Positions 1 to 64,000 of a stretch of 64,000 nucleotides of DNA are shown one piece after another. Position numbers and translations under genes: made by a program. The notes under the pieces are model-generated. The model did not search any database. It was not told the DNA's origin and worked only from the letters and a program-made list of their open reading frames with translations. Origin of the DNA: Herbaspirillum chlorophenolicum (lineage in GTDB: Bacteria > Pseudomonadota > Gammaproteobacteria > Burkholderiales > Burkholderiaceae_D); the NCBI RefSeq assembly GCF_001189955.1, contig NZ_LFLT01000017.1, positions 1 through 64,000 on the forward strand, read 5' to 3'. Within the stretch, counting starts at the first letter, position 1, and each line of letters starts with the position of its first letter.

Positions 1-2
1 GC

Positions 3-1082
3 GCACTGCTCAACGCGGTCAGCGAAAGCACCAGCGACCCCATCTTTGTGAAGAACCGCCAGGGCCTGATGATTTTCGCCAATCCGGCCACGCTGCAAAA
101 GCTTGGCAAGAGCTGGGAGGAAACCATGTACCGCTCCAGCCGCGAGCTGTTCATGATCGAGGAAGAGGCCGACCGCGTCGACCGCGACGACCGCCGCGTG
201 ATGGCGTCCGGCAAACCGGAGAAGCTGGAACAGACGCTTCATCTGCCCGAAGGCGTGATTACCTTCCAGACCGCCAAGGTGCCCTGGTTCGGCAAGGACG
301 GCAGTGTGCAAGGAGTGATCGGGATCAGCACCGACATCACCGAGCGCAAACTGGCCGAGGATGTGCTGCGCCAGCGCGAGAGCCAGCTGGAAAAGACCGT
401 GGTGCAGCGTACCGCGCTGCTGCGCGAACTGACCAATCACCTGGAGACGGTACGCGAAGAAGAAAAGCGCGCCATCGCGCGCGAATTGCACGACAACATG
501 GGCGCCTCGCTCACGGCCTTGTCGATGCATTTGGAAGGCGTCTACCAGGTGCTGCCAGGCGACGAAAAATGGATGGACCGCAAGGCCCGCATGCAGGGGC
601 TGCTGAAATCGCTGGTGGCCACCACGCGGCGCATCCAGACAGAACTGCGTCCTAATACGCTGGATTTGTTCGGATTGAAGGCGGCGATTTCGGAACAGCT
701 CGACGAGCTGCACGAGCGCACCGGCATCGCCTGCCATGCCAGCCTGCCGGACGAGGACGTGGAAGTCGGGCATGAGATGGAGATTGCCATTTACCGCATG
801 CTGCAGGAGGCGCTCAACAACGTCACCAAGCACGCCAAGGCCAGCAAGGTGGACGTCATCCTCGACATCGACGAAGACCATGTAGCGCTGACAGTGCGCG
901 ACGACGGCGTGGGCATTCCCGAGGAGCGGCGCGACAACCACAAGACCTATGGCCTGCGCGGCCTGCGCGAGCGGGCCACCTATTTCGGCGGCAAGGTCGA
1001 CATCCGCTCCACCCCCGGCAAGGGAGCGCTGGTCACCATCAGCCTGCCTATCAGGCCGGAGATGGCGCCCACTGAAAACTGA
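3..1082 (+). CDS. PAS-domain sensor histidine kinase, NarX/HisKA_3 type (5' end cut off)
   Basis: The frame is open to the left edge, so the true start lies outside the window; 359 codons are visible. The visible N-terminus is a PAS domain (VSESTSDPIFVKNRQG, then a PAC-like stretch ending DITERKLAE), followed by a short coiled coil. A HisKA_3 dimerisation box follows, with the phospho-acceptor His at about visible residue 163 (IARELHDNMGA). The C-terminus is a HATPase_c domain with N-box, DDGVGIP and GLRGLRERA. This is the NarX/DegS/UhpB-type kinase architecture, normally paired with a LuxR-type response regulator. No such regulator follows in this window, so it probably lies upstream. The stimulus is unknown. 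Confidence 0.9.
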   Translation, partial: ALLNAVSESTSDPIFVKNRQGLMIFANPATLQKLGKSWEETMYRSSRELFMIEEEADRVDRDDRRVMASGKPEKLEQTLHLPEGVITFQTAKVPWFGKDGSVQGVIGISTDITERKLAEDVLRQRESQLEKTVVQRTALLRELTNHLETVREEEKRAIARELHDNMGASLTALSMHLEGVYQVLPGDEKWMDRKARMQGLLKSLVATTRRIQTELRPNTLDLFGLKAAISEQLDELHERTGIACHASLPDEDVEVGHEMEIAIYRMLQEALNNVTKHAKASKVDVILDIDEDHVALTVRDDGVGIPEERRDNHKTYGLRGLRERATYFGGKVDIRSTPGKGALVTISLPIRPEMAPTEN

Positions 1083-1276
1083 GCAATTGTGCCCGTGGGC
1101 AAGCCCGCAGCGTAGGAAGAGTCCTACGCAAGAATCGGACAGGGCTGATTTTGTGCCGCAGCATTTTCGGCGAACATATGTTTGTCGTGCGGCAGGGCGA
1201 AGAAATACCTCAAGCGTTCTGGCCGATTGCATGGCGATTTGCCCACGGCCACATGGGTGGCCCCCAGGGAGGGACC

Positions 1277-1625
1277 ATGAAAAAAACATTACTTGGATTC
1301 TGCCTGCTGGCGGGAATGTCGGCAGCGGCCTTGCAGGCCAACGCCCAACGTCTCGGTGTGCCATTGGAAGATTCGGCCTCGCGCTGGTCATCGTCGGTAA
1401 TGGAACGTCACGCGCCGATGGATTCCGCACAGTTGCAGAAGTTGGGGCAAAAAAAAATTCCGCTACATGGACATGGCCCAGATCAAGCGTTCGAAATCGA
1501 TTCGTAACGCGGTGATCATTCATGGTCTGGACGATGCCAGTCAAAATGGCGTTTCGCAGCAGCAAGTCTACCGTCGCAATTTCCCGTCAGGCCACCCCAT
1601 CGTGATCATGCGTCCGATGACCTGA
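1277..1625 (+). pseudogene. Small secreted protein split by a frameshift at a run of nine A
   Basis: An ATG preceded by GGGAGGG opens a frame with a clear signal peptide (MKKTLLGFCLLAGMSAAALQ, cleavage near AQANAQ). The frame proceeds normally to GQKK at 1445-1456 and then, as written, ends at 1507 after an unconvincing tail. Skipping one base in the A9 tract (1449-1457) gives a frame starting FRYMDMAQIKRSKSIRNA and running to TGA at 1623-1625, for a coherent protein of about 115 residues. With eight A residues the gene would be intact. It may be a real inactivating or phase-variable indel, a recoding site or a sequence error. I do not recognise the family. Confidence 0.6.
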
Positions 1626-1747
1626 TACTGCAGAGCTGCAGTAAGCGGATGCAAGCGATGTAACGTTTGCCGGTATTTGCCAGCGGCGAGGAATTCGAGC
1701 CGCTTTCAACCGTCAAATTTACTCCCACATTTCAATGAGGTGCAGTC

Positions 1748-1963
1748 ATGAAAACAATTCAAAAAGTCGCGATCACTTCCATCGCCGTGTTTGCTTTTTC
1801 GGCATTGACCGGTTGCAGCAACATGTCGCAACGTGACAAGAACACCGCAATCGGTGCGGGTATCGGCGCAGTCGGCGGCGCTGTGTTGACCGGTGGCAGC
1901 GGCATCGGTACTGCTGGTGGCGCAGCCGTGGGGGGCGTGATCGGTAACCAGATCGGACGCTAA
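1748..1963 (+). CDS. Glycine-zipper lipoprotein, OsmB-like
   Basis: This is a 71-residue protein. Its type II signal peptide ends in the lipobox LTGC (residues about 20-23), giving a lipidated Cys. The mature part carries a glycine-zipper 2TM-type segment (IGAGIGAVGGAVLTGGSG and a second GGAAVGGVIGNQIG). These zipper lipoproteins (OsmB, SlyB, Pcp families) are envelope proteins often induced by osmotic or envelope stress. A GAGGTG ribosome site lies 9 bases before the ATG. A strong bidirectional terminator separates it from the convergent gene downstream. The family call rests on the lipobox and zipper only, so the precise role is unknown. Confidence 0.85.
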   Translation: MKTIQKVAITSIAVFAFSALTGCSNMSQRDKNTAIGAGIGAVGGAVLTGGSGIGTAGGAAVGGVIGNQIGR

Positions 1964-2043
1964 CGGAAGGTCCATATTGGAAACGCCGGCGGGCCTGCGT
2001 TCCCCGGTATAACCGCCGCGTTTGGTGAGGCAACACGCAATAG

Positions 2044-2070
2044 AAAAAAGCCGGCTGAGCCGGCTTTTTT
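2044..2070. terminator. Bidirectional intrinsic terminator
   Basis: AAAAAAGCCGGC pairs with GCCGGCTTTTTT around a short loop, with an A-tract on the left and a T-tract on the right. It can therefore stop transcription from both the lipoprotein gene and the convergent gene. Confidence 0.9.
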
Positions 2071-2093
2071 GTTGAGACCCGCGCCCATGCCAT

Positions 2094-2414
2094 TCAGGCG
2101 GCCGGGGCAGTCTCTTTGTAATCCTTGTAGATGCGCTTGGCGCGTTCCATGTCTGCCTTTTTCGCTGCGCCGGCATCCCCCCGGCAGCTCTTGGCCTGCT
2201 TGCCGCGCATGCCCTTGCAGGCCTGCAGAGCCTCGCCGTAGGCGGCGTTGGCTTCCTTGACCAGGTTCTGGTAGCGCGCCTTGGGGGTATCGTCGGGCTT
2301 GTACCAGCGGGCCGGGTCGGCCTTGCTGACGTCTTCTTCGGCCGCATGGGCAAAAGGGGCGCACAGCGTCGCCGAGGCAACCAGGAAAGAGACTGCGAGG
2401 ATGTTTTTCTTCAT
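2094..2414 (-). CDS. Small secreted protein of unknown function
   Basis: The product has 106 residues. Residues 1-24 form a signal peptide (MKKNILAVSFLVASATLCAP..AHA), so the mature protein of about 82 residues should be periplasmic. The mature part is highly charged and Lys/Ala-rich, with two Cys residues (ACKGM and SCRGD) that could form a disulfide. Repeated AKKADMERAKRIYKDYKE-type stretches suggest alpha-helix. It resembles the poorly characterised short secreted proteins common in Burkholderiales; I do not recognise a named family. The start has a ribosome site (GAGGTGAGC on the minus strand). Confidence 0.75.
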   Translation of the reverse strand: MKKNILAVSFLVASATLCAPFAHAAEEDVSKADPARWYKPDDTPKARYQNLVKEANAAYGEALQACKGMRGKQAKSCRGDAGAAKKADMERAKRIYKDYKETAPAA

Positions 2415-2844
2415 AGGCTCACCTCATGAGGGAAATTGGCAAAGGCGCGGGCGGCCGGTAATGCAGGTATCGGCAGGCCGGTGGCAGGGCGCCGGCAGCG
2501 CCGCACTCCCATCCGCAGGACGGATGTTATCAGGCTTGGGCAGTGGATAGGCTCGTGGCGTCTTGAGTGGCAACCAGCGTGCACTGCGATTACCGGCAGG
2601 AAAAGGCGCCCAGCCTTGTCGGGAAAGCGGAAAGCGCCCAATGGTGCGGAATTTGCTATATCGTTCTGGCATGCCATACCGGCGCTGGCGCTTGTTTTTA
2701 CGGCAATGCATGTTTTTTGAGCGGCAATGGGGTACTATTCCGGCCGTCAATCGCATGCTGCTTCGCAGCGCAATCGTTGGAAACGGATCAGCGAGTTTGA
2801 CTTGTTTGCGTTCTCATCAGAGCCGATAGCCAGTTCCTCCTTCT
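2415..2844. other. Intergenic region between divergent genes; no gene seen
   Basis: These 430 bases separate the secreted-protein gene from nasT and should hold both promoters. Short overlapping frames exist in several phases, but none has a plausible start, ribosome site or protein character. I could not settle on a convincing -35/-10 pair or sigma-54 element here. Confidence 0.5.
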
Positions 2845-3513
2845 ATGAAGCCCGGTAGCCCATCGACATCTTCCGCTCCCACGGGCGGGCGTCCGCTGCG
2901 TATCGTCATCGTCAATTCCGTGCCGCATCTGGAAGAAGACCATGACGAAGCCGCGCATGAGCAGGCGCAACAGCGTGCCGAGGCGCTGCGTGCCGGGCTG
3001 CTGGATGCCGGATACAACATCATCGCCGCGTTGCCGGCCGACCTTTCGCTGCCGGACCGCATTGCCGGCCTGCAGCCGGACATGATCATCATCGAAGCCG
3101 AGTCCGATGCGCGCGATGTGCTGGAGCACATCGTGATCGCCACCCGCGATGAACGCCGCCCCATCGTCATGTTCACCGAAGACGACGACACCTCCAGCAT
3201 GGAAGCCGCCATGGCCGCCGGTGTGACTGCCTATATCGTGGCGGGCTTGCATTCCGAACGGGTCAAGCCGGTGCTGGACGTGGCGTTGGCGCGTTTCCGC
3301 CAGGAGCAGAAGCTGCTGGCCGAGCTTTCCGATACCCGGAACAAGCTGGCCGAACGCAAACTGGTCGAACGCGCCAAGGGGGTGCTGATGGCGCGCAAGG
3401 GCTTGTCCGAAGACCAGGCCTACCAGAAGCTGCGCGGCATGGCGATGAACCGCAATCTCAAGCTTTCCGAAGTGGCCCAGCGCCTGCTGGATGCCGAGGA
3501 CTTGCTGGGCTGA
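2845..3513 (+). CDS. nasT: NasT-type ANTAR response regulator (transcription antiterminator)
   Basis: The 222-residue product has an N-terminal receiver-like domain (residues about 18-145; PIVMFTEDDD and AGVTAYIVAGLHSERVKP are typical NasT strings). A linker helix and a C-terminal ANTAR RNA-binding domain follow (about 160-220; LVERAKGVLMARKGLSEDQAY). NasT proteins bind two-hexaloop RNA hairpins in leaders of nitrate-assimilation genes and prevent termination. Just such a leader precedes nrtA downstream, which supports the name. The receiver is degenerate: the phospho-acceptor position after the third strand reads IIIEAES, with Glu rather than Asp, and the acidic pair at strand 1 is missing (IVIVNSV). 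Control is therefore probably by a partner protein such as NasS, which is not in this window. Confidence 0.9.
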   Translation: MKPGSPSTSSAPTGGRPLRIVIVNSVPHLEEDHDEAAHEQAQQRAEALRAGLLDAGYNIIAALPADLSLPDRIAGLQPDMIIIEAESDARDVLEHIVIATRDERRPIVMFTEDDDTSSMEAAMAAGVTAYIVAGLHSERVKPVLDVALARFRQEQKLLAELSDTRNKLAERKLVERAKGVLMARKGLSEDQAYQKLRGMAMNRNLKLSEVAQRLLDAEDLLG

Positions 3514-3568
3514 GCATTTCTTTCCGGCTGTTTTTCTCTCCTTTTCTCTTCCGCCAATTTGGTGCAAG

Positions 3569-3583
3569 GCACAAATGAAGTGC
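3569..3583. promoter_or_regulatory. Candidate NtrC binding site
   Basis: GCAC-N7-GTGC (GCACAAATGAAGTGC) matches the NtrC half-site arrangement seen upstream of glnA. It lies about 160 bases before the predicted sigma-54 start, a normal enhancer distance. Only one clear site is visible. Confidence 0.55.
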
Positions 3584-3708
3584 GGCGAAGCGCTCGTTTT
3601 GCTGGCGTTTCATGCCTCCCCCGAAGCGGGGTCGCATGTTCTTCCGCATCCACCGCCGATCCCGTTTCCATAGGGGATTGCCGGCATGCCGCACGGTTTT
3701 CCATTCCT

Positions 3709-3725
3709 CTGGCACGGTCTTTGCT
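3709..3725 (+). promoter_or_regulatory. Sigma-54 (-24/-12) promoter of the nitrate uptake operon
   Basis: CTGGCACGGTCTTTGCT fits the consensus YTGGCACGrNNNTTGCW at every defined position, with GG at 3711-3712 and GC at 3723-3724. Predicted transcription start is near 3736, immediately at the first hairpin of the ANTAR leader. Confidence 0.85.
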
Positions 3726-3734
3726 GAACCAGCC

Positions 3735-3783
3735 CTCGTAGCGCAACGAGTGCGCAATAGATGCGGCCAACGGAGGTTGCATC
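3735..3783 (+). promoter_or_regulatory. Two-hexaloop ANTAR (NasT) RNA element in the nrt leader
   Basis: Hairpin P1 is CTCGT/ACGAG (3735-3750) with loop AGCGCA. Hairpin P2 is GATGCGGCC/GGTTGCATC (3760-3783, two G-U pairs) with loop AACGGA. Both loops are six bases with A at position 1 and G at position 4, the signature bound by ANTAR proteins. A 9-base linker separates them, and an intrinsic terminator follows 9 bases later. Confidence 0.85.
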
Positions 3784-3792
3784 GCCCAAGAC

Positions 3793-3843
3793 AAAGGCGT
3801 CTTTCGACATGAAGCAATTCATGCCGGAATACGCCTTTTTTTG
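3793..3843 (+). terminator. Leader terminator controlled by NasT antitermination
   Basis: A long hairpin is built from AAAGGCGT/ACGCCTTT, then TTTCG/CGGAA, then CATGAA/TTCATG with a GCAA tip. A run of seven T ends the hairpin. It lies between the sigma-54 start and nrtA, so unless it is bypassed the operon is not transcribed. Confidence 0.85.
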
Positions 3844-3871
3844 TTTATCGGTTAGCAATGGGGGAAATGCC

Positions 3872-5158
3872 ATGGATTTCCAAGAGCAGGCGGGCAAGGC
3901 AGTGGCCGGGGCAGTCAAGGACGCGGAAGTGGACGGTACGCGCCGCAAGATCATTCATACCGCGGGCATCGCGGCGGGAGCGAGCATGATGGGTTTAGCC
4001 ACCGGCGGCGCCTGGGCGGCCGGTTCCGACAAACCGGAGAAGGAAGAGGTCAAGATCGGTTTCATTCCCCTGACCGACTGTGCCTCGGTGGTGATGGCTT
4101 CGGTGCTGGGTTTCGACAAGAAGTACGGCATCAAGATCGTGCCCAGCAAGGAGGCCTCCTGGGCCGGTGTGCGCGACAAGCTGACCAACGGCGAACTGGA
4201 CGCCGCCCACGTGCTGTACGGCCTGATCTACGGCGTGCAACTGGGCATCGGCGGGCAGAAGAAGGACATGGCGGTGCTGATGGGCCTGAACCACAATGGC
4301 CAGGCCATCACGCTGTCCAAGAAGCTGGCCGACAAGGGCGCGGTGGATGGCGCTTCGCTGGCCAAGCTGATGCAGATCGACAAGCGCGAATACACCTTCG
4401 CCCAGACCTTCCCCACCGGCACCCACGCGATGTGGCTGTACTACTGGCTGGCGGCCAACGGCATCAATCCGATGAAGGATGCCAAGGTCATCACCGTGCC
4501 GCCGCCGCAGATGGTGGCCAACATGCGCGTCGGGAACATGGATGGCTTCTGTGTGGGCGAGCCCTGGGGCCATCGCGCCATCGTCGATGGCGTGGGCATC
4601 ACCGCCACCACCACCCAGGACATCTGGAAAGACCACCCGGAAAAGGTGCTGGGTACCTCGCTGGAATTCGTCAAGAAATACCCCAACACCTGCCGCGCGA
4701 TGATGGCCGCCATCCTCGATGCCAGCAAATGGATCGATGCTTCGCTGACCAACAAGAACAAGATGGCCGAGGTCATCGCCGACAAGTCTTACGTCAACAC
4801 CAGCAAGGACGTGATCGACCAGCGCATCCTGGGCCGCTACCAGAACGGCCTGGGCAAGACCTGGGACGACCCCAACTACATGAAGTTCTACGACGACGGC
4901 ACGGTCAACTTCCCGTACCTGTCGGACGGCATGTGGTTCATGACCCAGCACCGCCGCTGGGGCCTGTTGAAGAGCGATCCGGATTACCTCGCCGTGGCCA
5001 AGGCGGTCAACCAGATCGACCTGTTCAAGGACGCTGCGGCGATGACCAAGACGCCGGTGCCCAAGGATGTCATGCGCACGTCCAAGTTCATGGACGGCAC
5101 CGTGTGGGATGGCAAGAATCCGGCGGCCTACGCGCAGTCGTTCAAGATCAAGGTCTGA
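3872..5158 (+). CDS. nrtA: Nitrate ABC transporter, periplasmic nitrate-binding protein
   Basis: The product has 428 residues from the ATG at 3872, which has GGGGA at the right distance. Earlier in-frame starts fall inside the leader hairpins and are rejected. A twin-arginine-like signal (TRRKIIHTAG followed by a hydrophobic Ala/Gly-rich stretch) suggests Tat export of a folded protein. The rest is the NrtA/SsuA-type binding fold; VKIGFIPLTDCASVVMA, PTGTHAMWLYYWLA and GEPWGHRA are characteristic of nitrate/nitrite binding proteins. It delivers nitrate to NrtB/NrtC. It is the first gene of nrtABC plus a receptor-like gene, controlled by sigma-54 and the NasT leader. Confidence 0.93.
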   Translation: MDFQEQAGKAVAGAVKDAEVDGTRRKIIHTAGIAAGASMMGLATGGAWAAGSDKPEKEEVKIGFIPLTDCASVVMASVLGFDKKYGIKIVPSKEASWAGVRDKLTNGELDAAHVLYGLIYGVQLGIGGQKKDMAVLMGLNHNGQAITLSKKLADKGAVDGASLAKLMQIDKREYTFAQTFPTGTHAMWLYYWLAANGINPMKDAKVITVPPPQMVANMRVGNMDGFCVGEPWGHRAIVDGVGITATTTQDIWKDHPEKVLGTSLEFVKKYPNTCRAMMAAILDASKWIDASLTNKNKMAEVIADKSYVNTSKDVIDQRILGRYQNGLGKTWDDPNYMKFYDDGTVNFPYLSDGMWFMTQHRRWGLLKSDPDYLAVAKAVNQIDLFKDAAAMTKTPVPKDVMRTSKFMDGTVWDGKNPAAYAQSFKIKV

Positions 5159-5203
5159 TCGCCGGCCGCATGCGATTGAAGTTCCATCAGGAGGGGAGTC
5201 GAA

Positions 5204-6133
5204 ATGAGCGCAGTCATGGAAAACATCATGGGCGATAACGCCAAGCCGGCCGCCGAGGCGCCTGCCGCGGTGCGTGGCGCCGAAGCCGCCAACGAGGCCC
5301 GGGCGGCGACGCCTGCGCCGGCTGCCGCATCCCGTGCGGCCAGGCGCCGCATCGCCGGCAGCGGCGCCTTCATGCGCATTGTGCCGCCGCTGCTGGGGGT
5401 GGCAGTGCTGGTGCTGGTCTGGCAGATCATCGCCTTGAAGAACAGCAGTTTCCCGACGCCGCTGGCGACGCTGCAGGAAGCGATCAGCATGTTCTCCGAT
5501 CCCTTCTATCGCAACAGCCCCAATGACCAGGGCATCGGCTGGAACGTGCTGGCTTCGCTGCAGCGCGTGGGCGTGGGCTTCGGCCTGGCGGCGCTGGTTG
5601 GCATTCCGCTGGGGTTCGCCATCGGCCGCGTGCAGTTCCTGTCGGCCATGTTCGGCCCCATCATCAGCCTGTTGAAGCCGGTGTCGCCGCTGGCCTGGCT
5701 GCCGATCGGCCTGCTGGTGTTCAAGTCGGCCAACCCGGCGGCGATCTGGTCGATCTTCATCTGCTCGATCTGGCCGATGATCATCAACACCGCAGTGGGC
5801 GTGCAGCGCGTGCCGCAGGACTACATGAACGTGGCGCGCGTGCTGAACCTGTCGGAATGGAAGATCCTGACCAAGATCCTGTTTCCCTCGGTGCTGCCTT
5901 ACATGCTGACCGGTGTGCGGCTGTCCATCGGTACCGCCTGGCTGGTGATCGTCGCCGCCGAGATGCTGACCGGCGGCGTGGGCATCGGCTTCTGGGTCTG
6001 GGATGAATGGAACAACCTGAACGTGCCGCACATCATCATCGCCATCGTCGTCATCGGCGTGGTCGGTCTGATCCTGGAGCAGGCGCTGGTGGCGCTGGCC
6101 AAGGCATTCACCTATGAACAGGTCAGCAACTGA
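5204..6133 (+). CDS. nrtB: Nitrate ABC transporter, membrane permease
   Basis: The 309-residue inner-membrane protein follows nrtA by 45 bases, with a strong AGGAGGGG ribosome site. An Ala/Pro-rich cytoplasmic N-terminus (about 50 residues) precedes roughly six membrane segments. The binding-protein-dependent transport signature lies around [22 protein letters not shown] (EAA loop that contacts the ATPase). The terminal part ([20 protein letters not shown]) is typical of NrtB/SsuC permeases. It forms the nitrate channel with NrtC as motor. Confidence 0.92.
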
Positions 6134-6153
6134 AACCGAACGCGGGGGACATC

Positions 6154-6966
6154 ATGGAAAACATCAACGGCAAATTCATCGACATCCACGGCGTGGAAAT
6201 GGTGTTCAACACCAGGAAGGGCAGTTTCCATGCGCTGCGCGATATCAACCTGACGGTCGCCAAGGGCGAGTTCGTCACGCTGATCGGCCACTCCGGCTGC
6301 GGCAAGTCGACCCTGCTGAACCTGATCGCCGGCCTGACCCGGCCCAGTGAAGGCGTCCTGCTGTGCGCCAACCGCGAGATCGGCGGCCCGTCGCCGGAGC
6401 GCGCGGTGGTGTTCCAGAATCATTCGCTGCTGCCCTGGCTGACCTGCTACGAGAACATCTACCTCGGCGTGGAGCGCGTGTTCGGCGCGCTTGAGGACCG
6501 CACCCAACTGCGCGACCGCACGCGCGCCGCGCTGGCGCTGGTGGGCCTGTCGGCGGCCGAGACCAGGCGCCCCAATGAAATCTCCGGCGGCATGAAGCAG
6601 CGGGTGGGCATCGCCCGCGCGCTGGCGATGGAGCCCAAGGTCTTGCTGATGGACGAGCCGTTCGGAGCGCTCGATGCACTGACGCGCGCCCACCTGCAGG
6701 ACGAGCTGCTCAAGATCGTGGCCAAGACCGAGTCCACCGTAGTCATGGTGACGCACGATGTCGACGAGGCCGTACTGCTGTCGGACCGCATCGTCATGAT
6801 GACCAACGGCCCGGCGGCAACGATCGGCGAGATCCTCGAAGTCGGGTTGCCGCGTCCGCGCGAGCGGGTTGCGCTGGCGCAGGACCAGCAGTACTCCGAG
6901 TACCGTACCGCGGTGCTGGAATTCCTCTACCGCAAACAGGCGCATCCGGCGCGTGAAGCCGCTTGA
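6154..6966 (+). CDS. nrtC: Nitrate ABC transporter, ATP-binding protein
   Basis: The product is a 270-residue single ABC ATPase. Walker [10 protein letters not shown] is at residues 45-53, the Q-loop Gln at 88, the signature SGGMKQR at 144-150 and Walker B LLMDEP at about 164-169, followed by the switch His ([10 protein letters not shown]). Length equals a plain NrtD/SsuB-type subunit, without the NrtA-like C-terminal regulatory domain of cyanobacterial NrtC. It starts 20 bases after nrtB and energises nitrate import. It could be named nrtD or nasD in other schemes. Confidence 0.92.
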
Positions 6967-6982
6967 ACCAGTGAGGTGAGCC

Positions 6983-7738
6983 ATGTCCAGCCAGGCCGCC
7001 GTGCAGGAAATGCATGGCACTGTTCCCATCCCGTTTGCGGCCGTCAACGATGCGCGCGCGATGCCGCAGGGGCATAGCGAGGCGTCTTCCTCAGATGATT
7101 CCGGCGTGGCGCCGTTGTCAGGCGAAGTATTCGGTGCGCTGATCAACCTCTCGGGCCGCCGGCGCTTCACGTCGCAGCGGCTGGTGCTGTATGCGGTGCT
7201 GGGTGCGCAGGGCCACGAAGGCGCAGTGGCGACCGCGCGCGAAGCGCTGGCCCTGTTCCGTGGGGCGCATCAGGCTTTGCTCAGGCGCTCCGGTGAGCTG
7301 CCGGGCGTGTTTTGTCCGGAACTGGAGGAGGTCTATTTCGGCAAGCCGCAAGGCGATGCGCGTATCGTGCATTTCAGCGAGCTGGCGGGCCGTGCGCTCA
7401 ACGCCATCGAGGACAAGCTCAAGTCAGCCCCGGAACTGCTGGAAGCGCTGGTGAAGGAGACCACGCCGCTGCTGGCGGTGCTGAACCAGATCACCGGGAT
7501 CTACGAGGAACAATCCAGGAAGCATTCGCGGCTCATGCGCGACCAGTTGCGCGGCATCATGACAGATATCGAGACCATTGCCCGCGAAGCCAAGATGGTG
7601 GCGTTCAATGCCCGCATCGTGGCGGCCCGTTCGGGCCAGGCCGGCCGGGAATTTTCGGTTGTGGCCGGTGTGCTGTCCAACATTACCGGCGAGATCGATG
7701 AGTTGGTAAAGGCGGCGTTGAACGGTACGGCAGCCTGA
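6983..7738 (+). CDS. Soluble methyl-accepting-chemotaxis-like protein in the nitrate operon
   Basis: The 251-residue protein has no signal peptide, membrane segment or HAMP domain. The C-terminal third (residues about 180-245; IAREAKMVAFNARIVAARSGQAGREFSVVAG in part) matches the hairpin tip of chemotaxis receptors, but the long coiled-coil arms are missing. The N-terminal 150 residues match nothing I recognise. It follows nrtC by 16 bases with a GAGGTGA ribosome site and precedes the operon terminator, so it is co-expressed with nitrate transport. It may couple cytoplasmic nitrogen status to chemotaxis or second-messenger signalling; this is inference. Confidence 0.75.
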   Translation: MSSQAAVQEMHGTVPIPFAAVNDARAMPQGHSEASSSDDSGVAPLSGEVFGALINLSGRRRFTSQRLVLYAVLGAQGHEGAVATAREALALFRGAHQALLRRSGELPGVFCPELEEVYFGKPQGDARIVHFSELAGRALNAIEDKLKSAPELLEALVKETTPLLAVLNQITGIYEEQSRKHSRLMRDQLRGIMTDIETIAREAKMVAFNARIVAARSGQAGREFSVVAGVLSNITGEIDELVKAALNGTAA

Positions 7739-7762
7739 CGCCGCCCGACAGCCACGGCCAAT

Positions 7763-7800
7763 AAAAAACGCAGTCCGGTAATAAACCGGCTGCGTTTTTT
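7763..7800. terminator. Intrinsic terminator, end of nitrate operon
   Basis: AAAAAACGCAG and CCGGT pair with ACCGG and CTGCGTTTTTT around a short loop. A- and T-tracts on both sides make it usable by the convergent ygdD-like gene too. Confidence 0.9.
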
Positions 7801-7821
7801 GTTGCCGGCAAGCGCTTGCGT

Positions 7822-8199
7822 TCAGCGCATGCCCTTGTATGCCGACCATCCCACCAGCAGCCACGCCGCCAGGAAGGCGACGCCGCCGATGGGCGTGATC
7901 GCGCCCAGCACGCGTGTGCCGGTCAGCGCCAGCAGGTAGAGGCTGCCGCTGAAGATCACGATGCCGACCAGCATCAGGTTGCCGGCCCAGCTCATCATCG
8001 CGCCGCCGAATTTGGGCATCAGCAGGGCGACGGCGATCATGCCCAGCGCATGCATGACCTGGTAGGTGACGGCGGTATGCCAGATCACCAGCATCTCATC
8101 GGAAAGTATCTTCTTCAGTCCGTGCGCGCCGAAGGCGCCGCAACAGACGGCAATGAACATGTTGATGGCGCCGACGATGATGAGAGTGCGTTCATTCAT
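7822..8199 (-). CDS. ygdD: DUF423 family inner-membrane protein
   Basis: The product is a 125-residue hydrophobic protein with four predicted membrane segments. The start MNERTLIIVGAINMFIAVCCGAFGAHGLKK carries the hallmark GAFGAHGL motif of the DUF423/YgdD family, and the end (IGGVAFLAAWLLVGWSA) is also typical. The function of the family is unknown. The gene has its own terminator downstream and no obvious functional partner beside it. Confidence 0.88.
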   Translation of the reverse strand: MNERTLIIVGAINMFIAVCCGAFGAHGLKKILSDEMLVIWHTAVTYQVMHALGMIAVALLMPKFGGAMMSWAGNLMLVGIVIFSGSLYLLALTGTRVLGAITPIGGVAFLAAWLLVGWSAYKGMR

Positions 8200-8257
8200 A
8201 AAGCTATCCTTCCGGTGTTGTGCATGGTGTGCAGAGAGGTTGGCCGGGAATGCGGGC

Positions 8258-8770
8258 TCAGTTCAGGTCTTCGAACTCTTCCTTGGGCAGCGCTTCATAG
8301 GCGTCGGACTTGATCGATGCGTCGTTGGTGCAACCGCGCGTGCTGGCTTTGCCGACCTTGGGGCCGCGCACCACGATGCCGGACGAGAATTGCGGATCGT
8401 TGGTCGGCCCCTTGAAGTTGGTGCGCACGGTGCGGTCGAACAGGATGTAGTCGTAGCCGCCGTTGGCGAAGCGGATATGTGCCTCGCCGCCGCCTGAGTA
8501 CATGGTGGAGCTGAAGAAGAACTTGCCGGCTGCCGGCTGCGGCGTGTTCGGATATTGCAGTTCGATGTTGGCCGGTGTGCCGAAACGGTATTGCACCGTT
8601 CCGCCGCCGGCGGAGAAATCGGGCGAGGCACACAGCGAGGCAGTCTTCCGGGCGTGGGTGGTGCAGGAGAAGATATCCTTTTCGCCAGGTTTGCACATGG
8701 TCGGTTCGGAGGCCGCGGCATGGGCGTTGGCCAGTGCGAGCGATGCGGCGAAGAACAGGGCGTTTTTCAT
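8258..8770 (-). CDS. Secreted Cys-containing protein of unknown function
   Basis: The product has 170 residues from the ATG at 8770, which has AGGAAA before it; upstream in-frame starts lack this and would bury the signal peptide. Residues 1-20 are a signal peptide (MKNALFFAASLALANAHAAA). The mature protein has a Cys-rich start (MCKPGEKDIFSCTT and SLCAS) and a Gly-rich, probably beta-strand body with GGGEAHIRFANGGYDYILFD. It lies 28 bases after the gene at 8799-9260 on the same strand, so the two are likely co-transcribed. No named family is recognised. Confidence 0.7.
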   Translation of the reverse strand: MKNALFFAASLALANAHAAASEPTMCKPGEKDIFSCTTHARKTASLCASPDFSAGGGTVQYRFGTPANIELQYPNTPQPAAGKFFFSSTMYSGGGEAHIRFANGGYDYILFDRTVRTNFKGPTNDPQFSSGIVVRGPKVGKASTRGCTNDASIKSDAYEALPKEEFEDLN

Positions 8771-8798
8771 CGGGTGGTTTCCTGTGCGTTTGCGCGGT

Positions 8799-9260
8799 TC
8801 AGTACCCAAGACGCTGGCCCTTGCCGATGCGGTATTCGTGCCTGAGTACGAACTGCGAAGTGGCGATCATGCCCGACAGGCCGAGGATCAGCTGCGTCAG
8901 CGTATCCTGCGGCAGCACCCAAACGGTGCCGGCCGGCAGCGCCGAACCAGTGGCCGCGCTGATCACCGGATTGACCCATGAGGCTTCTTCGGTCACGTCC
9001 AGCAATACCAGGCCTTCGGCCGTGGTGTGCAGGTAGATTTCACCCCCCAGTTCCAGCGCGAAGCAGATGCCCTGGCCGGCGTTGACCGTATTGAGCTTGT
9101 TGCGCCAGACGACCGCTTGCAGCTCGCGGTTATAGGTGTCGATCCAGGTTTCGATCTCATGCACGTTCTGTAGCGCAATCCAAGGCCGTGGCGCCGGAAC
9201 GGTATCGGCGCCGCTGACGGCGTCATCGGGAAACAAGGGCTCGGGCGGCTGGTCGGACAT
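8799..9260 (-). CDS. Conserved hypothetical protein, no export signal
   Basis: The product has 153 residues from the ATG at 9260 (MSDQPPEPLFPDDAVSGAD). The longer frame begins in non-coding-looking sequence and is not preferred. The N-terminus is acidic and Pro-rich. The centre (WIALQNVHEIETWIDTYN) is followed by a strand-rich section (GQGICFALELGGEIYLHTT) and a hydrophobic patch near the C-terminus (LTQLILGLSGMIATSQFVL). I do not recognise it. The start is uncertain because no strong ribosome site is visible. Confidence 0.55.
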   Translation of the reverse strand: MSDQPPEPLFPDDAVSGADTVPAPRPWIALQNVHEIETWIDTYNRELQAVVWRNKLNTVNAGQGICFALELGGEIYLHTTAEGLVLLDVTEEASWVNPVISAATGSALPAGTVWVLPQDTLTQLILGLSGMIATSQFVLRHEYRIGKGQRLGY

Positions 9261-9516
9261 GGCTGGCAATCGGGAGGTGGGCGTAACGGCTGGCGCCGTC
9301 GGTGGCAGGCAGGATTTCGAAAACCTGCGGGTGAAAAACGAAAGTATATCGGATAGCGTATCGTCGGGCGAAAGAGCCGGGCGCATCTTTGGCCAAAATC
9401 CGATGCTGTTGCGAGCCAGCCATGCGCCTGCGCATTGTGCTTGCCGGAACGCCTAGCCAGCGTTAGCGTAGCGGCTCCGGCTGCTTTTGCAGCTTCATTT
9501 CCATGACAAGAAAAAC

Positions 9517-10398
9517 ATGCGCCGACAACTCCTTTTACTCACGGCATGGCTCCTGGCCGCCAACCTTCACGCCGAGCAACTGGCGATGGATCTCAACGAA
9601 GCGGTGACATCGATCGATGTCACGGTCAAGGACTTCTACGGCAAGGAAGAGACAGGCAAGGTCGTCATCACGCAATTCAAACCGGACGGCCCCGGCCCAT
9701 TCCCCATCCTGATCCTGAACCACGGCCGTAGCCCCACCAACCGCCGCGATCCGCCGCGCTTCCGTTATACCAAGCAAGTACGCTACTTCGTCGAGCGTGG
9801 CTTTGCGGTATTCGAGCCGACCCGTATTGGTTACGGCCAGTACAGCACCCAGTTCGATCCGGAAGACAGCGGCAGTTGCAGCAGCAAGGACTACGCGCCC
9901 ATGGCCAAAGCCGCGAGCACCGAGATCCTGGCGGTGCTGGATTATGCAAAGCAGCAATCCTATGTCGACCCGCAGCGCGTGTTGCTGGTAGGGCAATCGG
10001 TGGGCGGCTATTCGACGGTTGCCACCGCCGCGCTGGCGCCGGCCGGCCTGGTCGGCGCCATCAACTTCGCCGGCGGCTCTGGCGGTGATCCGGTTGCGCG
10101 TCCGGGCAATCCCTGCCAGCCGGGACGCATGGAGGACATGTATACCCAGTTCGGCAAGACCACCAAGGCGCCTATGCTGTGGGTCTATACCGAGAATGAC
10201 CTTTACTTCGGCCCGACCTATAGCAAGGCCTGGCACGCGGCTTTCGTGAAAGCCGGCGGCATGGCCGACTACCATTTGTTGCCGCCGTTCGGGAAGAACG
10301 GGCACCTGCTGTTTTCCGGCGGGGTGGAGATCTGGTCGCCGATAGTGTCGGCATTCCTGGAAAAGCTGGGGTTTCCGGGCCAGCAGCCCAAGCAGTAA
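9517..10398 (+). CDS. Secreted alpha/beta hydrolase, dienelactone-hydrolase-like
   Basis: The 293-residue product has a signal peptide (MRRQLLLLTAWLLAANLHA). The alpha/beta hydrolase fold shows the oxyanion strand ILNHGRSP, the nucleophile elbow GQSVGG, an acidic residue after strand 7 (WVYTENDLYFGP) and the catalytic His in KNGHLLF. This predicts a periplasmic serine esterase or hydrolase with unknown substrate. The start is taken at 9517 because the hydrophobic core follows directly; the TTG at 9487 is less likely. It stands alone between minus-strand genes and the MORN gene. Confidence 0.82.
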   Translation: MRRQLLLLTAWLLAANLHAEQLAMDLNEAVTSIDVTVKDFYGKEETGKVVITQFKPDGPGPFPILILNHGRSPTNRRDPPRFRYTKQVRYFVERGFAVFEPTRIGYGQYSTQFDPEDSGSCSSKDYAPMAKAASTEILAVLDYAKQQSYVDPQRVLLVGQSVGGYSTVATAALAPAGLVGAINFAGGSGGDPVARPGNPCQPGRMEDMYTQFGKTTKAPMLWVYTENDLYFGPTYSKAWHAAFVKAGGMADYHLLPPFGKNGHLLFSGGVEIWSPIVSAFLEKLGFPGQQPKQ

Positions 10399-10550
10399 AG
10401 GGAGGCGGGGAGAGGGGCCCGATAAGCAAAGGCCGTGATGATTTGTCGCCAGCAGGTCCTTGATTTCATTGGGAAATAATGTTCTTGTTTGGCGCCCCAT
10501 TATCGGCCTCAGCTTGTTGGTCTGAGGGGCGATCTCATTCATATGGATGA

Positions 10551-10579
10551 TAGAAAACCGGCGCTTACGCCACTATAAT
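10551..10579 (+). promoter_or_regulatory. Candidate sigma-70 promoter of the MORN lipoprotein gene
   Basis: TAGAAA (10551-10556), 17 bases, then TATAAT (10574-10579), about 100 bases before the ATG. The -10 is perfect and the -35 weak. An inverted repeat TCCCGATC/GATCGGGA (10605-10628) lies in the transcribed leader. Confidence 0.45.
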
Positions 10580-10679
10580 TTCTTGCGTAGCGTTAAGAAC
10601 CCGGTCCCGATCACTGCCGGGATCGGGAACAGATTCAAACAATGGCCGCTAAGAATCCATTTCGTACTTGGGGGGAATC

Positions 10680-11891
10680 ATGAAGATCATCTCGATACTT
10701 TCCAGATTGTCCTCGCTGGCAGTTCTGGTCGTTATCGCCGCATGCGGCACGCCTTACCAGCCGCCGCCGACGTCAGCGGCACCTTCTGCGCCGCCGCCAG
10801 GACCACCTGACTGGACGCTCTCCTCCGGTGGTTGCAAAGTCTGGAACAACGGGCCCCGGCCGACCGATTCGGTGACTTGGGACGGAGAATGCGTCAACGG
10901 CATGGCAGAAGGCAAGGGAACCGTCACCTGGTTCAACAATGGCGTTTATTCGCAGCGCTTTGTCGGTGTCATGAAAGAGGGGAAGCGTTCCGGCACCGGC
11001 GACTATTATTGGGCCAACGGCGATCATTACAGTGGCCAGTTCTCCAACGACGACCGTACCGGCAAGGGGGAATATCGTTGGGGCAACGGTGACCGCTACA
11101 GCGGCAATTTCCTCCGGGGCCAGCGCGACGGCGTCAGCACCACGTACGTCTTTGCCAACGGTGACCGTTTCGACGGCGAGCAGCGCAATTCCAGTTTCAT
11201 CAACGGGAACCTGGTCAATTCCAGTGGCGAGGTCATCGCCAGCTTTATCGATGGCAAGCGCTACAACCGGAGCAACCCGAACAACTCTTCCGCATCATCT
11301 TCCGGTTCATCCGGCGGAGGCTTTGGTGCGCTGCTGGGAGCGGTTGCCCAAGGCATGGCGGCTGCGGGCGGCAAGAACGCCGCGCAGTACCAGGCACTGG
11401 CCAACGGCCTCAACGGCAATGCCGCCACTGGCGGCGGTGGCAGCGGCGGCGTGAACCCCGCCTATACGGCACCGGTTGCGGGGGCGGCGGCAAGCAGCGG
11501 CGACAGCACCCAGCCGATGGTCAATCAATGCATGAAGTTCTCCCGCAAGGGCAAGTACGAGATGCGCATCGACAATAGTTGCGGCTATGATCTCTCTACC
11601 GTGTATTGCTACACCAGCATCGCCAATGCGTCACAGTATTTCGACGTGACCGCCAACGCTTGCACCAGTTACCGTCGCAGTTCGTCGGCCAATATCGTCA
11701 TCAGTGCCAATGGTTTCATCACCGTGAATGCACCCAACAACAACAATCCGGTCAAGTTCATCGCCTGCAAGTTGGCCAACGATGGTTATCCGACCAAGTT
11801 GCAGTGGGATGGCAACAGCCTACAGGGCGAATGCCATTTCCGGGCGAGTACGTCTTCAGGCGGCGCACGCAGCTTCGGTGCGGTACGTTAG
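10680..11891 (+). CDS. MORN-repeat lipoprotein
   Basis: The 403-residue product starts after GGGGGAA. A lipobox VVIAAC (Cys at about residue 22) predicts a lipoprotein. A Pro-rich spacer is followed by at least four MORN repeats (about residues 60-165; YWANGDHYSGQFSNDDRTGKG-type units), then a Ser/Gly/Asn-rich low-complexity linker (about 200-275). The C-terminal domain has five Cys (CMKFSRKGKYEMRIDNSCG, VYCYTS, NACTS, FIACK, GECHF). MORN repeats bind lipids or proteins. The C-terminal domain looks disulfide-stabilised and may be an extracytoplasmic interaction domain. The function is unknown. Confidence 0.85.
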   Translation: MKIISILSRLSSLAVLVVIAACGTPYQPPPTSAAPSAPPPGPPDWTLSSGGCKVWNNGPRPTDSVTWDGECVNGMAEGKGTVTWFNNGVYSQRFVGVMKEGKRSGTGDYYWANGDHYSGQFSNDDRTGKGEYRWGNGDRYSGNFLRGQRDGVSTTYVFANGDRFDGEQRNSSFINGNLVNSSGEVIASFIDGKRYNRSNPNNSSASSSGSSGGGFGALLGAVAQGMAAAGGKNAAQYQALANGLNGNAATGGGGSGGVNPAYTAPVAGAAASSGDSTQPMVNQCMKFSRKGKYEMRIDNSCGYDLSTVYCYTSIANASQYFDVTANACTSYRRSSSANIVISANGFITVNAPNNNNPVKFIACKLANDGYPTKLQWDGNSLQGECHFRASTSSGGARSFGAVR

Positions 11892-11995
11892 CAACGCAGG
11901 ACACTAGCCCGATTCCCGGCATGTCAAACGACAAGCCGGGTGGGGTGCTCTGTTCGGGAAACGGAAAGGCGATCTGCCGGCTTACGAACTGGAAA

Positions 11996-12038
11996 AGATA
12001 AAAGTCCGCACGAACTTTTATCTGGCTGCTTTGTTTTT
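11996..12038. terminator. Probable terminator between convergent genes
   Basis: A perfect 10-bp stem AGATAAAAGT/ACTTTTATCT with an 8-base loop lies between the MORN gene and iclR, which converge. A T-rich stretch follows on the plus strand after a gap of about 8 bases. The stem is AT-rich, so this is a weaker call. Confidence 0.45.
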
Positions 12039-12056
12039 GCCGGCGATCGTCCAGGA

Positions 12057-12860
12057 TCACTCCTCAATCATTGCCCCGATCGCCACCGAAATCTCACGCG
12101 CTGCCTTACCGACGATAGGCACCAGGTCTTGCGGCTGGTAGCCGCCGTCGACGTGAGACATGAACGGCACCGTCAAGGCCGCAACGGCCTGGTTGAAGTG
12201 ATTCAGGACGGGGAAGCTGATGTCGATCACGCCGTTGGAGGCTTCGCTGGACGATACATCGTTGCCGGCTTCTGCAATCGCAGCCAGTCGCCGCATAATC
12301 TTCTCGGTCGTGGGCGAACCATCGTGTTCCGCCATTGCTTTGACCATATCCAACTGGCGGTCCTGTTGCTGAAATGCCGCGATCACGCGGGCCGACGCGT
12401 AGTGCGACGATAGCGCAAAGCTCGCGCCCAGTTTGACCGACCAGCCCATCGCCCGGTGTTGCGGTTCGGCTTGCGAGATCACCATCATGCGGTCGCCGTT
12501 CATCGCCACCAGATGGCAGGAATGCCCGATCGTATCGGCCAGCCGCTCCATCGTATGCAGCGCCGCACGCTGCAGCCGCCGCATCGGCGGATGGCGGTTT
12601 GCCAGTTCGAACATGCGCAAGGTCAGCGCATACAGATTGGTGAGCGGATCGCGCCGCACGTAGCCGCGCTGCTCCAGCACGCCCAGCATGCGGAAGATTT
12701 CGCTGACCGAGCGCGATACCCGCTCGGCCAGCGCTTTTTGCGTCAGCCCCTCCGGTTCGTCCGCCAGCGCCTCCAGCAGATCCAGCCCCTTCTCCAGCGC
12801 CGGCGCGCCCGGGCGCTCATTGGCCGCAGCCGTTTCTTCGTTGTTGTTTGCTTGCTTCAT
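12057..12860 (-). CDS. IclR-family transcriptional regulator of the TRAP/CoA-transferase cluster
   Basis: The 267-residue product has a polar N-terminus, then an IclR winged helix (about residues 20-80; ALEKGLDLLEALADEPEG, LTQKALAERVSRSVSEIFRML, GYVRRDP). The C-terminal IclR effector domain follows (GHSCHLVAMNGDRMMVISQ; ASNGVIDISFPV). It is divergent from the dctP-type gene across 262 bases, the standard arrangement for a regulator of the neighbouring catabolic operon. The effector is probably the transported acid or its CoA derivative (inference). Confidence 0.9.
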   Translation of the reverse strand: MKQANNNEETAAANERPGAPALEKGLDLLEALADEPEGLTQKALAERVSRSVSEIFRMLGVLEQRGYVRRDPLTNLYALTLRMFELANRHPPMRRLQRAALHTMERLADTIGHSCHLVAMNGDRMMVISQAEPQHRAMGWSVKLGASFALSSHYASARVIAAFQQQDRQLDMVKAMAEHDGSPTTEKIMRRLAAIAEAGNDVSSSEASNGVIDISFPVLNHFNQAVAALTVPFMSHVDGGYQPQDLVPIVGKAAREISVAIGAMIEE

Positions 12861-12882
12861 TGTTTTACTTGATCTCTTTAAA

Positions 12883-12916
12883 TTTCGTATATAGAATCAA
12901 CTTTGCATATATGGAA
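12883..12916. promoter_or_regulatory. Candidate tandem IclR operator sites
   Basis: Two related boxes, TTTCGTATATAGAAT (12883-12897) and TTGCATATATGGAA (12903-12916; all but one symmetric pair match), lie 23-56 bases upstream of the iclR start in the divergent promoter region. Their position and AT-rich core suit autoregulation and control of the TRAP operon. Confidence 0.45.
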
Positions 12917-13122
12917 TTATGTGAAAGTCAGTTTATCAGCGGCAAGCTTCAAATAGCGATACAGGCATCAAGTAAATAAGCAAAAACGCGGTTCGACGGC
13001 CGCAAGAGACAAAGCAAAACCGCAGGCCGCATGCCTCGGTATTCAGGACCTCATATTTTATAAACCGGCCCACCGGTACATTAATCGGGTGAAGCGCAGC
13101 TTCGCCGTTACAGGAGACAAAG

Positions 13123-14103
13123 ATGCGTCAGATTTTACTCGCGCTCGGTGCCGTCATGGCATTCGGTGCAACCGCCATCCCCGCCGCCGCGCAAGTCAAG
13201 TTGCGCCTGGCCCATGCCTTATCCACCAGCGAGCCGGTACATAAAGCGTCGGAAGCTTTTGCCAAAGCGGTCAACGAGCGCTCCGGCGGCAAGCTGCGCA
13301 TCAGCGTTTTTCCGTCCGAGCAGCTCGGTCCCAATAAAGAGGTGTATGAGCAGGTGCGCCACGGGGCGCCGATCATCCAATTGGCCGATCCGGCGTTCAT
13401 GGCCGATTACGTGCCCGACCTGGGCGTGATGAACGGCCCTTATTTGCTCGACAATCCGCAGCAATTCAAGATGCTGCTGGCCAGCGACTGGTACAAGGAA
13501 ATGGACAAGGAAATGCAGAAGGCCGGTTTTCGCGCCTTGTCCTTCAATTACTTTTTCGGCATCCGCAACATGATCGGCAGCAAGCCGTTCCGTTCGCCGG
13601 CCGACATCAAGGGCGTGACGGTGCGCATCGCACCCAATCCGATGTGGGTAGAAACCTTCAAGGCGCTGGGGGCGCGCGGCGTGCCGCTGCCGTGGACCGA
13701 GGTTTATAGCGCGCTGGCGCAGAACGTGGTCGATGCAGTCGAAGCGCCGCTCGGTTCGCTGGTCGGCTCCAAATTGCAGGAGCAACGCAAGATCCTGTCG
13801 CTGACCGGACACTTCACCGCCTACGTCGGCCTGGTGATGAATGAAAAAATCTTCGAATCGCTATCACCCGATCTGCAAAAGATCCTGATCGAAGAATCGG
13901 TCAAGGCCGGCGAAGCCATGACTGCGACCACCATAGAAAACGACAAGAAGCTGATCGAAGACCTGAAGAAGCAGGGCGTGACGGTCGTCTCGGATGTCAA
14001 TGTCAAGGCGTTCCGCGATGCCACCGCACCGGTCTATTCGGCCTTCCCGAAATGGACGCCGGGGCTGTACCCGCGCATCCGCAAGATTCTGGATCAGAAG
14101 TGA
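13123..14103 (+). CDS. TRAP transporter substrate-binding protein (DctP family)
   Basis: The 326-residue product follows a CAGGAGA ribosome site. It has a signal peptide (residues 1-23, ending AAAQ), then the DctP fold: LRLAHALSTSEPVHKASEAF, FPSEQLGPNKEV, and KGVTVRIAPNPMWVETFKALGA. The last string contains the conserved Arg that binds the substrate carboxylate. VPLPWTEVYSALAQNVVDA is also typical. It binds an organic acid in the periplasm and hands it to the two membrane subunits encoded next. The substrate cannot be read from sequence; the CoA-transferase downstream implies a carboxylic acid. Confidence 0.92.
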   Translation: MRQILLALGAVMAFGATAIPAAAQVKLRLAHALSTSEPVHKASEAFAKAVNERSGGKLRISVFPSEQLGPNKEVYEQVRHGAPIIQLADPAFMADYVPDLGVMNGPYLLDNPQQFKMLLASDWYKEMDKEMQKAGFRALSFNYFFGIRNMIGSKPFRSPADIKGVTVRIAPNPMWVETFKALGARGVPLPWTEVYSALAQNVVDAVEAPLGSLVGSKLQEQRKILSLTGHFTAYVGLVMNEKIFESLSPDLQKILIEESVKAGEAMTATTIENDKKLIEDLKKQGVTVVSDVNVKAFRDATAPVYSAFPKWTPGLYPRIRKILDQK

Positions 14104-14202
14104 TCCGCCGGTAATTTTCCCGTCCGGTCTGCGCAGCATCAGAAGTAGCGGCAGACCACTTTCCTTTCTTGATCAATACCAGTTTCATCTGGAGGCATCC
14201 CC

Positions 14203-14715
14203 ATGTCTGAACTATCCGTCAACGCCGACAGCCCGCCGGAGAAAGAAATCCGTTTCTCCGACCTGTCGCTGGAAGAAATCGTCGCCGGCATCGGCCTGAT
14301 CATCATCGTGCTGTCCGTCACCTGGGGCGTGGTCACGCGCTACCTGCTGGCGCAGCCTGCGGCCTGGAGCGGTGAGGTCGCCGGCATCGCGTTCGCCTGG
14401 ACCGTGTTCGTTGGCGCGGCTGCCGTCTTCAAGCGCGGCGAGCATATTTCCATCGATCTGGCGATCGAGTATCTGCCGGCGGCGCCGCGCAGATTGCTGC
14501 AATTGCTGGTGGATATCTTTGTGTTCCTGACGCTGGCGGCCGTGGCCGGACTGGCGCTCAAGTTTTCGATCGCTACCATCGACGCGCCGACCACGATTTT
14601 GCGCATACCGCAAAGTGTCACCTATAGCGGCGCCGCCGTCGGCTTCATGCTGATGACGATACGCCACACCATGTTCGCCGTGCGCCGCCTGCGCCAGCCG
14701 GGAGAACCCAAATGA
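14203..14715 (+). CDS. TRAP transporter small membrane subunit (DctQ family)
   Basis: The 170-residue protein has four predicted membrane helices. Family features include WSGEVAGIAFAWTVFVGAAAVFKRGEHI and the C-terminal VTYSGAAVGFMLMTIR. It pairs with the DctM subunit to form the sodium-driven TRAP membrane complex. Its stop codon overlaps the start of the DctM gene (ATGA), indicating translational coupling. Confidence 0.9.
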   Translation: MSELSVNADSPPEKEIRFSDLSLEEIVAGIGLIIIVLSVTWGVVTRYLLAQPAAWSGEVAGIAFAWTVFVGAAAVFKRGEHISIDLAIEYLPAAPRRLLQLLVDIFVFLTLAAVAGLALKFSIATIDAPTTILRIPQSVTYSGAAVGFMLMTIRHTMFAVRRLRQPGEPK

Positions 14716-15995
14716 CTTTATGGCCTGCTTTTCTGATGTTCCTGCTGCTGGCGATCAATGTGCCGGTGGCCATTGCCATGATCGCGCCGGCGATGCTGTA
14801 TTTCTTCATCGGCGGCGATCTGCCCATTGACCTGGTATCGCAGCGCATCGTCAGCACCACGGAATCTTTTCCCTTGCTGGCGCTGCCATTCTTCGTGTTG
14901 GCCGGCAGCATCATGAATGCCGCCGGTATCACGCGCCGCCTGCTGGCGCTGGCCGAGGCCTTTGTCGGTCATTTCGTCGGTGGACTGGCGCAAATCAATA
15001 TCCTGCTGGCGACGATGATGGGCGGCCTGACTGCTTCGGCCAATGCCGATGCGGCGATGCTGGCCAAGATGCTCGGACCGTCGATGGTGCGTGGTGGCTA
15101 TAGCGCCGGATTCGCCGCGGCCACGATCGCCTGCTCGTCGGTGATCGTGGCGATGATCCCGCCCAGCATCGGCATGATCGTCTATGCGTATCTGGCCAAT
15201 GTATCGGTCGGCAAGCTGTTCATCGCCGGCGTGATCCCGGGCCTGCTGCTGGCGGTTGCCTTGATGGTCGCGGTGTATCTGGTGTCGAAGAAACGCGGCT
15301 ATGTGCCGGCGCGCTCGAAAATGGCAACCGGCAAGGAATTGTGGCGCGCGTTCACCGATTCGGTATGGGCCTTGTCGCTGCCGGTGTTCATCATCATCGG
15401 CATTCGCGGCGGTGTGTTCACGCCGACCGAGGCCGGCGCGATTGCGGTGCTGTACGCGGCTTTCGTCGGCGTCGTGCTGCATCGCGAACTGCGCTGGAAG
15501 CATGTGCCCATCATCCTGTCGGAAACCATCGCCACGACATCGGTGGTGATGCTGATCATCTGCAGCGCCGCCACGCTCGGCTATTACATGGTGTGGGAAG
15601 ACATCCCCGCGCAATTGGCATCGACGCTGATTTCGCTCACCAATCACCCGGGCCTGTTGCTGTTGCTGATCAATGTACTGCTGCTGCTGGTCGGCATGGT
15701 GATCGAAGGCACCGCCGCGCTGATTCTGCTCACGCCCATCCTGGTGCCGGTGATCCTGAAGCTCGGTATCGACCCGGTCCATTTCGGCATCATCATGGTC
15801 CTCAACCTGACGCTGGGCGGCGCCCATCCGCCGGTCGGCACGCTGCTGTTCACCACTTGCAGCATCTTGAAAGTATCCCTCGCCAACGCCACCAAGGAAT
15901 CGCTCTCACTGCTGCTGGCGATGCTGATCGTGCTGACGCTGGTCACTGCCGTGCCGCAAATCTCATTGCTGTTGCCGTCGCTGCTGATGCAGTAA
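14712..15995 (+). CDS. TRAP transporter large permease (DctM family)
   Basis: The 427-residue polytopic membrane protein has about 12 helices. Family motifs are seen: FPLLALPFFVLAGSIMNAAG, GGLTASANADAAMLAKMLGP, and IACSSVIVAMIPPSIGMIVY. The C-terminal half has LGGAHPPVGTLLF. It is the channel-forming, sodium-coupled subunit. The length is normal for DctM. Translation is coupled to the upstream DctQ gene. Confidence 0.92.
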   Translation: MTLWPAFLMFLLLAINVPVAIAMIAPAMLYFFIGGDLPIDLVSQRIVSTTESFPLLALPFFVLAGSIMNAAGITRRLLALAEAFVGHFVGGLAQINILLATMMGGLTASANADAAMLAKMLGPSMVRGGYSAGFAAATIACSSVIVAMIPPSIGMIVYAYLANVSVGKLFIAGVIPGLLLAVALMVAVYLVSKKRGYVPARSKMATGKELWRAFTDSVWALSLPVFIIIGIRGGVFTPTEAGAIAVLYAAFVGVVLHRELRWKHVPIILSETIATTSVVMLIICSAATLGYYMVWEDIPAQLASTLISLTNHPGLLLLLINVLLLLVGMVIEGTAALILLTPILVPVILKLGIDPVHFGIIMVLNLTLGGAHPPVGTLLFTTCSILKVSLANATKESLSLLLAMLIVLTLVTAVPQISLLLPSLLMQ

Positions 15996-16022
15996 TCATT
16001 TATTTTTCAGGAAAAAAACATC

Positions 16023-17225
16023 ATGTCTTCGACCAATCACAAGAGCGCAGCCGCAGCTGACACTACGCCGGTCTTGCCATTGCAGGGTTTGCTGGTGCTG
16101 GATTTCAGCCAGTTCCTGGCCGGCCCGTCGGCCGGGCTGCGGCTAGCCGACCTGGGCGCCGACGTCATCAAGATCGAGCGGCCGGACGGCGGCGATTTGA
16201 GCCGCCAATTGTATGTATCGAATCTGGAGCTGGACGGCGATAGCACCTTGTTCCATACCATCAACCGCAACAAGCGCAGCTTTGCCGCCAATCTGAAAGA
16301 CGCCGCCGACCGGGAGGAAATCTGGAAGCTGATCGCGCAAGCCGATGTGCTGATCCAGAATTTCCGTCCCGGCATCATGGACCGGCTCGGCTTCGACTGC
16401 GATAGCGTGCGCAAGGCCAACCCGCGGCTGGTGTATGCCTCGATCACCGGCGACGGCAGCGAAGAGCCGTGGCGCGACAAGCCGGGCCAGGACCTGCTGG
16501 TGCAATCGCTGTCCGGCCTGACCTGGTTGAACGGCAATGCCGATCACGGGCCGACGCCGGTCGGCGTGGCGGTGGCCGACATCTTCACCGGCGCGCATCT
16601 GGTGCAAGGCATCCTGGCGGCGCTGGTCCGGCGCGGCATTACCGGGCAGGGCGGCCGGGTCGATGCCAGCCTGCTGGAATCGACGCTGGACTTCCAGTTC
16701 GAACTGATCAGCACCTATCTGAACGGCGACGGCACGCCGCCGCAACGCAGCGAGATCGGCAGCGCCAGCGCCTATCTGAGCGCGCCTTACGGCGTGTATG
16801 CCACTGCCGATGGATACATGGCGATTGCCATGAATCCGGTCGAACGCCTGGGGGAATTGCTGGGTTGCGATGCGTTGCTGGAATACGGCGACCGCACGCG
16901 CTGGTTCTCCGAGCGGGATGTCATCAAGAACATCTTGTGGAAGCATCTGCGCCAGCAATCGACCGCGTACTGGCTGGCAATTCTGGAGCCGGCCGATATC
17001 TGGTGCGCCGATGTGCTGAGCTGGCCGCGCCTGATCGAGCATGAGGGATTCAAGGCGCTGAACATGGTGCAGGAAGTGTTTACCGGCAGCGGCGCCAGGC
17101 TGGTGACAACACGCTGCCCGATCCGCATCGACGGCCGCATTCTGACTTCACGCAAAGGCGCGCCGAAGATCGGCGAAGACACTGCCGCCATCCGTGCGCA
17201 ATTTCATACTCAGGAGAACCAATAA
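16023..17225 (+). CDS. CaiB/BaiF family (type III) CoA-transferase
   Basis: The 400-residue product starts with [19 protein letters not shown] and [20 protein letters not shown], the family N-terminal signature. The catalytic Asp is predicted at about residue 186 in [11 protein letters not shown], equivalent to the Asp of formyl-CoA transferase. Such enzymes move CoA between carboxylic acids, so the gene probably activates the acid taken up by the TRAP system. It starts 27 bases after dctM and ends one base into the MaoC gene. The donor and acceptor are unknown. Confidence 0.9.
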
Positions 17226-17680
17226 TGATTGTCGAAAAATATTTTGAAGAATACGTGATCGGCGATTTCCGCCTGTCCACCGGCCGCACCATTACCGAAG
17301 CCGATATCGTCATGCATGCCGGCCAGACCGGCGATTATTATCCGCACCACGTCGATGCCGAATGGTGCGCGACCCAGCCGTTCAAGCAGCGCATTGCGCA
17401 TGGCACGCTGATCTTCAGCGTCGGCATCGGCATGACCACCGGCGTGATCAATCCGCGCGGCATTTCTTACGGCTACGACCGGCTGCGTTTTATCCGGCCG
17501 GTGTTTATCGGCGACACGATCACGGTCAAGACCACGATCAAGGAAAAGCGCGACCATAAGAAACCGGAAAATGGCCTGCTGATCGAACTGGTGGAAATGT
17601 TCAATCAGCGCCAGGAAGTCGTCATCGCCTGCGAGCACCTGACTGTGATGGAACGCGATCCGGCAAAGGTGGCTGCATGA
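17225..17680 (+). CDS. MaoC-like hot-dog dehydratase/hydratase
   Basis: The 151-residue single hot-dog domain has the hydratase motif region [10 protein letters not shown]. The catalytic Asp (residue 37) and His (residue 42) of the D-x-N-P-x-H motif are present, but the Asn is Tyr (residue 39). [15 protein letters not shown] and [16 protein letters not shown] are typical of MaoC/mesaconyl-CoA hydratase-like proteins. With the CoA-transferase it would hydrate or dehydrate a CoA ester. It overlaps both neighbours, which suggests tight co-expression. Confidence 0.88.
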
Positions 17681-18843
17681 GCGAACGGACACTGCTGCGC
17701 ATTATTTGCTGGAGCCACCGGCGTGCTGTCGATCCGCTGCTGGCGGCGCTTGAGGGCTTTCACGCCGCGCATCCCGGGATCGAGATCAAAGTCGACCAGC
17801 GGCCCCTGAGCGACTTCGAGCATCAGGGCATCGACGGCGTCGCACGCGCTTACGACATGGTGATTTACGACCATCCTTTCAGCGGCGACATTGCAAAGGG
17901 AGAAGTATTTCTGCCGCTGGAAAAACATTTCCCGGATCTGTTCGGTGAACAGGCCGACCGTAATTACGTCGGCGCATCGCTGACCAGCTACCGTTATCGG
18001 GGCAGCGTCTGGGGCGCGCCTATCGATGCCGCGACCCAGCACGCGCTGGTGCGCCAGGACTTGCTCGACGCCGCGGGCGAAGCAGTGCCGAAGACCTGGG
18101 CGCAGGCGGTGGCCTTGGGCGAACGTTTGCAAAAACGGGGATTGAAACTGGGCCTGAGCGTGGAAACGCCGCATGCCTTGCTCGCCGTTGCCGCCTTGAT
18201 GGCGAATCAGGGACAGCCGTGGAGCACGGCGCCGGATCAAGCCTTCGCGATCGATCGCGCCGCATTCAAGGACGGCCTGCAATGGGTTCGACGCTTGCTG
18301 GCGTTTTGCCCGCCGGAAGCCCTGGGCTGGAACAGCATCGACCTGCATGAAGCCATGGTGGCGCGCGACGACATCGCGTATTGCCCTTGCGTCTACGGTT
18401 ATGCGACTTACGGCGAAGCCGACATGCGCAAGCCGCTGGCCTTTGCCGATTTCGCCGGTTTACGGGCGCCGTATCATGCCGGCTCCGCTATCGGCGGCAC
18501 CGCGCTGGGCGTATCGCGTTATTCGAAAGCGCCGCAGGCTGCGCTGGCCTTTGTCGCGTACATGGTTGGCGGGCACATCCAGGACCGGACGATTCCCGAA
18601 AACCATGGACAGCCGGCGCTGGTGTCGTCCTGGGAACGCAAGGAAAACGATGCGATTTTCAACGGCTTCTATTCTTCGGTACGGGCATCGATGGATACCG
18701 TCTGGGTCAGGCCGCGCATGCCCGGTTATGCGGAGTTCCAGCGCGACGCTGGCAATGCGGTAGCGGCAGCGCTGCGCGGCGAGCTGGATGACGACAAGGC
18801 GATCGATGAAGTACTGCGTCTGGCCGGGATGTTAAATCCCTAG
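17677..18843 (+). CDS. Family 1 solute-binding-protein homologue without an export signal
   Basis: The 388-residue product is clearly of the UgpB/MalE-type binding fold ([55 protein letters not shown]). The N-terminus [20 protein letters not shown] has no signal peptide or lipobox, and the start is fixed by an ATGA overlap with the MaoC gene. It should therefore be cytoplasmic, and no ABC permease accompanies it. It could be a ligand sensor, a chaperone-like CoA-ester binder, or an enzyme on this fold. It is the last gene before the operon terminator. Confidence 0.8.
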
Positions 18844-18934
18844 CATTGCGAAGCAGTTTGCGCTGAGCGTTGCGGCCGTGCTTGGGGATGTTACCGGGCG
18901 AAGCCGCAGCGCGGAGATGTCTTGCGATAAAAAT

Positions 18935-18967
18935 AAAAAAGGGTTCCAATGACTTGGAACCCTTTTT
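18935..18967. terminator. Intrinsic terminator, end of TRAP/CoA operon
   Basis: AAAAAAGGGTTCCAA/TTGGAACCCTTTTT has a 9-bp stem with a TGAC loop. A T-tract follows on the plus strand and an A-tract precedes, so it may also serve the tRNA transcript from the minus strand. Confidence 0.9.
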
Positions 18968-18983
18968 GTTACTGCTGAATTTC

Positions 18984-19059
18984 TGGTAGGCCGTGCGGGA
19001 CTCGAACCTGCGACCAACGGATTAAAAGTCCGCTGCTCTACCAACTGAGCTAACGACCC
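18984..19059 (-). tRNA. tRNA-Lys (anticodon UUU)
   Basis: A 76-base cloverleaf including an encoded CCA. The anticodon UUU is complementary to 19024-19026. D loop AGTTGGTA and T loop TTCGAGT are standard. Oddities: the T-stem has one A-C mismatch (positions 51 and 63; GCAGG against CCCGC), and the acceptor stem has G1-U72 and U4-G69 wobbles. It still looks functional. Confidence 0.93.
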
Positions 19060-19148
19060 GAAAGACCGCAATTATAGGCAAACTTCATTGACGGTGTCAA
19101 ATCCCTGCGTAAAACGCTATACAAGAGCCACGTTTGCCGCAAAACCTA

Positions 19149-19913
19149 TTACTTCAGCCCAGGCAGGCGTTCCTTGGCGGTCTGGGCGGCCGGGCTGTTC
19201 GGGTATTTCGCGATCAATTGCTCCAGCGTTTTCTTGGCGGCGGCCTTGTCTTTCAGTTCGGCTTGCGAGCTGCCGATGTTGAGCATGGCGTCGGCTACCT
19301 TGGGATTGTCCGGGTAGTTCTTCACGACGTTCTGCTGGGCCGCGATGGCGCCCTTGTAGTCGCGCTGGGCGTACAGGGAGTTGCCTTGCCAGTACTGTGC
19401 CGAGGCGGCGTAGCCTGATTGCGGGTAGCGTTTGATGAAGTCGGCGAAGGCATTGGCCGCGCCCTTGTAGTCGCCGCCCTTGAACTGGGACAGCGCAGCA
19501 TCGTAGGCCTGCTGTTCGGAGACGCCGACGGCAACCGTCTGGCCGTCGACATTGACCTGTTGCGGTTCGAGCTTGCGCAGGCGCGCGTCGAGGTCAACGT
19601 AAAAATCTTTTTGCCGCTGCTGGGCGTTGGTGATCTCGTTGGTCAGCACTTCGATCTGGCCGCGCAGCGCCGAGATCTGCGATTGCAGGTTGTCGTTGCG
19701 GTCGGAGAGTGTGAGCACACTGTTTTTGTCAGCCTTGTTGGCAACGTCGTGCTGCAGGGCTTCGATCTTGGCGCGGATGTCCAGGATCGCCTTGCGCGCT
19801 TCGTCGTCGTCAAACAGGCCAGCGTGGGCGGTGAGCGGTAACCAGGCTGTGGCGGCCAGCACGGCCGCCACAGTTACCGATTTCAGTTTGAAAGCGGTAC
19901 GCATGTCGATCAT
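19149..19913 (-). CDS. cpoB: Tol-Pal system periplasmic coordinator CpoB (YbgF)
   Basis: The 254-residue product has a signal peptide (about residues 1-32, ending AHAGLF). A trimerising coiled coil follows (IRAKIEALQHDVANKAD to about residue 110), then TPR repeats to the C-terminus (AYDAALSQFKGGDYKGAANAF, YPQSGYAASAQYWQGNSLYA). CpoB links peptidoglycan synthesis to outer-membrane constriction with TolA. The start at 19913 is favoured because its ATG overlaps the pal stop (ATGA). It is the last gene of ybgC-tolQ-tolR-tolA-tolB-pal-cpoB. Confidence 0.92.
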   Translation of the reverse strand: MIDMRTAFKLKSVTVAAVLAATAWLPLTAHAGLFDDDEARKAILDIRAKIEALQHDVANKADKNSVLTLSDRNDNLQSQISALRGQIEVLTNEITNAQQRQKDFYVDLDARLRKLEPQQVNVDGQTVAVGVSEQQAYDAALSQFKGGDYKGAANAFADFIKRYPQSGYAASAQYWQGNSLYAQRDYKGAIAAQQNVVKNYPDNPKVADAMLNIGSSQAELKDKAAAKKTLEQLIAKYPNSPAAQTAKERLPGLK

Positions 19914-20431
19914 TGATAAGCGATGTCGGCGCGACGGTTTTCAGCGTAGGAAGCTTCGTCCTGGCCCAGGGCCTTAGGCTTTTCCTTGCCGAAGGATACG
20001 GCTTCGACTTGCGATTCCGACACGCCCAGCAGCACCAGTGCCTTGCGCACGGCTTCTGCACGCTTCTGGCCCAGGGCCAGGTTGTACTCGGCGCCGCCGC
20101 GATCATCGGTGTTACCTTGGATGATCACTTTGCGGTCCTTGTGGGCAACCAGGTACTTGGCGTGGTTTTCAACCACAGCGCGGTATTCGTCCTTGACGGT
20201 GTAGCTGTCGTAGTCGAAGTAGACGCTGCGCTTGGCCAGAACGCCTTGCGGGTCGTTCAGCGGGTCGGCGGAACCGGCGTTGACGGTGCCGACGGCGCGC
20301 ATGTCGGCGCCGGTGCCGGAACCGGCGCGGTTTTCAACAGGGGCGTTCTTGTCGTCCAGTTTGGTGGAGGAGCAAGCGGCCAGCAGAACAGCGCTGGAGA
20401 CGATGAGGGCGAGGGTGCTGATGGTACGCAT
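19910..20431 (-). CDS. pal: Peptidoglycan-associated outer-membrane lipoprotein Pal
   Basis: The 173-residue product starts at 20431; the upstream extension is rejected because it would displace the signal peptide. A type II signal ends in LLAAC (Cys about residue 20). The OmpA-like domain occupies the C-terminal two thirds (SVYFDYDSYTVKDEYRAVVE, IIQGNTDDRGGAEYNLALGQKRAEAV). Pal anchors the outer membrane to peptidoglycan and binds TolB. It lies 44 bases after tolB and is translationally coupled to cpoB. Confidence 0.95.
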   Translation of the reverse strand: MRTISTLALIVSSAVLLAACSSTKLDDKNAPVENRAGSGTGADMRAVGTVNAGSADPLNDPQGVLAKRSVYFDYDSYTVKDEYRAVVENHAKYLVAHKDRKVIIQGNTDDRGGAEYNLALGQKRAEAVRKALVLLGVSESQVEAVSFGKEKPKALGQDEASYAENRRADIAYQ

Positions 20432-20475
20432 TTTGGATTTCTCCTTGTCGTGATGAATGTGAATGTTAGATTTCT

Positions 20476-21753
20476 TTATTTCATGAACGGACCCCAAGTC
20501 GGTTCCCTGATATCACCGACTTGCGTTGTCAGACGCTGCTTGACACGGCCATCGACGGATACGATGGCAAGGGATCCGCGACGACCAGCTTCCGTCGCGT
20601 ACATAATGTATTTGCCGTTGGGGGCAAAGCTGGGCGATTGGTCTCGGTCGGTGTCCGACAGGCGTTGCTCCTGGCCATTGGTCAGGTCCAGCGCGTACAG
20701 CTGGAAGCGGCCGTCGCGGCGCGAGATGAAGGCCAGCGTTTTGCCGTCGGGCGAAATACGCGGGCTGATGTTGTAGCTGCCATTGAAGGTGACGCGCTGG
20801 GCGTTGCCGCCGTCCACGCTCACCTTGTAGATCTGCGGGCCGCCGCTGCGGTCGCTGGTGAAGTAAATGCTGCCGCCGTCAGGCGAGAAGCGTGGCTCGG
20901 TATCGATGCCGGACGTGTTGGTCAGGCGGCGCAGGCCGGAGCCGTCGGCATTGATGACGTAGACCTGGGTCAGGCCGTCGCGCGACAGTGCTACCGCCAG
21001 GCGCGAGCCGTCCGGTGACCAGGAGGGGGCCGAGTTGCTGCCCTTGAAGTTGGCGACGATGGAGCGCTGGCGGGTCACCAGGTTCTGGATGTAGACGATG
21101 GGTTTCTTGGCTTCGAACGAAACGTAGGCCACCTTGGTGCCATCGGGCGACCAGGAGGGCGAAATGATGGGTTCGTTCGAGCGCAGCGCGACCTGGTTGC
21201 CTTCGCCATCGGCGTCGGCCACTTCCAGGCGGTATTCGCTGCCCGACTTGGTGACGTAGGCGATGCGGGTCGAGAAGATGCCCGGGATGCCGGTCAGTTT
21301 CTGGTAGATGTCGTCGGCGATCTTGTGCGCGGTCAGGCGGATCAGTTGCGATTGGCTGCCGAAGGACAGTGCCGAGAGCTGGCTCGATTGCACGGTGTCG
21401 AACAGGCGGTAGCGCACGTCGAAGCGGCCATCGGCCAGGCGTTGTACGCTGCCCACGGCCAGCGCGTTGGCGCCGCGCTTTTGCCAGTCGGCGTAGTTGA
21501 TGGTGGACGAATCCGACAGTGCATCGCTGTTGTCGATGAGCTTGAACACGCCGCTGCGGGCCAGGTCGGCCTTGATGATGGCGGTGATCTGCTGCGGCGC
21601 GGCTTCTTCGCCGGGGAAGGCGGTGATGGCGATGGGGATCTGGGTGGCGCCCACGCCGGTGATTTCGAAGCGCAACTGCGCCTGCGAGGCCGGCGCGAAT
21701 GCCAGGCCGACGGCGGCTACTGCAATGCTGGTCAGGTAACGGACATTTCTCAT
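20476..21753 (-). CDS. tolB: Tol-Pal periplasmic beta-propeller protein TolB
   Basis: The 425-residue product has a signal peptide ([20 protein letters not shown]). An N-terminal alpha/beta domain (about 30-165) is followed by a six-bladed propeller built from repeats such as [34 protein letters not shown] and [19 protein letters not shown]. TolB shuttles between Pal and TolA during envelope constriction. It starts only 3 bases after the tolA stop. Length and repeat number match the family. Confidence 0.95.
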
Positions 21754-21756
21754 CGT

Positions 21757-22668
21757 TTACTGATCTTTCGGTTTGTGGGTAAAGGTGAAGCTGGACGGCA
21801 CCTTGCCATCCTTGTCCGGCGGGAACGGCTGCGACTTCATGATGGCTTGGCGCACTGCATCGTCAAAGCCCGGCACACCGGACGATTTGTTGTTGCGCAC
21901 GCTGCGCACCGTGCCATCCGGGAAGAGTTCGACAGTGTACTCCACGGCTGGGTTTCCGCTGAGGTCGCCGGGAACGTCGAAAATCGTGTTGGAACGGATC
22001 TTGGCACGCAGTTTATTGGCGTAATCCGGGTTGCCGCGCGGTCCTTGCGACTTCTCGGCCGTGCCATTGCCGCCGGTGCTGCTGGTAGCCTGGCCCATCA
22101 TGCGCTTCAAGTCGTCCTGGCGGCGCTGTTCGGCAGCCTTGGCGTCAGCGGCGGCCTGCTGCTGTTTCTTCTTGTCGGCAGCTTGCTTCTCGGCATCGGC
22201 TTTTTTCTTGGCCTCGTCCTCTTTCTGCTTGTCTTCCTTCAGTTTCTTCTGCTTCTCGGCTTCGAGCTTTTCTTTCTTCTCGCGTTCCTGCTTTTCCTTA
22301 TCGGCCTTTTCCTGCTGTTGCTTCTGCTCCAGCTCTTGCTTGCGCTTTTTCTCTTTTTCCAGGGCGATATCGGGCTTCTCGACCTTGGGCTCGTCGATTA
22401 CCTTGGGCGGCTCGGGCTTCGGCTCGGGCTGGATTTTCGGTTGCGGCTCGGGTTGCGGTTCCGGCTGGGGCGGCGGTACGGGCAGGGGCGCCGCTTCCTT
22501 GTATTGCGGATCCCAGATCTCGGCCTCGACCGTCAATGGCGTCTCGTTTTGCCAACGGATGCCGATCCAGAAGAACAGGAATAGCGCGACGTGCATCACC
22601 AGCGCCAGCGCGATGGCGCGCCAGCGGCCGGGAGGCTTGGGGATGTTGTACGGAGAGTTGTCGCTCAT
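21757..22668 (-). CDS. tolA: TolA, inner-membrane to outer-membrane linker
   Basis: The 303-residue product has one membrane helix near the N-terminus (RAIALALVMHVALFLFFWIG). A Pro/Glu/Lys-rich stretch (PQPEPQPEPQPKIQPEPKPE) and a long charged Lys/Glu/Ala/Gln helix (about residues 105-200) follow. The C-terminal TonB-like domain III ends the protein (AVEYTVELFPDGTVRSVRNN, AVRQAIMKSQPFPPD). The helix domain is shorter than in E. coli TolA (421 residues). TolA is energised by TolQ-TolR and contacts Pal and CpoB. Confidence 0.93.
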   Translation of the reverse strand: MSDNSPYNIPKPPGRWRAIALALVMHVALFLFFWIGIRWQNETPLTVEAEIWDPQYKEAAPLPVPPPQPEPQPEPQPKIQPEPKPEPPKVIDEPKVEKPDIALEKEKKRKQELEQKQQQEKADKEKQEREKKEKLEAEKQKKLKEDKQKEDEAKKKADAEKQAADKKKQQQAAADAKAAEQRRQDDLKRMMGQATSSTGGNGTAEKSQGPRGNPDYANKLRAKIRSNTIFDVPGDLSGNPAVEYTVELFPDGTVRSVRNNKSSGVPGFDDAVRQAIMKSQPFPPDKDGKVPSSFTFTHKPKDQ

Positions 22669-22688
22669 GGTGACTGCTTGGTAGCTGC

Positions 22689-23123
22689 TTACTTGGTGGC
22701 CAGGCCGACGCGCGCGATCCCCTGTTTTTTCACTTCGGAAATCACCTGCACCACCTCGTCGTACTTGATTTCCTTGTCGGCCGAGATCATCACTGCCAGG
22801 TCCGGGTTGTCGGCGTGCAATGCCTGCAGGCGTTCAGCCAGGTCGACCTTGCCGGTCACGGTTTCGGCTTTCTTGCCGCCGCTCTTGGGGCCGTTGATGC
22901 GGATCGTGGCCTGGGTGTTGGGCTTCAAGGCGATTTCGATATAGTCGGCCGGCGGCTGCGTGGACTTGCCGGCGGTCGGCAGGTTGATCACGCTCGGATT
23001 GGTAATGGGGGCAGCGACCATGAAGATGATCAGCAGCACCAGCATCACGTCGATGTAAGGCACGACGTTGATCTCTGACTTGAATTTGCGGGTACGGCCC
23101 CCGCGCATCGATGAGCCGGCCAT
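22689..23123 (-). CDS. tolR: TolR, Tol-Pal proton-channel subunit
   Basis: The 144-residue product starts at 23123 (MAGSSMRGGRTRKFKSEINV), one base inside the tolQ stop. A single membrane helix contains the essential Asp (VPYIDVMLVLLIIFMVAAP), and the periplasmic domain ends VISEVKKQGIARVGLATK. It is an ExbD/TolR family protein that uses the proton motive force with TolQ to move TolA. Confidence 0.95.
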   Translation of the reverse strand: MAGSSMRGGRTRKFKSEINVVPYIDVMLVLLIIFMVAAPITNPSVINLPTAGKSTQPPADYIEIALKPNTQATIRINGPKSGGKKAETVTGKVDLAERLQALHADNPDLAVMISADKEIKYDEVVQVISEVKKQGIARVGLATK

Positions 23124-23827
23124 TAGCGTGCCTGACGTTGCAAGATGTTGGAGAATTCTTCGATGAAGCTTTCGAAACGGATCGCCAGGCGGTCGATGTC
23201 GTGCGAGTAGCGGTTGAATGCCACCACGGCCGGAATCGCCGCGAACAGGCCGATGGCGGTGGCGATCAGCGCTTCGGCAATGCCGGGAGCAACCGCCGCC
23301 AGCGTGGCCTGTTGCACGTTGGCCAGGCCGCGGAAGGCGTTCATGATGCCCCACACCGTGCCGAACAGGCCGACATAGGGCGAGACCGAACCGACCGAGG
23401 CCAGGAAGGCCAGGTGCGATTCCAGCGCATCCATCTCGCGCTGGTAGGCCGCGCGCATGGCGCGGCGTGCGCCGTCGAGCAGGGCGCCGTTGTCGGCCGA
23501 GCCGCCGCGTGCGGCCACCGAGGCCTTGGCCTTGTTGAATTCACCCATGCCGGCCTGGAAGATGCGTTCCAGCGCGCCACCGCTGCCGCCCGCCTTGCGG
23601 CGGTTGGAGAGGGCATCCTGGTACAGCGCGGCGAGGTTGCCGCCGGACCAGAATACGCGCTCGAATTCTTCGGTCTGTATGCGGGCGCTGCGGATGGCGA
23701 ACATCTTGCGGAAGATGTAGGTCCAGCTCATGACCGATGCAGACAGCAGCAGCAGCATCACCAGTTGCACCAGGACGGACGCGTTGGCGATCAGCGAAAT
23801 GAAGGACAGGTCTTGTGTGACGTTCAT
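23123..23827 (-). CDS. tolQ: TolQ, Tol-Pal proton-channel subunit
   Basis: The 234-residue ExbB/TolQ family protein has three membrane helices: near the N-terminus (LIANASVLVQLVMLLLLSAS), in the middle (GSVSPYVGLFGTVWGIMNAF) and after it (IAEALIATAIGLFAAIPAVV). The last two contain the proton-path residues. It forms the stator ring around TolR. It overlaps tolR by one base and follows ybgC by 132 bases. Confidence 0.95.
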   Translation of the reverse strand: MNVTQDLSFISLIANASVLVQLVMLLLLSASVMSWTYIFRKMFAIRSARIQTEEFERVFWSGGNLAALYQDALSNRRKAGGSGGALERIFQAGMGEFNKAKASVAARGGSADNGALLDGARRAMRAAYQREMDALESHLAFLASVGSVSPYVGLFGTVWGIMNAFRGLANVQQATLAAVAPGIAEALIATAIGLFAAIPAVVAFNRYSHDIDRLAIRFESFIEEFSNILQRQAR

Positions 23828-23959
23828 GGGGATGTGTGGCGGCTAAAAGGGCGGCAATTAAAAGGACTGCAAATTGTAAGAGCAAAAATTTCGGTTCCGA
23901 TACCGGCGCTTGTTAAGCAAAGCTTGCCGGCAGCCTGCATGTTCTTGGTGCCCATGTGC

Positions 23960-24436
23960 TCATGGCGCGTCCTGCCGGGTCGGCCCAGGGGCAGTCTTGA
24001 TGCGCGAAAGCAGTTCTGCGGGAATTTGTTGCGGGCGGAAGCTTGCGGCATCGACGCAGACCACGGTAATGCGTCCGCGGGCCAGCAATGTTGCTTCCTG
24101 GTTATTTCCGGCGGCGCCGTTCCCCGACGGCAGGCGCCAAGCTTCCTGGACAAACTCGATGGAAGCGTTTCGGAACTTTTCGACCACGACGGTGAGTTTG
24201 AGTTCATCGTCCAGGCGGGCCGGGGAGAGATAATCGACGCTGGTGCTTTTGACCACGAAGATGGCGCCGGTGGTCTCGGCCAGGTGTTGCTGCTGAAACC
24301 CGAAGGAGCGCAGCCATTCGGTGCGGGCGCGCTCGAAGAACTTCAGGTAATTGGCGTAGAAGACGACACCGCCGGTGTCGGTATCTTCGTAATAGACTCG
24401 GATCTTCCAGTTGAACGGACTACTGGCGGCACTCAT
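23960..24436 (-). CDS. ybgC: YbgC acyl-CoA thioesterase
   Basis: The 158-residue product starts at 24436 (MSAASSPFNWKIRVYYEDTD); the upstream extension is rejected. The hot-dog thioesterase signature YYEDTDTGGVVFYANYLKFFERARTE contains the catalytic Asp. It hydrolyses acyl-CoA or acyl-ACP and by family association links to phospholipid metabolism. It is the usual first gene of the tol operon, as here. Confidence 0.94.
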   Translation of the reverse strand: MSAASSPFNWKIRVYYEDTDTGGVVFYANYLKFFERARTEWLRSFGFQQQHLAETTGAIFVVKSTSVDYLSPARLDDELKLTVVVEKFRNASIEFVQEAWRLPSGNGAAGNNQEATLLARGRITVVCVDAASFRPQQIPAELLSRIKTAPGPTRQDAP

Positions 24437-24576
24437 ATGCTTCTTGTTATTCGGCGAATTGTCGTTGCGGATGCACGAAAAATGTTGCTTGCGTGAAACG
24501 GCCCGAAAGCCGGTTGGAAAGGCGTTTCTGCGGCGGTGTGGCATCGCAGCAGAAAAACGTCATTTTACCTCATCCG

Positions 24577-25329
24577 TTACTGTTTGCGCTTGATGTTGAA
24601 GGCGCCGAAGCCTTGGCAGGTCGGCATCAGTTCCATGTAGTTGATGTTCACGTGCGCCGGCATGGTGGCGACCCAGAAGGCCGCTTCGGCGATATCTTCG
24701 GCGGTCAGCGGGACGGTGCCTTCATAGACCTTGGCTGCAGCCGAGTCGTCGCCCTTGAAGCGCACGTTGGAGAATTCGGTGCCGCCGCACAGGCCCGGCG
24801 CCACGTTGGTGGCGCGCACGCCGGTGCCCACCAGGTCGGCGCGCAGGTTCAGGGTGAACTGGTCGACGAAGGCCTTGGTGGCGCCGTAGACGTTGCCGCC
24901 CGGATAAGGATAGGCGCCGGCAGTCGAGCCCAGGTTGATGATGGTGCCGCTGCCGCGCTTGACCATGGCCGGCAGCAGGGCGTGGGTGATGGTCACCAGG
25001 CCCTTGACATTGGTGTCGATCATGGTTTCCCAGTCCGACAGCGCGACTTCGTGGGCCGGGCCCAGGCCTAGGGCCAGGCCGGCGTTGTTGATCAGCACGT
25101 CGATGTTCTTCCACTCGCCCTGCAGGCTGGCCAGGCCGGCATCGATCGATTGCTTGCTGGTCACGTCCAGCACCAGCGGCAGCACATTGCCGGCGCCCAG
25201 CTCGTTGACCAGTTCATCCAGGCGCTCCTTGCGGCGACCTGCGGCGATCACCTTATGGCCGTTCTTGGCGAATTTGCGTGCCATGGCGGCGCCGAATCCT
25301 GCGGTTGCTCCTGTAATCAAAACGACCAT
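24577..25329 (-). CDS. ydfG: SDR-family NADP-dependent 3-hydroxy acid dehydrogenase, YdfG-like
   Basis: The 250-residue product starts at 25329 with AGGAG before it. The Rossmann motif TGATAGFGAAMA, NNAGLALG and catalytic Ser-Tyr-Lys (NLGSTAGAYPYPGGNVYGATKA) are all present. The C-terminal half (GLCGGTEFSNVRFKGDD; WVATMPAHVNINYMELMP) is diagnostic of YdfG, which oxidises serine, allo-threonine and 3-hydroxy acids, including malonic semialdehyde reduction. It is divergent from glyA. Confidence 0.9.
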   Translation of the reverse strand: MVVLITGATAGFGAAMARKFAKNGHKVIAAGRRKERLDELVNELGAGNVLPLVLDVTSKQSIDAGLASLQGEWKNIDVLINNAGLALGLGPAHEVALSDWETMIDTNVKGLVTITHALLPAMVKRGSGTIINLGSTAGAYPYPGGNVYGATKAFVDQFTLNLRADLVGTGVRATNVAPGLCGGTEFSNVRFKGDDSAAAKVYEGTVPLTAEDIAEAAFWVATMPAHVNINYMELMPTCQGFGAFNIKRKQ

Positions 25330-25486
25330 CTGCAAATCTCCTGTTATGGTGCGGGGCCGGCGGCAGCCTTGGCAGGCGGGATTGCCGTCCCGGAAAGAAA
25401 ACGAAATTGTAGCCCAAAGCGGGTTTTTACGAGGGCAGGCTCGCTTTTGAGGATGGCCGGGCGGTGTTGCGCGATGGCGAACCGTC

Positions 25487-25515
25487 TTGCTGAAATCGCC
25501 CCATTTCAATACAAT
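25487..25515 (+). promoter_or_regulatory. Sigma-70 promoter of glyA
   Basis: TTGCTG (25487-25492), 17 bases, TACAAT (25510-25515). The predicted start, near 25522, is just before the riboswitch aptamer. Confidence 0.75.
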
Positions 25516-25528
25516 GCGCTCACCATTT

Positions 25529-25623
25529 CGTCTCACGTAACTGGCGAAAAGCCGGAGCATCTCCGGCCAAGATGGGTATCCATCGGGAAGCGTGAGATTT
25601 CATCAGCCGTGCGCCTGGGCAGC
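25529..25623 (+). promoter_or_regulatory. ZTP/ZMP riboswitch (pfl motif) in the glyA leader
   Basis: P1 is TCTCACG/CGTGAGA (25531-25537 with 25591-25597), enclosing GTAACTGGCGAAAA and hairpins GCCGGAG/CTCCGGC and GATGG/CCATC. After a linker comes the conserved 3' domain AGCCGTGCGCCTGGGCAGC. These are the hallmark conserved blocks of the pfl RNA, which senses ZMP/ZTP and is known before glyA and other one-carbon genes. GGGCAGCC (25617-25624) can pair with GGCTGCCC (25644-25651), a possible expression platform. Confidence 0.87.
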
Positions 25624-25757
25624 CGAATGGAAAGTACGACTGAGGCTGCCCGCAATCCCACCTGTTTGGCCCTCATTCGATTTTGAAGTCGACCCGAGCG
25701 GCATTGTGTCGCCGTGACGGTTGGTCTTCGGCCGCACCTCATCAATTTGGAGAAACC

Positions 25758-27002
<1,245 letters not shown>

Positions 27003-27058
27003 TCATGATTGCATGGGGCCGGTTGGCCGCCATGGGTTGTTTGTAGTTCGAGCTGAGC

Positions 27059-27086
27059 GACGGCGCCTGGGACAGGGCGCCGTCGT
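27059..27086 (+). terminator. Strong hairpin after glyA
   Basis: GACGGCGCC pairs with GGCGCCGTC around an 8-base loop, about 60 bases after the glyA stop. The following T-tract is poor, so it could act as a stability or Rho-assisted end rather than a classical terminator. Confidence 0.5.
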
Positions 27087-27180
27087 TTATCCGCAGTACC
27101 ATGTGGTTTGAGCGTGTTTGCCAGCCTGGAGGCCGGCAGATGCAGATAACGCAACAATGTAACGATCGCCCATTGCCGCC

Positions 27181-27660
27181 ATGAAGTGCCCATTCTGCAA
27201 TCACGAAGATACACCGGTGCTGGACACGCGCGTTTCCGAAGACGGCAGCTCGATCCGCCGCCGGCGCCGCTGCGACAATTGCGATAAACGTTTCACTACC
27301 TATGAGCGCATCGAGCTGACGATGCCGGTGATCGTCAAGAAGAACGGCAGCCGTACCGAGTTCGATCCGGCCAAGCTGCGCGGTAGCCTGATGCTGGCGC
27401 TACGCAAGCGCCCGGTGTCGGCCGAGGCGCTCGACGCCGCGATCCAGAGCATCCAGGAAAAGCTGCTGCAAAGCGGTGCGCGCGAAGTGGTGTCGGGCCA
27501 GATCGGCGAACTGGTCATGCGCGAACTCAAGCGCCTGGACAAGATTGCCTATATCCGTTTCGCTTCGGTGTACAAGAGTTTCGAGGATGTGACCGAATTC
27601 CAGGATGCCATCGCAGAAGTCGGCCAGGAGCGCAAGGCGGCCAAGAAGCGGGATATCTGA
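27181..27660 (+). CDS. nrdR: NrdR, repressor of ribonucleotide reductase genes
   Basis: The 159-residue product has a zinc ribbon (MKCPFC with Cys 3 and 6; CDNCDKRF with Cys 31 and 34) and an Arg-rich nucleic-acid-binding patch between them (SIRRRRRC). An ATP-cone domain follows (about residues 49-139; [20 protein letters not shown]). NrdR senses ATP/dATP and represses nrd operons. glyA followed by nrdR is a common order in proteobacteria. Confidence 0.96.
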
Positions 27661-27720
27661 AGGAAGTGAACGCCGTTGCGCCGGTGGAATCCGGAGCGCA
27701 AGGAAAATGCGTGAAGAAAT

Positions 27721-27750
27721 AAAAAACGGCTGCAGATGCAGCCGTTTTTT
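27721..27750. terminator. Bidirectional terminator for nrdR and 6S RNA
   Basis: AAAAAACGGCTGCA/TGCAGCCGTTTTTT with a short loop. It ends nrdR on the plus strand and lies directly after the predicted 3' end of 6S RNA on the minus strand. Confidence 0.9.
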
Positions 27751-27752
27751 AT

Positions 27753-27930
27753 GGAATCAAGTCCCGCCTGTGCCGCTGTGCCGGCATCCTGAACCTGACG
27801 GTTCAAGTTGGCCACGGTAGTTCAGTATCGGGTTCATCGGACTAGCGACGCTCACGCCAACCAAACGATCCCGCAGCCTATGCTCGTAAATGGTTCAAGG
27901 AATATATGGCAAACGCGAACACGGCAGGAG
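27753..27930 (-). ncRNA. ssrS: 6S RNA
   Basis: Read on the minus strand, the region contains blocks like those of E. coli 6S RNA. There is a CGTTTGGTTGGCGTGAGCG block followed by TAGTCCGATG. Near the 3' end, CTTGAACCGTCAGGTTCAGG resembles the CTTGAACC...GGTTCAAGG hairpin. The ends can form an interrupted closing stem (CCTG/CAGG, CCG/CGG, TGT/ACA), and the RNA ends GATTCC. It lies downstream of zapA, the same neighbour as in E. coli. 6S RNA sequesters sigma-70 RNA polymerase in stationary phase. The 5' end is estimated from the promoter. Confidence 0.8.
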
Positions 27931-27935
27931 TACAA

Positions 27936-27964
27936 AGTCTAACGCAATCGGCCCGCTAGTCCAA
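27936..27964 (-). promoter_or_regulatory. Sigma-70 promoter of 6S RNA
   Basis: Minus strand TTGGAC (27959-27964), 17 bases, TAGACT (27936-27941), giving a start near 27929. A second possible -10, TATACT, lies about 30 bases upstream, suggesting tandem promoters. Confidence 0.7.
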
Positions 27965-28173
27965 GGCTTTAGTATAAAAATATAGCGCGAATTTGTAACG
28001 GAACAGGCTTGCGTATGCGCTTGTTTCCTGCTTTATCTTTCCCGTTGAGCCAGCTTCTTGCATTGGGAGAATAGTTGCACATCAGTTTGCCGCAATAGCA
28101 TGCACTTGTGCGGTGGCGCGTTGCGCATCTGGCAATGCAATGGTGTGATGGGGGCATTGAGGGCGCGCACAAT
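27965..28173. other. Spacer between 6S RNA promoter and zapA terminator; no gene seen
   Basis: About 210 bases with short overlapping frames on both strands, none with a ribosome site or protein character. It probably holds the upstream 6S promoter only. Confidence 0.5.
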
Positions 28174-28205
28174 AAAAAACGGCTGTCGCATAGACAGCCG
28201 TTTTT
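28174..28205. terminator. Intrinsic terminator of the zapB-like/zapA operon
   Basis: AAAAAACGGCTGTC/GACAGCCGTTTTT with a short loop, 21 bases after the zapA stop on the minus strand; the A-tract here becomes the U-tract of that transcript. Confidence 0.88.
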
Positions 28206-28226
28206 CTTTTTGGAGTGCCGCCGGAT

Positions 28227-28544
28227 TCAGAACAGTTTTTCCTGCGGCGCCAGCGCCTGGTCCAGTACGTCGTTGATGGCGCTGACCTGCTGTTTCCATT
28301 CGGCGATGGTCAGCCCGGCGAACGGGCCTTCGGCTTGCTGGGTGGAGAGCAGTTCGGCGGCGATGCCCAGGGCGGCCATCACGGCGATGCGGTCGGTACC
28401 CTTGACCTTGCCGGCATCGCGGATGGTGCGCATCTTCTGGTCGAGATAGCTCACCGCATGGTGCAAGGCAGCCTGTTCGCCTTCACGGCAGGCCAGGGTA
28501 TAGGGCTGGCCCATGATGGTGGCCTGGATCTGGATGACACTCAT
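28227..28544 (-). CDS. zapA: Cell division protein ZapA
   Basis: The 105-residue product starts MSVIQIQATIMGQPYTLACR, followed by EGEQAALHHAVSYLDQKMRT and TDRIAVMAALGIAAELL, all typical of ZapA. The C-terminal part forms a coiled coil. ZapA bundles FtsZ filaments at midcell. Its ATG overlaps the stop of the upstream ZapB-like gene. 6S RNA lies downstream, as in other proteobacteria. Confidence 0.92.
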   Translation of the reverse strand: MSVIQIQATIMGQPYTLACREGEQAALHHAVSYLDQKMRTIRDAGKVKGTDRIAVMAALGIAAELLSTQQAEGPFAGLTIAEWKQQVSAINDVLDQALAPQEKLF

Positions 28545-28774
28545 GCGGCCTCCGCAGTGGTTTCAGACGGCTCTGCGGGCGCAGCGGCGGGCAATTCGGA
28601 CAGGACGGCACTGACGCGCTGGTAGGCCTCATCGATGCGCTGGTTCAATTGCGCATTGTCTTCGGCCAGTGTTTTGACGTGACGGCGCAACTCGGCATTT
28701 TCATCACGCAAGCCCTGCGCCAGTTGGGCGAGCTGGGCGACTTTGTCGGCCAGTTGTTGGAATTCTGAACTCAT
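28541..28774 (-). CDS. ZapB-like coiled-coil cell division protein
   Basis: The 77-residue product starts at 28774 (MSSEFQQLADKVAQLAQLAQ). Nearly the whole protein is a coiled coil with heptads (LRDENAELRRHVKTLAEDNA), ending in an Ala/Pro/Glu tail. It fits the small coiled-coil family encoded just before zapA in betaproteobacteria, functionally like ZapB. It is coupled to zapA by an ATGA overlap. The role is inferred from context. Confidence 0.8.
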   Translation of the reverse strand: MSSEFQQLADKVAQLAQLAQGLRDENAELRRHVKTLAEDNAQLNQRIDEAYQRVSAVLSELPAAAPAEPSETTAEAA

Positions 28775-28831
28775 CTTGGTTGGTCGCTGGATAGGAATTG
28801 AGCGCAATCGCCAATTTTCGAGGATCGCGCA

Positions 28832-28837
28832 ATTATA
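28832..28837 (-). promoter_or_regulatory. Perfect -10 box upstream of the zapB-like/zapA operon
   Basis: The minus strand carries TATAAT about 58 bases before the start codon. No good -35 is seen at 16-18 bases, so this is a partial promoter call. Confidence 0.4.
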
Positions 28838-28959
28838 TGCTCATTGGCGGGGTCGGACACCATATCCAGGACCGAGTTGCAGCGCGACCGGATTTTGTTT
28901 CAATTCCGTCGTTCGCGAGGCGCTTCAAGAGGGAGGGAAAGCAGGCCTGTCCCTCGGGT

Positions 28960-29652
28960 TCAGTCGCCACGCCGGCTGGCCTGGCCGCGGCTGCGCAGTT
29001 GGCTTTGCTGGAGCACGAAACCATCGAAGGCGGTCAGCAGCGGATGGTACTTCTCGCTGTTTTTCTCCAGCTGCATCAATGCATAACCGGCGGCTTCCAG
29101 TGTGGATAATTGTTCCGGCTTATGCGCCTTGCGGATCACGTATTGCGACAGCGGCGTGTCTTGCAGCGCCAGCCGGGGCAGCGTCTGCAGCAGCGGGTTT
29201 TCGTGCAGCATCTTGCGGCTCTTGCGCCAGGTGCCGTCCAGGATCACCAGCCGCAGCCGTTCCGACGGCGGTTGGCCATCGATCGACATCGTACGCGCAT
29301 CGAAACGGGAGCCGGCCGGCGTGCCGGCGTCTTCGGTATAGAGCAGCACCGGTTGTACCGGCTGGTCGATGCCGGCGGCGGAAGGGAGCATCGAAGGCGC
29401 GTGCAGCAATGCATGCAATTCGGCGGGGTCGAAGATTTCTCCCACGGCCAGCTTGCTGTGCGGCAGGCTCAGGTGCAGCAGCCGGGCGCTGTTCTTGGCG
29501 CTGCCGGCTTCCAGCGGATGCTGCAGGATCAGCACATCGAAGAGGTGGTTGATCGGCGAGATCCAGTGGCAGATACATGCCGTCTGCGCACGTTGGCAGC
29601 TGGAACAAAGCTGGCGGCGCGGCTGGAACGGATCGTGGGACGACATTAACAT
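28960..29652 (-). CDS. DTW-domain tRNA-uridine aminocarboxypropyltransferase
   Basis: The 230-residue product starts at 29652, where GAGGA lies at good distance; upstream extension is unlikely. An N-terminal zinc-binding Cys cluster (LCSSCQRAQTACICHW) and the family motif DGTW (LVILDGTWRKSRKML) mark the DTW family, which includes TapT/TuaA making acp3U in tRNA. HPLEAGSAKNSARL is another family string. No operon partners are evident. Confidence 0.88.
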   Translation of the reverse strand: MLMSSHDPFQPRRQLCSSCQRAQTACICHWISPINHLFDVLILQHPLEAGSAKNSARLLHLSLPHSKLAVGEIFDPAELHALLHAPSMLPSAAGIDQPVQPVLLYTEDAGTPAGSRFDARTMSIDGQPPSERLRLVILDGTWRKSRKMLHENPLLQTLPRLALQDTPLSQYVIRKAHKPEQLSTLEAAGYALMQLEKNSEKYHPLLTAFDGFVLQQSQLRSRGQASRRGD

Positions 29653-29948
29653 AGGGTTTTCCTCGATAACGGATGCGGTCGGATGATTGCTGCCTGGCGC
29701 CGGCGATTGTGGTGGACCGATGTGGCGAAAGTTTCTCCGGTGTCCACAAAATTGCGAAAAAATCGTTAATCTCACCGTACAAGTAGATTGGCTTGTGAAA
29801 ATCCGCCAGTCAATCGGTGCACATCGAACATTCGCTCCCTGTTTTTCTGGTCGGAACCGAATAATTTCGAGACCTCTTTTTTTCGGGCGGCACAGGCAGA
29901 TGCAAGAATGCTTTCCGTCCGGTTCGTATCAACCATGTCTGGCCATCA

Positions 29949-30185
29949 ATGAACTCTGGAAAATCCGCGCAGCAAGATACCGCCAGCCAGATCGACGATC
30001 CGGCGCCGGTGCCGCCCATCGAGCCGGAACTGGAAGACTGTTGCGGCAACGGCTGTGTTCCTTGCATTTTCGATATCTATGAGCAGGCGCGTGAGCGTTA
30101 CCTGGAGCAGTTGGACGCCTGGAACCAACGCCAGGCCGAGCGTGCCGCCATGGGCAAGAAGCCCCGTGGAAAAGACCGGAAGTGA
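29949..30185 (+). CDS. Oxidoreductase-like (OXLD) domain small protein
   Basis: The 78-residue product contains the compact motif LEDCCGNGCVPCIFDIYEQA (residues about 29-48), the OXLD domain found at the N-terminus of some oxidoreductases and as stand-alone small proteins. The four Cys may bind metal or form disulfides. The C-terminus is Lys/Arg-rich. A protein this short lacks a catalytic domain. It lies convergent to recG, and its function is unknown. Confidence 0.75.
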   Translation: MNSGKSAQQDTASQIDDPAPVPPIEPELEDCCGNGCVPCIFDIYEQARERYLEQLDAWNQRQAERAAMGKKPRGKDRK

Positions 30186-30228
30186 AACCGCATCGGCGCC
30201 AGGTGGCCCATGCTGCCGGGGCCAGCCT

Positions 30229-32361
30229 TCACACCTTCAGGTAATCCTCACGTCCGCCCAGCCAGCGTGCCAGATGGCGTTCGACGATGTCCGGCGCATG
30301 CTGCAGCAGGGCTTGCGCGGTGTCGCGCGCTTTTTCCACCAGCCATTGGTCGGTCGCCAGGTCGGCGAAGCGCAGCATGGCTTCGCCCGATTGACGCGCC
30401 CCCAGGAATTCGCCGGGACCGCGGATGTCGAGGTCGCGCCGGGCGATCTCGAAGCCGTCGGTGGTTTCGCGCATGATCGCCAGCCGTTCCTTGGCGGTGC
30501 CGCCCAGCGGCCCCTGGTACATCAAGAGGCACACGCTGGCGGCCGAGCCGCGGCCCACGCGTCCGCGCAACTGGTGCAACTGCGACAGGCCGAAGCGCTC
30601 GGCATGCTCGATCACCATCAGCGAAGCATTGGGCACATCGACTCCGACTTCGATCACCGTGGTCGCCACCAGCACATGCACCGCGCCGCGGCTGAAACCT
30701 TCCATCACGATCTGTTTCTCCACCGGCTTCATGCGCCCGTGCACCAGTCCGATATTCAAGCCGGGCAAGGCGGCCGACAAGGTGGCGTGGGTATCGGTGG
30801 CGGTCTGCAACTGCAACGCCTCGGACTCTTCGATCAGCGGGCAGACCCAATAGATCTGCTTGCCTTCCAGCGCCGCCGCATGCACGCGCTCAATCACTTC
30901 GTCGCGCCGGTTCTGGTCGATCACGCGGGTCACGATAGGCGAGCGGCCCGGCGGCAGCTCGTCGATCACGGAAACTTCGAGGTCGGCGTAATAGGTCATG
31001 GCCAGCGTGCGCGGGATCGGCGTGGCCGACATCATCAACTGGTGCGGCACGGTCTGCGCCTCGTCGGGAGCAGCGCCGCCGGCCGGATTGAAGCTCTTGT
31101 TGCGCAGGGCCAGCCGCTGGCCCACGCCGAAGCGGTGCTGCTCGTCCACGATCACCAGCCCCAGGTTGTCGAACTGCACCGTGTCCTGGATCAGCGCATG
31201 GGTGCCCACCACCAGCCGCGCCGCGCCGGACTCGATATGGGCCAGCGCCTCGGTCTTTTCCTTCTTCTTCTGGCTGCCGGAGAGCCATGCCACGCCGACG
31301 TCCAGCGGCTCCATCCATGCCGCGATCTTGCGGAAGTGCTGCTCGGCCAGAATCTCGGTAGGCGCCATCAGCACCGCCTGGAAACCGCTGTCGATAGCTT
31401 GGGCCGCAGCCAGTGCCGCCACCACCGTCTTGCCGCTGCCCACATCCCCCTGCAGCAGGCGCTGCATCGGAAAGGAGTGGCGCAGGTCGGCGCGGATTTC
31501 TTCCAGCACGCGCTCCTGCGCGCCGGTCAGCTTGAAGGGCAGTTGCTTGACCAGGTCGGCCGTCACCCGGCCGGTGACCGGCAGCGCGCGCGCAGTCTTG
31601 GCGCGGCGCGCAGCCTGGGCGCGCTTCAATGACAGCTGCTGCGCCAGCAGCTCGTCGAACTTCATGCGGATCCAGGCCGGGTGCGAGCGCTCGATCAAGG
31701 CATGCTCGTCGACATCCGGCGGCGGGTTGTGCAGCAGCCGCACCGACGGTTCGAAGGCAGCCAGCTTGAGCGTGTCCAGCATCGAAGGCGGCAGCGTGTC
31801 CTGCCAGTCGAGCCGGCTCATGGCGTTGGCGATGGACTTGCGCAGGTAGGCTTGCGACAGGCCTTCGCCGGCCGGATAGACGGGGGTGAGCACATCGGGC
31901 AGCGGCGCGCCTTCGTTGACCACCTTGTACTGGGGGTGGACCATCTCGGCGCCGAAGAAGCCGTGGCGCAGTTCGCCGCGCACCCGCACCCGTGTGCCTT
32001 CGGCCAGCTGCTTGGTCTGGCTGCCGTAGAAATTGAGGAAGCGCATCACCAACTGGCCGCTGTCGTCACCCACCGTCACCACCAACTGGCGGCGCGGCCG
32101 GAACTGTACGTCGCAGGCCGTGACCACGCCCTCGACCTGCACCATCTGCAGGCCGCGCAGGGAGGCATCGGCAATGGTCATCAGCGTGGTTTCATCCTCG
32201 TAGCGCAGCGGCAGGTGCAGCGCCAGGTCCATGTCATTGTGCAGGCCCAGCTTGGCCAGCTTGTTCTCGGGTTTGATGGATTCCCTGGCCGCGGGCTTGC
32301 CCTTGTTGGCGCTTTTGGTGGACGGCATCTTGCCGGTGGCTTTTTTCGTGTTGGCAGGCAT
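30229..32361 (-). CDS. recG: ATP-dependent DNA helicase RecG
   Basis: The 710-residue product has a Lys-rich N-terminus, then a wedge OB-fold domain (about 60-210; VEGVVTACDVQFRPRRQLVV). The helicase core has Walker A GDVGSGKTVVAA at about residues 304-315, DEQHRFGVGQR (DEQH motif II), SATPIPRTLA (motif III) and QLRGRVGRG (motif VI). RecG remodels stalled replication forks and Holliday junctions. The length is usual for the family (about 690) plus a short basic extension. Confidence 0.96.
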   Translation of the reverse strand: MPANTKKATGKMPSTKSANKGKPAARESIKPENKLAKLGLHNDMDLALHLPLRYEDETTLMTIADASLRGLQMVQVEGVVTACDVQFRPRRQLVVTVGDDSGQLVMRFLNFYGSQTKQLAEGTRVRVRGELRHGFFGAEMVHPQYKVVNEGAPLPDVLTPVYPAGEGLSQAYLRKSIANAMSRLDWQDTLPPSMLDTLKLAAFEPSVRLLHNPPPDVDEHALIERSHPAWIRMKFDELLAQQLSLKRAQAARRAKTARALPVTGRVTADLVKQLPFKLTGAQERVLEEIRADLRHSFPMQRLLQGDVGSGKTVVAALAAAQAIDSGFQAVLMAPTEILAEQHFRKIAAWMEPLDVGVAWLSGSQKKKEKTEALAHIESGAARLVVGTHALIQDTVQFDNLGLVIVDEQHRFGVGQRLALRNKSFNPAGGAAPDEAQTVPHQLMMSATPIPRTLAMTYYADLEVSVIDELPPGRSPIVTRVIDQNRRDEVIERVHAAALEGKQIYWVCPLIEESEALQLQTATDTHATLSAALPGLNIGLVHGRMKPVEKQIVMEGFSRGAVHVLVATTVIEVGVDVPNASLMVIEHAERFGLSQLHQLRGRVGRGSAASVCLLMYQGPLGGTAKERLAIMRETTDGFEIARRDLDIRGPGEFLGARQSGEAMLRFADLATDQWLVEKARDTAQALLQHAPDIVERHLARWLGGREDYLKV

Positions 32362-32432
32362 GGGCGGCGGGTCTACGGAATGGCGCTATTGTACTGTGAT
32401 TAATTACAGTATCAATTGTCGGCTTTCCCGAT

Positions 32433-34325
32433 TTAACGCTTGGGCGCCGCCGGTTCCGGTGCCTTGCAGGTTGGGATGCCGGAACCCGGTTTGGTCATCG
32501 GTAGCGCCATCTCGCCGATGCGCAGTTCTGACTGGCGCGACGGCTGCCATTGCAGGCGGTTTTCTTCGGCAGCCTGCCGCAGCAGTGCCCGGCAGCTCTG
32601 GTCCATCGGGAAAAAGCCTTCCACACGCCAATCGGCCTGCCCGTTCTCCGCCAGCAGCGTCGGCGGGTTGTGCTCGCCCAGCAGCAATATCTGTTCGCGC
32701 TTTTCGCCGGGCAGGCGGACAAGGTAGGCGTCGCAGCTCTCGCCTTTGCGCCGCAGGCAGCTCGGCACCATGCCGCTTTGAACATGCCGCCAGTCGAAGT
32801 CGGCGAATCCGGGCGGCAGCGCACGTCCTTCTGGATGCATACGCACATTGGCCGCAATGTCGGCCTTCGGCTCCTCGACCGGGGCAAAGTCCCAGCGGTA
32901 GGCCTTGGCCAGGGCTTGGCCGGCGCGCTCGCGCACAGCAGCGAATCGTTCATCCTTGTCGTTGCCCAGCTCGACCAGCGCCTGCACGCCGTAGCGTTGG
33001 CCTTCGAAACGCATGAAGCGGACATCGAAATTCCCGGCTTCGGTCTTGCCGTTCTTCAGCCGCGCCAACTGGTCGGCCACCGCGATGCGGGCCGGGTCGG
33101 CCAGCGGCGACAGCACCGCGACGAATACGGCGAGGATGGCGAAACTGGACGCCACATTGGTCGGCGCTACCAGTCCCAGCCGTGGGTCGCGGCGCAGGCC
33201 GGCGGCGGCATAGCCCAGCGCATAGATCGCCGCGACGACGATCGTCAGCGCGCCGGTGATGCGTTCGACGGTCCAGCCGTACTGCGCCACGCGCAGGCCC
33301 AGTGCGTAGACCGCCAATGCCACCAGCGGCAGCGGCAGTACACAGGCCAGGCGCAGGCAGAGCGTGATGAAGCGGCGCGGGGCGCCGGTCGCGGGCAGGC
33401 CGTCCTGGTAGACCATGTTGGCCAGCAGCACCAGCAGGGCGGTGGTGCCCAGCAACACCTTGGAGGCATTGCGGGTTTCCCAGAGCGGCTGGAGGCTGGT
33501 GAACAACAGGCCTGCCAGGAAGCCGGCGATAATCACCACCGCCAGCGGGAGCAGCCAGGAAAGTACCGCCAGCAGCAGCTTGCGTACGCTGGAGATGATG
33601 ACCGGCTTGACGTCGGTCAGGTGCAGTGCGGTGGAAAATGCCAGCGCCGACACCGGCATGTTGAACCAGGCCTTGGAAATCAGCTTGTGCAGGAAATCCA
33701 GCTTGACCAGCACGAACAGTGTGGCGCCGGTGTAGAGCACCACCCACAGCAGCAAAGTGAACAGTGTGGCGAAGGCGATCTGCAACAGCAGCTTCCAGGC
33801 CAGCGCGAAATAGCTGTGGTAACTGGCGATCCAGCGACCGTCAGCGCTGGCGGCCAGCGCCATGGATTGGGCGATGAACAGGCCCACCGTCAACAGCCCA
33901 ACCAGCAAGGGCGAGGCGCCCCAGGAGGAATCCCATCCGGTACGCCATTTTGTTAGCGCGTCGCCTGTCAGCCATTGGCCGAAGTCCGAGCGCCACACGT
34001 CGTACACGCCCAGCGCGGCGATCAGTGCCGTCAGCGCCAGCACCCACAGCAGCAGCTTGCGCGGCCGCATATGCACCAGGCCGGAGATGGCCGCTAGCGG
34101 TACGAACAGCGCCAGCAACAGCAGCGGCTTGAACAGCATGGGCTGCATCGCCAGTCCATCCTTCGCGGTCCAGCTGCTGTAGAGCAGGTACAGCGCCAGC
34201 CCCTGCGCCAATCCTATCGCCATGCGCAGCGCTCCCGAGGCGGGCGGGGTGGCGGGCTGGATGTCGCGCTCGTGAGACGGATCGTTGCCGGGTTCGGACG
34301 TGTGGACGGTGGAATCTGTTGTCAT
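32433..34325 (-). CDS. DUF4153 family multi-spanning membrane protein
   Basis: The 630-residue product starts at 34325 ([20 protein letters not shown]). The N-terminal two thirds hold 11-12 membrane helices, including a segment typical of DUF4153 ([40 protein letters not shown]). The C-terminal 200 residues are soluble, with [16 protein letters not shown] and a Cys pair ([15 protein letters not shown]). The function of the family is unknown. It is divergent from queA. Confidence 0.85.
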
Positions 34326-34499
34326 TATCGTATCGATGGCATTGTAGTCATGCGCCAGGCCTATATGCGGCATATGCCCAATACGGCGACCTGGCGGCAG
34401 CAAGAGCGTAAAATAGCAGGTTTGGCGTATGCATCCGTACCGTTTGCCCCTCTGGCAACGAATAAAGCCGGATCATCGCTGTTTTGCAGGTTCTTATCC

Positions 34500-35522
34500 A
34501 TGTATTCCCTTTCCGACTTCGATTTCGAGCTGCCGCCCGAACTGATCGCGCAGACGCCGCTGGCCGAGCGCAGCGCCTCGCGCCTGCTGCAGGTGGATGG
34601 CGCCACGCTCACCGACCGCCGTTTCGCCGATATTCTCGAGCTGCTCAATCCCGGCGACCTGCTGGTGTTCAACGACACGCGCGTGCTCAAGGCGCGCTTT
34701 TTCGGCGTCAAGGAAACCGGCGGCAAGATCGAGGCACTGGTGGAACGCGTGCTCGATCCCCGTACCGTGCACGCCCAGGTGCGTGCCTCCAAGTCGCCGC
34801 CGCCAGGCACCAAGATTCGTCTGGCGGACGCCTTCGACGTCACCGTGGGCGAGCGCTTCGGCGAGTTCTATACATTGCACTTCCCGTCCGACGTGTTCGA
34901 GCTGCTGGAGCAATACGGCAGCCTGCCATTGCCGCCTTATATCGAACACGAGGCGGACGCCTACGACGAGACGCGCTACCAGACCGTCTACGCCAAGGAA
35001 CCGGGCGCGGTTGCCGCACCTACCGCCGGCCTGCATTTCGACCAGGCCCTGCTCGACCAACTGGCCGCGCGGGGCGTCAGGCAAGCCTTCGTCACGCTGC
35101 ACGTGGGCGCCGGCACCTTCCAGCCGGTGCGTGTCGAAGACCTGTCGCAGCACAAGATGCACAGCGAGTGGTACACCATTTCACAAGCCACGGTGGACGC
35201 GGTGCGCGACGCCAAGGCCGCCGGCGGCCGCGTGGTGGCGGTTGGCACCACCAGCATGCGCGCGCTGGAGTCCGGCTCGCAGTCCGGGCAGTTGCAAGCC
35301 GGCAGCGCCGACACCCAGCTCTTCATCACCCCCGGCTACACCTTCAAGACCGTCGATCGCATGGTGACCAATTTCCACCTGCCCAAGTCCACGCTCCTGA
35401 TGCTGGTCTCGGCCTTCGCCGGTTACGACAATATCCGCGCCGCCTACGCGCACGCGATCCAAGAGAAATACCGTTTCTTCAGCTATGGCGACGCCATGCT
35501 GCTCACCTGCAACCGAGGCTGA
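34500..35522 (+). CDS. queA: S-adenosylmethionine:tRNA ribosyltransferase-isomerase
   Basis: The 340-residue product starts at 34500 ([20 protein letters not shown]); the long upstream frame is rejected because it runs into the divergent gene. The family motifs [43 protein letters not shown] and [19 protein letters not shown] are all present. QueA adds the epoxycyclopentanediol group to preQ1 in tRNA, the penultimate step of queuosine synthesis. tgt follows 3 bases later. Confidence 0.96.
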
Positions 35523-36653
<1,131 letters not shown>

Positions 36654-36675
36654 TGCCGTCGCCCATGTGGCGGGT

Positions 36676-38313
36676 TCAGGCCTTGCGCCAGCCCGCCACC
36701 ATATCCCTTAGCTGCCGGCGTATCACCTTGCCGGTGGTCGTCATCGGCAACTCCTCCACGAAATAGACCTCGCGCGGATACTCATGCGCCGCCAGCCGCG
36801 TCTTGACGTGCTGCTGCAGCTCGCGCTTGAGCGTTTCCCCGGCCGCGTGGCCGTCGTTGAGCACCACGATCGCCACGACGATCTCGGTACGCTCGTCATC
36901 CGGCGCGCCCACCACTGCGGCCATCTTCACCGCCGGATGCTGCAGCAGGTTGTCCTCGATCTCGCCGGGGCCGATGCGGTAGCCGGCCGAGGTGATCACG
37001 TCGTCGTCGCGCCCGACGAAGCGGACATAGCCATCCTCATCGCGCACGCCGGTATCGCCGGTCAGCAGCCAGTCGCCGGCGAACTTGGCGGCGGTGGCTT
37101 CGGGGTTGTTCCAGTACTGCAAAAACATCACCGGATCGGGCCGCAGTACGGCGATGTTGCCTTGCGCGCCGTCGGGCAGCGGCTGTCCCTGGTCGTCCAC
37201 AATAGCGACCCGGTGGCCGGGCGCGGCGCGGCCGATGCTGCCGGGGCGGCAGGGCATGACGGCGGCGTTGGAGGAGACCGTCATGTTGCATTCGGTCTGG
37301 CCGTAGAACTCGTTGATGGTCAGGCCGAAGGTCTTGCGGCCCCAGTCCAGCAGTTCGGCGCCCAGCGATTCGCCGCCGCTGGCCACCGAGCGCAGGTTCA
37401 GCTTCCAGCGTTTTTCGGGATTGGTCACGGTGCGCATCATCTTCAATGCGGTCGGCGGCAGGAAGCAGTTGCGCACACCGTGGTCCTGCAGCAACTGGAA
37501 TGCCGCTTCACCGGTGAATTTCTCGAAGCGGTGCGCCACCACTGCCACGCCGTGGTGCCAGGCCGGCAGCAGCACGTCCAAGAGGCCGCCGATCCAGGCC
37601 CAGTCGGCCGGCGTCCAGATGCGGTCGCCTTCCAAGGGAAACAGGTTATGGGACATCTCGACGCCGGGAAGGTGGCCCAGCAGCACGCGGTGCGCATGCA
37701 GTGCGCCCTTGGGCTGGCCGGTGGTGCCGGAGGTGTAGATGATCACCGCAGGATCGTCGGCGCGGGTGGCGACCGGTGTGAACGATTCGCTCTGGACGGC
37801 CAGGGCTGCGTGCAGGTCGAGCGTGCCGGGCTGGGCGCCGTCGATGGTGAAGATTGTTTTCAGTGCGGGCAAGCGTTCGCGGATACCGGCCAGCTTGGCT
37901 GCGCCTTCGGCGTTGGTCACCACGATCTTGGCGCCGCTGTTGTGCAGCCGGTATTCCAGCGCCTCGGCGCCGAACAGCGCGAATAGCGGGATTGCGATGC
38001 AACCGCTCTTGTAGGCTGCCACATGCGAGAACGCGGTCTCCGGCGCCTGCGGCAGCAGGATGCCGATACGGTCGCCGCGTTGTGCGCCGTGCGCCTGCAG
38101 CAGGTTGGCCATGCGGTTGGACAGCGCGCGCATCTCGCCGAAGCTGTACTCGCGCACGCCGCCGTCGCGGGCGATGTGCACCAGCGCCAGCCGCTGCGGT
38201 TCGCGCTCGGCCCATTTGTCGCAGACGTCGACGCCGATGTTGTAGTGCTCGGGAATGTCCCAGCGAAAGCCCGAGGCGATGTCCTCGTAGGGTTGCGGCG
38301 TGGTGGGCAGCAT
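36676..38313 (-). CDS. AMP-forming acyl-CoA synthetase
   Basis: The 545-residue product starts at 38313 with AGGAGA before it; the longer frame is rejected. Adenylate-forming signatures are present: IIYTSGTTGQPKGALHAH, NEFYGQTECNM, LLTGDTGVRDEDGYVRFVGR and the C-terminal catalytic Lys region TTTGKVIRRQL. DDVITSAGYRIGPGEIE is the hinge. It resembles medium-chain acyl-CoA synthetases and acetyl-CoA-synthetase-like ligases. The substrate is probably a short or medium carboxylic acid. Confidence 0.9.
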   Translation of the reverse strand: MLPTTPQPYEDIASGFRWDIPEHYNIGVDVCDKWAEREPQRLALVHIARDGGVREYSFGEMRALSNRMANLLQAHGAQRGDRIGILLPQAPETAFSHVAAYKSGCIAIPLFALFGAEALEYRLHNSGAKIVVTNAEGAAKLAGIRERLPALKTIFTIDGAQPGTLDLHAALAVQSESFTPVATRADDPAVIIYTSGTTGQPKGALHAHRVLLGHLPGVEMSHNLFPLEGDRIWTPADWAWIGGLLDVLLPAWHHGVAVVAHRFEKFTGEAAFQLLQDHGVRNCFLPPTALKMMRTVTNPEKRWKLNLRSVASGGESLGAELLDWGRKTFGLTINEFYGQTECNMTVSSNAAVMPCRPGSIGRAAPGHRVAIVDDQGQPLPDGAQGNIAVLRPDPVMFLQYWNNPEATAAKFAGDWLLTGDTGVRDEDGYVRFVGRDDDVITSAGYRIGPGEIEDNLLQHPAVKMAAVVGAPDDERTEIVVAIVVLNDGHAAGETLKRELQQHVKTRLAAHEYPREVYFVEELPMTTTGKVIRRQLRDMVAGWRKA

Positions 38314-38581
38314 GCGTGGTCTCCTGTGTCGTGGCGGAACGGTGCGTTCCATCTTTTCTTGGTTTTGTTTGCCACTGTACAAGTTTTTGCCAAGGTAGGG
38401 CGATGCCGTTTTGATAATGGAGGCGGCGATGGTGGGAGAAGCGGCCCCCAAAGACGGGCAAATAGGCCGGAAAATCGTCAAATCGATCTTGATCTCCGGC
38501 AAGCTGTCCCGATTTGGGGGTATAGCGCCTGTGCAGTGCTAGAATGCAGGGCTATTTTTCAATCAACCTTTGGAGCCTTAC

Positions 38582-38914
38582 GTGTTTATTTCCGATGCAT
38601 ACGCGCAAACGGCAGCAGCAGCCCCTGGCGGCATGCTGGGCAACCTGACCAGCTTCCTGCCGATCATCCTGATGTTCGTGGTGCTGTACTTCCTGATGAT
38701 TCGCCCGCAGATGAAGCGTCAGAAAGAACAGAAGTCGATGATGGACGCACTGGCCAAGGGCGACGAAGTCGTCACCTCGGGCGGCATCCTGGGCAAGATC
38801 ACCAAGGTGACCGATGCCTACATCACCATCGAAGTGTCCGAAGGCAACGAAATCATCGTGCAAAAGTCGGCTATCGCCACGCTGCTGCCCAAGGGCACCA
38901 TCAAGGCGCTGTAA
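38582..38914 (+). CDS. yajC: SecDF-associated protein YajC
   Basis: The 110-residue product is called from the GTG at 38582 (MFISDAYAQTAAAAPGG), because TGGAG sits 7 bases before it. The earlier TTG overlaps that ribosome site and is rejected. One membrane helix (SFLPIILMFVVLYFLMIRPQ) precedes a cytoplasmic domain with GDEVVTSGGILGKITKV. YajC associates with SecDF and YidC in the translocon. It is first in yajC-secD-secF. Confidence 0.94.
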   Translation: MFISDAYAQTAAAAPGGMLGNLTSFLPIILMFVVLYFLMIRPQMKRQKEQKSMMDALAKGDEVVTSGGILGKITKVTDAYITIEVSEGNEIIVQKSAIATLLPKGTIKAL

Positions 38915-39035
38915 TCCGGCCGCAACGGTCCCAGTGGGCGCATCGTAGATGCGCCCATGTTGTTGGAACCCCCGGGTTCCCGCTGCAAGCTGCAAACAAT
39001 CCGCAGCCCATTCTGGAAGCTAGAAGCACAACACC

Positions 39036-40940
39036 ATGAATCGTTACTCTCTCTGGAAATACGTATTAATCGTCGTTGCCTTGCTGTTCGGCGTGATTTA
39101 CACCGTCCCGAACTTCTTCGGCGAGTCGCCGGCCGTGCAGATCAGCAGCGCCAAATCGACCATGAAGGTCGAGGCCGCCGTGGCTGGCCGCGTTGATGAG
39201 ATATTGAAGCAAGGCAGCCTGTCGGCAGAGAGCGTCGCATTCGACGGCGGCGGCGCCCAGCCTTCGGTGCGTGCGCGTTTCGCCACCACCGACATCCAGT
39301 TCAAGGCCAAGGCCCTGCTGGAAAAGGAACTCAATACCGACCCGACGGACCCGACTTATATCGTCGCGTTCAACCTGCTGCCCAATACCCCGCAATGGCT
39401 GCAAAGCCTGCACGCCTTCCCGATGTACCTGGGCCTGGACTTGCGCGGCGGCGTGCACTTCCTAATGCAGGTTGATATCAAGGCCGTGCTCAACAAGCGC
39501 CTGCAAGGATTGCAGTCCAGCGTACGCAGCCTGCTGCGCGACAAGAACATTCGCCACAATGGCATCAGCCGCAGCGGCGATGCCATCGAAATCTCGTTCC
39601 GCGACGCCGATACCCGCACCAAGGCCCGCGCCGTACTGGGCGAGCTGCAAGAGATGGTGCTGGCCGACGCCGGCGCCGGCGACGACCTGAAACTGGTCGC
39701 CACCCTGCGTCCGGAAGCGCTGAAGCAGACGCAGGAAGACGGCGTCAAGCAGAACATCTCCACGCTGTCCAAGCGCGTCAACGAGCTGGGCGTGGCCGAG
39801 CCGCTGATCCAGCGCCAGGGCGCCGACCGTATCGTGGTCGAACTGCCGGGCGTGCAGGACGTCTCGCGCGCCAAGGACATCATCGGCCGTACTGCCACCC
39901 TGGAAGTGCGCATGGTCGACGAGAGCGTGGTGCGCGGCACCGAAGAGACCGCCGCCATCCCGTTCGGCTCCGAGCTGTTCAAGATCGGCAAGGGCGCGCC
40001 GGTGGTGCTCAACAAGGAACCGGTGCTGACCGGCGACTACATCTCCAACGCTTCGGCCAGCTTCGATGAAAACCACCAGCCGGCGGTCAGCATCGACCTG
40101 AACGGCGACGGCGGCCGCAAGATGCGCGAAGCTACCCGCGACAAGGTCGGCAAGAACATGGCGATCGTCCTGTTCGAAAAGGGCAAGGGCGAAGTCCTGA
40201 CCGTGGCCACCATCCGTTCCGAACTCGGTTCGCGCTTCCAGATCACCGGCATGGGTTCGCCCGAAGCCGCCAGCGACCTGGCGCTGCTGCTGCGCGCAGG
40301 TTCCCTGGCCGCGCCGATGGACATCATCGAAGAGCGCACCATCGGCCCGCAACTGGGCGCCGACAACATCAAGAAGGGCTTCGACTCGGTGCTGTACGGC
40401 TTCGCGGCGATGGCCATCTTCATGGTGATCTACTACCAGTTGTTCGGCTTCTTCAGCGCGCTGGCGCTGTCGGTAAACGTGCTGTTGCTGGTGGCCTTGC
40501 TGTCCACGCTGCAGGTGACGCTGACCTTGCCCGGTATCGCCGCGATTGCGCTGGCACTGGGTATGGCGATCGACTCCAACGTGCTGATCAATGAGCGCAT
40601 CCGCGAAGAACTGCGTGCCGGCAATTCGCCGCAAGCGGCCATCGCGGCCGGTTTCGACCGCGCCTGGGCGACCATCCTCGACTCCAACGTCACTACCCTG
40701 ATCGCCGGCCTGGCGTTGCTGATCTTCGGTTCCGGTGCGATCCGCGGCTTCGCCGTGGTGCACTGCTTGGGCATCCTGACCTCGATGTTCTCGGCCGTGT
40801 TCTTCTCGCGCGGCATGGTCAACCTCTGGTACGGCCGCAAGAAGAAGCTGACCAGCCTGGCCATCGGCCAGATCTGGAAGCCGGACGGCGAGGCGCTGAC
40901 CACTTCCGGCAAGGCATCGGCCAAGCGCGGCGCCAAGTAA
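39036..40940 (+). CDS. secD: Protein translocase subunit SecD
   Basis: The 634-residue product has an N-terminal helix (YVLIVVALLFGVIYTVPNFF), then LGLDLRGGVHFLMQV, a large periplasmic domain (about 140-440), and five further membrane helices. Conserved strings IEERTIGPQLGADNI and AIALALGMAIDSNVLINERI are present. SecD with SecF uses the proton gradient to complete protein export. It is 121 bases downstream of yajC. Confidence 0.96.
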   Translation: MNRYSLWKYVLIVVALLFGVIYTVPNFFGESPAVQISSAKSTMKVEAAVAGRVDEILKQGSLSAESVAFDGGGAQPSVRARFATTDIQFKAKALLEKELNTDPTDPTYIVAFNLLPNTPQWLQSLHAFPMYLGLDLRGGVHFLMQVDIKAVLNKRLQGLQSSVRSLLRDKNIRHNGISRSGDAIEISFRDADTRTKARAVLGELQEMVLADAGAGDDLKLVATLRPEALKQTQEDGVKQNISTLSKRVNELGVAEPLIQRQGADRIVVELPGVQDVSRAKDIIGRTATLEVRMVDESVVRGTEETAAIPFGSELFKIGKGAPVVLNKEPVLTGDYISNASASFDENHQPAVSIDLNGDGGRKMREATRDKVGKNMAIVLFEKGKGEVLTVATIRSELGSRFQITGMGSPEAASDLALLLRAGSLAAPMDIIEERTIGPQLGADNIKKGFDSVLYGFAAMAIFMVIYYQLFGFFSALALSVNVLLLVALLSTLQVTLTLPGIAAIALALGMAIDSNVLINERIREELRAGNSPQAAIAAGFDRAWATILDSNVTTLIAGLALLIFGSGAIRGFAVVHCLGILTSMFSAVFFSRGMVNLWYGRKKKLTSLAIGQIWKPDGEALTTSGKASAKRGAK

Positions 40941-41012
40941 GCGCAGCAAGACAAGTGATTTGAGCCGGACCGCGTCGGGTAAAACCCCGCGGCCGGCACC
41001 GAAAGGATAGCG

Positions 41013-41957
41013 ATGGAATTTTTCCGCATCAAAAAAGACATTCCCTTCATGCGCAATGCGTTGATCTTCAACGCGATCTCGGCGCTGACCTTTGTCGCCG
41101 CAGTGTTCTTCCTGTTGAGCAAGGGCCTGCATTTCTCGATCGAGTTCACCGGCGGCACGGTCATGGAAATGGCCTACAGCAAACCGGCCGACCTGGAGAA
41201 GATCCGCAAGTCGGTGGAAGGCCTGGGCTACCGCGACACCCTGGTGCAAAGCTTCGGCACCGCCCAGGACGTGATGATCCGCCTGCCGGCGCAGCCCGGC
41301 GTGAATGCCAGCCAGCAGAGCGAGAAGGTGACGGCGGCGCTGAAGGCCGACGATCCTGAAGTGCGCCTGCAGCGCGTCGAATTCGTCGGTCCGCAGGTGG
41401 GGGATGAACTGGCGCACGACGGCCTGATGGCGTTGGCGATGGTGGTGCTGGGTATCGTGATCTACCTGGCGTTCCGCTTCGAATGGAAGTTCGCAGTGGC
41501 GGCGGTGATCGCCAACCTGCACGACGTGATCATCATTCTCGGTTTCTTCGCCTTCTTCCAGTGGGAATTCTCGCTGACGGTGCTGGCGGCGATCCTGGCG
41601 GTGCTGGGCTATTCGGTCAACGAATCGGTGGTGGTGTTCGACCGGGTGCGCGAAGCCTTCCGCGACCGCCGCTTCGGCAAGCTGTCCACGCCGGAAGTGC
41701 TGAACCACGCGATCACCAGCACCATGTCGCGTACCATCATCACCCACGGCAGCACCGAAATGATGGTGCTGGCGATGTTCTTCTTCGGCGGCCCGACCCT
41801 GCATTACTTCGCGCTGGCGCTGACCATCGGTATCCTGTTCGGTATCTATTCGTCGGTGTTCGTCGCCGCCGCGCTGGCCATGTGGCTGGGCGTGAAGCGG
41901 GAAGACCTGATCAAGCCGGTCAAGGTCAAGGACGAGAACGGCGGCGCAGTGGTATAA
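41013..41957 (+). CDS. secF: Protein translocase subunit SecF
   Basis: The 314-residue product has six membrane helices and the SecF motif SIEFTGGTVMEMAY. EFVGPQVGDELAHDGLMALA and VLGYSVNESVVVFDRVRE hold the conserved proton-relay region. It ends with a short cytoplasmic tail. It is 72 bases after secD and completes the SecD-SecF-YajC complex. A terminator follows. Confidence 0.96.
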   Translation: MEFFRIKKDIPFMRNALIFNAISALTFVAAVFFLLSKGLHFSIEFTGGTVMEMAYSKPADLEKIRKSVEGLGYRDTLVQSFGTAQDVMIRLPAQPGVNASQQSEKVTAALKADDPEVRLQRVEFVGPQVGDELAHDGLMALAMVVLGIVIYLAFRFEWKFAVAAVIANLHDVIIILGFFAFFQWEFSLTVLAAILAVLGYSVNESVVVFDRVREAFRDRRFGKLSTPEVLNHAITSTMSRTIITHGSTEMMVLAMFFFGGPTLHYFALALTIGILFGIYSSVFVAAALAMWLGVKREDLIKPVKVKDENGGAVV

Positions 41958-41979
41958 GCATCGCCGGCTCCGATCACGG

Positions 41980-42009
41980 AAGGCCGCAGCGTTCGCGTTG
42001 CGGCCTTTT
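41980..42009 (+). terminator. Intrinsic terminator after secF
   Basis: AAGGCCGCA pairs with TGCGGCCTT around a 10-base loop, followed by a short T run, 22 bases after the secF stop. Confidence 0.75.
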
Positions 42010-42044
42010 GTCTTCAACAACGCTATTGAGTTTCGGGTTTTCCC

Positions 42045-42938
42045 ATGAGCACGACCGCAGACACATCTTCCGCTTCGCATGATATCGACTACGACCGCCG
42101 CTTCGGCGGCGTGGCTCGCCTGTATGGCGCGCAGGCCTTGCAGCGCTTTCGCGATGCGCACGTGTGCGTGGTCGGCGTGGGCGGCGTCGGCTCGTGGATC
42201 GTGGAAGCACTGGCGCGCAGCGCCATCGGCCACATCACGATGATCGACCTGGACAACCTGGCCGAGTCCAACGTCAACCGCCAGATCCACGCCTTGTCCG
42301 ACACGCTCGGCAAGGCCAAGGTGACCGCGCTGCATGAGCGCATCATGCAGATCAACCCGACCTGTACGGTGACCGAGGTGGAGGATTTTCTCGACCCCGG
42401 CAATGTCCCGCAGATGATCGGCGTTGGCCGTTTCGACTACGTGATCGACGCCATCGACAACGTGCGCGCCAAGGTGGCGTTGATTGCCTATTGCCGCAAG
42501 CATGGCGTGCCGCTGGTGACCATCGGCGGCGCCGGCGGGCAGATCGATCCCACTATGATCGAGATCCGCGACCTGTGCCGCACCGAGCAGGAACCCTTGC
42601 TGGCCAAGGTGCGCAAGCGCTTGCGCGCGGAGCATGGTTTTCCGCGCGGCACCAAGAACAAGTTCCATATCGACGCGGTGTTTTCCACCGAGCCGTTGCG
42701 TTTCCCGGAGATCGGCGAAGGCGAAGCCTGCGCCATCGATCCTGCTGGCGCGGTGGGAGAGGATATGGATATCGGTGGAGATGCGTCGGAGATGGCCGCT
42801 GCCGAAGATGTCACGCAAGGTGGCGTCACCGGCCTGAACTGCGCCGGTTTCGGTTCTGCCATGGTGGTGACCGCATCGTTTGGCCTGGTGGCCGCAGCGC
42901 ATGTACTGAAGAAGATTGCGGAGAAGCCGTCGGCCTGA
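42045..42938 (+). CDS. tcdA: tRNA threonylcarbamoyladenosine dehydratase
   Basis: The 297-residue E1-like ATP-dependent enzyme starts RRFGGVARLYGAQALQRF. The nucleotide-binding glycine loop VVGVGGVGSWIVEALARS is at about residues 43-60, with LDNLAESNVNRQIHAL and YVIDAIDNVRAKVALI following. TcdA (CsdL, YgdL) cyclises t6A to ct6A at position 37 of ANN-decoding tRNAs. Its membrane-association C-terminus is present. It stands alone after the sec operon. Confidence 0.92.
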   Translation: MSTTADTSSASHDIDYDRRFGGVARLYGAQALQRFRDAHVCVVGVGGVGSWIVEALARSAIGHITMIDLDNLAESNVNRQIHALSDTLGKAKVTALHERIMQINPTCTVTEVEDFLDPGNVPQMIGVGRFDYVIDAIDNVRAKVALIAYCRKHGVPLVTIGGAGGQIDPTMIEIRDLCRTEQEPLLAKVRKRLRAEHGFPRGTKNKFHIDAVFSTEPLRFPEIGEGEACAIDPAGAVGEDMDIGGDASEMAAAEDVTQGGVTGLNCAGFGSAMVVTASFGLVAAAHVLKKIAEKPSA

Positions 42939-42990
42939 GGAAAATCAGGACCCCGCGTCGTTCAACGGCCGCTGAAGTTCCGGCAATTAT

Positions 42991-43935
42991 TTAATGCCCA
43001 CCACCCTCATCCACCACCCGATGCGCTGACACGCACAGCAGCACGCTGGCCGTCACCAGCACCATGGCCGCCGTTTCCAGCAAGGTCGGCAGACGGCGCT
43101 CCCACAGGAATCCATAGAGCAGGGCAAACAAGGTTTCGAACAGGATCATCTGCCCGATCATGGTCAGCGGCAGCAGGCGGCTGGCCTTGTTCCAGCAGGC
43201 ATTGCCGAACAGCGAAGCGACAATCGCCACGCCGGCCGAGACGGCGAAGAAACGTCCCCATTCAGCATGCGAATGGGGTTCCAGCAGCAGTGTAAAAGCT
43301 GGCAGCGCCATGAATACCGACAGCAGCCCCGTCACCAACCCGGTCAGCAAGCTCCAGTCATGCGCCGAGATATCGTGCAGCCGTGCCAGCCAGCGGCTGT
43401 TGCCGACGGCGTAAGTGGTCCACGATACCAGCGCGCCGAGCGCACAAAAGAAACCGATGATTTGCTGGGAACTGTCGGCTGCCGAGCGCCCGGCAGACAG
43501 CGATTGCCACGCCACGCAGGCGATGCCGGCCAGGCCCAGCGCCAGCGAGGGCGCCAGTTTGCGGATCGGCACCGCACCGTGGCCACGGCTGCCGATGATG
43601 GTCACCGCTACCGGCAGAAAGCCGATCACCAGCGATGTCATGGCCATGCCGCCCAACTGCACAGCGCTGGACAGGAACACGTAATAGATCACATTGCCCA
43701 GCAGGCTTAGCCACACCAGCGCCCACCATTCGGGCGCGCCCAGGCGGCTGGCCACACTGCGCAAACGCGGCGCAATCAGGATCGCGGCGAACGCGCCGTA
43801 GGCCAGGTAGCGCCCGGCGGACAGCTGCCAGGGAGAAAATTCGCGGGTCAGCTCGGGCGCCAGGAACACCAGTCCCCAGGCCGCGCCGGCCAGTGCGCCG
43901 AACAGGATGCCGCGCAAGATCGTATTGGAACTCAT
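42991..43935 (-). CDS. DMT-superfamily (EamA) transporter
   Basis: The 314-residue product starts at 43935 (MSSNTILRGILFGALAGAAW). It has ten predicted membrane helices arranged as two EamA repeats (GLVFLAPELTREFSPWQLSA; FETLFALLYGFLWERRLPTL in the second). Such proteins usually export metabolites or drugs; the substrate is unknown. The longer upstream frame has no signal and is rejected. Confidence 0.88.
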   Translation of the reverse strand: MSSNTILRGILFGALAGAAWGLVFLAPELTREFSPWQLSAGRYLAYGAFAAILIAPRLRSVASRLGAPEWWALVWLSLLGNVIYYVFLSSAVQLGGMAMTSLVIGFLPVAVTIIGSRGHGAVPIRKLAPSLALGLAGIACVAWQSLSAGRSAADSSQQIIGFFCALGALVSWTTYAVGNSRWLARLHDISAHDWSLLTGLVTGLLSVFMALPAFTLLLEPHSHAEWGRFFAVSAGVAIVASLFGNACWNKASRLLPLTMIGQMILFETLFALLYGFLWERRLPTLLETAAMVLVTASVLLCVSAHRVVDEGGGH

Positions 43936-44050
43936 CGGAAAACATTGCCATGAAGACTGCGAGCTTCGCAGTATGCCTTGGCAGGCAGGAAATGGCTTGG
44001 CGCAAACTACGGAGAATTTGGGAAATCGTCGCCCTGGCGACGATGCCACA

Positions 44051-44084
44051 AGCGGTTCAACGTCCAGAGGGAGGTTGAACCGCT
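44051..44084. terminator. Perfect 11-bp inverted repeat downstream of the DUF4337 gene
   Basis: AGCGGTTCAAC and GTTGAACCGCT with a 12-base loop, 25 bases past the stop on the minus strand. There is no T-tract, so the terminator role is uncertain. Confidence 0.4.
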
Positions 44085-44109
44085 TGCCGATAAGGCGTTG
44101 AACAGGCTC

Positions 44110-44667
44110 TTATATCGTAGAGAACAATCCCGCACCGATGAACGCCAGCGACACCACGCCAATGCCCATCGACAGGTAAACCAGCATTCCCACGCCGGTG
44201 ATGATGGTGGCCGAGGCCAGCACAATGGCCACTTGCAGCATGCCGGCGGCCATTTCCATCTTCTCGTATTTCTCCATGTAGACGTGGGCTTCATGTTCGG
44301 CCGCCCTGGCCTTGTGGGACAACTGCTTCTTGCCTTCGCCGGTCTTTTCATCGTCGTCGTAATGGGCAATCGTCTCATCGAGCTTGGCGATGGCGGCCGT
44401 GATGCGCTCGTCCTTGGCGTTGCCCAGCAAGACTAATTGGCTCTTGGCCAGTTGCGCTGCATTGCCGCGCACCGACTTGGCCTGGAAGAACGCCCACAGG
44501 TTGGAGGCCTCCTGGTGTTTCAGGATGACTTCGGTCTGGTAAGACTTGGAAATGGTTTCGGTGACGGCCAGCACCAGCGCGAGAACCGCGATGAGCAGGG
44601 CCAGTTTCTTGTTGCCGGAGGCATGTGCGTGCTCGGCTTTTTCGAGGTCTTCTGTAGCTTCCGTCAT
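44110..44667 (-). CDS. DUF4337 family membrane protein
   Basis: The 185-residue product, taken from the ATG at 44667 (MTEATEDLEKAEHAHASGNK), begins like typical DUF4337 proteins. It has one membrane helix after the N-terminus (KLALLIAVLALVLAVTETIS), a charged central region (KHQEASNLWAFFQAKSVRGN, coiled coil) and two helices near the C-terminus (VAIVLASATIITGVGMLVYL). The function is unknown. No strong ribosome site precedes this ATG, and the reading frame continues upstream without a stop into a second membrane domain, so a fused protein is possible. Confidence 0.75.
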   Translation of the reverse strand: MTEATEDLEKAEHAHASGNKKLALLIAVLALVLAVTETISKSYQTEVILKHQEASNLWAFFQAKSVRGNAAQLAKSQLVLLGNAKDERITAAIAKLDETIAHYDDDEKTGEGKKQLSHKARAAEHEAHVYMEKYEKMEMAAGMLQVAIVLASATIITGVGMLVYLSMGIGVVSLAFIGAGLFSTI

Positions 44668-45333
44668 GGTGGCGTTGTGGATTGGGTAACAGTGGCTCCC
44701 ATCAAGGGGGATGGGGCGTTCCAACAACGATCCAGAAGCATTACGGTTGACCTGATGGTGCGGATCGGCTCGTGTTTTTTTGCGGGGAAGAGGAATAGGG
44801 TTCCGGGCGCCGGCGCACAGGTTTCGCACCAGCCGTTTGCCGTGGCAGGCCAGGTAGGCGGCGGTTCCGGCGGACAGCAGCATCGCGGCAGTGTGGATGA
44901 GGATGGCTGCCGCAGCGTGTGCCAGGGTGCCGGATGCGGCGGTATCGCCGCATAAGGGCATCGAGAGGGGCAGCATCAAACTTGCGCCATGCATGCCCGG
45001 CACCGCCAACGGCCACAGCGCCAGCCCGGCGCAACCGATGGGGATTCGCATTTTGGAGCAGGGGCCGGGCCGCAGATGCATCGCTGCTGCCAGCAACAGC
45101 AGCAAGCATGTCGCGCCTTGCAACAGGTTGCGTTCAGGCATCGTCCCGTAGGCCACCGATGCCGCCGACAGGCCAAGCGCCGCGATGTGCCCAAGCGCGA
45201 TGGGCAGCAGGCTGCGCAAGGCCTGCCAGCGTTGGCCCGGGCCGATGGCCGCGAAGAACCAGCCGCTGGCCGGGTTCAGCCCGTGCAGCGCACCGCTGCC
45301 GGCCAAGGCAATCCAAAACCAGGTGCCCGACAT
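44668..45333 (-). CDS. Membrane-protein frame that runs in phase into DUF4337
   Basis: From the ATG at 45333 (preceded by GGGGG), MSGTWFWIALAGSGALHGLN begins a hydrophobic protein with about five membrane helices (LLPIALGHIAALGLSAASVA; HAAAAILIHTAAMLLSAGTA). It resembles small TauE/NiCoT-like membrane proteins. It has no stop of its own: after about 170 residues a polar stretch of about 50 residues (RNPIPLPRKKTRADPHHQ) leads straight into the DUF4337 start. This is either a true fusion of about 407 residues or an upstream gene that lost its stop. Confidence 0.5.
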
Positions 45334-45347
45334 GGTGCCCCCACGTT

Positions 45348-46106
45348 CTAGCCGCGCGCGTGGCAGCATGAGGGCGCCCCGGCCCCGCTGCCATCGGACT
45401 CGTAGCGGTCGTGGTGGCGCACCCATTCCATCTTGTGCGGCACGTCGCGCTCGCCGCGGCCGTTGGGCGTCAAGTCCATCATGCGGTAGGCGCCCATCAT
45501 CACTTCCACGCCGCGGCCGTAGGTGGAATACGTGTGGAAGACCTGTCCTGCATCGACGCGCACAAAGACGCTGATGCCGGGTGCTTCCGAGGCAGGGAAA
45601 AAGCGGCGGTCATAGTTGTAGTCGACTTCGCCGCCGGCCAGTTCTTCCGGCGTGAAACTGACCCCGAAGTCCGCGTTGAAATCGCTGCCATGGGAAGAGA
45701 CCCAGTCGAAGCGCCAGCCCATGCGGCGGCGGAAGCGTTCGATCTCGTCCAGGGGCGCGCGCGAGATAGCAAGCAGCGTGATGTCGCGCTGGGCCAGGTG
45801 CACATTCATGCCATCGCTGTGGTCGGCCATGAAAGAGCAGCTTGGGCAGCCTTGCTCCCAGCCCGGCCCCAGCATGAAATGCTGGACCAGCAACTGGCGG
45901 CGGCCGCCGAACAGTTCGGCCAGCTTGCGCGGACCCTTGGCGGTATCGAAGGTGTAGTCCTTTTCTACACGTTCCCATGGCAATGACCGGCGTTCGGCGG
46001 CCAGCTGGTCGGCGAGGCGCATGGCCTCCTTTTCGCGTGCCAGCAATGCCTTGCGCGCGTCCAGCCATTGTTCGGAAGAGACGATAGGGTGATGGGCGAT
46101 ATCCAT
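45348..46106 (-). CDS. DUF899 family thioredoxin-like protein
   Basis: The 252-residue product starts at 46106 after GGGAG. Family features include ALLAREKEAMRLADQLAAERR, YTFDTAKGPRKLAELFGGR, and the strongly conserved GPGWEQGCPSCSFMADH with a CxxC-like pair. HGSDFNADFGVSF is also typical. The family is predicted to adopt a thioredoxin fold, but the reaction is not established. It lies 15 bases before the membrane frame on the same strand and follows the propeller gene. Confidence 0.87.
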   Translation of the reverse strand: MDIAHHPIVSSEQWLDARKALLAREKEAMRLADQLAAERRSLPWERVEKDYTFDTAKGPRKLAELFGGRRQLLVQHFMLGPGWEQGCPSCSFMADHSDGMNVHLAQRDITLLAISRAPLDEIERFRRRMGWRFDWVSSHGSDFNADFGVSFTPEELAGGEVDYNYDRRFFPASEAPGISVFVRVDAGQVFHTYSTYGRGVEVMMGAYRMMDLTPNGRGERDVPHKMEWVRHHDRYESDGSGAGAPSCCHARG

Positions 46107-46194
46107 GATGTGCTCCCTGGCCGGTGAGGCCATGCATAGTGTGTTGTTCAATGAGGGTTGGGGTACGGCGGCGGGCGGGGATGCCCGCCGCCGT

Positions 46195-46851
46195 TTACTT
46201 CGGCTGGCGCACCACGCGTAGCTTGCCGCTGTCGCCGCCGCCGCAGTAGAAGAGGCCGGCGCCGTCCGATTCGAGTCCGCTCACGCCGATGCCGGGCGGC
46301 ATGCGCAATTCCACCAGCATCTCGCCGTTATCGGGATCGATGCGGCGGATGCCGCTCTCGTCGCCTTCCCAGGTGCCGTGCCACAGTTGGCCGTCAACCC
46401 AGGTCACGCCGGTGACAAAGCGTTTGGATTCGATGGTGCGCTGGATGGCGCCGGTTTCAGGATCGATGCGGTGGATCTTGCGGTCGCGGTACTGGCCTAC
46501 CCACAGGCTGCCTTCGGCCCAGGTCAGGCCGGAATCGCAACCGTTGCCGGGTGCGGGGATGGAGGCCACCACGGCGCCGCTGGCCGGGTCGATCTTGTCG
46601 ATGCGCTGTTCGGCGATCTGGTAGAGGTAGGTGCCATCGAAGGCGGTGCCGGCGTCGCAGGGGCATTCCAGCGCGCGTCCCGGCTCGCCGGTGCCAGGAT
46701 CGATGGCAATTAGCCTGGCGCCGGTAGCGGCCCAGATGCGGCTGCCGTCCCAGGTGACGCCATTCACGGCGGCAACACCGGGGAAGGGGCCGTATTCGCG
46801 CACGATCTCGGCGGGTTGTGTGGTGACTGGGGATTTTGCCTTGCTGTTCAT
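46195..46851 (-). CDS. Cytoplasmic beta-propeller (SMP-30/Vgb-like) protein
   Basis: The 218-residue product has no signal peptide. It is built of repeated blades such as VNGVTWDGSRIWAATGARLI, DSGLTWAEGSLWVGQYRDR and VTGVTWVDGQLWHGTWEGD, each followed by an IDPxTG turn. This is the streptogramin-lyase/SMP-30 or glutamine-cyclotransferase-like propeller. Five or so blades are visible, fewer than a full six- or seven-bladed protein. The function is unknown. It is adjacent to the regulator gene and probably controlled by it. Confidence 0.8.
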   Translation of the reverse strand: MNSKAKSPVTTQPAEIVREYGPFPGVAAVNGVTWDGSRIWAATGARLIAIDPGTGEPGRALECPCDAGTAFDGTYLYQIAEQRIDKIDPASGAVVASIPAPGNGCDSGLTWAEGSLWVGQYRDRKIHRIDPETGAIQRTIESKRFVTGVTWVDGQLWHGTWEGDESGIRRIDPDNGEMLVELRMPPGIGVSGLESDGAGLFYCGGGDSGKLRVVRQPK

Positions 46852-46911
46852 CGTCGCTCCTCGTTCTCGGTTTTCTCTATCTGCGCTGTGTATCGGCGCC
46901 GTGAAAGTACT

Positions 46912-48132
46912 TTATCCGATGGCCAGCGTAGCGGGGAGTAACAAGATTGTCGTGAATCCCGCCAGTGGCGGCGCCAGCCAGCGCTGGGTGCGTGCGCGGC
47001 CGATGGAGCGCACGCGCTGTTCTGCTTCCAGCTCGGCCAGGGAGCGTTGCACGGTGCGCTGGCTGGTGCCAAGGGCCAGCGCCAATGCCGAAGTCGACCA
47101 GGCCGCGCCATCCGACAGCAGCGCCAATAGCTCGGCCTGGCCGCCGTCGAAGGGCGGAGCGAGCAGCACGAGTTGGCGTTGGTTCTCGGGATGGAAGGCA
47201 AAGCCTTGGGGCGTGGCATCGATGCGCGCCAGCCCTTTGGCGAGTGCACGCAACCGGCCGATTTCTACCCGCAGGCGGGCGCGGTGCGTCTCGTTCGGGG
47301 TGCGTGTGTGGAAGGCGCGTTCGATCAAGGTTTCGCGCGTGACGTCGCCGGGCCACGCTGCTGCCAGCGCGTGCGCCAGGGCGAATAACACCGGGCGGCG
47401 CGCCAGCGACTGTTGGACGGGGCCGATGCCAAGGCTGCGGCGGCAGGCGTCGACCACCAGCGCGTCCGAAGCGACCAGGGCAGCCACCTCATCGATGCGC
47501 AAGGCTTGTTCGCCCCACGGGGCGAGCTGTCTGGCCGCCGGACGTTCCAGCGCGGTGCGCGCTTCCGCCACTTCTGCCGACAGTGCGGGAATACCCGAGC
47601 GTGCCGCCGCATCCTGCGCTTGCGCAAATGCTGCTCGCGCATCCTGGATGCGCCACGAACGCAAGGCAAGCTCGGCGTGTAGCAGGGCGGCCAGTGCCGC
47701 CAGCGGCGGCGGCAACCCTTGGGGATCGAGCAGCGCCAGCATTGCCTCGGCTTGCTGCAACTGGCCCAGCAGCAGCAATTGGCGGGCGGCGACCAGCCGC
47801 GCCTGCAATGCGTTGGCCCGGTCGGCATGGGCTTCAAGCGTGGCCAGTGCACTATTGAGCGAGCGCGGCGAGCCGGTGAAGTCGCGCTCGGCCAGCGCCA
47901 CTTCGGCCTCCGCCACGACACAGCGGGCGCGCGCCAGTTCTTCGCGGGAACCGAAACCGCGCGCGGCCCGCCGAAGCAAAGTGCGGGAGAGTGAATGTTC
48001 GCCCAGCTGGGCCATGGCGATGCCGCGCAACGCCAGCGCCGGCGGGTCTTCACGCAGGGCGACACGTTTTAATGCGCCAAGTGCATCGCCGATGGCCAAA
48101 GCGCGCGCGGCAGCGGAGATTAGCGAATCCAT
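46912..48132 (-). CDS. TPR-like transcriptional regulator with C-terminal helix-turn-helix
   Basis: The 406-residue product starts at 48132 (MDSLISAAARALAIGDALGA). The first 200 residues are Ala/Leu-rich helical repeats of TPR type (RRAARGFGSREELARARCVV; LLLLGQLQQAEAMLALLDPQ). A winged-helix-like region follows (GDVTRETLIERAFHTRTPNE). The C-terminal HTH is LLALLSDGAAWSTSALALAL with GTSQRTVQRSLAELEAEQR. It probably regulates the propeller-DUF899 genes that follow on the same strand. I know no characterised homologue. Confidence 0.75.
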   Translation of the reverse strand: MDSLISAAARALAIGDALGALKRVALREDPPALALRGIAMAQLGEHSLSRTLLRRAARGFGSREELARARCVVAEAEVALAERDFTGSPRSLNSALATLEAHADRANALQARLVAARQLLLLGQLQQAEAMLALLDPQGLPPPLAALAALLHAELALRSWRIQDARAAFAQAQDAAARSGIPALSAEVAEARTALERPAARQLAPWGEQALRIDEVAALVASDALVVDACRRSLGIGPVQQSLARRPVLFALAHALAAAWPGDVTRETLIERAFHTRTPNETHRARLRVEIGRLRALAKGLARIDATPQGFAFHPENQRQLVLLAPPFDGGQAELLALLSDGAAWSTSALALALGTSQRTVQRSLAELEAEQRVRSIGRARTQRWLAPPLAGFTTILLLPATLAIG

Positions 48133-50642
<2,510 letters not shown>

Positions 50643-50696
50643 TGTGAAGTGATATGAGGTGTGGGGAAGCCGGAACCGGGCTTCCCTGTGAAGAAG

Positions 50697-50733
50697 AAAA
50701 GCGGCGCATCGAAAAAGGATGCGCCGCTTTTTT
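50697..50733. terminator. Intrinsic terminator between katG and araC
   Basis: AAAAGCGGCGCATC/GATGCGCCGCTTTTTT has a strong stem with an A-rich loop. The two genes converge, so it can serve both. Confidence 0.9.
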
Positions 50734-50761
50734 GTGAGCGTCGATGGAAGCGCTCCAGGGC

Positions 50762-51523
50762 TTAGGCGGTCGCAGCGCGTGCCGCACGCCGGTAGGCCGC
50801 GGGCGTGGTGTCGCGCAGCTTGCGCATGGCGTTGGAGAGGGCGCTCTGGTCGCTGTAGCCACAGCGCAGTGCGATATCGGGCAAGGGCAGGGTGCTCGCG
50901 TGCAGCAGTTCGCAGGCGCGGCGCACGCGCACTTCGGCCAGCCAGGCGCGGGGTGATGTGCCGGTTTCCTGCTGGAACCATTCATGCAGGCGGCTGGGGC
51001 TGATTGCCGCAGCCGATGCCATGTCGGCCACCGACCACGGCAGGCCGGGATCGGCTTCGATCTTCGCCATCAATGCATGCAGCCGCGAATGCACGCGCGG
51101 CGCCGCCAGCGCCAGCGTATCCAGCAGCAGCGGTATCCAATGCTGCAATTGCGCCGACGCCATCTTCTGCTGCTGTTCCAGTATCAGCGCCATGAACTCC
51201 ACCAGCTTGCCGGCCGCTTGCGACAGCGGCATGAAGGGGCGCAGCGCCAGTTGTTCCATCATCTGCGTACCCATCATGGCCGGCGTCAGGTCCAGGATCA
51301 GTGAGCGGTTGGTGCCCTCCGCGCTGGTCGCATGCGTGGCGCCCGGTTCAACGAAGGCGCCGGTGGCGGTATCGGCCAGTCCCTGGCGTCCGGCGATATC
51401 GAGTGCCAGCCGGCCGGACAGGGGCAGAACCAGTTGCGGAAAGTCGTGGCTGTGCGCCAGCGGTTCGTCGCGGTAGCTACGCAGGTGGATATCGGCGGTG
51501 AAGGAGGAGGATTTCGTTGCCAT
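50762..51523 (-). CDS. AraC-family transcriptional regulator
   Basis: The 253-residue product starts at 51523 (MATKSSSFTADIHLRSYRDE). The N-terminal part is a cupin-like sensor (HSHDFPQLVLPLSGRLALDI). The C-terminal part is a double HTH (SVADMASAAAISPSRLHEWF; QETGTSPRAWLAEVRVRRAC; IALRCGYSDQSALSNAMRKL). The start codon lies inside the palindrome TTGCCATGGCAA, a possible autoregulatory site. The gene follows tarD by 118 bases on the same strand and may be in its operon. Confidence 0.88.
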   Translation of the reverse strand: MATKSSSFTADIHLRSYRDEPLAHSHDFPQLVLPLSGRLALDIAGRQGLADTATGAFVEPGATHATSAEGTNRSLILDLTPAMMGTQMMEQLALRPFMPLSQAAGKLVEFMALILEQQQKMASAQLQHWIPLLLDTLALAAPRVHSRLHALMAKIEADPGLPWSVADMASAAAISPSRLHEWFQQETGTSPRAWLAEVRVRRACELLHASTLPLPDIALRCGYSDQSALSNAMRKLRDTTPAAYRRAARAATA

Positions 51524-51641
51524 GGCAACAGGCGGCGCTGCGATTGGGATGCCGCCATGATAGCCGATGCGGGGCCGGACGGAAAAAGACAGCGGGCCGC
51601 GACATTGATCGGGGCCCGCTGTCGTCTGCTGCAGGATTGCC

Positions 51642-52811
51642 TCAGCCGATGATCTTCTCCAGCCACGGCGCCAGTTCGCGCTTCTGCTCCAGTCCGAAGC
51701 CCGGCGCCTGCGTCGGATGCACCATGCCGCCGCCCAGCGAGCATTCCGGCGCATAGCCGCCGAAGGGCTGGAACACGCCCGGATAGGCTTCACAGCCGCC
51801 CAGGCCCAGCCCGGCGGCAATGTGCAGGTTGATCATGTGGCCGCCATGCGGATGCACCTGGCTGCGCTCGTACCCCTGTTCTTCCAGGACTGCCACCGCG
51901 TGCGCGAATTCGGTCAGCCCGTAGGACAGGCCCGGATCCATCTGGAAATAATCCAGCCCACGGCGCATGCCGCCGTACAGGGCCAGGTTCTTGATGTCCT
52001 GTGCCGAGAACAGGTTCTCGCCGGTGGCGATGCGGCTCGGGTAGGCCTCGGCTACGCGGCGGTTCAGGTCGTAGTCCAGCGGGTCGCCGATCTCTTCAAA
52101 CCAGCGCAGCTGGTACGGCGCGATCGCTTCGGCGTAGGCCAGCGCGGTCTTCAGGTCGAAGCGGCCGTTGGCGTCCACCGCCAGTCGGCTGCCGTCGCCG
52201 TCGACCACGGTCAGTGCGGATTCGATGCGGGCGATGTCTTCCTTCAGCGACGCGCCGCCGATCTTCATCTTGAAGCTGGAGAAACCCATGTCGGCGTAGG
52301 ACTGCAATTCATCCTTGAGCGTCGCGCCGCTTTCGTTGGCGTAGTAGTAGCCGCCGGCAGCATAGACCTCGATACCGTCGGCCTTGCCGCGTCCGCCGAA
52401 GGCCCGCGAGATCAGCACGTGCGCAGGCACATCAAGAATCTTGGCGTTCAAGTCCCACACGGCCAGTTCGATGGCGGCGGCGGCGGCGGCGCGGTCGCCG
52501 TGGCCGGCCGGCTTCTCGTTGCGCATGATGGTCTGCAGCACCTTGGCCGGGTCGAACAGCTTGCCGTCGCCTGACAGCAGCGACTCAGGCGCTGCGCGGC
52601 GCAGGCGCGGGATCATGCGGTCGCGCAGGATGCCGGACTGGGCGAAGCGGCCGATGGAGTCGAAGGCGTAGCCCACCAGCGGTTTGCCGTCGCGCACCAC
52701 GTCGCTGACCAGCGCCACCAGCGAGATGTCGTGTTCGGCAAAGCTGACGAAAGCATTGGCGACGTTGCCTTCCATCTTGACGGCGAGGTCGCGGATATCG
52801 GTAATTCTCAT
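51642..52811 (-). CDS. tarD: Enolase-superfamily dehydratase, D-tartrate dehydratase type
   Basis: The 389-residue product strongly resembles the remembered Bradyrhizobium TarD sequence along its length: VVRDGKPLVGYAFDSIGR, NEKPAGHGDRAAAAA, EVYAAGGYYYANESG, the KxK-containing FKMKIGGASL, metal-ligand regions LAVDANGRFD, WFEEIGDPLDY and ATGENLFS, and the acid/base His region HPHGGHMINLHIAAGLGLGG. TarD dehydrates D-tartrate to oxaloacetate. It lies 29 bases downstream of dctA, which would import the dicarboxylate. A related acid-sugar or tartrate isomer remains possible. Confidence 0.85.
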   Translation of the reverse strand: MRITDIRDLAVKMEGNVANAFVSFAEHDISLVALVSDVVRDGKPLVGYAFDSIGRFAQSGILRDRMIPRLRRAAPESLLSGDGKLFDPAKVLQTIMRNEKPAGHGDRAAAAAAIELAVWDLNAKILDVPAHVLISRAFGGRGKADGIEVYAAGGYYYANESGATLKDELQSYADMGFSSFKMKIGGASLKEDIARIESALTVVDGDGSRLAVDANGRFDLKTALAYAEAIAPYQLRWFEEIGDPLDYDLNRRVAEAYPSRIATGENLFSAQDIKNLALYGGMRRGLDYFQMDPGLSYGLTEFAHAVAVLEEQGYERSQVHPHGGHMINLHIAAGLGLGGCEAYPGVFQPFGGYAPECSLGGGMVHPTQAPGFGLEQKRELAPWLEKIIG

Positions 52812-52840
52812 GACGTTCTTTCTTCTGGAATAAGGGGCGA

Positions 52841-54175
52841 TCAGATTGACGCGTTGGCGGGGCGCCCCAGTACACGGGCGTATTCGGCGCGCATCGGCGC
52901 GGAATCGAACTCGCCGCAGACCTTGGACACCACCATGGTGGCCACCGCGTTACCCAAGGCGTTACAGATGCACACCGCTTGCGAGGTCAGGCGGTTGATG
53001 CCCAGCAGCAGCGGCAGGCCCTCCACCGGCAGCACGCCGGCGGCGGTAACGGTGGCGGCGAACACGATGAAGGTACCGCCCGAGACAGTGGCTGCGCCCT
53101 TGGAGGTGATCATCATCAGCGCGATGATGCCCAACTGGTGTTCGAAGGTCAGGTTGATGCCGTAGGCATTGGCCAGGAACAGTACGCACAGCGACATGTA
53201 GACCGCGGTGCCGTCGAGGTTGAAGGCGTAGCCGGTAGGCAGCACCAGGCCGACCGACTGCTTGGAGCAGCCGAGTTTCTGCAGCTTGTCGATCAGGCTG
53301 GGCAGGGCGCTTTCGGACGAGGCGGTGGCGAACAGCAGCACGATCTCATCCTTGAAGTAGCGCAGGAACAGGAAAATATTGAAGCCGTACAGCCGCATGA
53401 TGATGCCCATGACGACCACGATCATCAGCGCCAGCGTCGCGTACATCACCAGCAGCAGATAGCCCAGCGAGAGGATGGCCGACATGCCGCTGTTGCCGAT
53501 GGCGAAGGCGATCGAACCGAAGGCGCCGATCGGAGCCAGCTTCATGATCATGTCGGTGAGCTTGAAGAAGCAGTCCGACATGCCGTGCAGTGCGGCTTCC
53601 ACGCCATTGCGCTGTTGCGGCTTGAGGGCCAGCACGGCGGCGCCGAACAGCACTGCGATCACCAGGATCTGCAGCAGCGCGCCATCGGCGAAGGCGCCGA
53701 AGAAGCTATGCGGGAACATCGACAGCAGGAACTGCGAGAAGGTGGTGCCCGACTTGGCGTACTTGGCCGTGCCGGCGGCGGCCTCGGCAGCGTCAGGCAC
53801 CAGGTGCAGGTCGGTACCCACACCGGAGAGATTGGCGATCACCATGGCAATCACCAGGATGATGGTAGAGACGATCTCGAAGTAGAGCAGGGCGCGCAGG
53901 CCAATGCGGCCCACGCTCTTGAGGTCGCCGGCGGCAGCGATGCCCAGCACCACGTTGAGGAAGACCAGGGGCGCCACGATGGTCTTGATCAGGTTGAGGA
54001 AGATGTCGCCCAGCACTTTCATCGGGATGGCTGCCTTGGGTGCGATGAAACCCAGCGCAATGCCGAGCGTGATGCCGACGAAGATCTGCGGGCCCAGCCG
54101 GTAGTACCAAGGCTTGCGCTGCACCGGTTTGGATTGGCCGACCGGCGCGTCGCCGGTGGTGGGTGTTGCTGACAT
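52841..54175 (-). CDS. dctA: C4-dicarboxylate:cation symporter DctA
   Basis: The 444-residue product starts after AGGAGG. It is a DAACS-family transporter with eight membrane helices and two re-entrant hairpins: FATASSESALPSLIDKLQKL (Ser-rich hairpin), VGLVLPTGYAFNLDGTAVYM (cation site) and TSKGAATVSGGTFIVFAATV. It takes up succinate, fumarate, malate and probably tartrate. First gene of dctA-tarD(-araC), under a sigma-70 promoter with two tandem operator sites. Confidence 0.93.
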   Translation of the reverse strand: MSATPTTGDAPVGQSKPVQRKPWYYRLGPQIFVGITLGIALGFIAPKAAIPMKVLGDIFLNLIKTIVAPLVFLNVVLGIAAAGDLKSVGRIGLRALLYFEIVSTIILVIAMVIANLSGVGTDLHLVPDAAEAAAGTAKYAKSGTTFSQFLLSMFPHSFFGAFADGALLQILVIAVLFGAAVLALKPQQRNGVEAALHGMSDCFFKLTDMIMKLAPIGAFGSIAFAIGNSGMSAILSLGYLLLVMYATLALMIVVVMGIIMRLYGFNIFLFLRYFKDEIVLLFATASSESALPSLIDKLQKLGCSKQSVGLVLPTGYAFNLDGTAVYMSLCVLFLANAYGINLTFEHQLGIIALMMITSKGAATVSGGTFIVFAATVTAAGVLPVEGLPLLLGINRLTSQAVCICNALGNAVATMVVSKVCGEFDSAPMRAEYARVLGRPANASI

Positions 54176-54199
54176 GCTGCCTCCTAGTCTGGTTAATAT

Positions 54200-54225
54200 G
54201 TACGGACTTTATAATATGTTCGGAC
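54200..54225. promoter_or_regulatory. Tandem GTnCGnAC operator pair at the dctA promoter
   Basis: GTACGGAC (54200-54207) and GTTCGGAC (54218-54225), 18 bases apart and in TATG...TATA context. They start at the -10 of the dctA promoter. The same pair occurs before the lyase gene (55365-55389). A GntR protein encoded between them is the obvious candidate repressor. Confidence 0.65.
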
Positions 54226-54252
54226 TATATTGCCTTTTTTCGAGAGCGTCAA
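54224..54252 (-). promoter_or_regulatory. Sigma-70 promoter of dctA-tarD
   Basis: Minus strand TTGACG (54247-54252), 17 bases, TATAGT (54224-54229). It is followed by the operator pair, so a bound repressor would block initiation. Confidence 0.75.
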
Positions 54253-54357
54253 CCGCGGCCGCGCAGTTCTTCCGGAAATGCGCCGGGTGTGTCCGCTTGG
54301 CAAATAAAGGCGCAGCGGCTACCATGGCGTGGTTCCCAGCCAATCGCCCAAGACCCT

Positions 54358-55077
54358 ATGCAACCGCGCTACGCCGAGCTTGCCCAGCAGCTCATCGATG
54401 AAATTTCCACCGGAAAACTCGGCATCGGCGCAGCCCTTCCCAGTGAGATCGAACTGTCGGCGCAATACGGCGTGAGCCGCTCGACCGTACGCTCGGCATT
54501 GCAGATGGTGCAGGACCTGGGCCTGATCTCGCGCCGCAAGCGCGCGGGCATTCGCATCGAGGCCTTGAAGCCGCAGCGTCCCTTCGAGCAATCCATTTCG
54601 AATGTCGAAGACCTGGTGCAGTTCGCGGCCGTGACCGAGCGCCGTATCCAGGGCATCGACGAGATCGAGAGCGACGCCGCGCTATCGGCTCAGTTGCGCT
54701 GCGCGGCCGGCCATCGCTGGTTGCGCGCGGCCATGCTGCGGGTCGATCCGGCCAAGCCGGACGCGCCTATCTGCTGGACCGACGTCTATCTCGACCATTC
54801 CGTCGCTTCAGGCATTCGTCGCCAGTTGCGCAAGAGCACCGGGCTGATCTGCGAGGCGGTGGAAGAGAAGTATGGGCGTGTGGTGTCGGAGCTGCAGCAG
54901 GAGATCCGGGCGGTAGGCGTGCCTGAGCGCTTTGCCGAGGCGCTGGGGGTAGAGGCGGATTCGCATGCGCTGGAGATTACCCGGCATTACCTTGACCAGG
55001 ATGGCGAGGTGTTTGAGGTGACGGTGAGTGTTTTTCCGGCTGACCGGTTTACCTACGCGCTGAATTTGAAGCGTTGA
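54358..55077 (+). CDS. GntR-family (HutC/UTRA subfamily) regulator
   Basis: The 239-residue product starts at 54358 (MQPRYAELAQQLIDEISTGK). A GntR winged helix (residues 5-70; LGIGAALPSEIELSAQYGVS, RSTVRSALQMVQDLGLISRR) is followed by a UTRA effector domain (about 95-235; AAMLRVDPAKPDAPICWTDV; EVFEVTVSVFPADRFTY). It sits between the dctA-tarD and lyase promoters, both carrying the same tandem sites. It probably represses both until a dicarboxylate or related effector binds. The ribosome site is weak. Confidence 0.88.
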   Translation: MQPRYAELAQQLIDEISTGKLGIGAALPSEIELSAQYGVSRSTVRSALQMVQDLGLISRRKRAGIRIEALKPQRPFEQSISNVEDLVQFAAVTERRIQGIDEIESDAALSAQLRCAAGHRWLRAAMLRVDPAKPDAPICWTDVYLDHSVASGIRRQLRKSTGLICEAVEEKYGRVVSELQQEIRAVGVPERFAEALGVEADSHALEITRHYLDQDGEVFEVTVSVFPADRFTYALNLKR

Positions 55078-55116
55078 GTACGGTGAGCCGGGCCTCTTGC
55101 TTCTGTGCTTTCCTCT

Positions 55117-55140
55117 CTTCCTTCCTTCCTTCCTTCCTTC
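55117..55140. repeat. Tetranucleotide repeat (CTTC)6
   Basis: Six perfect copies of CTTC, about 40 bases after the GntR stop. This is the only clear microsatellite in the window. It is outside any gene, so length changes would not shift a reading frame; it could alter spacing toward the lyase promoter only at long range. Confidence 0.9.
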
Positions 55141-55335
55141 GTTTTCCCCTCCTTTGCCGTTTCACTCCTTTTTGTTTGGTGTTCCGGCGTCGCGTTGAAA
55201 TGCATTCGAGCTGAATAGCCGCAAAGCGCGTGCTTAAGCCTGCCCCTGGTTCATTGATGGAGCAGCGCATGCGCAATCGTCTTTAACATTCGTACAACCC
55301 CAGCCACGTTCAACTGCACACACAACCCCGGTCCG

Positions 55336-55364
55336 TTGACATCTCTTCCTGCTCTCTTTATTAT
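55336..55364 (+). promoter_or_regulatory. Sigma-70 promoter of the lyase gene
   Basis: TTGACA (55336-55341), 17 bases, TATTAT (55359-55364). This is a near-consensus promoter, immediately followed by two operator-like sites. Confidence 0.8.
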
Positions 55365-55389
55365 GTTCGAACTTATAATAAGTACGTAC
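55365..55389. promoter_or_regulatory. Tandem GTnCGnAC operator pair at the lyase promoter
   Basis: GTTCGAAC (55365-55372) and GTACGTAC (55382-55389), 17 bases apart, both perfect palindromes. They cover the transcription start region. They match the pair at the dctA promoter in sequence, spacing and position relative to -10. Confidence 0.7.
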
Positions 55390-55436
55390 ATAATATTCAT
55401 GCGCCACGGGCATGGAAAACAAAACAGGACACAGAC

Positions 55437-56792
55437 ATGGCAACCACCGTTTTTGATTCTTCCCTTTTCCGCGACATGTTCGGCACCGAGGCGATGCGCG
55501 CGGTGTTCGAGGATCGCGCCTACATCACTGCCTGCATCGATGCCGAGACCGCGCTGGCGCGAGCCCAGGCCAAGGTTGGTGTGATCCCGGCCGAGGCGGC
55601 GCGGGAGATCACCGCGCTGTCTTCCTATGACAAGCTGGACATTGACCAGTTACGCGCCGAGACCGAGATCGTCGGTTATCCCATCCTGCCCATCGTCAAG
55701 CAGATCAGCGCGCAATGCGGCGAAGCCGGCCGTTACGTGCATTGGGGGGCGACTACCCAGGACATCATGGATACCGCCACCATGATCCAGTGCAAGCGCG
55801 CCGTGGCGATCATCGAAACCCAGCTCGACGCCGTGCGCGGTGCGCTGAAGAAACTGGCGGTCGAACATGCCGACACCGTCACCGCCGGCCGTACTCACCT
55901 GCAGCATGCCCTGCCGGTGACCTTCGGCTTTCGCTGTGCGGTCTGGCTGTCGGCGCTGAACCGCCATGCCGAGCGCCTGCAGCAGTTGAAGCCGCGTGCG
56001 CAGATGGTGGAATTCGGCGGCGCCGCCGGCACGCTGGCGTCATTGGGCGAGGGGGACGAGGGCTTGAAGGTGCGCGCGGCCTTTGCCGCCGAACTGGGTT
56101 TGTCCAATCCCTCCATTACCTGGCATGTGGCGCGCGACGGCCTGGCCGAGATCGTCTCCACGCTGGCCGCCATCGGCGGTTCGCTGGGCAAGATCGCGAT
56201 GGATGTGATGATGATGTGCGCCTCCGAATTCGGTGAGCTGGCCGAGCCTTTCGTGCCCGGCCGCGGTGCGTCGTCGACCATGCCGCAGAAACGCAATCCG
56301 ATTTCCAGCGAGCTGATGTTCGCCGCCGCCAAGATGCTGCGTGAGCGTGCGGCGCTGATGCTGGACGCGCTGATGCACGATTTCGAACGCGCCACCGGTC
56401 CCTGGCACCTGGAGTGGAGCGCAGTGCCGGAGAGCTTCCTGCTGGCGGCGGGTTCGTTGCATCAGGCGCATTTCATGCTGAGCGGCCTGACCGTGGATGC
56501 CAAGCGCATGCGCCGCAACCTCGACCTGACGGGCGGCCTGATCGTGGCCGAAGCCGTAATGATGGGACTGGCGCAGGCCATCGGCCGCCAGCATGCTCAC
56601 GATGTGGTCTATGAGGCTTGCAAGGAGGCCATCGAGGAGGGCGAGACCCTGCTGGCGGTTCTGTCGCGCCACCAGGAAATCGTCGCCAAGCTGGGCTTGG
56701 ACAAGCTGGCGCAGTTGACCGATCCGGCCAACTACCTGGGTGCGGCTGCGGCGATGGCGCGTAGTGTGGCGCAGTCGACGGAACTGGTTTGA
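55437..56792 (+). CDS. Fumarase/aspartase-superfamily lyase, PcaB-like
   Basis: The 451-residue product has the superfamily C-loop signature (GRGASSTMPQKRNPISSELM), with TAGRTHLQHALPVTFG and YVHWGATTQDIMDTATM as other conserved blocks. It resembles 3-carboxy-cis,cis-muconate cycloisomerase and adenylosuccinate-lyase-like enzymes. No other protocatechuate gene is nearby, and shared control with dctA-tarD suggests a substrate that yields fumarate or another C4 acid. Aspartate-derivative lyases (such as iminodisuccinate or EDDS lyases) are of this fold; the true substrate is unknown. Confidence 0.85.
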   Translation: MATTVFDSSLFRDMFGTEAMRAVFEDRAYITACIDAETALARAQAKVGVIPAEAAREITALSSYDKLDIDQLRAETEIVGYPILPIVKQISAQCGEAGRYVHWGATTQDIMDTATMIQCKRAVAIIETQLDAVRGALKKLAVEHADTVTAGRTHLQHALPVTFGFRCAVWLSALNRHAERLQQLKPRAQMVEFGGAAGTLASLGEGDEGLKVRAAFAAELGLSNPSITWHVARDGLAEIVSTLAAIGGSLGKIAMDVMMMCASEFGELAEPFVPGRGASSTMPQKRNPISSELMFAAAKMLRERAALMLDALMHDFERATGPWHLEWSAVPESFLLAAGSLHQAHFMLSGLTVDAKRMRRNLDLTGGLIVAEAVMMGLAQAIGRQHAHDVVYEACKEAIEEGETLLAVLSRHQEIVAKLGLDKLAQLTDPANYLGAAAAMARSVAQSTELV

Positions 56793-56811
56793 TGAGCGTC
56801 CTCTACGCGTA

Positions 56812-56840
56812 AAAAAACCGCCCTTCGGGGCGGTTTTTTG
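56812..56840. terminator. Intrinsic terminator between lyase and hydroxybutyrate dehydrogenase genes
   Basis: AAAAAAACCGCCC/GGGCGGTTTTTT with a TTCG tetraloop, a very stable hairpin usable from both sides. Confidence 0.93.
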
Positions 56841-56858
56841 TTGGAACAAAGGGCTTCC

Positions 56859-57641
56859 TTATTGCATATACCAGCCGTGGCTGACCACGACCGACTGGCC
56901 GGTCAGCGCGTTGGTCGGGAAGGCGGCCAGGAACACAGCTGTCTGCGCCACGTCCTGGGTGGTGGTGAATTCGCCGTCCACGGTGTCCTTGAGCATGATC
57001 TTCTTGACCACGTCGTCTTCGCTGATGCCGAATTCCTTGGCCTGTTCGGGGATCTGCTTTTCCACCAGCGGGGTGCGCACGAAACCGGGACAGATGACGT
57101 TGGAGCGGATCTTGTCCTTGGCGCCTTCCTTGGCCACTACCTTGGCCAGGCCCAGCAGGCCGTGCTTGGCGGTGACATAAGGCGCCTTCAGCGGCGAAGC
57201 CTCGTGCGAATGCACCGAGCCCATATAGATAATCGAACCGCCGCGGCCTTGCTTGACCATGGCCTTCATCGCCGCGCGCGTGGTCAGGAATGCGCCGTCC
57301 AGGTGGATGGCCAGCATCTTGCGCCAGTTGTCGAGCGAGAGGTCGACCACCGGGCTGATGATCTGGATGCCGGCATTGCTGATCAATACGTCCAGTCCGC
57401 CGAAGGCGTTGACGGCGTCTTCCACGCCTTTGTTGACTTGCGCCTCGTCGGTGACGTTCATGGCCACGGCCATGGCGGTGCCGCCGGCCTTGGTGATGTC
57501 ATCGGCGGCGGCGCGGGCGGCGTCCAGCGCGAGGTCGGCGATCACGACCTTGGCGCCTTGCCTGGCGTATTCCTGGGCGATCTCCTTGCCGATGCCGCTG
57601 GCCGAACCTGTGATCAGGGCGACTTTATCCTTGAGTAGCAT
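56859..57641 (-). CDS. hbdH: 3-hydroxybutyrate dehydrogenase
   Basis: The 260-residue SDR starts at 57641 ([20 protein letters not shown]) after AAAGGAAA. It shows the NAD motif TGSASGIG, the NAG strand [14 protein letters not shown], and the Ser-Tyr-Lys triad ([21 protein letters not shown] in part). [20 protein letters not shown] and [11 protein letters not shown] at the end are characteristic of PHB-cycle D-3-hydroxybutyrate dehydrogenases. It converts 3-hydroxybutyrate to acetoacetate during polyhydroxybutyrate breakdown. The very long upstream frame is a GC-driven artefact. Confidence 0.92.
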
Positions 57642-58073
57642 ATGTTTCCTTTTATGGTTCGAGTTGATGAACATGCGAAACGAAACTGACATCGTGCTGA
57701 CAGTCGCGCCTGTGGCGGCGCGGATGCCGGCAGTCAACGAGGCCGGAGAAACTCCTGCACGGCCATTGGCGCGCGCAGCTTGCCATGGAGGCGCCGGACA
57801 CGATGTCCGGTTCGATGAGGCCTGTGCCGCAAAGTTCAGGGGCTCGCATCCGCGTCCCGGCGCTTTCCTGTATCTCCGAAGCCCGGACGGCACGCAGGTT
57901 TCAGGCATCCAATGCCATTCTTCCCGGGTCTCCCGCGCCGTCTTTGTCATGCAATTGTAACGCCGCGCGCGGCGATGTTGTTGCGCCGCCAAAGTTGTTG
58001 CATGCGTCATGTGGCTGAAATAATCAATCGTTAGTCTGTGCAGCGTTATCCCATGACCTATAAAGGACGATGC
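57642..58073. other. Intergenic region with candidate Pho box upstream of the lipid-remodelling operon
   Basis: These 432 bases hold the divergent promoters of hbdH and the GNAT-plcP-like-glycosyltransferase operon. Open frames here lack coding character. GCGTCAT-N4-CTGAAAT (58004-58021) is a 10-of-14 match to tandem Pho half-sites, and TAGTCT (58032-58037), about 10 bases after it, could be the -10. Confidence 0.5.
58004..58037 (+). promoter_or_regulatory. Candidate PhoB-dependent promoter
   Basis: Tandem half-sites GCGTCAT and CTGAAAT with a 4-base spacer replace a -35, and a -10-like TAGTCT follows at the usual distance. The match is partial; support comes mainly from the genes it would control. 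Confidence 0.35.
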
Positions 58074-58841
58074 ATGAGACTGCTTACCATTCCTGCCGAT
58101 GCCAATCCGAGTTTCTCCAAGCTGAGCTTGAGCCTCGCGAGCACCCCGGAAGAAGTGCGTGAAGTGCAGCGCTTGCGTTACAAAGTCTTTATCGAAGCCA
58201 TGAACCTGTCGGCGCTCGCCAACGCCGAAGGCCTCGACAAGGATGAGTTCGACAACTACTGCGACCACCTGATCGTGCGCGACTCCAAGACCCTGAGCGT
58301 GGTCGGCACCTACCGCGTGCTCAGCCCGCATGGCGCACGCCGCGCCGGCAAGTTCTACTCGGAGCAGGAATTCGACCTCTCGCGCCTGGACAACATCCGC
58401 GGCGTGATCGCCGAAGCCGGCCGTGCATGCATCCACCCCGACTACCGTAGTGGCGGCGTGATCATGATGCTGTGGGCCGGCCTTGCCGCCTACATGCGCA
58501 AGGAGCGCTGCGAATACCTGATGGGCTGCGCCAGCGTGAGCCTGGCCGATGGCGGCCACAATGCCGCCGCGCTGTACCACGCGTTCGCCGAAAAGAACAT
58601 GGCGCCGCCCGACTACCGCGTGGCGCCGCACCTGCCGTTCCCGATCGAAGAGCGCGAGTCCGGCCACGAGCCGCAAGTGCCGCCCCTGCTCAGGGGCTAC
58701 CTGCGCAGCGGCGCATGGGTATGTGGCGAACCGGCATGGGACCCTGATTTCCACTCGGCCGACTTCTTCCTTCTGTTGCCGCTGTCCAAGCTGGACAACC
58801 GCTACGCCCGCCACTACCTGAAGGAAACGAGGACCGCATGA
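58074..58841 (+). CDS. GNAT-family acyltransferase, OlsB-like
   Basis: The 255-residue product starts at 58074 after AAAGGA. It resembles the hemolysin/OlsB-type acyltransferase family: [76 protein letters not shown]. Such proteins attach 3-hydroxyacyl chains to ornithine or other amino acids in the first step of aminolipid synthesis. Its stop overlaps the start of the phosphoesterase gene. The acceptor amino acid is not established. Confidence 0.82.
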
Positions 58842-59713
58842 AGCCACGCGAACAGTTCATGGACGATGCCCACGGCCTGTTCGGCGATGCGGCCGATGGT
58901 GATGAAAAGCGCGGTCCGCTGCGCTTTCGCACTATCTGGATTTCCGACATCCACCTCGGTACCACGGGCTGCCAGGCCGAGCGCCTGCTGGAGTTCCTGC
59001 GTGCCACCGAATCCGACACGCTCTACCTGGTCGGCGACATCATCGACGGCTGGCAGTTGAAGCGCCGCTGGTACTGGGAGCAGAGCCACAACAACGTGGT
59101 GCAGACGGTGCTCAAGAAAGCCAAGAAGGGCACCAACGTCATCTTCGTGCCGGGCAACCATGATGAAGTGATCCGCCAGTTCATCGACCTCGATTTCGGC
59201 GGCATCAAGATTCGCGACGAGCTGGTGCACGTCACCGCCGACGGCCGCCGCATGCTGGTGCTGCACGGCGACCGTTTCGACGGCGTCATCGCTTGCGCCA
59301 AGTGGCTGGCGTATGTCGGCGATTCGCTCTACACCATGATCCTCAAGTTCAACCAGTGGTTCAACAGCTGGCGTGCGCGTGCCGGGCTGCCTTACTGGTC
59401 GCTCTCGCAGTACCTGAAGTCCAAGGTCAAGAACGCGGTCAATTACATCTCCTCGTTCGAAGACGCGCTGGCCGACGAGGCCCGGAAGAAGGGCCTGGAC
59501 GGCGTTATCTGCGGACACATCCACAAGCCGGAAATCCGCGACATCGGCGGCGTCACCTACTGCAACGACGGCGACTGGGTGGAAAGCCTGTCGGCGCTGG
59601 TCGAAGAGCCCAGCGGCGAACTGCGCCTGGTGTCGTGGCAGGAAATCATGCAGCTCAAGAAGGCCGGAAAAACCAAGGCTGCGGCCAAGGACAAGGATCT
59701 GGTTCTTGCCTGA
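58838..59713 (+). CDS. PlcP/LpxH-like metallophosphoesterase
   Basis: The 291-residue calcineurin-type enzyme shows all metal-binding motifs: DIHLG (Asp37, His39), GDIIDGW (Asp67), GNHDE (Asn107, His108), LHGDRFDG and GHIHKPE. It is often annotated as UDP-2,3-diacylglucosamine hydrolase, but true LpxH is shorter (about 240). This longer form resembles PlcP, the phospholipase C that removes phospholipid head groups in phosphate-starved bacteria. Position between an OlsB-like gene and a glycosyltransferase supports PlcP. Confidence 0.8.
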
Positions 59714-59741
59714 AGCGCACCTTCAACATGTTCTAAGTTTT

Positions 59742-60791
59742 ATGCGCATTGCCATTATCAGCGACGCGGGCGAACCGCAAGTCAACGGAGTCGTCAACAC
59801 CTTGCGCTCCACCGTGCGCTGCCTGCGCGCGGCGGGGCACGAAGTGCTGATGCTCACGCCACGCGATTTCCGTACATTCGCTTGCCCCACCTATCCGGAA
59901 ATCCGCCTGGCTTATCAGCCTTACGCACGCATCACCGAGGCGCTGGAACGTTTCCATCCCGATTGCATCCACATCGCCACCGAAGGGCCGATGGGGCTGG
60001 CGGCGCGCCGCTATTGCGTGCGCCACAAGCTTAACTTCACCACGGCTTACCACACCCGGTTCCCGGAATACCTGGCGGCCCGCAAGCTGCTGCCCAAGGC
60101 CATTACCTATCGCCTGCTGCGCTGGTTCCATGGCCGTTCGCAGGCAGTGATGGTGCCCACGCCGGCGATGAAGCTGGCGCTGGAGGAGCAGGGTTTTCGC
60201 AACGTTGTGCTGTGGGGGCGCGGCGTCGATACCGTGCATTTCCGCCCGGCGGCTGAAGACCACGCCTGCATCGAGCGTCCGCTGTTCCTGTATGTCGGCC
60301 GAGTGGCGGTGGAAAAGAATATCGAATCCTTCCTCAAGCTGGACCTGCCCGGCACCAAGTGGGTGGTGGGCGATGGCCCGCAGTACGAAGAGCTGTCGCA
60401 GCGCTATCCCAAGGTGCGCTTCCTTGGCGCCAAGGGGCATGACGAGCTGCCGGCTTACTACAACTGCGCCGATGCCTTCGTGTTCCCCAGCAAGACCGAT
60501 ACCTTCGGGCTGGTGTTGCTGGAAGCGATGGCCTGCGGTATCCCGGTCGCTGCCTATCCGGTGGAGGGGCCGATCGACGTGGTCGATAATGGCGTCTCCG
60601 GCGTGCTGAAGAACGATCTGAAGCAGGCCTGCCTGCAGGCGCTTCGGCTGGACAAGGATGTGGTGCGCTCCCATGCCGAACGCCGTTCGTGGGAGTCGGC
60701 GACGCAGCAGTTCCTGCAGCACCTGCACCATGTGCATCTTCCCGAACCGCTGAAGGTAGCTGTCATCGAGCCGGCGCGCGAGTCGCGCTGA
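59742..60791 (+). CDS. GT4-type glycosyltransferase, Agt/diacylglycerol-glycosyltransferase-like
   Basis: The 349-residue product starts at 59742 (MRIAIISDAGEPQVNGVVNT). GT-B fold: N-terminal acceptor domain (PTYPEIRLAYQPYARITEAL; FTTAYHTRFPEYLAARKLLP) and C-terminal nucleotide-sugar domain with PSKTDTFGLVLLEAMACGIP, the E-x7-E-type motif. It resembles SqdX/Agt-like enzymes that glycosylate diacylglycerol. Diacylglycerol would come from the upstream phosphoesterase. The gene follows it by 28 bases, so all three are probably co-transcribed. Confidence 0.82.
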   Translation: MRIAIISDAGEPQVNGVVNTLRSTVRCLRAAGHEVLMLTPRDFRTFACPTYPEIRLAYQPYARITEALERFHPDCIHIATEGPMGLAARRYCVRHKLNFTTAYHTRFPEYLAARKLLPKAITYRLLRWFHGRSQAVMVPTPAMKLALEEQGFRNVVLWGRGVDTVHFRPAAEDHACIERPLFLYVGRVAVEKNIESFLKLDLPGTKWVVGDGPQYEELSQRYPKVRFLGAKGHDELPAYYNCADAFVFPSKTDTFGLVLLEAMACGIPVAAYPVEGPIDVVDNGVSGVLKNDLKQACLQALRLDKDVVRSHAERRSWESATQQFLQHLHHVHLPEPLKVAVIEPARESR

Positions 60792-61158
60792 GGTCTGTCT
60801 GACCGCCGGCCCACTGGGTTGTCCTGGTGGGTGGGGCGCTTCTTGGGACGATATGGATCGTCTCGTCTCTTTGTCCGCAAAACATTGCAGTAAAGGCAAT
60901 GATGCCTTTGCGTGGCATCGTCTGCCGCAGATGCGGCCTCGCCGTTCCAGCTCTGCGTTTCCCCCCGATTAATGTTCCGGCGCCGGCAAGTGTTTTCGCT
61001 TGCCGGCCTTGCCATTGGAACGGAATTTGCTAAAACTGAAACGGCTGTCTGCCCATTTGAGTTTTTGACGGCGCGAAGCAATAGAAATACTAAAAAAACA
61101 AGGGAAGAGAAACCATCCGCGTAAGCGGTTATTTCAATATCTCGTGAGGGGGAATGTG
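60792..61158. other. Intergenic region between glycosyltransferase and chemotaxis receptor
   Basis: No gene is seen in these 367 bases. Overlapping inverted repeats CATTGC/GCAATG (60883-60901) and AAAGGC/GCCTTT (60893-60910) lie in the middle. A sigma-28-like TAAA-N16-GCCCATTT (61031-61058) was considered but its spacing is one base too long. Confidence 0.5.
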
Positions 61159-63309
61159 ATGAAACGTTTGCTTGCCAACCTGATGCTTTGGCAGAAGTTC
61201 GCTTTGCTGGGCGGAATCGCCCTGATCCTGTTCGGCGTGCCCACCACGCTGTTTGTCCGCAGCACCGAGCAAGTGATCGCCTTCAAGAAGATGGAAATCG
61301 AAGGTGTCGAACCGGTGCGCCGCCTGCTGCGCAGCGTGCAACTGGTACAGCAGCATCGCGGCATGTCGGCGGTGCTGCTCAGTGGCGATGCCGCGATGGC
61401 ATCCGCCCGTGAAAGCAAGGCGCAGGAGGTCGACAAGGCACTGCAAGCGCTGGCAGACGGTTTGCACGAGGTGATGCGGGATGATGGCAAGGCAGAAAAT
61501 GCCTTCAAGTCGCAGCAGGCCGCCTGGGTCAAGCTACGCGATGCCATCGCGGGTAAAGGCATCACCGCTCCGGACAGTTTTGCCGGCCATAGCGCGATCA
61601 TCGCCGGCCTGTTCGAACTCAATGAGCGGATGCTGGACTACTTTAAATACAGTACCGACCCCGATTTCGACAGCACGCAACTGATCAATGCGGCCTTCGT
61701 TTCCATGCCGGGCCTGACCGAAGATCTTGGGCGCGCCCGTGCGCGCGGCGCCGCTTTGCTGATCAAGAAAGACATCAAGCGCGAAGACCGGCTGGAACTG
61801 GTCGCGATGCTGGAACGCGCGCAGGATCGTTTGAACTCCGCGCAGAAGTACTTTGCCAAGGCAGTGGAGGCCAATCCCTCGCTGAAAGATAAACTGGGCG
61901 CGACCTTCGACACGGCCAATCGCGGCGGCAACAGCGTTATCAAGCTGGCGCGCGAACAGGTACTGCTGCCGCAGGAAGTGACCTACGCATCGGATGCCTA
62001 CTTCAAGGAGTTCACCGCTGCGATCGATGAGCAGTTCAAGGCGATCGGGCAGGTGACGGAAGTGCTTGCCGCCCAGTTGGATGCGCAGAATCAGACCCTG
62101 CGCCGCAACCAGATGGTGGTGCTCGGCTCGATCCTGCTGCTGGCGCTGGCTGCGGCCTGGTTCGGGGTGCTGATCACGCGTTCGGTCACGGCTCCCATCC
62201 AGGAGTCGGTGGGCATGGCCAAGCGCGTGGCGGCTTGCGACCTCACTGCGCGCAGCGGGGCGCGGGGGCGCGACGAGTCGGCGCAGTTGCTGGGTTCGCT
62301 CAACGAGATGACCGGCAGCCTTGGCGGCATCGTCGGCAATGTGCGCTCCAGCATCGACGTCATCCAGATTGCCTCGCGCGAGATCGCCACCGGCAACGCC
62401 GACCTGTCGCGCCGCACCGAATCGCAGGCGTCCAGCCTGGAAGAGACTGCCAGCGCCATGGAGGAGCTGACGTCTACCGTCCAGCAGAATGCCGAGAATG
62501 CGCGAGAGGCCAACCAATTGGCCAGTTCCGCTTCGCAGCTGGCCGTGCGCGGCGGCGATGTGGTCGGCAGCGTGGTGCAGACCATGGGCGCCATCAAGGA
62601 CAGTTCCAACCGCATCGTCGACATCATCAGCGTGATCGACGGTATCGCCTTCCAGACCAATATCCTGGCCCTGAACGCCGCGGTGGAGGCGGCCCGTGCG
62701 GGCGAGCAGGGCCGCGGTTTCGCCGTGGTGGCGTCCGAAGTGCGTTCGCTGGCGCAGCGCAGCGCCACGGCGGCCAAGGAAATCAAGGAACTGATCGGCG
62801 ATTCGGTACAAAAGGTGGACACCGGCGGCAAACTGGTCGACGAAGCCGGCATCACCATGGGGGAGATCGTGAATTCGGTGCGCCAGGTGGCAGGCATCAT
62901 GAGCGAAATCACCTCGGCCAGCCAGGAGCAGAGCACCGGTATCGCCCAGGTCAATGATGCGATCACGCAGATGGAATCCATTACCCAGCAGAATGCCGCG
63001 CTGGTGGAGGAGGCCGCCGCTGCGGCGGAAAGCCTGCAAAAGCAGGCAGAGCTGCTATGGGATACGGTCAGTGTGTTCAAGATGGGCGACACCGAACCGG
63101 TAAGCATGGCTGCACCGGCAGTGCAGCCGCGCAAGGCAGTTGTCCCGGCTGCGGTGGCTGCGCCGCGCAAGCCGGCATTGAAAACTGTTCCCCGGACGGT
63201 GTCGCCCGCCAAGCCTGTTGCCAAGATGGCGCTGCAACATACCGATGCGCCTAAACCCGCCAAGGTAGCCAAGGCCGGAGGCGATGCCAACGATTGGGAG
63301 GAATTCTGA
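61159..63309 (+). CDS. Methyl-accepting chemotaxis protein with large periplasmic sensor domain
   Basis: The 716-residue product starts at the ATG 61159 after GAGGGGGA. A first membrane helix (FALLGGIALILFGVPTTLFV) is followed by a periplasmic helical domain of about 300 residues with LVQQHRGMSAVLLSGDAAM, resembling NIT-type nitrate/nitrite sensors. A second helix (VVLGSILLLALAAAWFGVLI), a HAMP domain and a signalling domain with the tip ILALNAAVEAARAGEQGRGF follow. The C-terminus is Pro/Ala/Lys-rich and ends DANDWEEF, a CheR-tethering-like acidic/aromatic pentapeptide (NDWEEF). Confidence 0.93.
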   Translation: MKRLLANLMLWQKFALLGGIALILFGVPTTLFVRSTEQVIAFKKMEIEGVEPVRRLLRSVQLVQQHRGMSAVLLSGDAAMASARESKAQEVDKALQALADGLHEVMRDDGKAENAFKSQQAAWVKLRDAIAGKGITAPDSFAGHSAIIAGLFELNERMLDYFKYSTDPDFDSTQLINAAFVSMPGLTEDLGRARARGAALLIKKDIKREDRLELVAMLERAQDRLNSAQKYFAKAVEANPSLKDKLGATFDTANRGGNSVIKLAREQVLLPQEVTYASDAYFKEFTAAIDEQFKAIGQVTEVLAAQLDAQNQTLRRNQMVVLGSILLLALAAAWFGVLITRSVTAPIQESVGMAKRVAACDLTARSGARGRDESAQLLGSLNEMTGSLGGIVGNVRSSIDVIQIASREIATGNADLSRRTESQASSLEETASAMEELTSTVQQNAENAREANQLASSASQLAVRGGDVVGSVVQTMGAIKDSSNRIVDIISVIDGIAFQTNILALNAAVEAARAGEQGRGFAVVASEVRSLAQRSATAAKEIKELIGDSVQKVDTGGKLVDEAGITMGEIVNSVRQVAGIMSEITSASQEQSTGIAQVNDAITQMESITQQNAALVEEAAAAAESLQKQAELLWDTVSVFKMGDTEPVSMAAPAVQPRKAVVPAAVAAPRKPALKTVPRTVSPAKPVAKMALQHTDAPKPAKVAKAGGDANDWEEF

Positions 63310-63829
63310 TGGATTGGCGGGGGGCGCATTGCAGGAATGGCAATGCGCTGTGTGGAGGCATGACGAGGTACCTGGCATGCGCATTTTTTTCCGTAGCGAG
63401 GGCTACGTGAAGAGGCGCATGCCCTTATTCGGGGCGTCTGCCCCGAATTGAACAAACTATGCAAAAGTCACATAAATGCATGCCGACAAAGCATTTGCTG
63501 GCGACTGGAGCGTCTTCTAAGATGCGGCACGTCGGTTCGTCATAACAATATGCCGTTGCCAGTTGCAACGGCGCACATTGCCAGCCTGGGCTGGGTTCCG
63601 GTTAAATTATTCAGATAAAAACAAGATGCTCGCTGCGCGGCCGCCGGTTTTCGGCTTGCCGCCTGTTGTCGTATGCCTTGGTTCGTGTCGCTTGCTGGAT
63701 GGTGGGAAGGCAGGCATGAATCATGCTGGTTGGCATGCATGGGGGAAAGAAAAGAGGGGCACGCCGGTACGCCGCCATCGGATCGATGCCTGCAATACAG
63801 TGGTTGTTCTAACAGGGAAGAACACATTC
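63310..63829. other. Intergenic region between two chemotaxis receptors
   Basis: These 520 bases hold no recognisable gene. Two perfect hairpins occur: CGTAGC/GCTACG (63392-63407, GAGG loop) and ATTCGGGGC/GCCCCGAAT (63427-63448, GTCT loop). The second could end the upstream transcript but has no T-tract. The rest should contain the promoter of the next receptor. Confidence 0.5.
63427..63448. terminator. Perfect 9-bp hairpin downstream of the chemotaxis receptor
   Basis: ATTCGGGGC/GCCCCGAAT with a GTCT tetraloop, about 120 bases after the stop. There is no T-tract, so this may be a transcript-stabilising or Rho-associated hairpin rather than a classical terminator. Confidence 0.4.
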
Positions 63830-64000
63830 ATGATCCAAAATCTCAAGATCGGCACACGCCTTGCATTCGGCTTTTGCCTCATCCTTCTGTGCGCGACCGC
63901 GATCCTCCTGATCGGCTTGTGGCGCATGGCCGAACTGGAAACCAGCAGCGAATACGTGATTGATAAAAAGGTGGCCGGCATGACCACCGCGATGAATATG
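63830..64000 (+). CDS. Methyl-accepting chemotaxis protein (3' end cut off)
   Basis: The visible 57 codons start at ATG 63830 after AGGGAAGAA: MIQNLKIGTRLAFGFCLILL and a first membrane helix, then the start of a four-helix-bundle periplasmic domain (MAELETSSEYVIDKKVAG). MxxNLKIGTRLxxGF is the standard opening of 4HB_MCP receptors in Burkholderiales. The rest lies outside the window. It forms a tandem pair with the receptor upstream, possibly from a separate promoter. Confidence 0.85.
   Translation, partial: MIQNLKIGTRLAFGFCLILLCATAILLIGLWRMAELETSSEYVIDKKVAGMTTAMNM

Follow-up and report, generated by a model that had tools for sequence, protein, structure and literature searches.

Locus and gene content

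What senses nitrate for a transporter operon that is preceded by nasT and by an ANTAR-type attenuator, if no separate nasS can be found in the genome? The question is raised by the nrtABC locus of Herbaspirillum chlorophenolicum, a soil bacterium whose genome (192 contigs) is 100% complete by the tool's estimate. The missing nasS, overlooked in the preliminary description of this DNA, is the more interesting feature of the locus. Within the window (the whole stretch analysed, 64,000 nucleotides), nasT is followed by a 358-base gap, nrtA, nrtB, nrtC and a chemotaxis-like gene. The four nas/nrt genes are:

2845..3513, + strand: nasT, ANTAR protein with a degenerate receiver-like N-terminal domain (Pfam ANTAR, 77.1 bits)
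3872..5158, + strand: nrtA, full-length, 428 aa, with a twin-arginine signal read by eye (Pfam NMT1_2, 344 bits)
5204..6133, + strand: nrtB, nitrate ABC transporter permease (NCBIfam TIGR01183, above cut-off)
6154..6966, + strand: nrtC, nitrate ABC transporter ATPase (NCBIfam TIGR01184, above cut-off)

The assignment of nasT, which the preliminary description had placed just upstream of the leader, is borne out by the ANTAR domain and by alignment with the nasT products that adjoin nasS in relatives. The chemotaxis/PilJ-like gene (6983–7738) adjoins the locus in many relatives, even without nrtBC, and a PAS-HisKA_3 histidine kinase is encoded upstream of nasT (48–1082). Rfam placed a ZTP riboswitch at 25527–25627, a 6S RNA at 27757–27933 (minus strand) and a tRNA at 18987–19059 (minus strand); at the leader, the search for an ANTAR leader model that had been proposed earlier gave no match at gathering thresholds.

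Promoter of the nrt operon

Two elements precede the predicted transcription start:

3569..3583, + strand: NtrC-type site GCAC-N7-GTGC, GCACAAATGAAGTGC, read in the sequence
3710..3725, + strand: sigma-54 promoter, TGGCACGGTCTTTGCT, exact consensus match, predicted +1 at about 3736

The sigma-54 consensus is TGGCACG-N4-TTGCW. Positions 3710–3725 are its only exact match within the 64-kb window, in agreement with the earlier claim that every defined position is matched, and comparison of the 47 collected leaders showed the core GG-N10-GC in all of them. The start, placed by rule from the GC at -12, lies 51–57 nt 5' of the core of the second ANTAR hairpin (P2, see below) in 30 of these leaders. 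For the NtrC-type site the picture is mixed: the motif is present as described, but its frequency in the window is that expected by chance (3 matches vs 3.21 expected). It occurs between nasT and P2 in 30/47 leaders and is missing in 17/47; since it is this placement that recurs, the support is positional, and NtrC may bind at the putative site. Conservation over the 47 leaders gives good support to the two-layer control proposed in the preliminary description, with NtrC/sigma-54 initiation and then ANTAR attenuation. Initiation of this type has a parallel in the Klebsiella nas operon with NasR.

Leader hairpins and terminator

Downstream of the predicted start, three hairpins and a terminator can be drawn:

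3741..3755, + strand: P0, accessory hairpin GCGC(A)-loop-(U)GCGC with loop AACGAGT/ACGAG (predicted folds)
3760..3783, + strand: P1, first ANTAR hairpin, hexaloop AACGGA at 3769–3774 (predicted folds)
3788..3803, + strand: P2, second ANTAR hairpin AAGAC-AAAGGC-GTCTT, hexaloop AAAGGC at 3793–3798 (folds, covariation)
3793..3842, + strand: intrinsic terminator, stem 3793–3838, T run 3836–3842 (fold z -5.92)

Leaders for comparison came from 86 stretches, in which a substrate-binding motif was found at least 250 nt past nasT in 50, closer in 24, and not at all in 12; the last number includes five minus-strand loci read on the wrong strand (L020, L023, L030, L031 and L037). P2 is present in 47 of the 50 loci with the long gap (the exceptions being L072, L109 and L110) and in none of the 24 without it. 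In L110, from a Collimonas MAG, nrtA is broken by a stop past the signal region and the leader has decayed too.

All pairing values refer to the 47 rows. P2, which has an A1/G4 hexaloop and a C:G closing pair, is paired in 90.6% of cells, a value to be read with the selection of the leaders in mind: the pattern used fixed two of the five P2 pairs plus A1 and G4, making those counts circular; the counts for P1, the terminator and the remaining three P2 pairs are free of this. At one P2 pair AU is replaced by GC in 11 rows, and at another GC by AU in one row. The inner seven pairs of P1 are 89.1% paired, and at 4 of them both partners have changed; its outer two pairs are 56.3% paired. The automatic picking of hairpins took P0 for P1 in L059, L060 and L100 and failed to find P1 in L080 and L081. 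The outer stem of the terminator is 93.1% paired, with 23 cells changed on both sides. P0, folded here as GCGCA-ACGAG-UGCGC, is paired in 62.1% of cells; it precedes P1 in many leaders but not all, being absent from several.

The loop and 3' strand of P2 (3793–3800) also form the 5' arm of the terminator. A truncated RNA (3736–3806) is predicted to fold into P0, P1 and P2 (z -2.2), and in the full RNA (3736–3845) P0 and P1 stay while the terminator replaces P2 (z -5.92, none of 200 shuffles as stable). P2 and the terminator, as compared across the leaders and in the predicted folds, are thus mutually exclusive. The long terminator of the preliminary description is therefore real, but not its statement that the terminator does not overlap the second hairpin; the puzzle of how NasT could then act on it disappears because P2 holds the terminator's 5' arm.

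That description had named two A1/G4 hexaloop hairpins, at 3735–3750 and 3760–3783, and had let the RNA begin on the former. The latter is P1 and is kept, P2 was missed, and the former (CTCGT/ACGAG) was rejected: it is 38.1% paired, against a shuffled mean of 43.5% (a value this high or higher was reached in 496 of 500 shuffles), and neither predicted fold contains it. The predicted start near 3736 would cut it, and lies about 5 nt 5' of P0. A model in which 3735–3750 and 3760–3783 are the hexaloop pair and the terminator overlaps neither can draw on the A1 and G4 that both loops carry in this one sequence; with its first hairpin neither conserved nor predicted to form, and with P2 supplying the overlap, we regard it as barely credible. 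By conservation and folding, the hexaloop pair of the attenuator is P1 plus P2. In published ANTAR systems, as set out in PMC3369931 and PMC7496416, the second of two hexaloop hairpins stands at the base of the terminator, and the present leader is an attenuator of this two-hairpin type behind a sigma-54 promoter.

A second leader and the NasR-type relatives

A covariance model of P1, P2 and the terminator (R1), built from 37 of the 47 leaders, found one further forward site in the genome (C13:33747–33851, 28.7 bits). A reverse-strand match in the window (21.7 bits) is the terminator's own inverted repeat and was discarded. The second leader (L171, G000:C13:31500–42000) has its own sigma-54 promoter and three A1/G4 hexaloops, and precedes genes for a narK-like MFS transporter, a nirB-type reductase and a nasA-type molybdopterin enzyme. 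Among 28 such stretches of the genus (27 fetched plus L171), 24 passed the filter (L189, L190, L198 and L200 did not), and 23 of these, judged by eye, have A1/G4 in the first hairpin too, the exception being G020. Since nasT is the only gene in the genome with an ANTAR-domain match, NasT probably serves both the nrtABC and the narK-nirB-nasA operons.

Eleven Herbaspirillum loci (L118–L124, L126, L127, L129 and L148) keep the nrt leader, with a NasR-like ANTAR protein encoded elsewhere in the genome; NIT plus ANTAR was confirmed in G020, and the other NasR-type genomes were assigned by long ANTAR frames. The P0 loop of the nrt leader lacks G4 in 10 of these 11 genomes (G033 is the exception). 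These strains offer a natural case of one leader changing between sensor types.

NasT and the missing nasS

Two queries, NrtA (E 1e-20) and the NasS of G017, a genome of the same genus (E 1e-15), matched only NrtA in the genome, and likewise only NrtA in six other nasT genomes of the genus (G002, G004, G014, G022, G024 and G027). The signal-less NasS of G017, encoded directly after its nasT, was found by both. By comparison, then, no separate nasS is detectable at these thresholds. The second substrate-binding protein (38% identity) of many relatives was considered as NasS and dropped: it was not found in this genome, and is present in G003, where there is no close NasT or NasR match.

Could NasT instead be controlled by a NasS too divergent for such searches, or by a histidine kinase such as that at 48–1082? 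The genome does encode 18 further, more distant NMT1_2 proteins, and the kinase gene lies upstream of nasT. However, NasS proteins of the known type score 281–293 bits to NMT1_2, as against 92 bits for the next best protein here after NrtA, and NasT lacks an acidic pair where its receiver-like domain begins, has, in this strain, a Glu at the phosphoryl site, and is without the conserved Lys, residues which we take to be those needed by a receiver. The kinase was set aside on the latter ground, and we hold either variant to be very unlikely.

A predicted internal start inside nrtA

A candidate for the missing sensor lies within nrtA itself:

3976..3988, + strand: internal Shine-Dalgarno (SD) sequence GGGAG (3976–3980) and ATG (3986–3988), in the signal-peptide region (conservation)
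3986..5158, + strand: predicted signal-less short NrtA, 390 aa, candidate NasS-like sensor (suggested by the internal start and by the signal-less relatives beside nasT)

GGGAG stands 5 nt 5' of the ATG, just past the twin-arginine stretch. Among the nasT-type nrtA genes from Herbaspirillum, Collimonas, Rugamonas/Duganella and Glaciimonas, all 30 have the ATG and 29/30 the SD; the same pattern finds the combination in none of the 11 NasR-type Herbaspirillum genes. The 30 genes omit L100 (a near-duplicate, with the start) and the broken L110, and L030 dropped out of the codon and SD count. L043, from Herbaspirillum sp. alder98, is the sole nasT-type exception; it keeps the ATG, with GC-rich codons and no clear SD.

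The SD persists although the neighbouring residues vary. The Gly codon at the SD is GGA in 26 of 30 genes, compared with 11 of the 930 Gly codons that lie in the mature region, and an SD energy of -6.6 or below was found in 29/30 genes at this site vs 4 of the 545 further internal ATGs in these genes. Among genes of the window, 14 of 314 internal ATGs reach this value, and 4 of 34 in the first 60 codons; four of the 30 genes (L042, L051, L059 and L096) have another internal ATG with a stronger SD. At the corresponding site, the 11 NasR-type genes have no SD by pattern and carry ATG in 7, GTG in 3 and a gap in 1, with SD energies of -6.6 and -7.9 before the GTG of L124 and L127. This region is also among the most structured of the gene in the NasR type (mean rank 0.94, 10 measurable), as against 0.43 in the nasT type. 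In a tree of the mature coding region (39 of 50 genes), the NasR type needs 3 changes, at least 2 of them on well-supported branches, so the start signal was lost along with nasT more than once. NrtA residues separating the two types came down to one weak column, which was dropped.

These figures bear on another reading, namely that GGA and the A/T-rich codons are slow codons, or reflect the low structure, of signal peptides, with NasT regulated otherwise or constitutive and NtrC as the main control. GGA is indeed raised at other signal-region Gly codons, to intermediate levels (6/20, 6/19 and 8/29). The excess at the SD position is nevertheless far above this remainder, the residues around the SD vary while it does not, the NasR-type genes share the signal yet lack the SD, and the signal-less relatives beside nasT (see below) call for a NasT-related role of the protein. 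We consider this reading improbable. The internal start signal is well supported by comparison, and it may give rise to a short product with a role in nitrate sensing.

Nine nasT-linked genes of Herminiimonas and Oxalicibacterium (L071, L074, L076, L080–L082, L098, L099 and L102) have Phe at the position of the internal Met, and most nrtA genes read from other orders have no such internal site. The former would fit an alternative in which NasT is partnered by the full-length NrtA precursor, which would fold in the cytosol prior to Tat export, and the internal start is unused or unneeded; in G035, which has such a gene, a single NrtA-like protein was found. That proposal, however, leaves unexplained why SD and ATG are conserved in the nasT type and lost in the NasR type, and we rate it as unlikely.

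Substrate-binding genes beside nasT in relatives

Related genera suggest what a short NrtA might do. In 71 nasT loci of the genome collection, the neighbouring substrate-binding gene encodes a signal peptide in 38, all then followed by nrtB; in 29 it lacks the signal, and in no case does nrtB follow; no gene could be read in the other 4. In related genera, the signal-less version is all that is kept next to nasT, and nrtBC is missing. The signal-less gene is directly followed by the chemotaxis-like gene in 9 of these 29 loci, which look as though nrtBC had been excised. Remnants of the exported N-terminus are found in the signal-less L065, L066, L068, L072 and L103–L105, and the L072 protein begins at the same Met as the internal start.

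Trees were built from 114 rows (71 in that with distant NasS, 61 in that rooted on Methylococcaceae), after upstream frames with read-through (L097, L104, L105 and others) had been reclassified by hand. When Methylococcaceae NrtA served as the root, 23 signal-less proteins grouped as a single clade (SH-aLRT 99) nested within the exported NrtA of the family. Holding the 11 NrtA of other orders together was not rejected (p-AU 0.201), which is consistent with the nested signal-less clade. When distant NasS were added, every signal-less protein came to lie on the same side of a single branch, and long branches meet in this tree. The direction from exported to signal-less rests jointly on rooting, remnants and synteny.

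Signal-less proteins near nasT in other families of the class (L222, L223, L227 and L229) carry SDAPE-type remnants of an exported N-terminus, hinting that the change from NrtA to NasS may have occurred in other lineages too.

Proposed mechanism

We suggest the following sequence of events: i) under nitrogen limitation, NtrC would drive sigma-54 transcription from about 3736; ii) by default, the transcript would run to the terminator and stop near 3842; iii) with nitrate present, free NasT would bind the P1 and P2 hexaloops; iv) P2, held closed, would keep out the 5' arm of the terminator and allow read-through into nrtABC, and the same NasT would probably act on the narK-nirB-nasA leader; and v) a cytosolic short NrtA, made from the internal start, would most likely hold NasT in the absence of nitrate, the part played elsewhere by NasS, and full-length NrtA would be exported to feed NrtBC. 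Step v supposes that the short form is produced and remains cytosolic, where it may bind both nitrate and NasT. As the proposed sensor is encoded behind the switch it controls, a feedback loop would result.

Taken as a whole, this attenuator model, with cytosolic short NrtA as the nitrate sensor gating NasT, is to our mind probably the right explanation. We also lean, a little less firmly, to the wider view that one gene provides both an exported nitrate-binding protein and a cytosolic sensor controlling its own transporter's attenuator, and that the NasS of Massilia, Duganella, Pseudoduganella and Janthinobacterium relatives arose by loss of the upstream start and the transporter genes. If this is true, a transporter's binding protein became a gene-regulatory sensor via a second start codon, living genera still show intermediate stages of the change, and a nasS missing from an annotation need not mean a missing sensor. 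The dual-form nrtA is the probable novelty here, the leader itself being of a known ANTAR kind; a dual-start NrtA/NasS is not described among the matches listed in the open-access literature, subscription journals lying mostly outside the scope of that search.

Comparison with known systems

The nrt leader shares with the EutV-dependent eut leaders and with NasR-nasF of Klebsiella oxytoca, as presented in the sections available of PMC3369931 and PMC7496416, two A1/G4 hexaloops with C:G closing pairs and a second hairpin at the 5' base of the terminator that is mutually exclusive with it. It differs from them, as far as those sections go, in the extra hairpin P0 of many leaders and in its regulator, which here is NasT.

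According to the portions available of PMC3795266 and PMC5424462, NasS of Paracoccus denitrificans is a signal-less relative of NrtA from which NasT is released by nitrate or nitrite. The present locus resembles that system in having nasT near the attenuated operon. Unlike in P. denitrificans, no separate nasS was found here, and the sensor proposed would be an additional form of the binding protein of the transporter itself.

A precedent for two such forms is offered by the N-terminal proteoforms of Salmonella (PMC11005335), where a single gene yields a longer product that carries a targeting signal and a shorter one that lacks it. None of those described in the part of that paper available is a substrate-binding protein that doubles as a gene regulator, the combination that we propose for NrtA.
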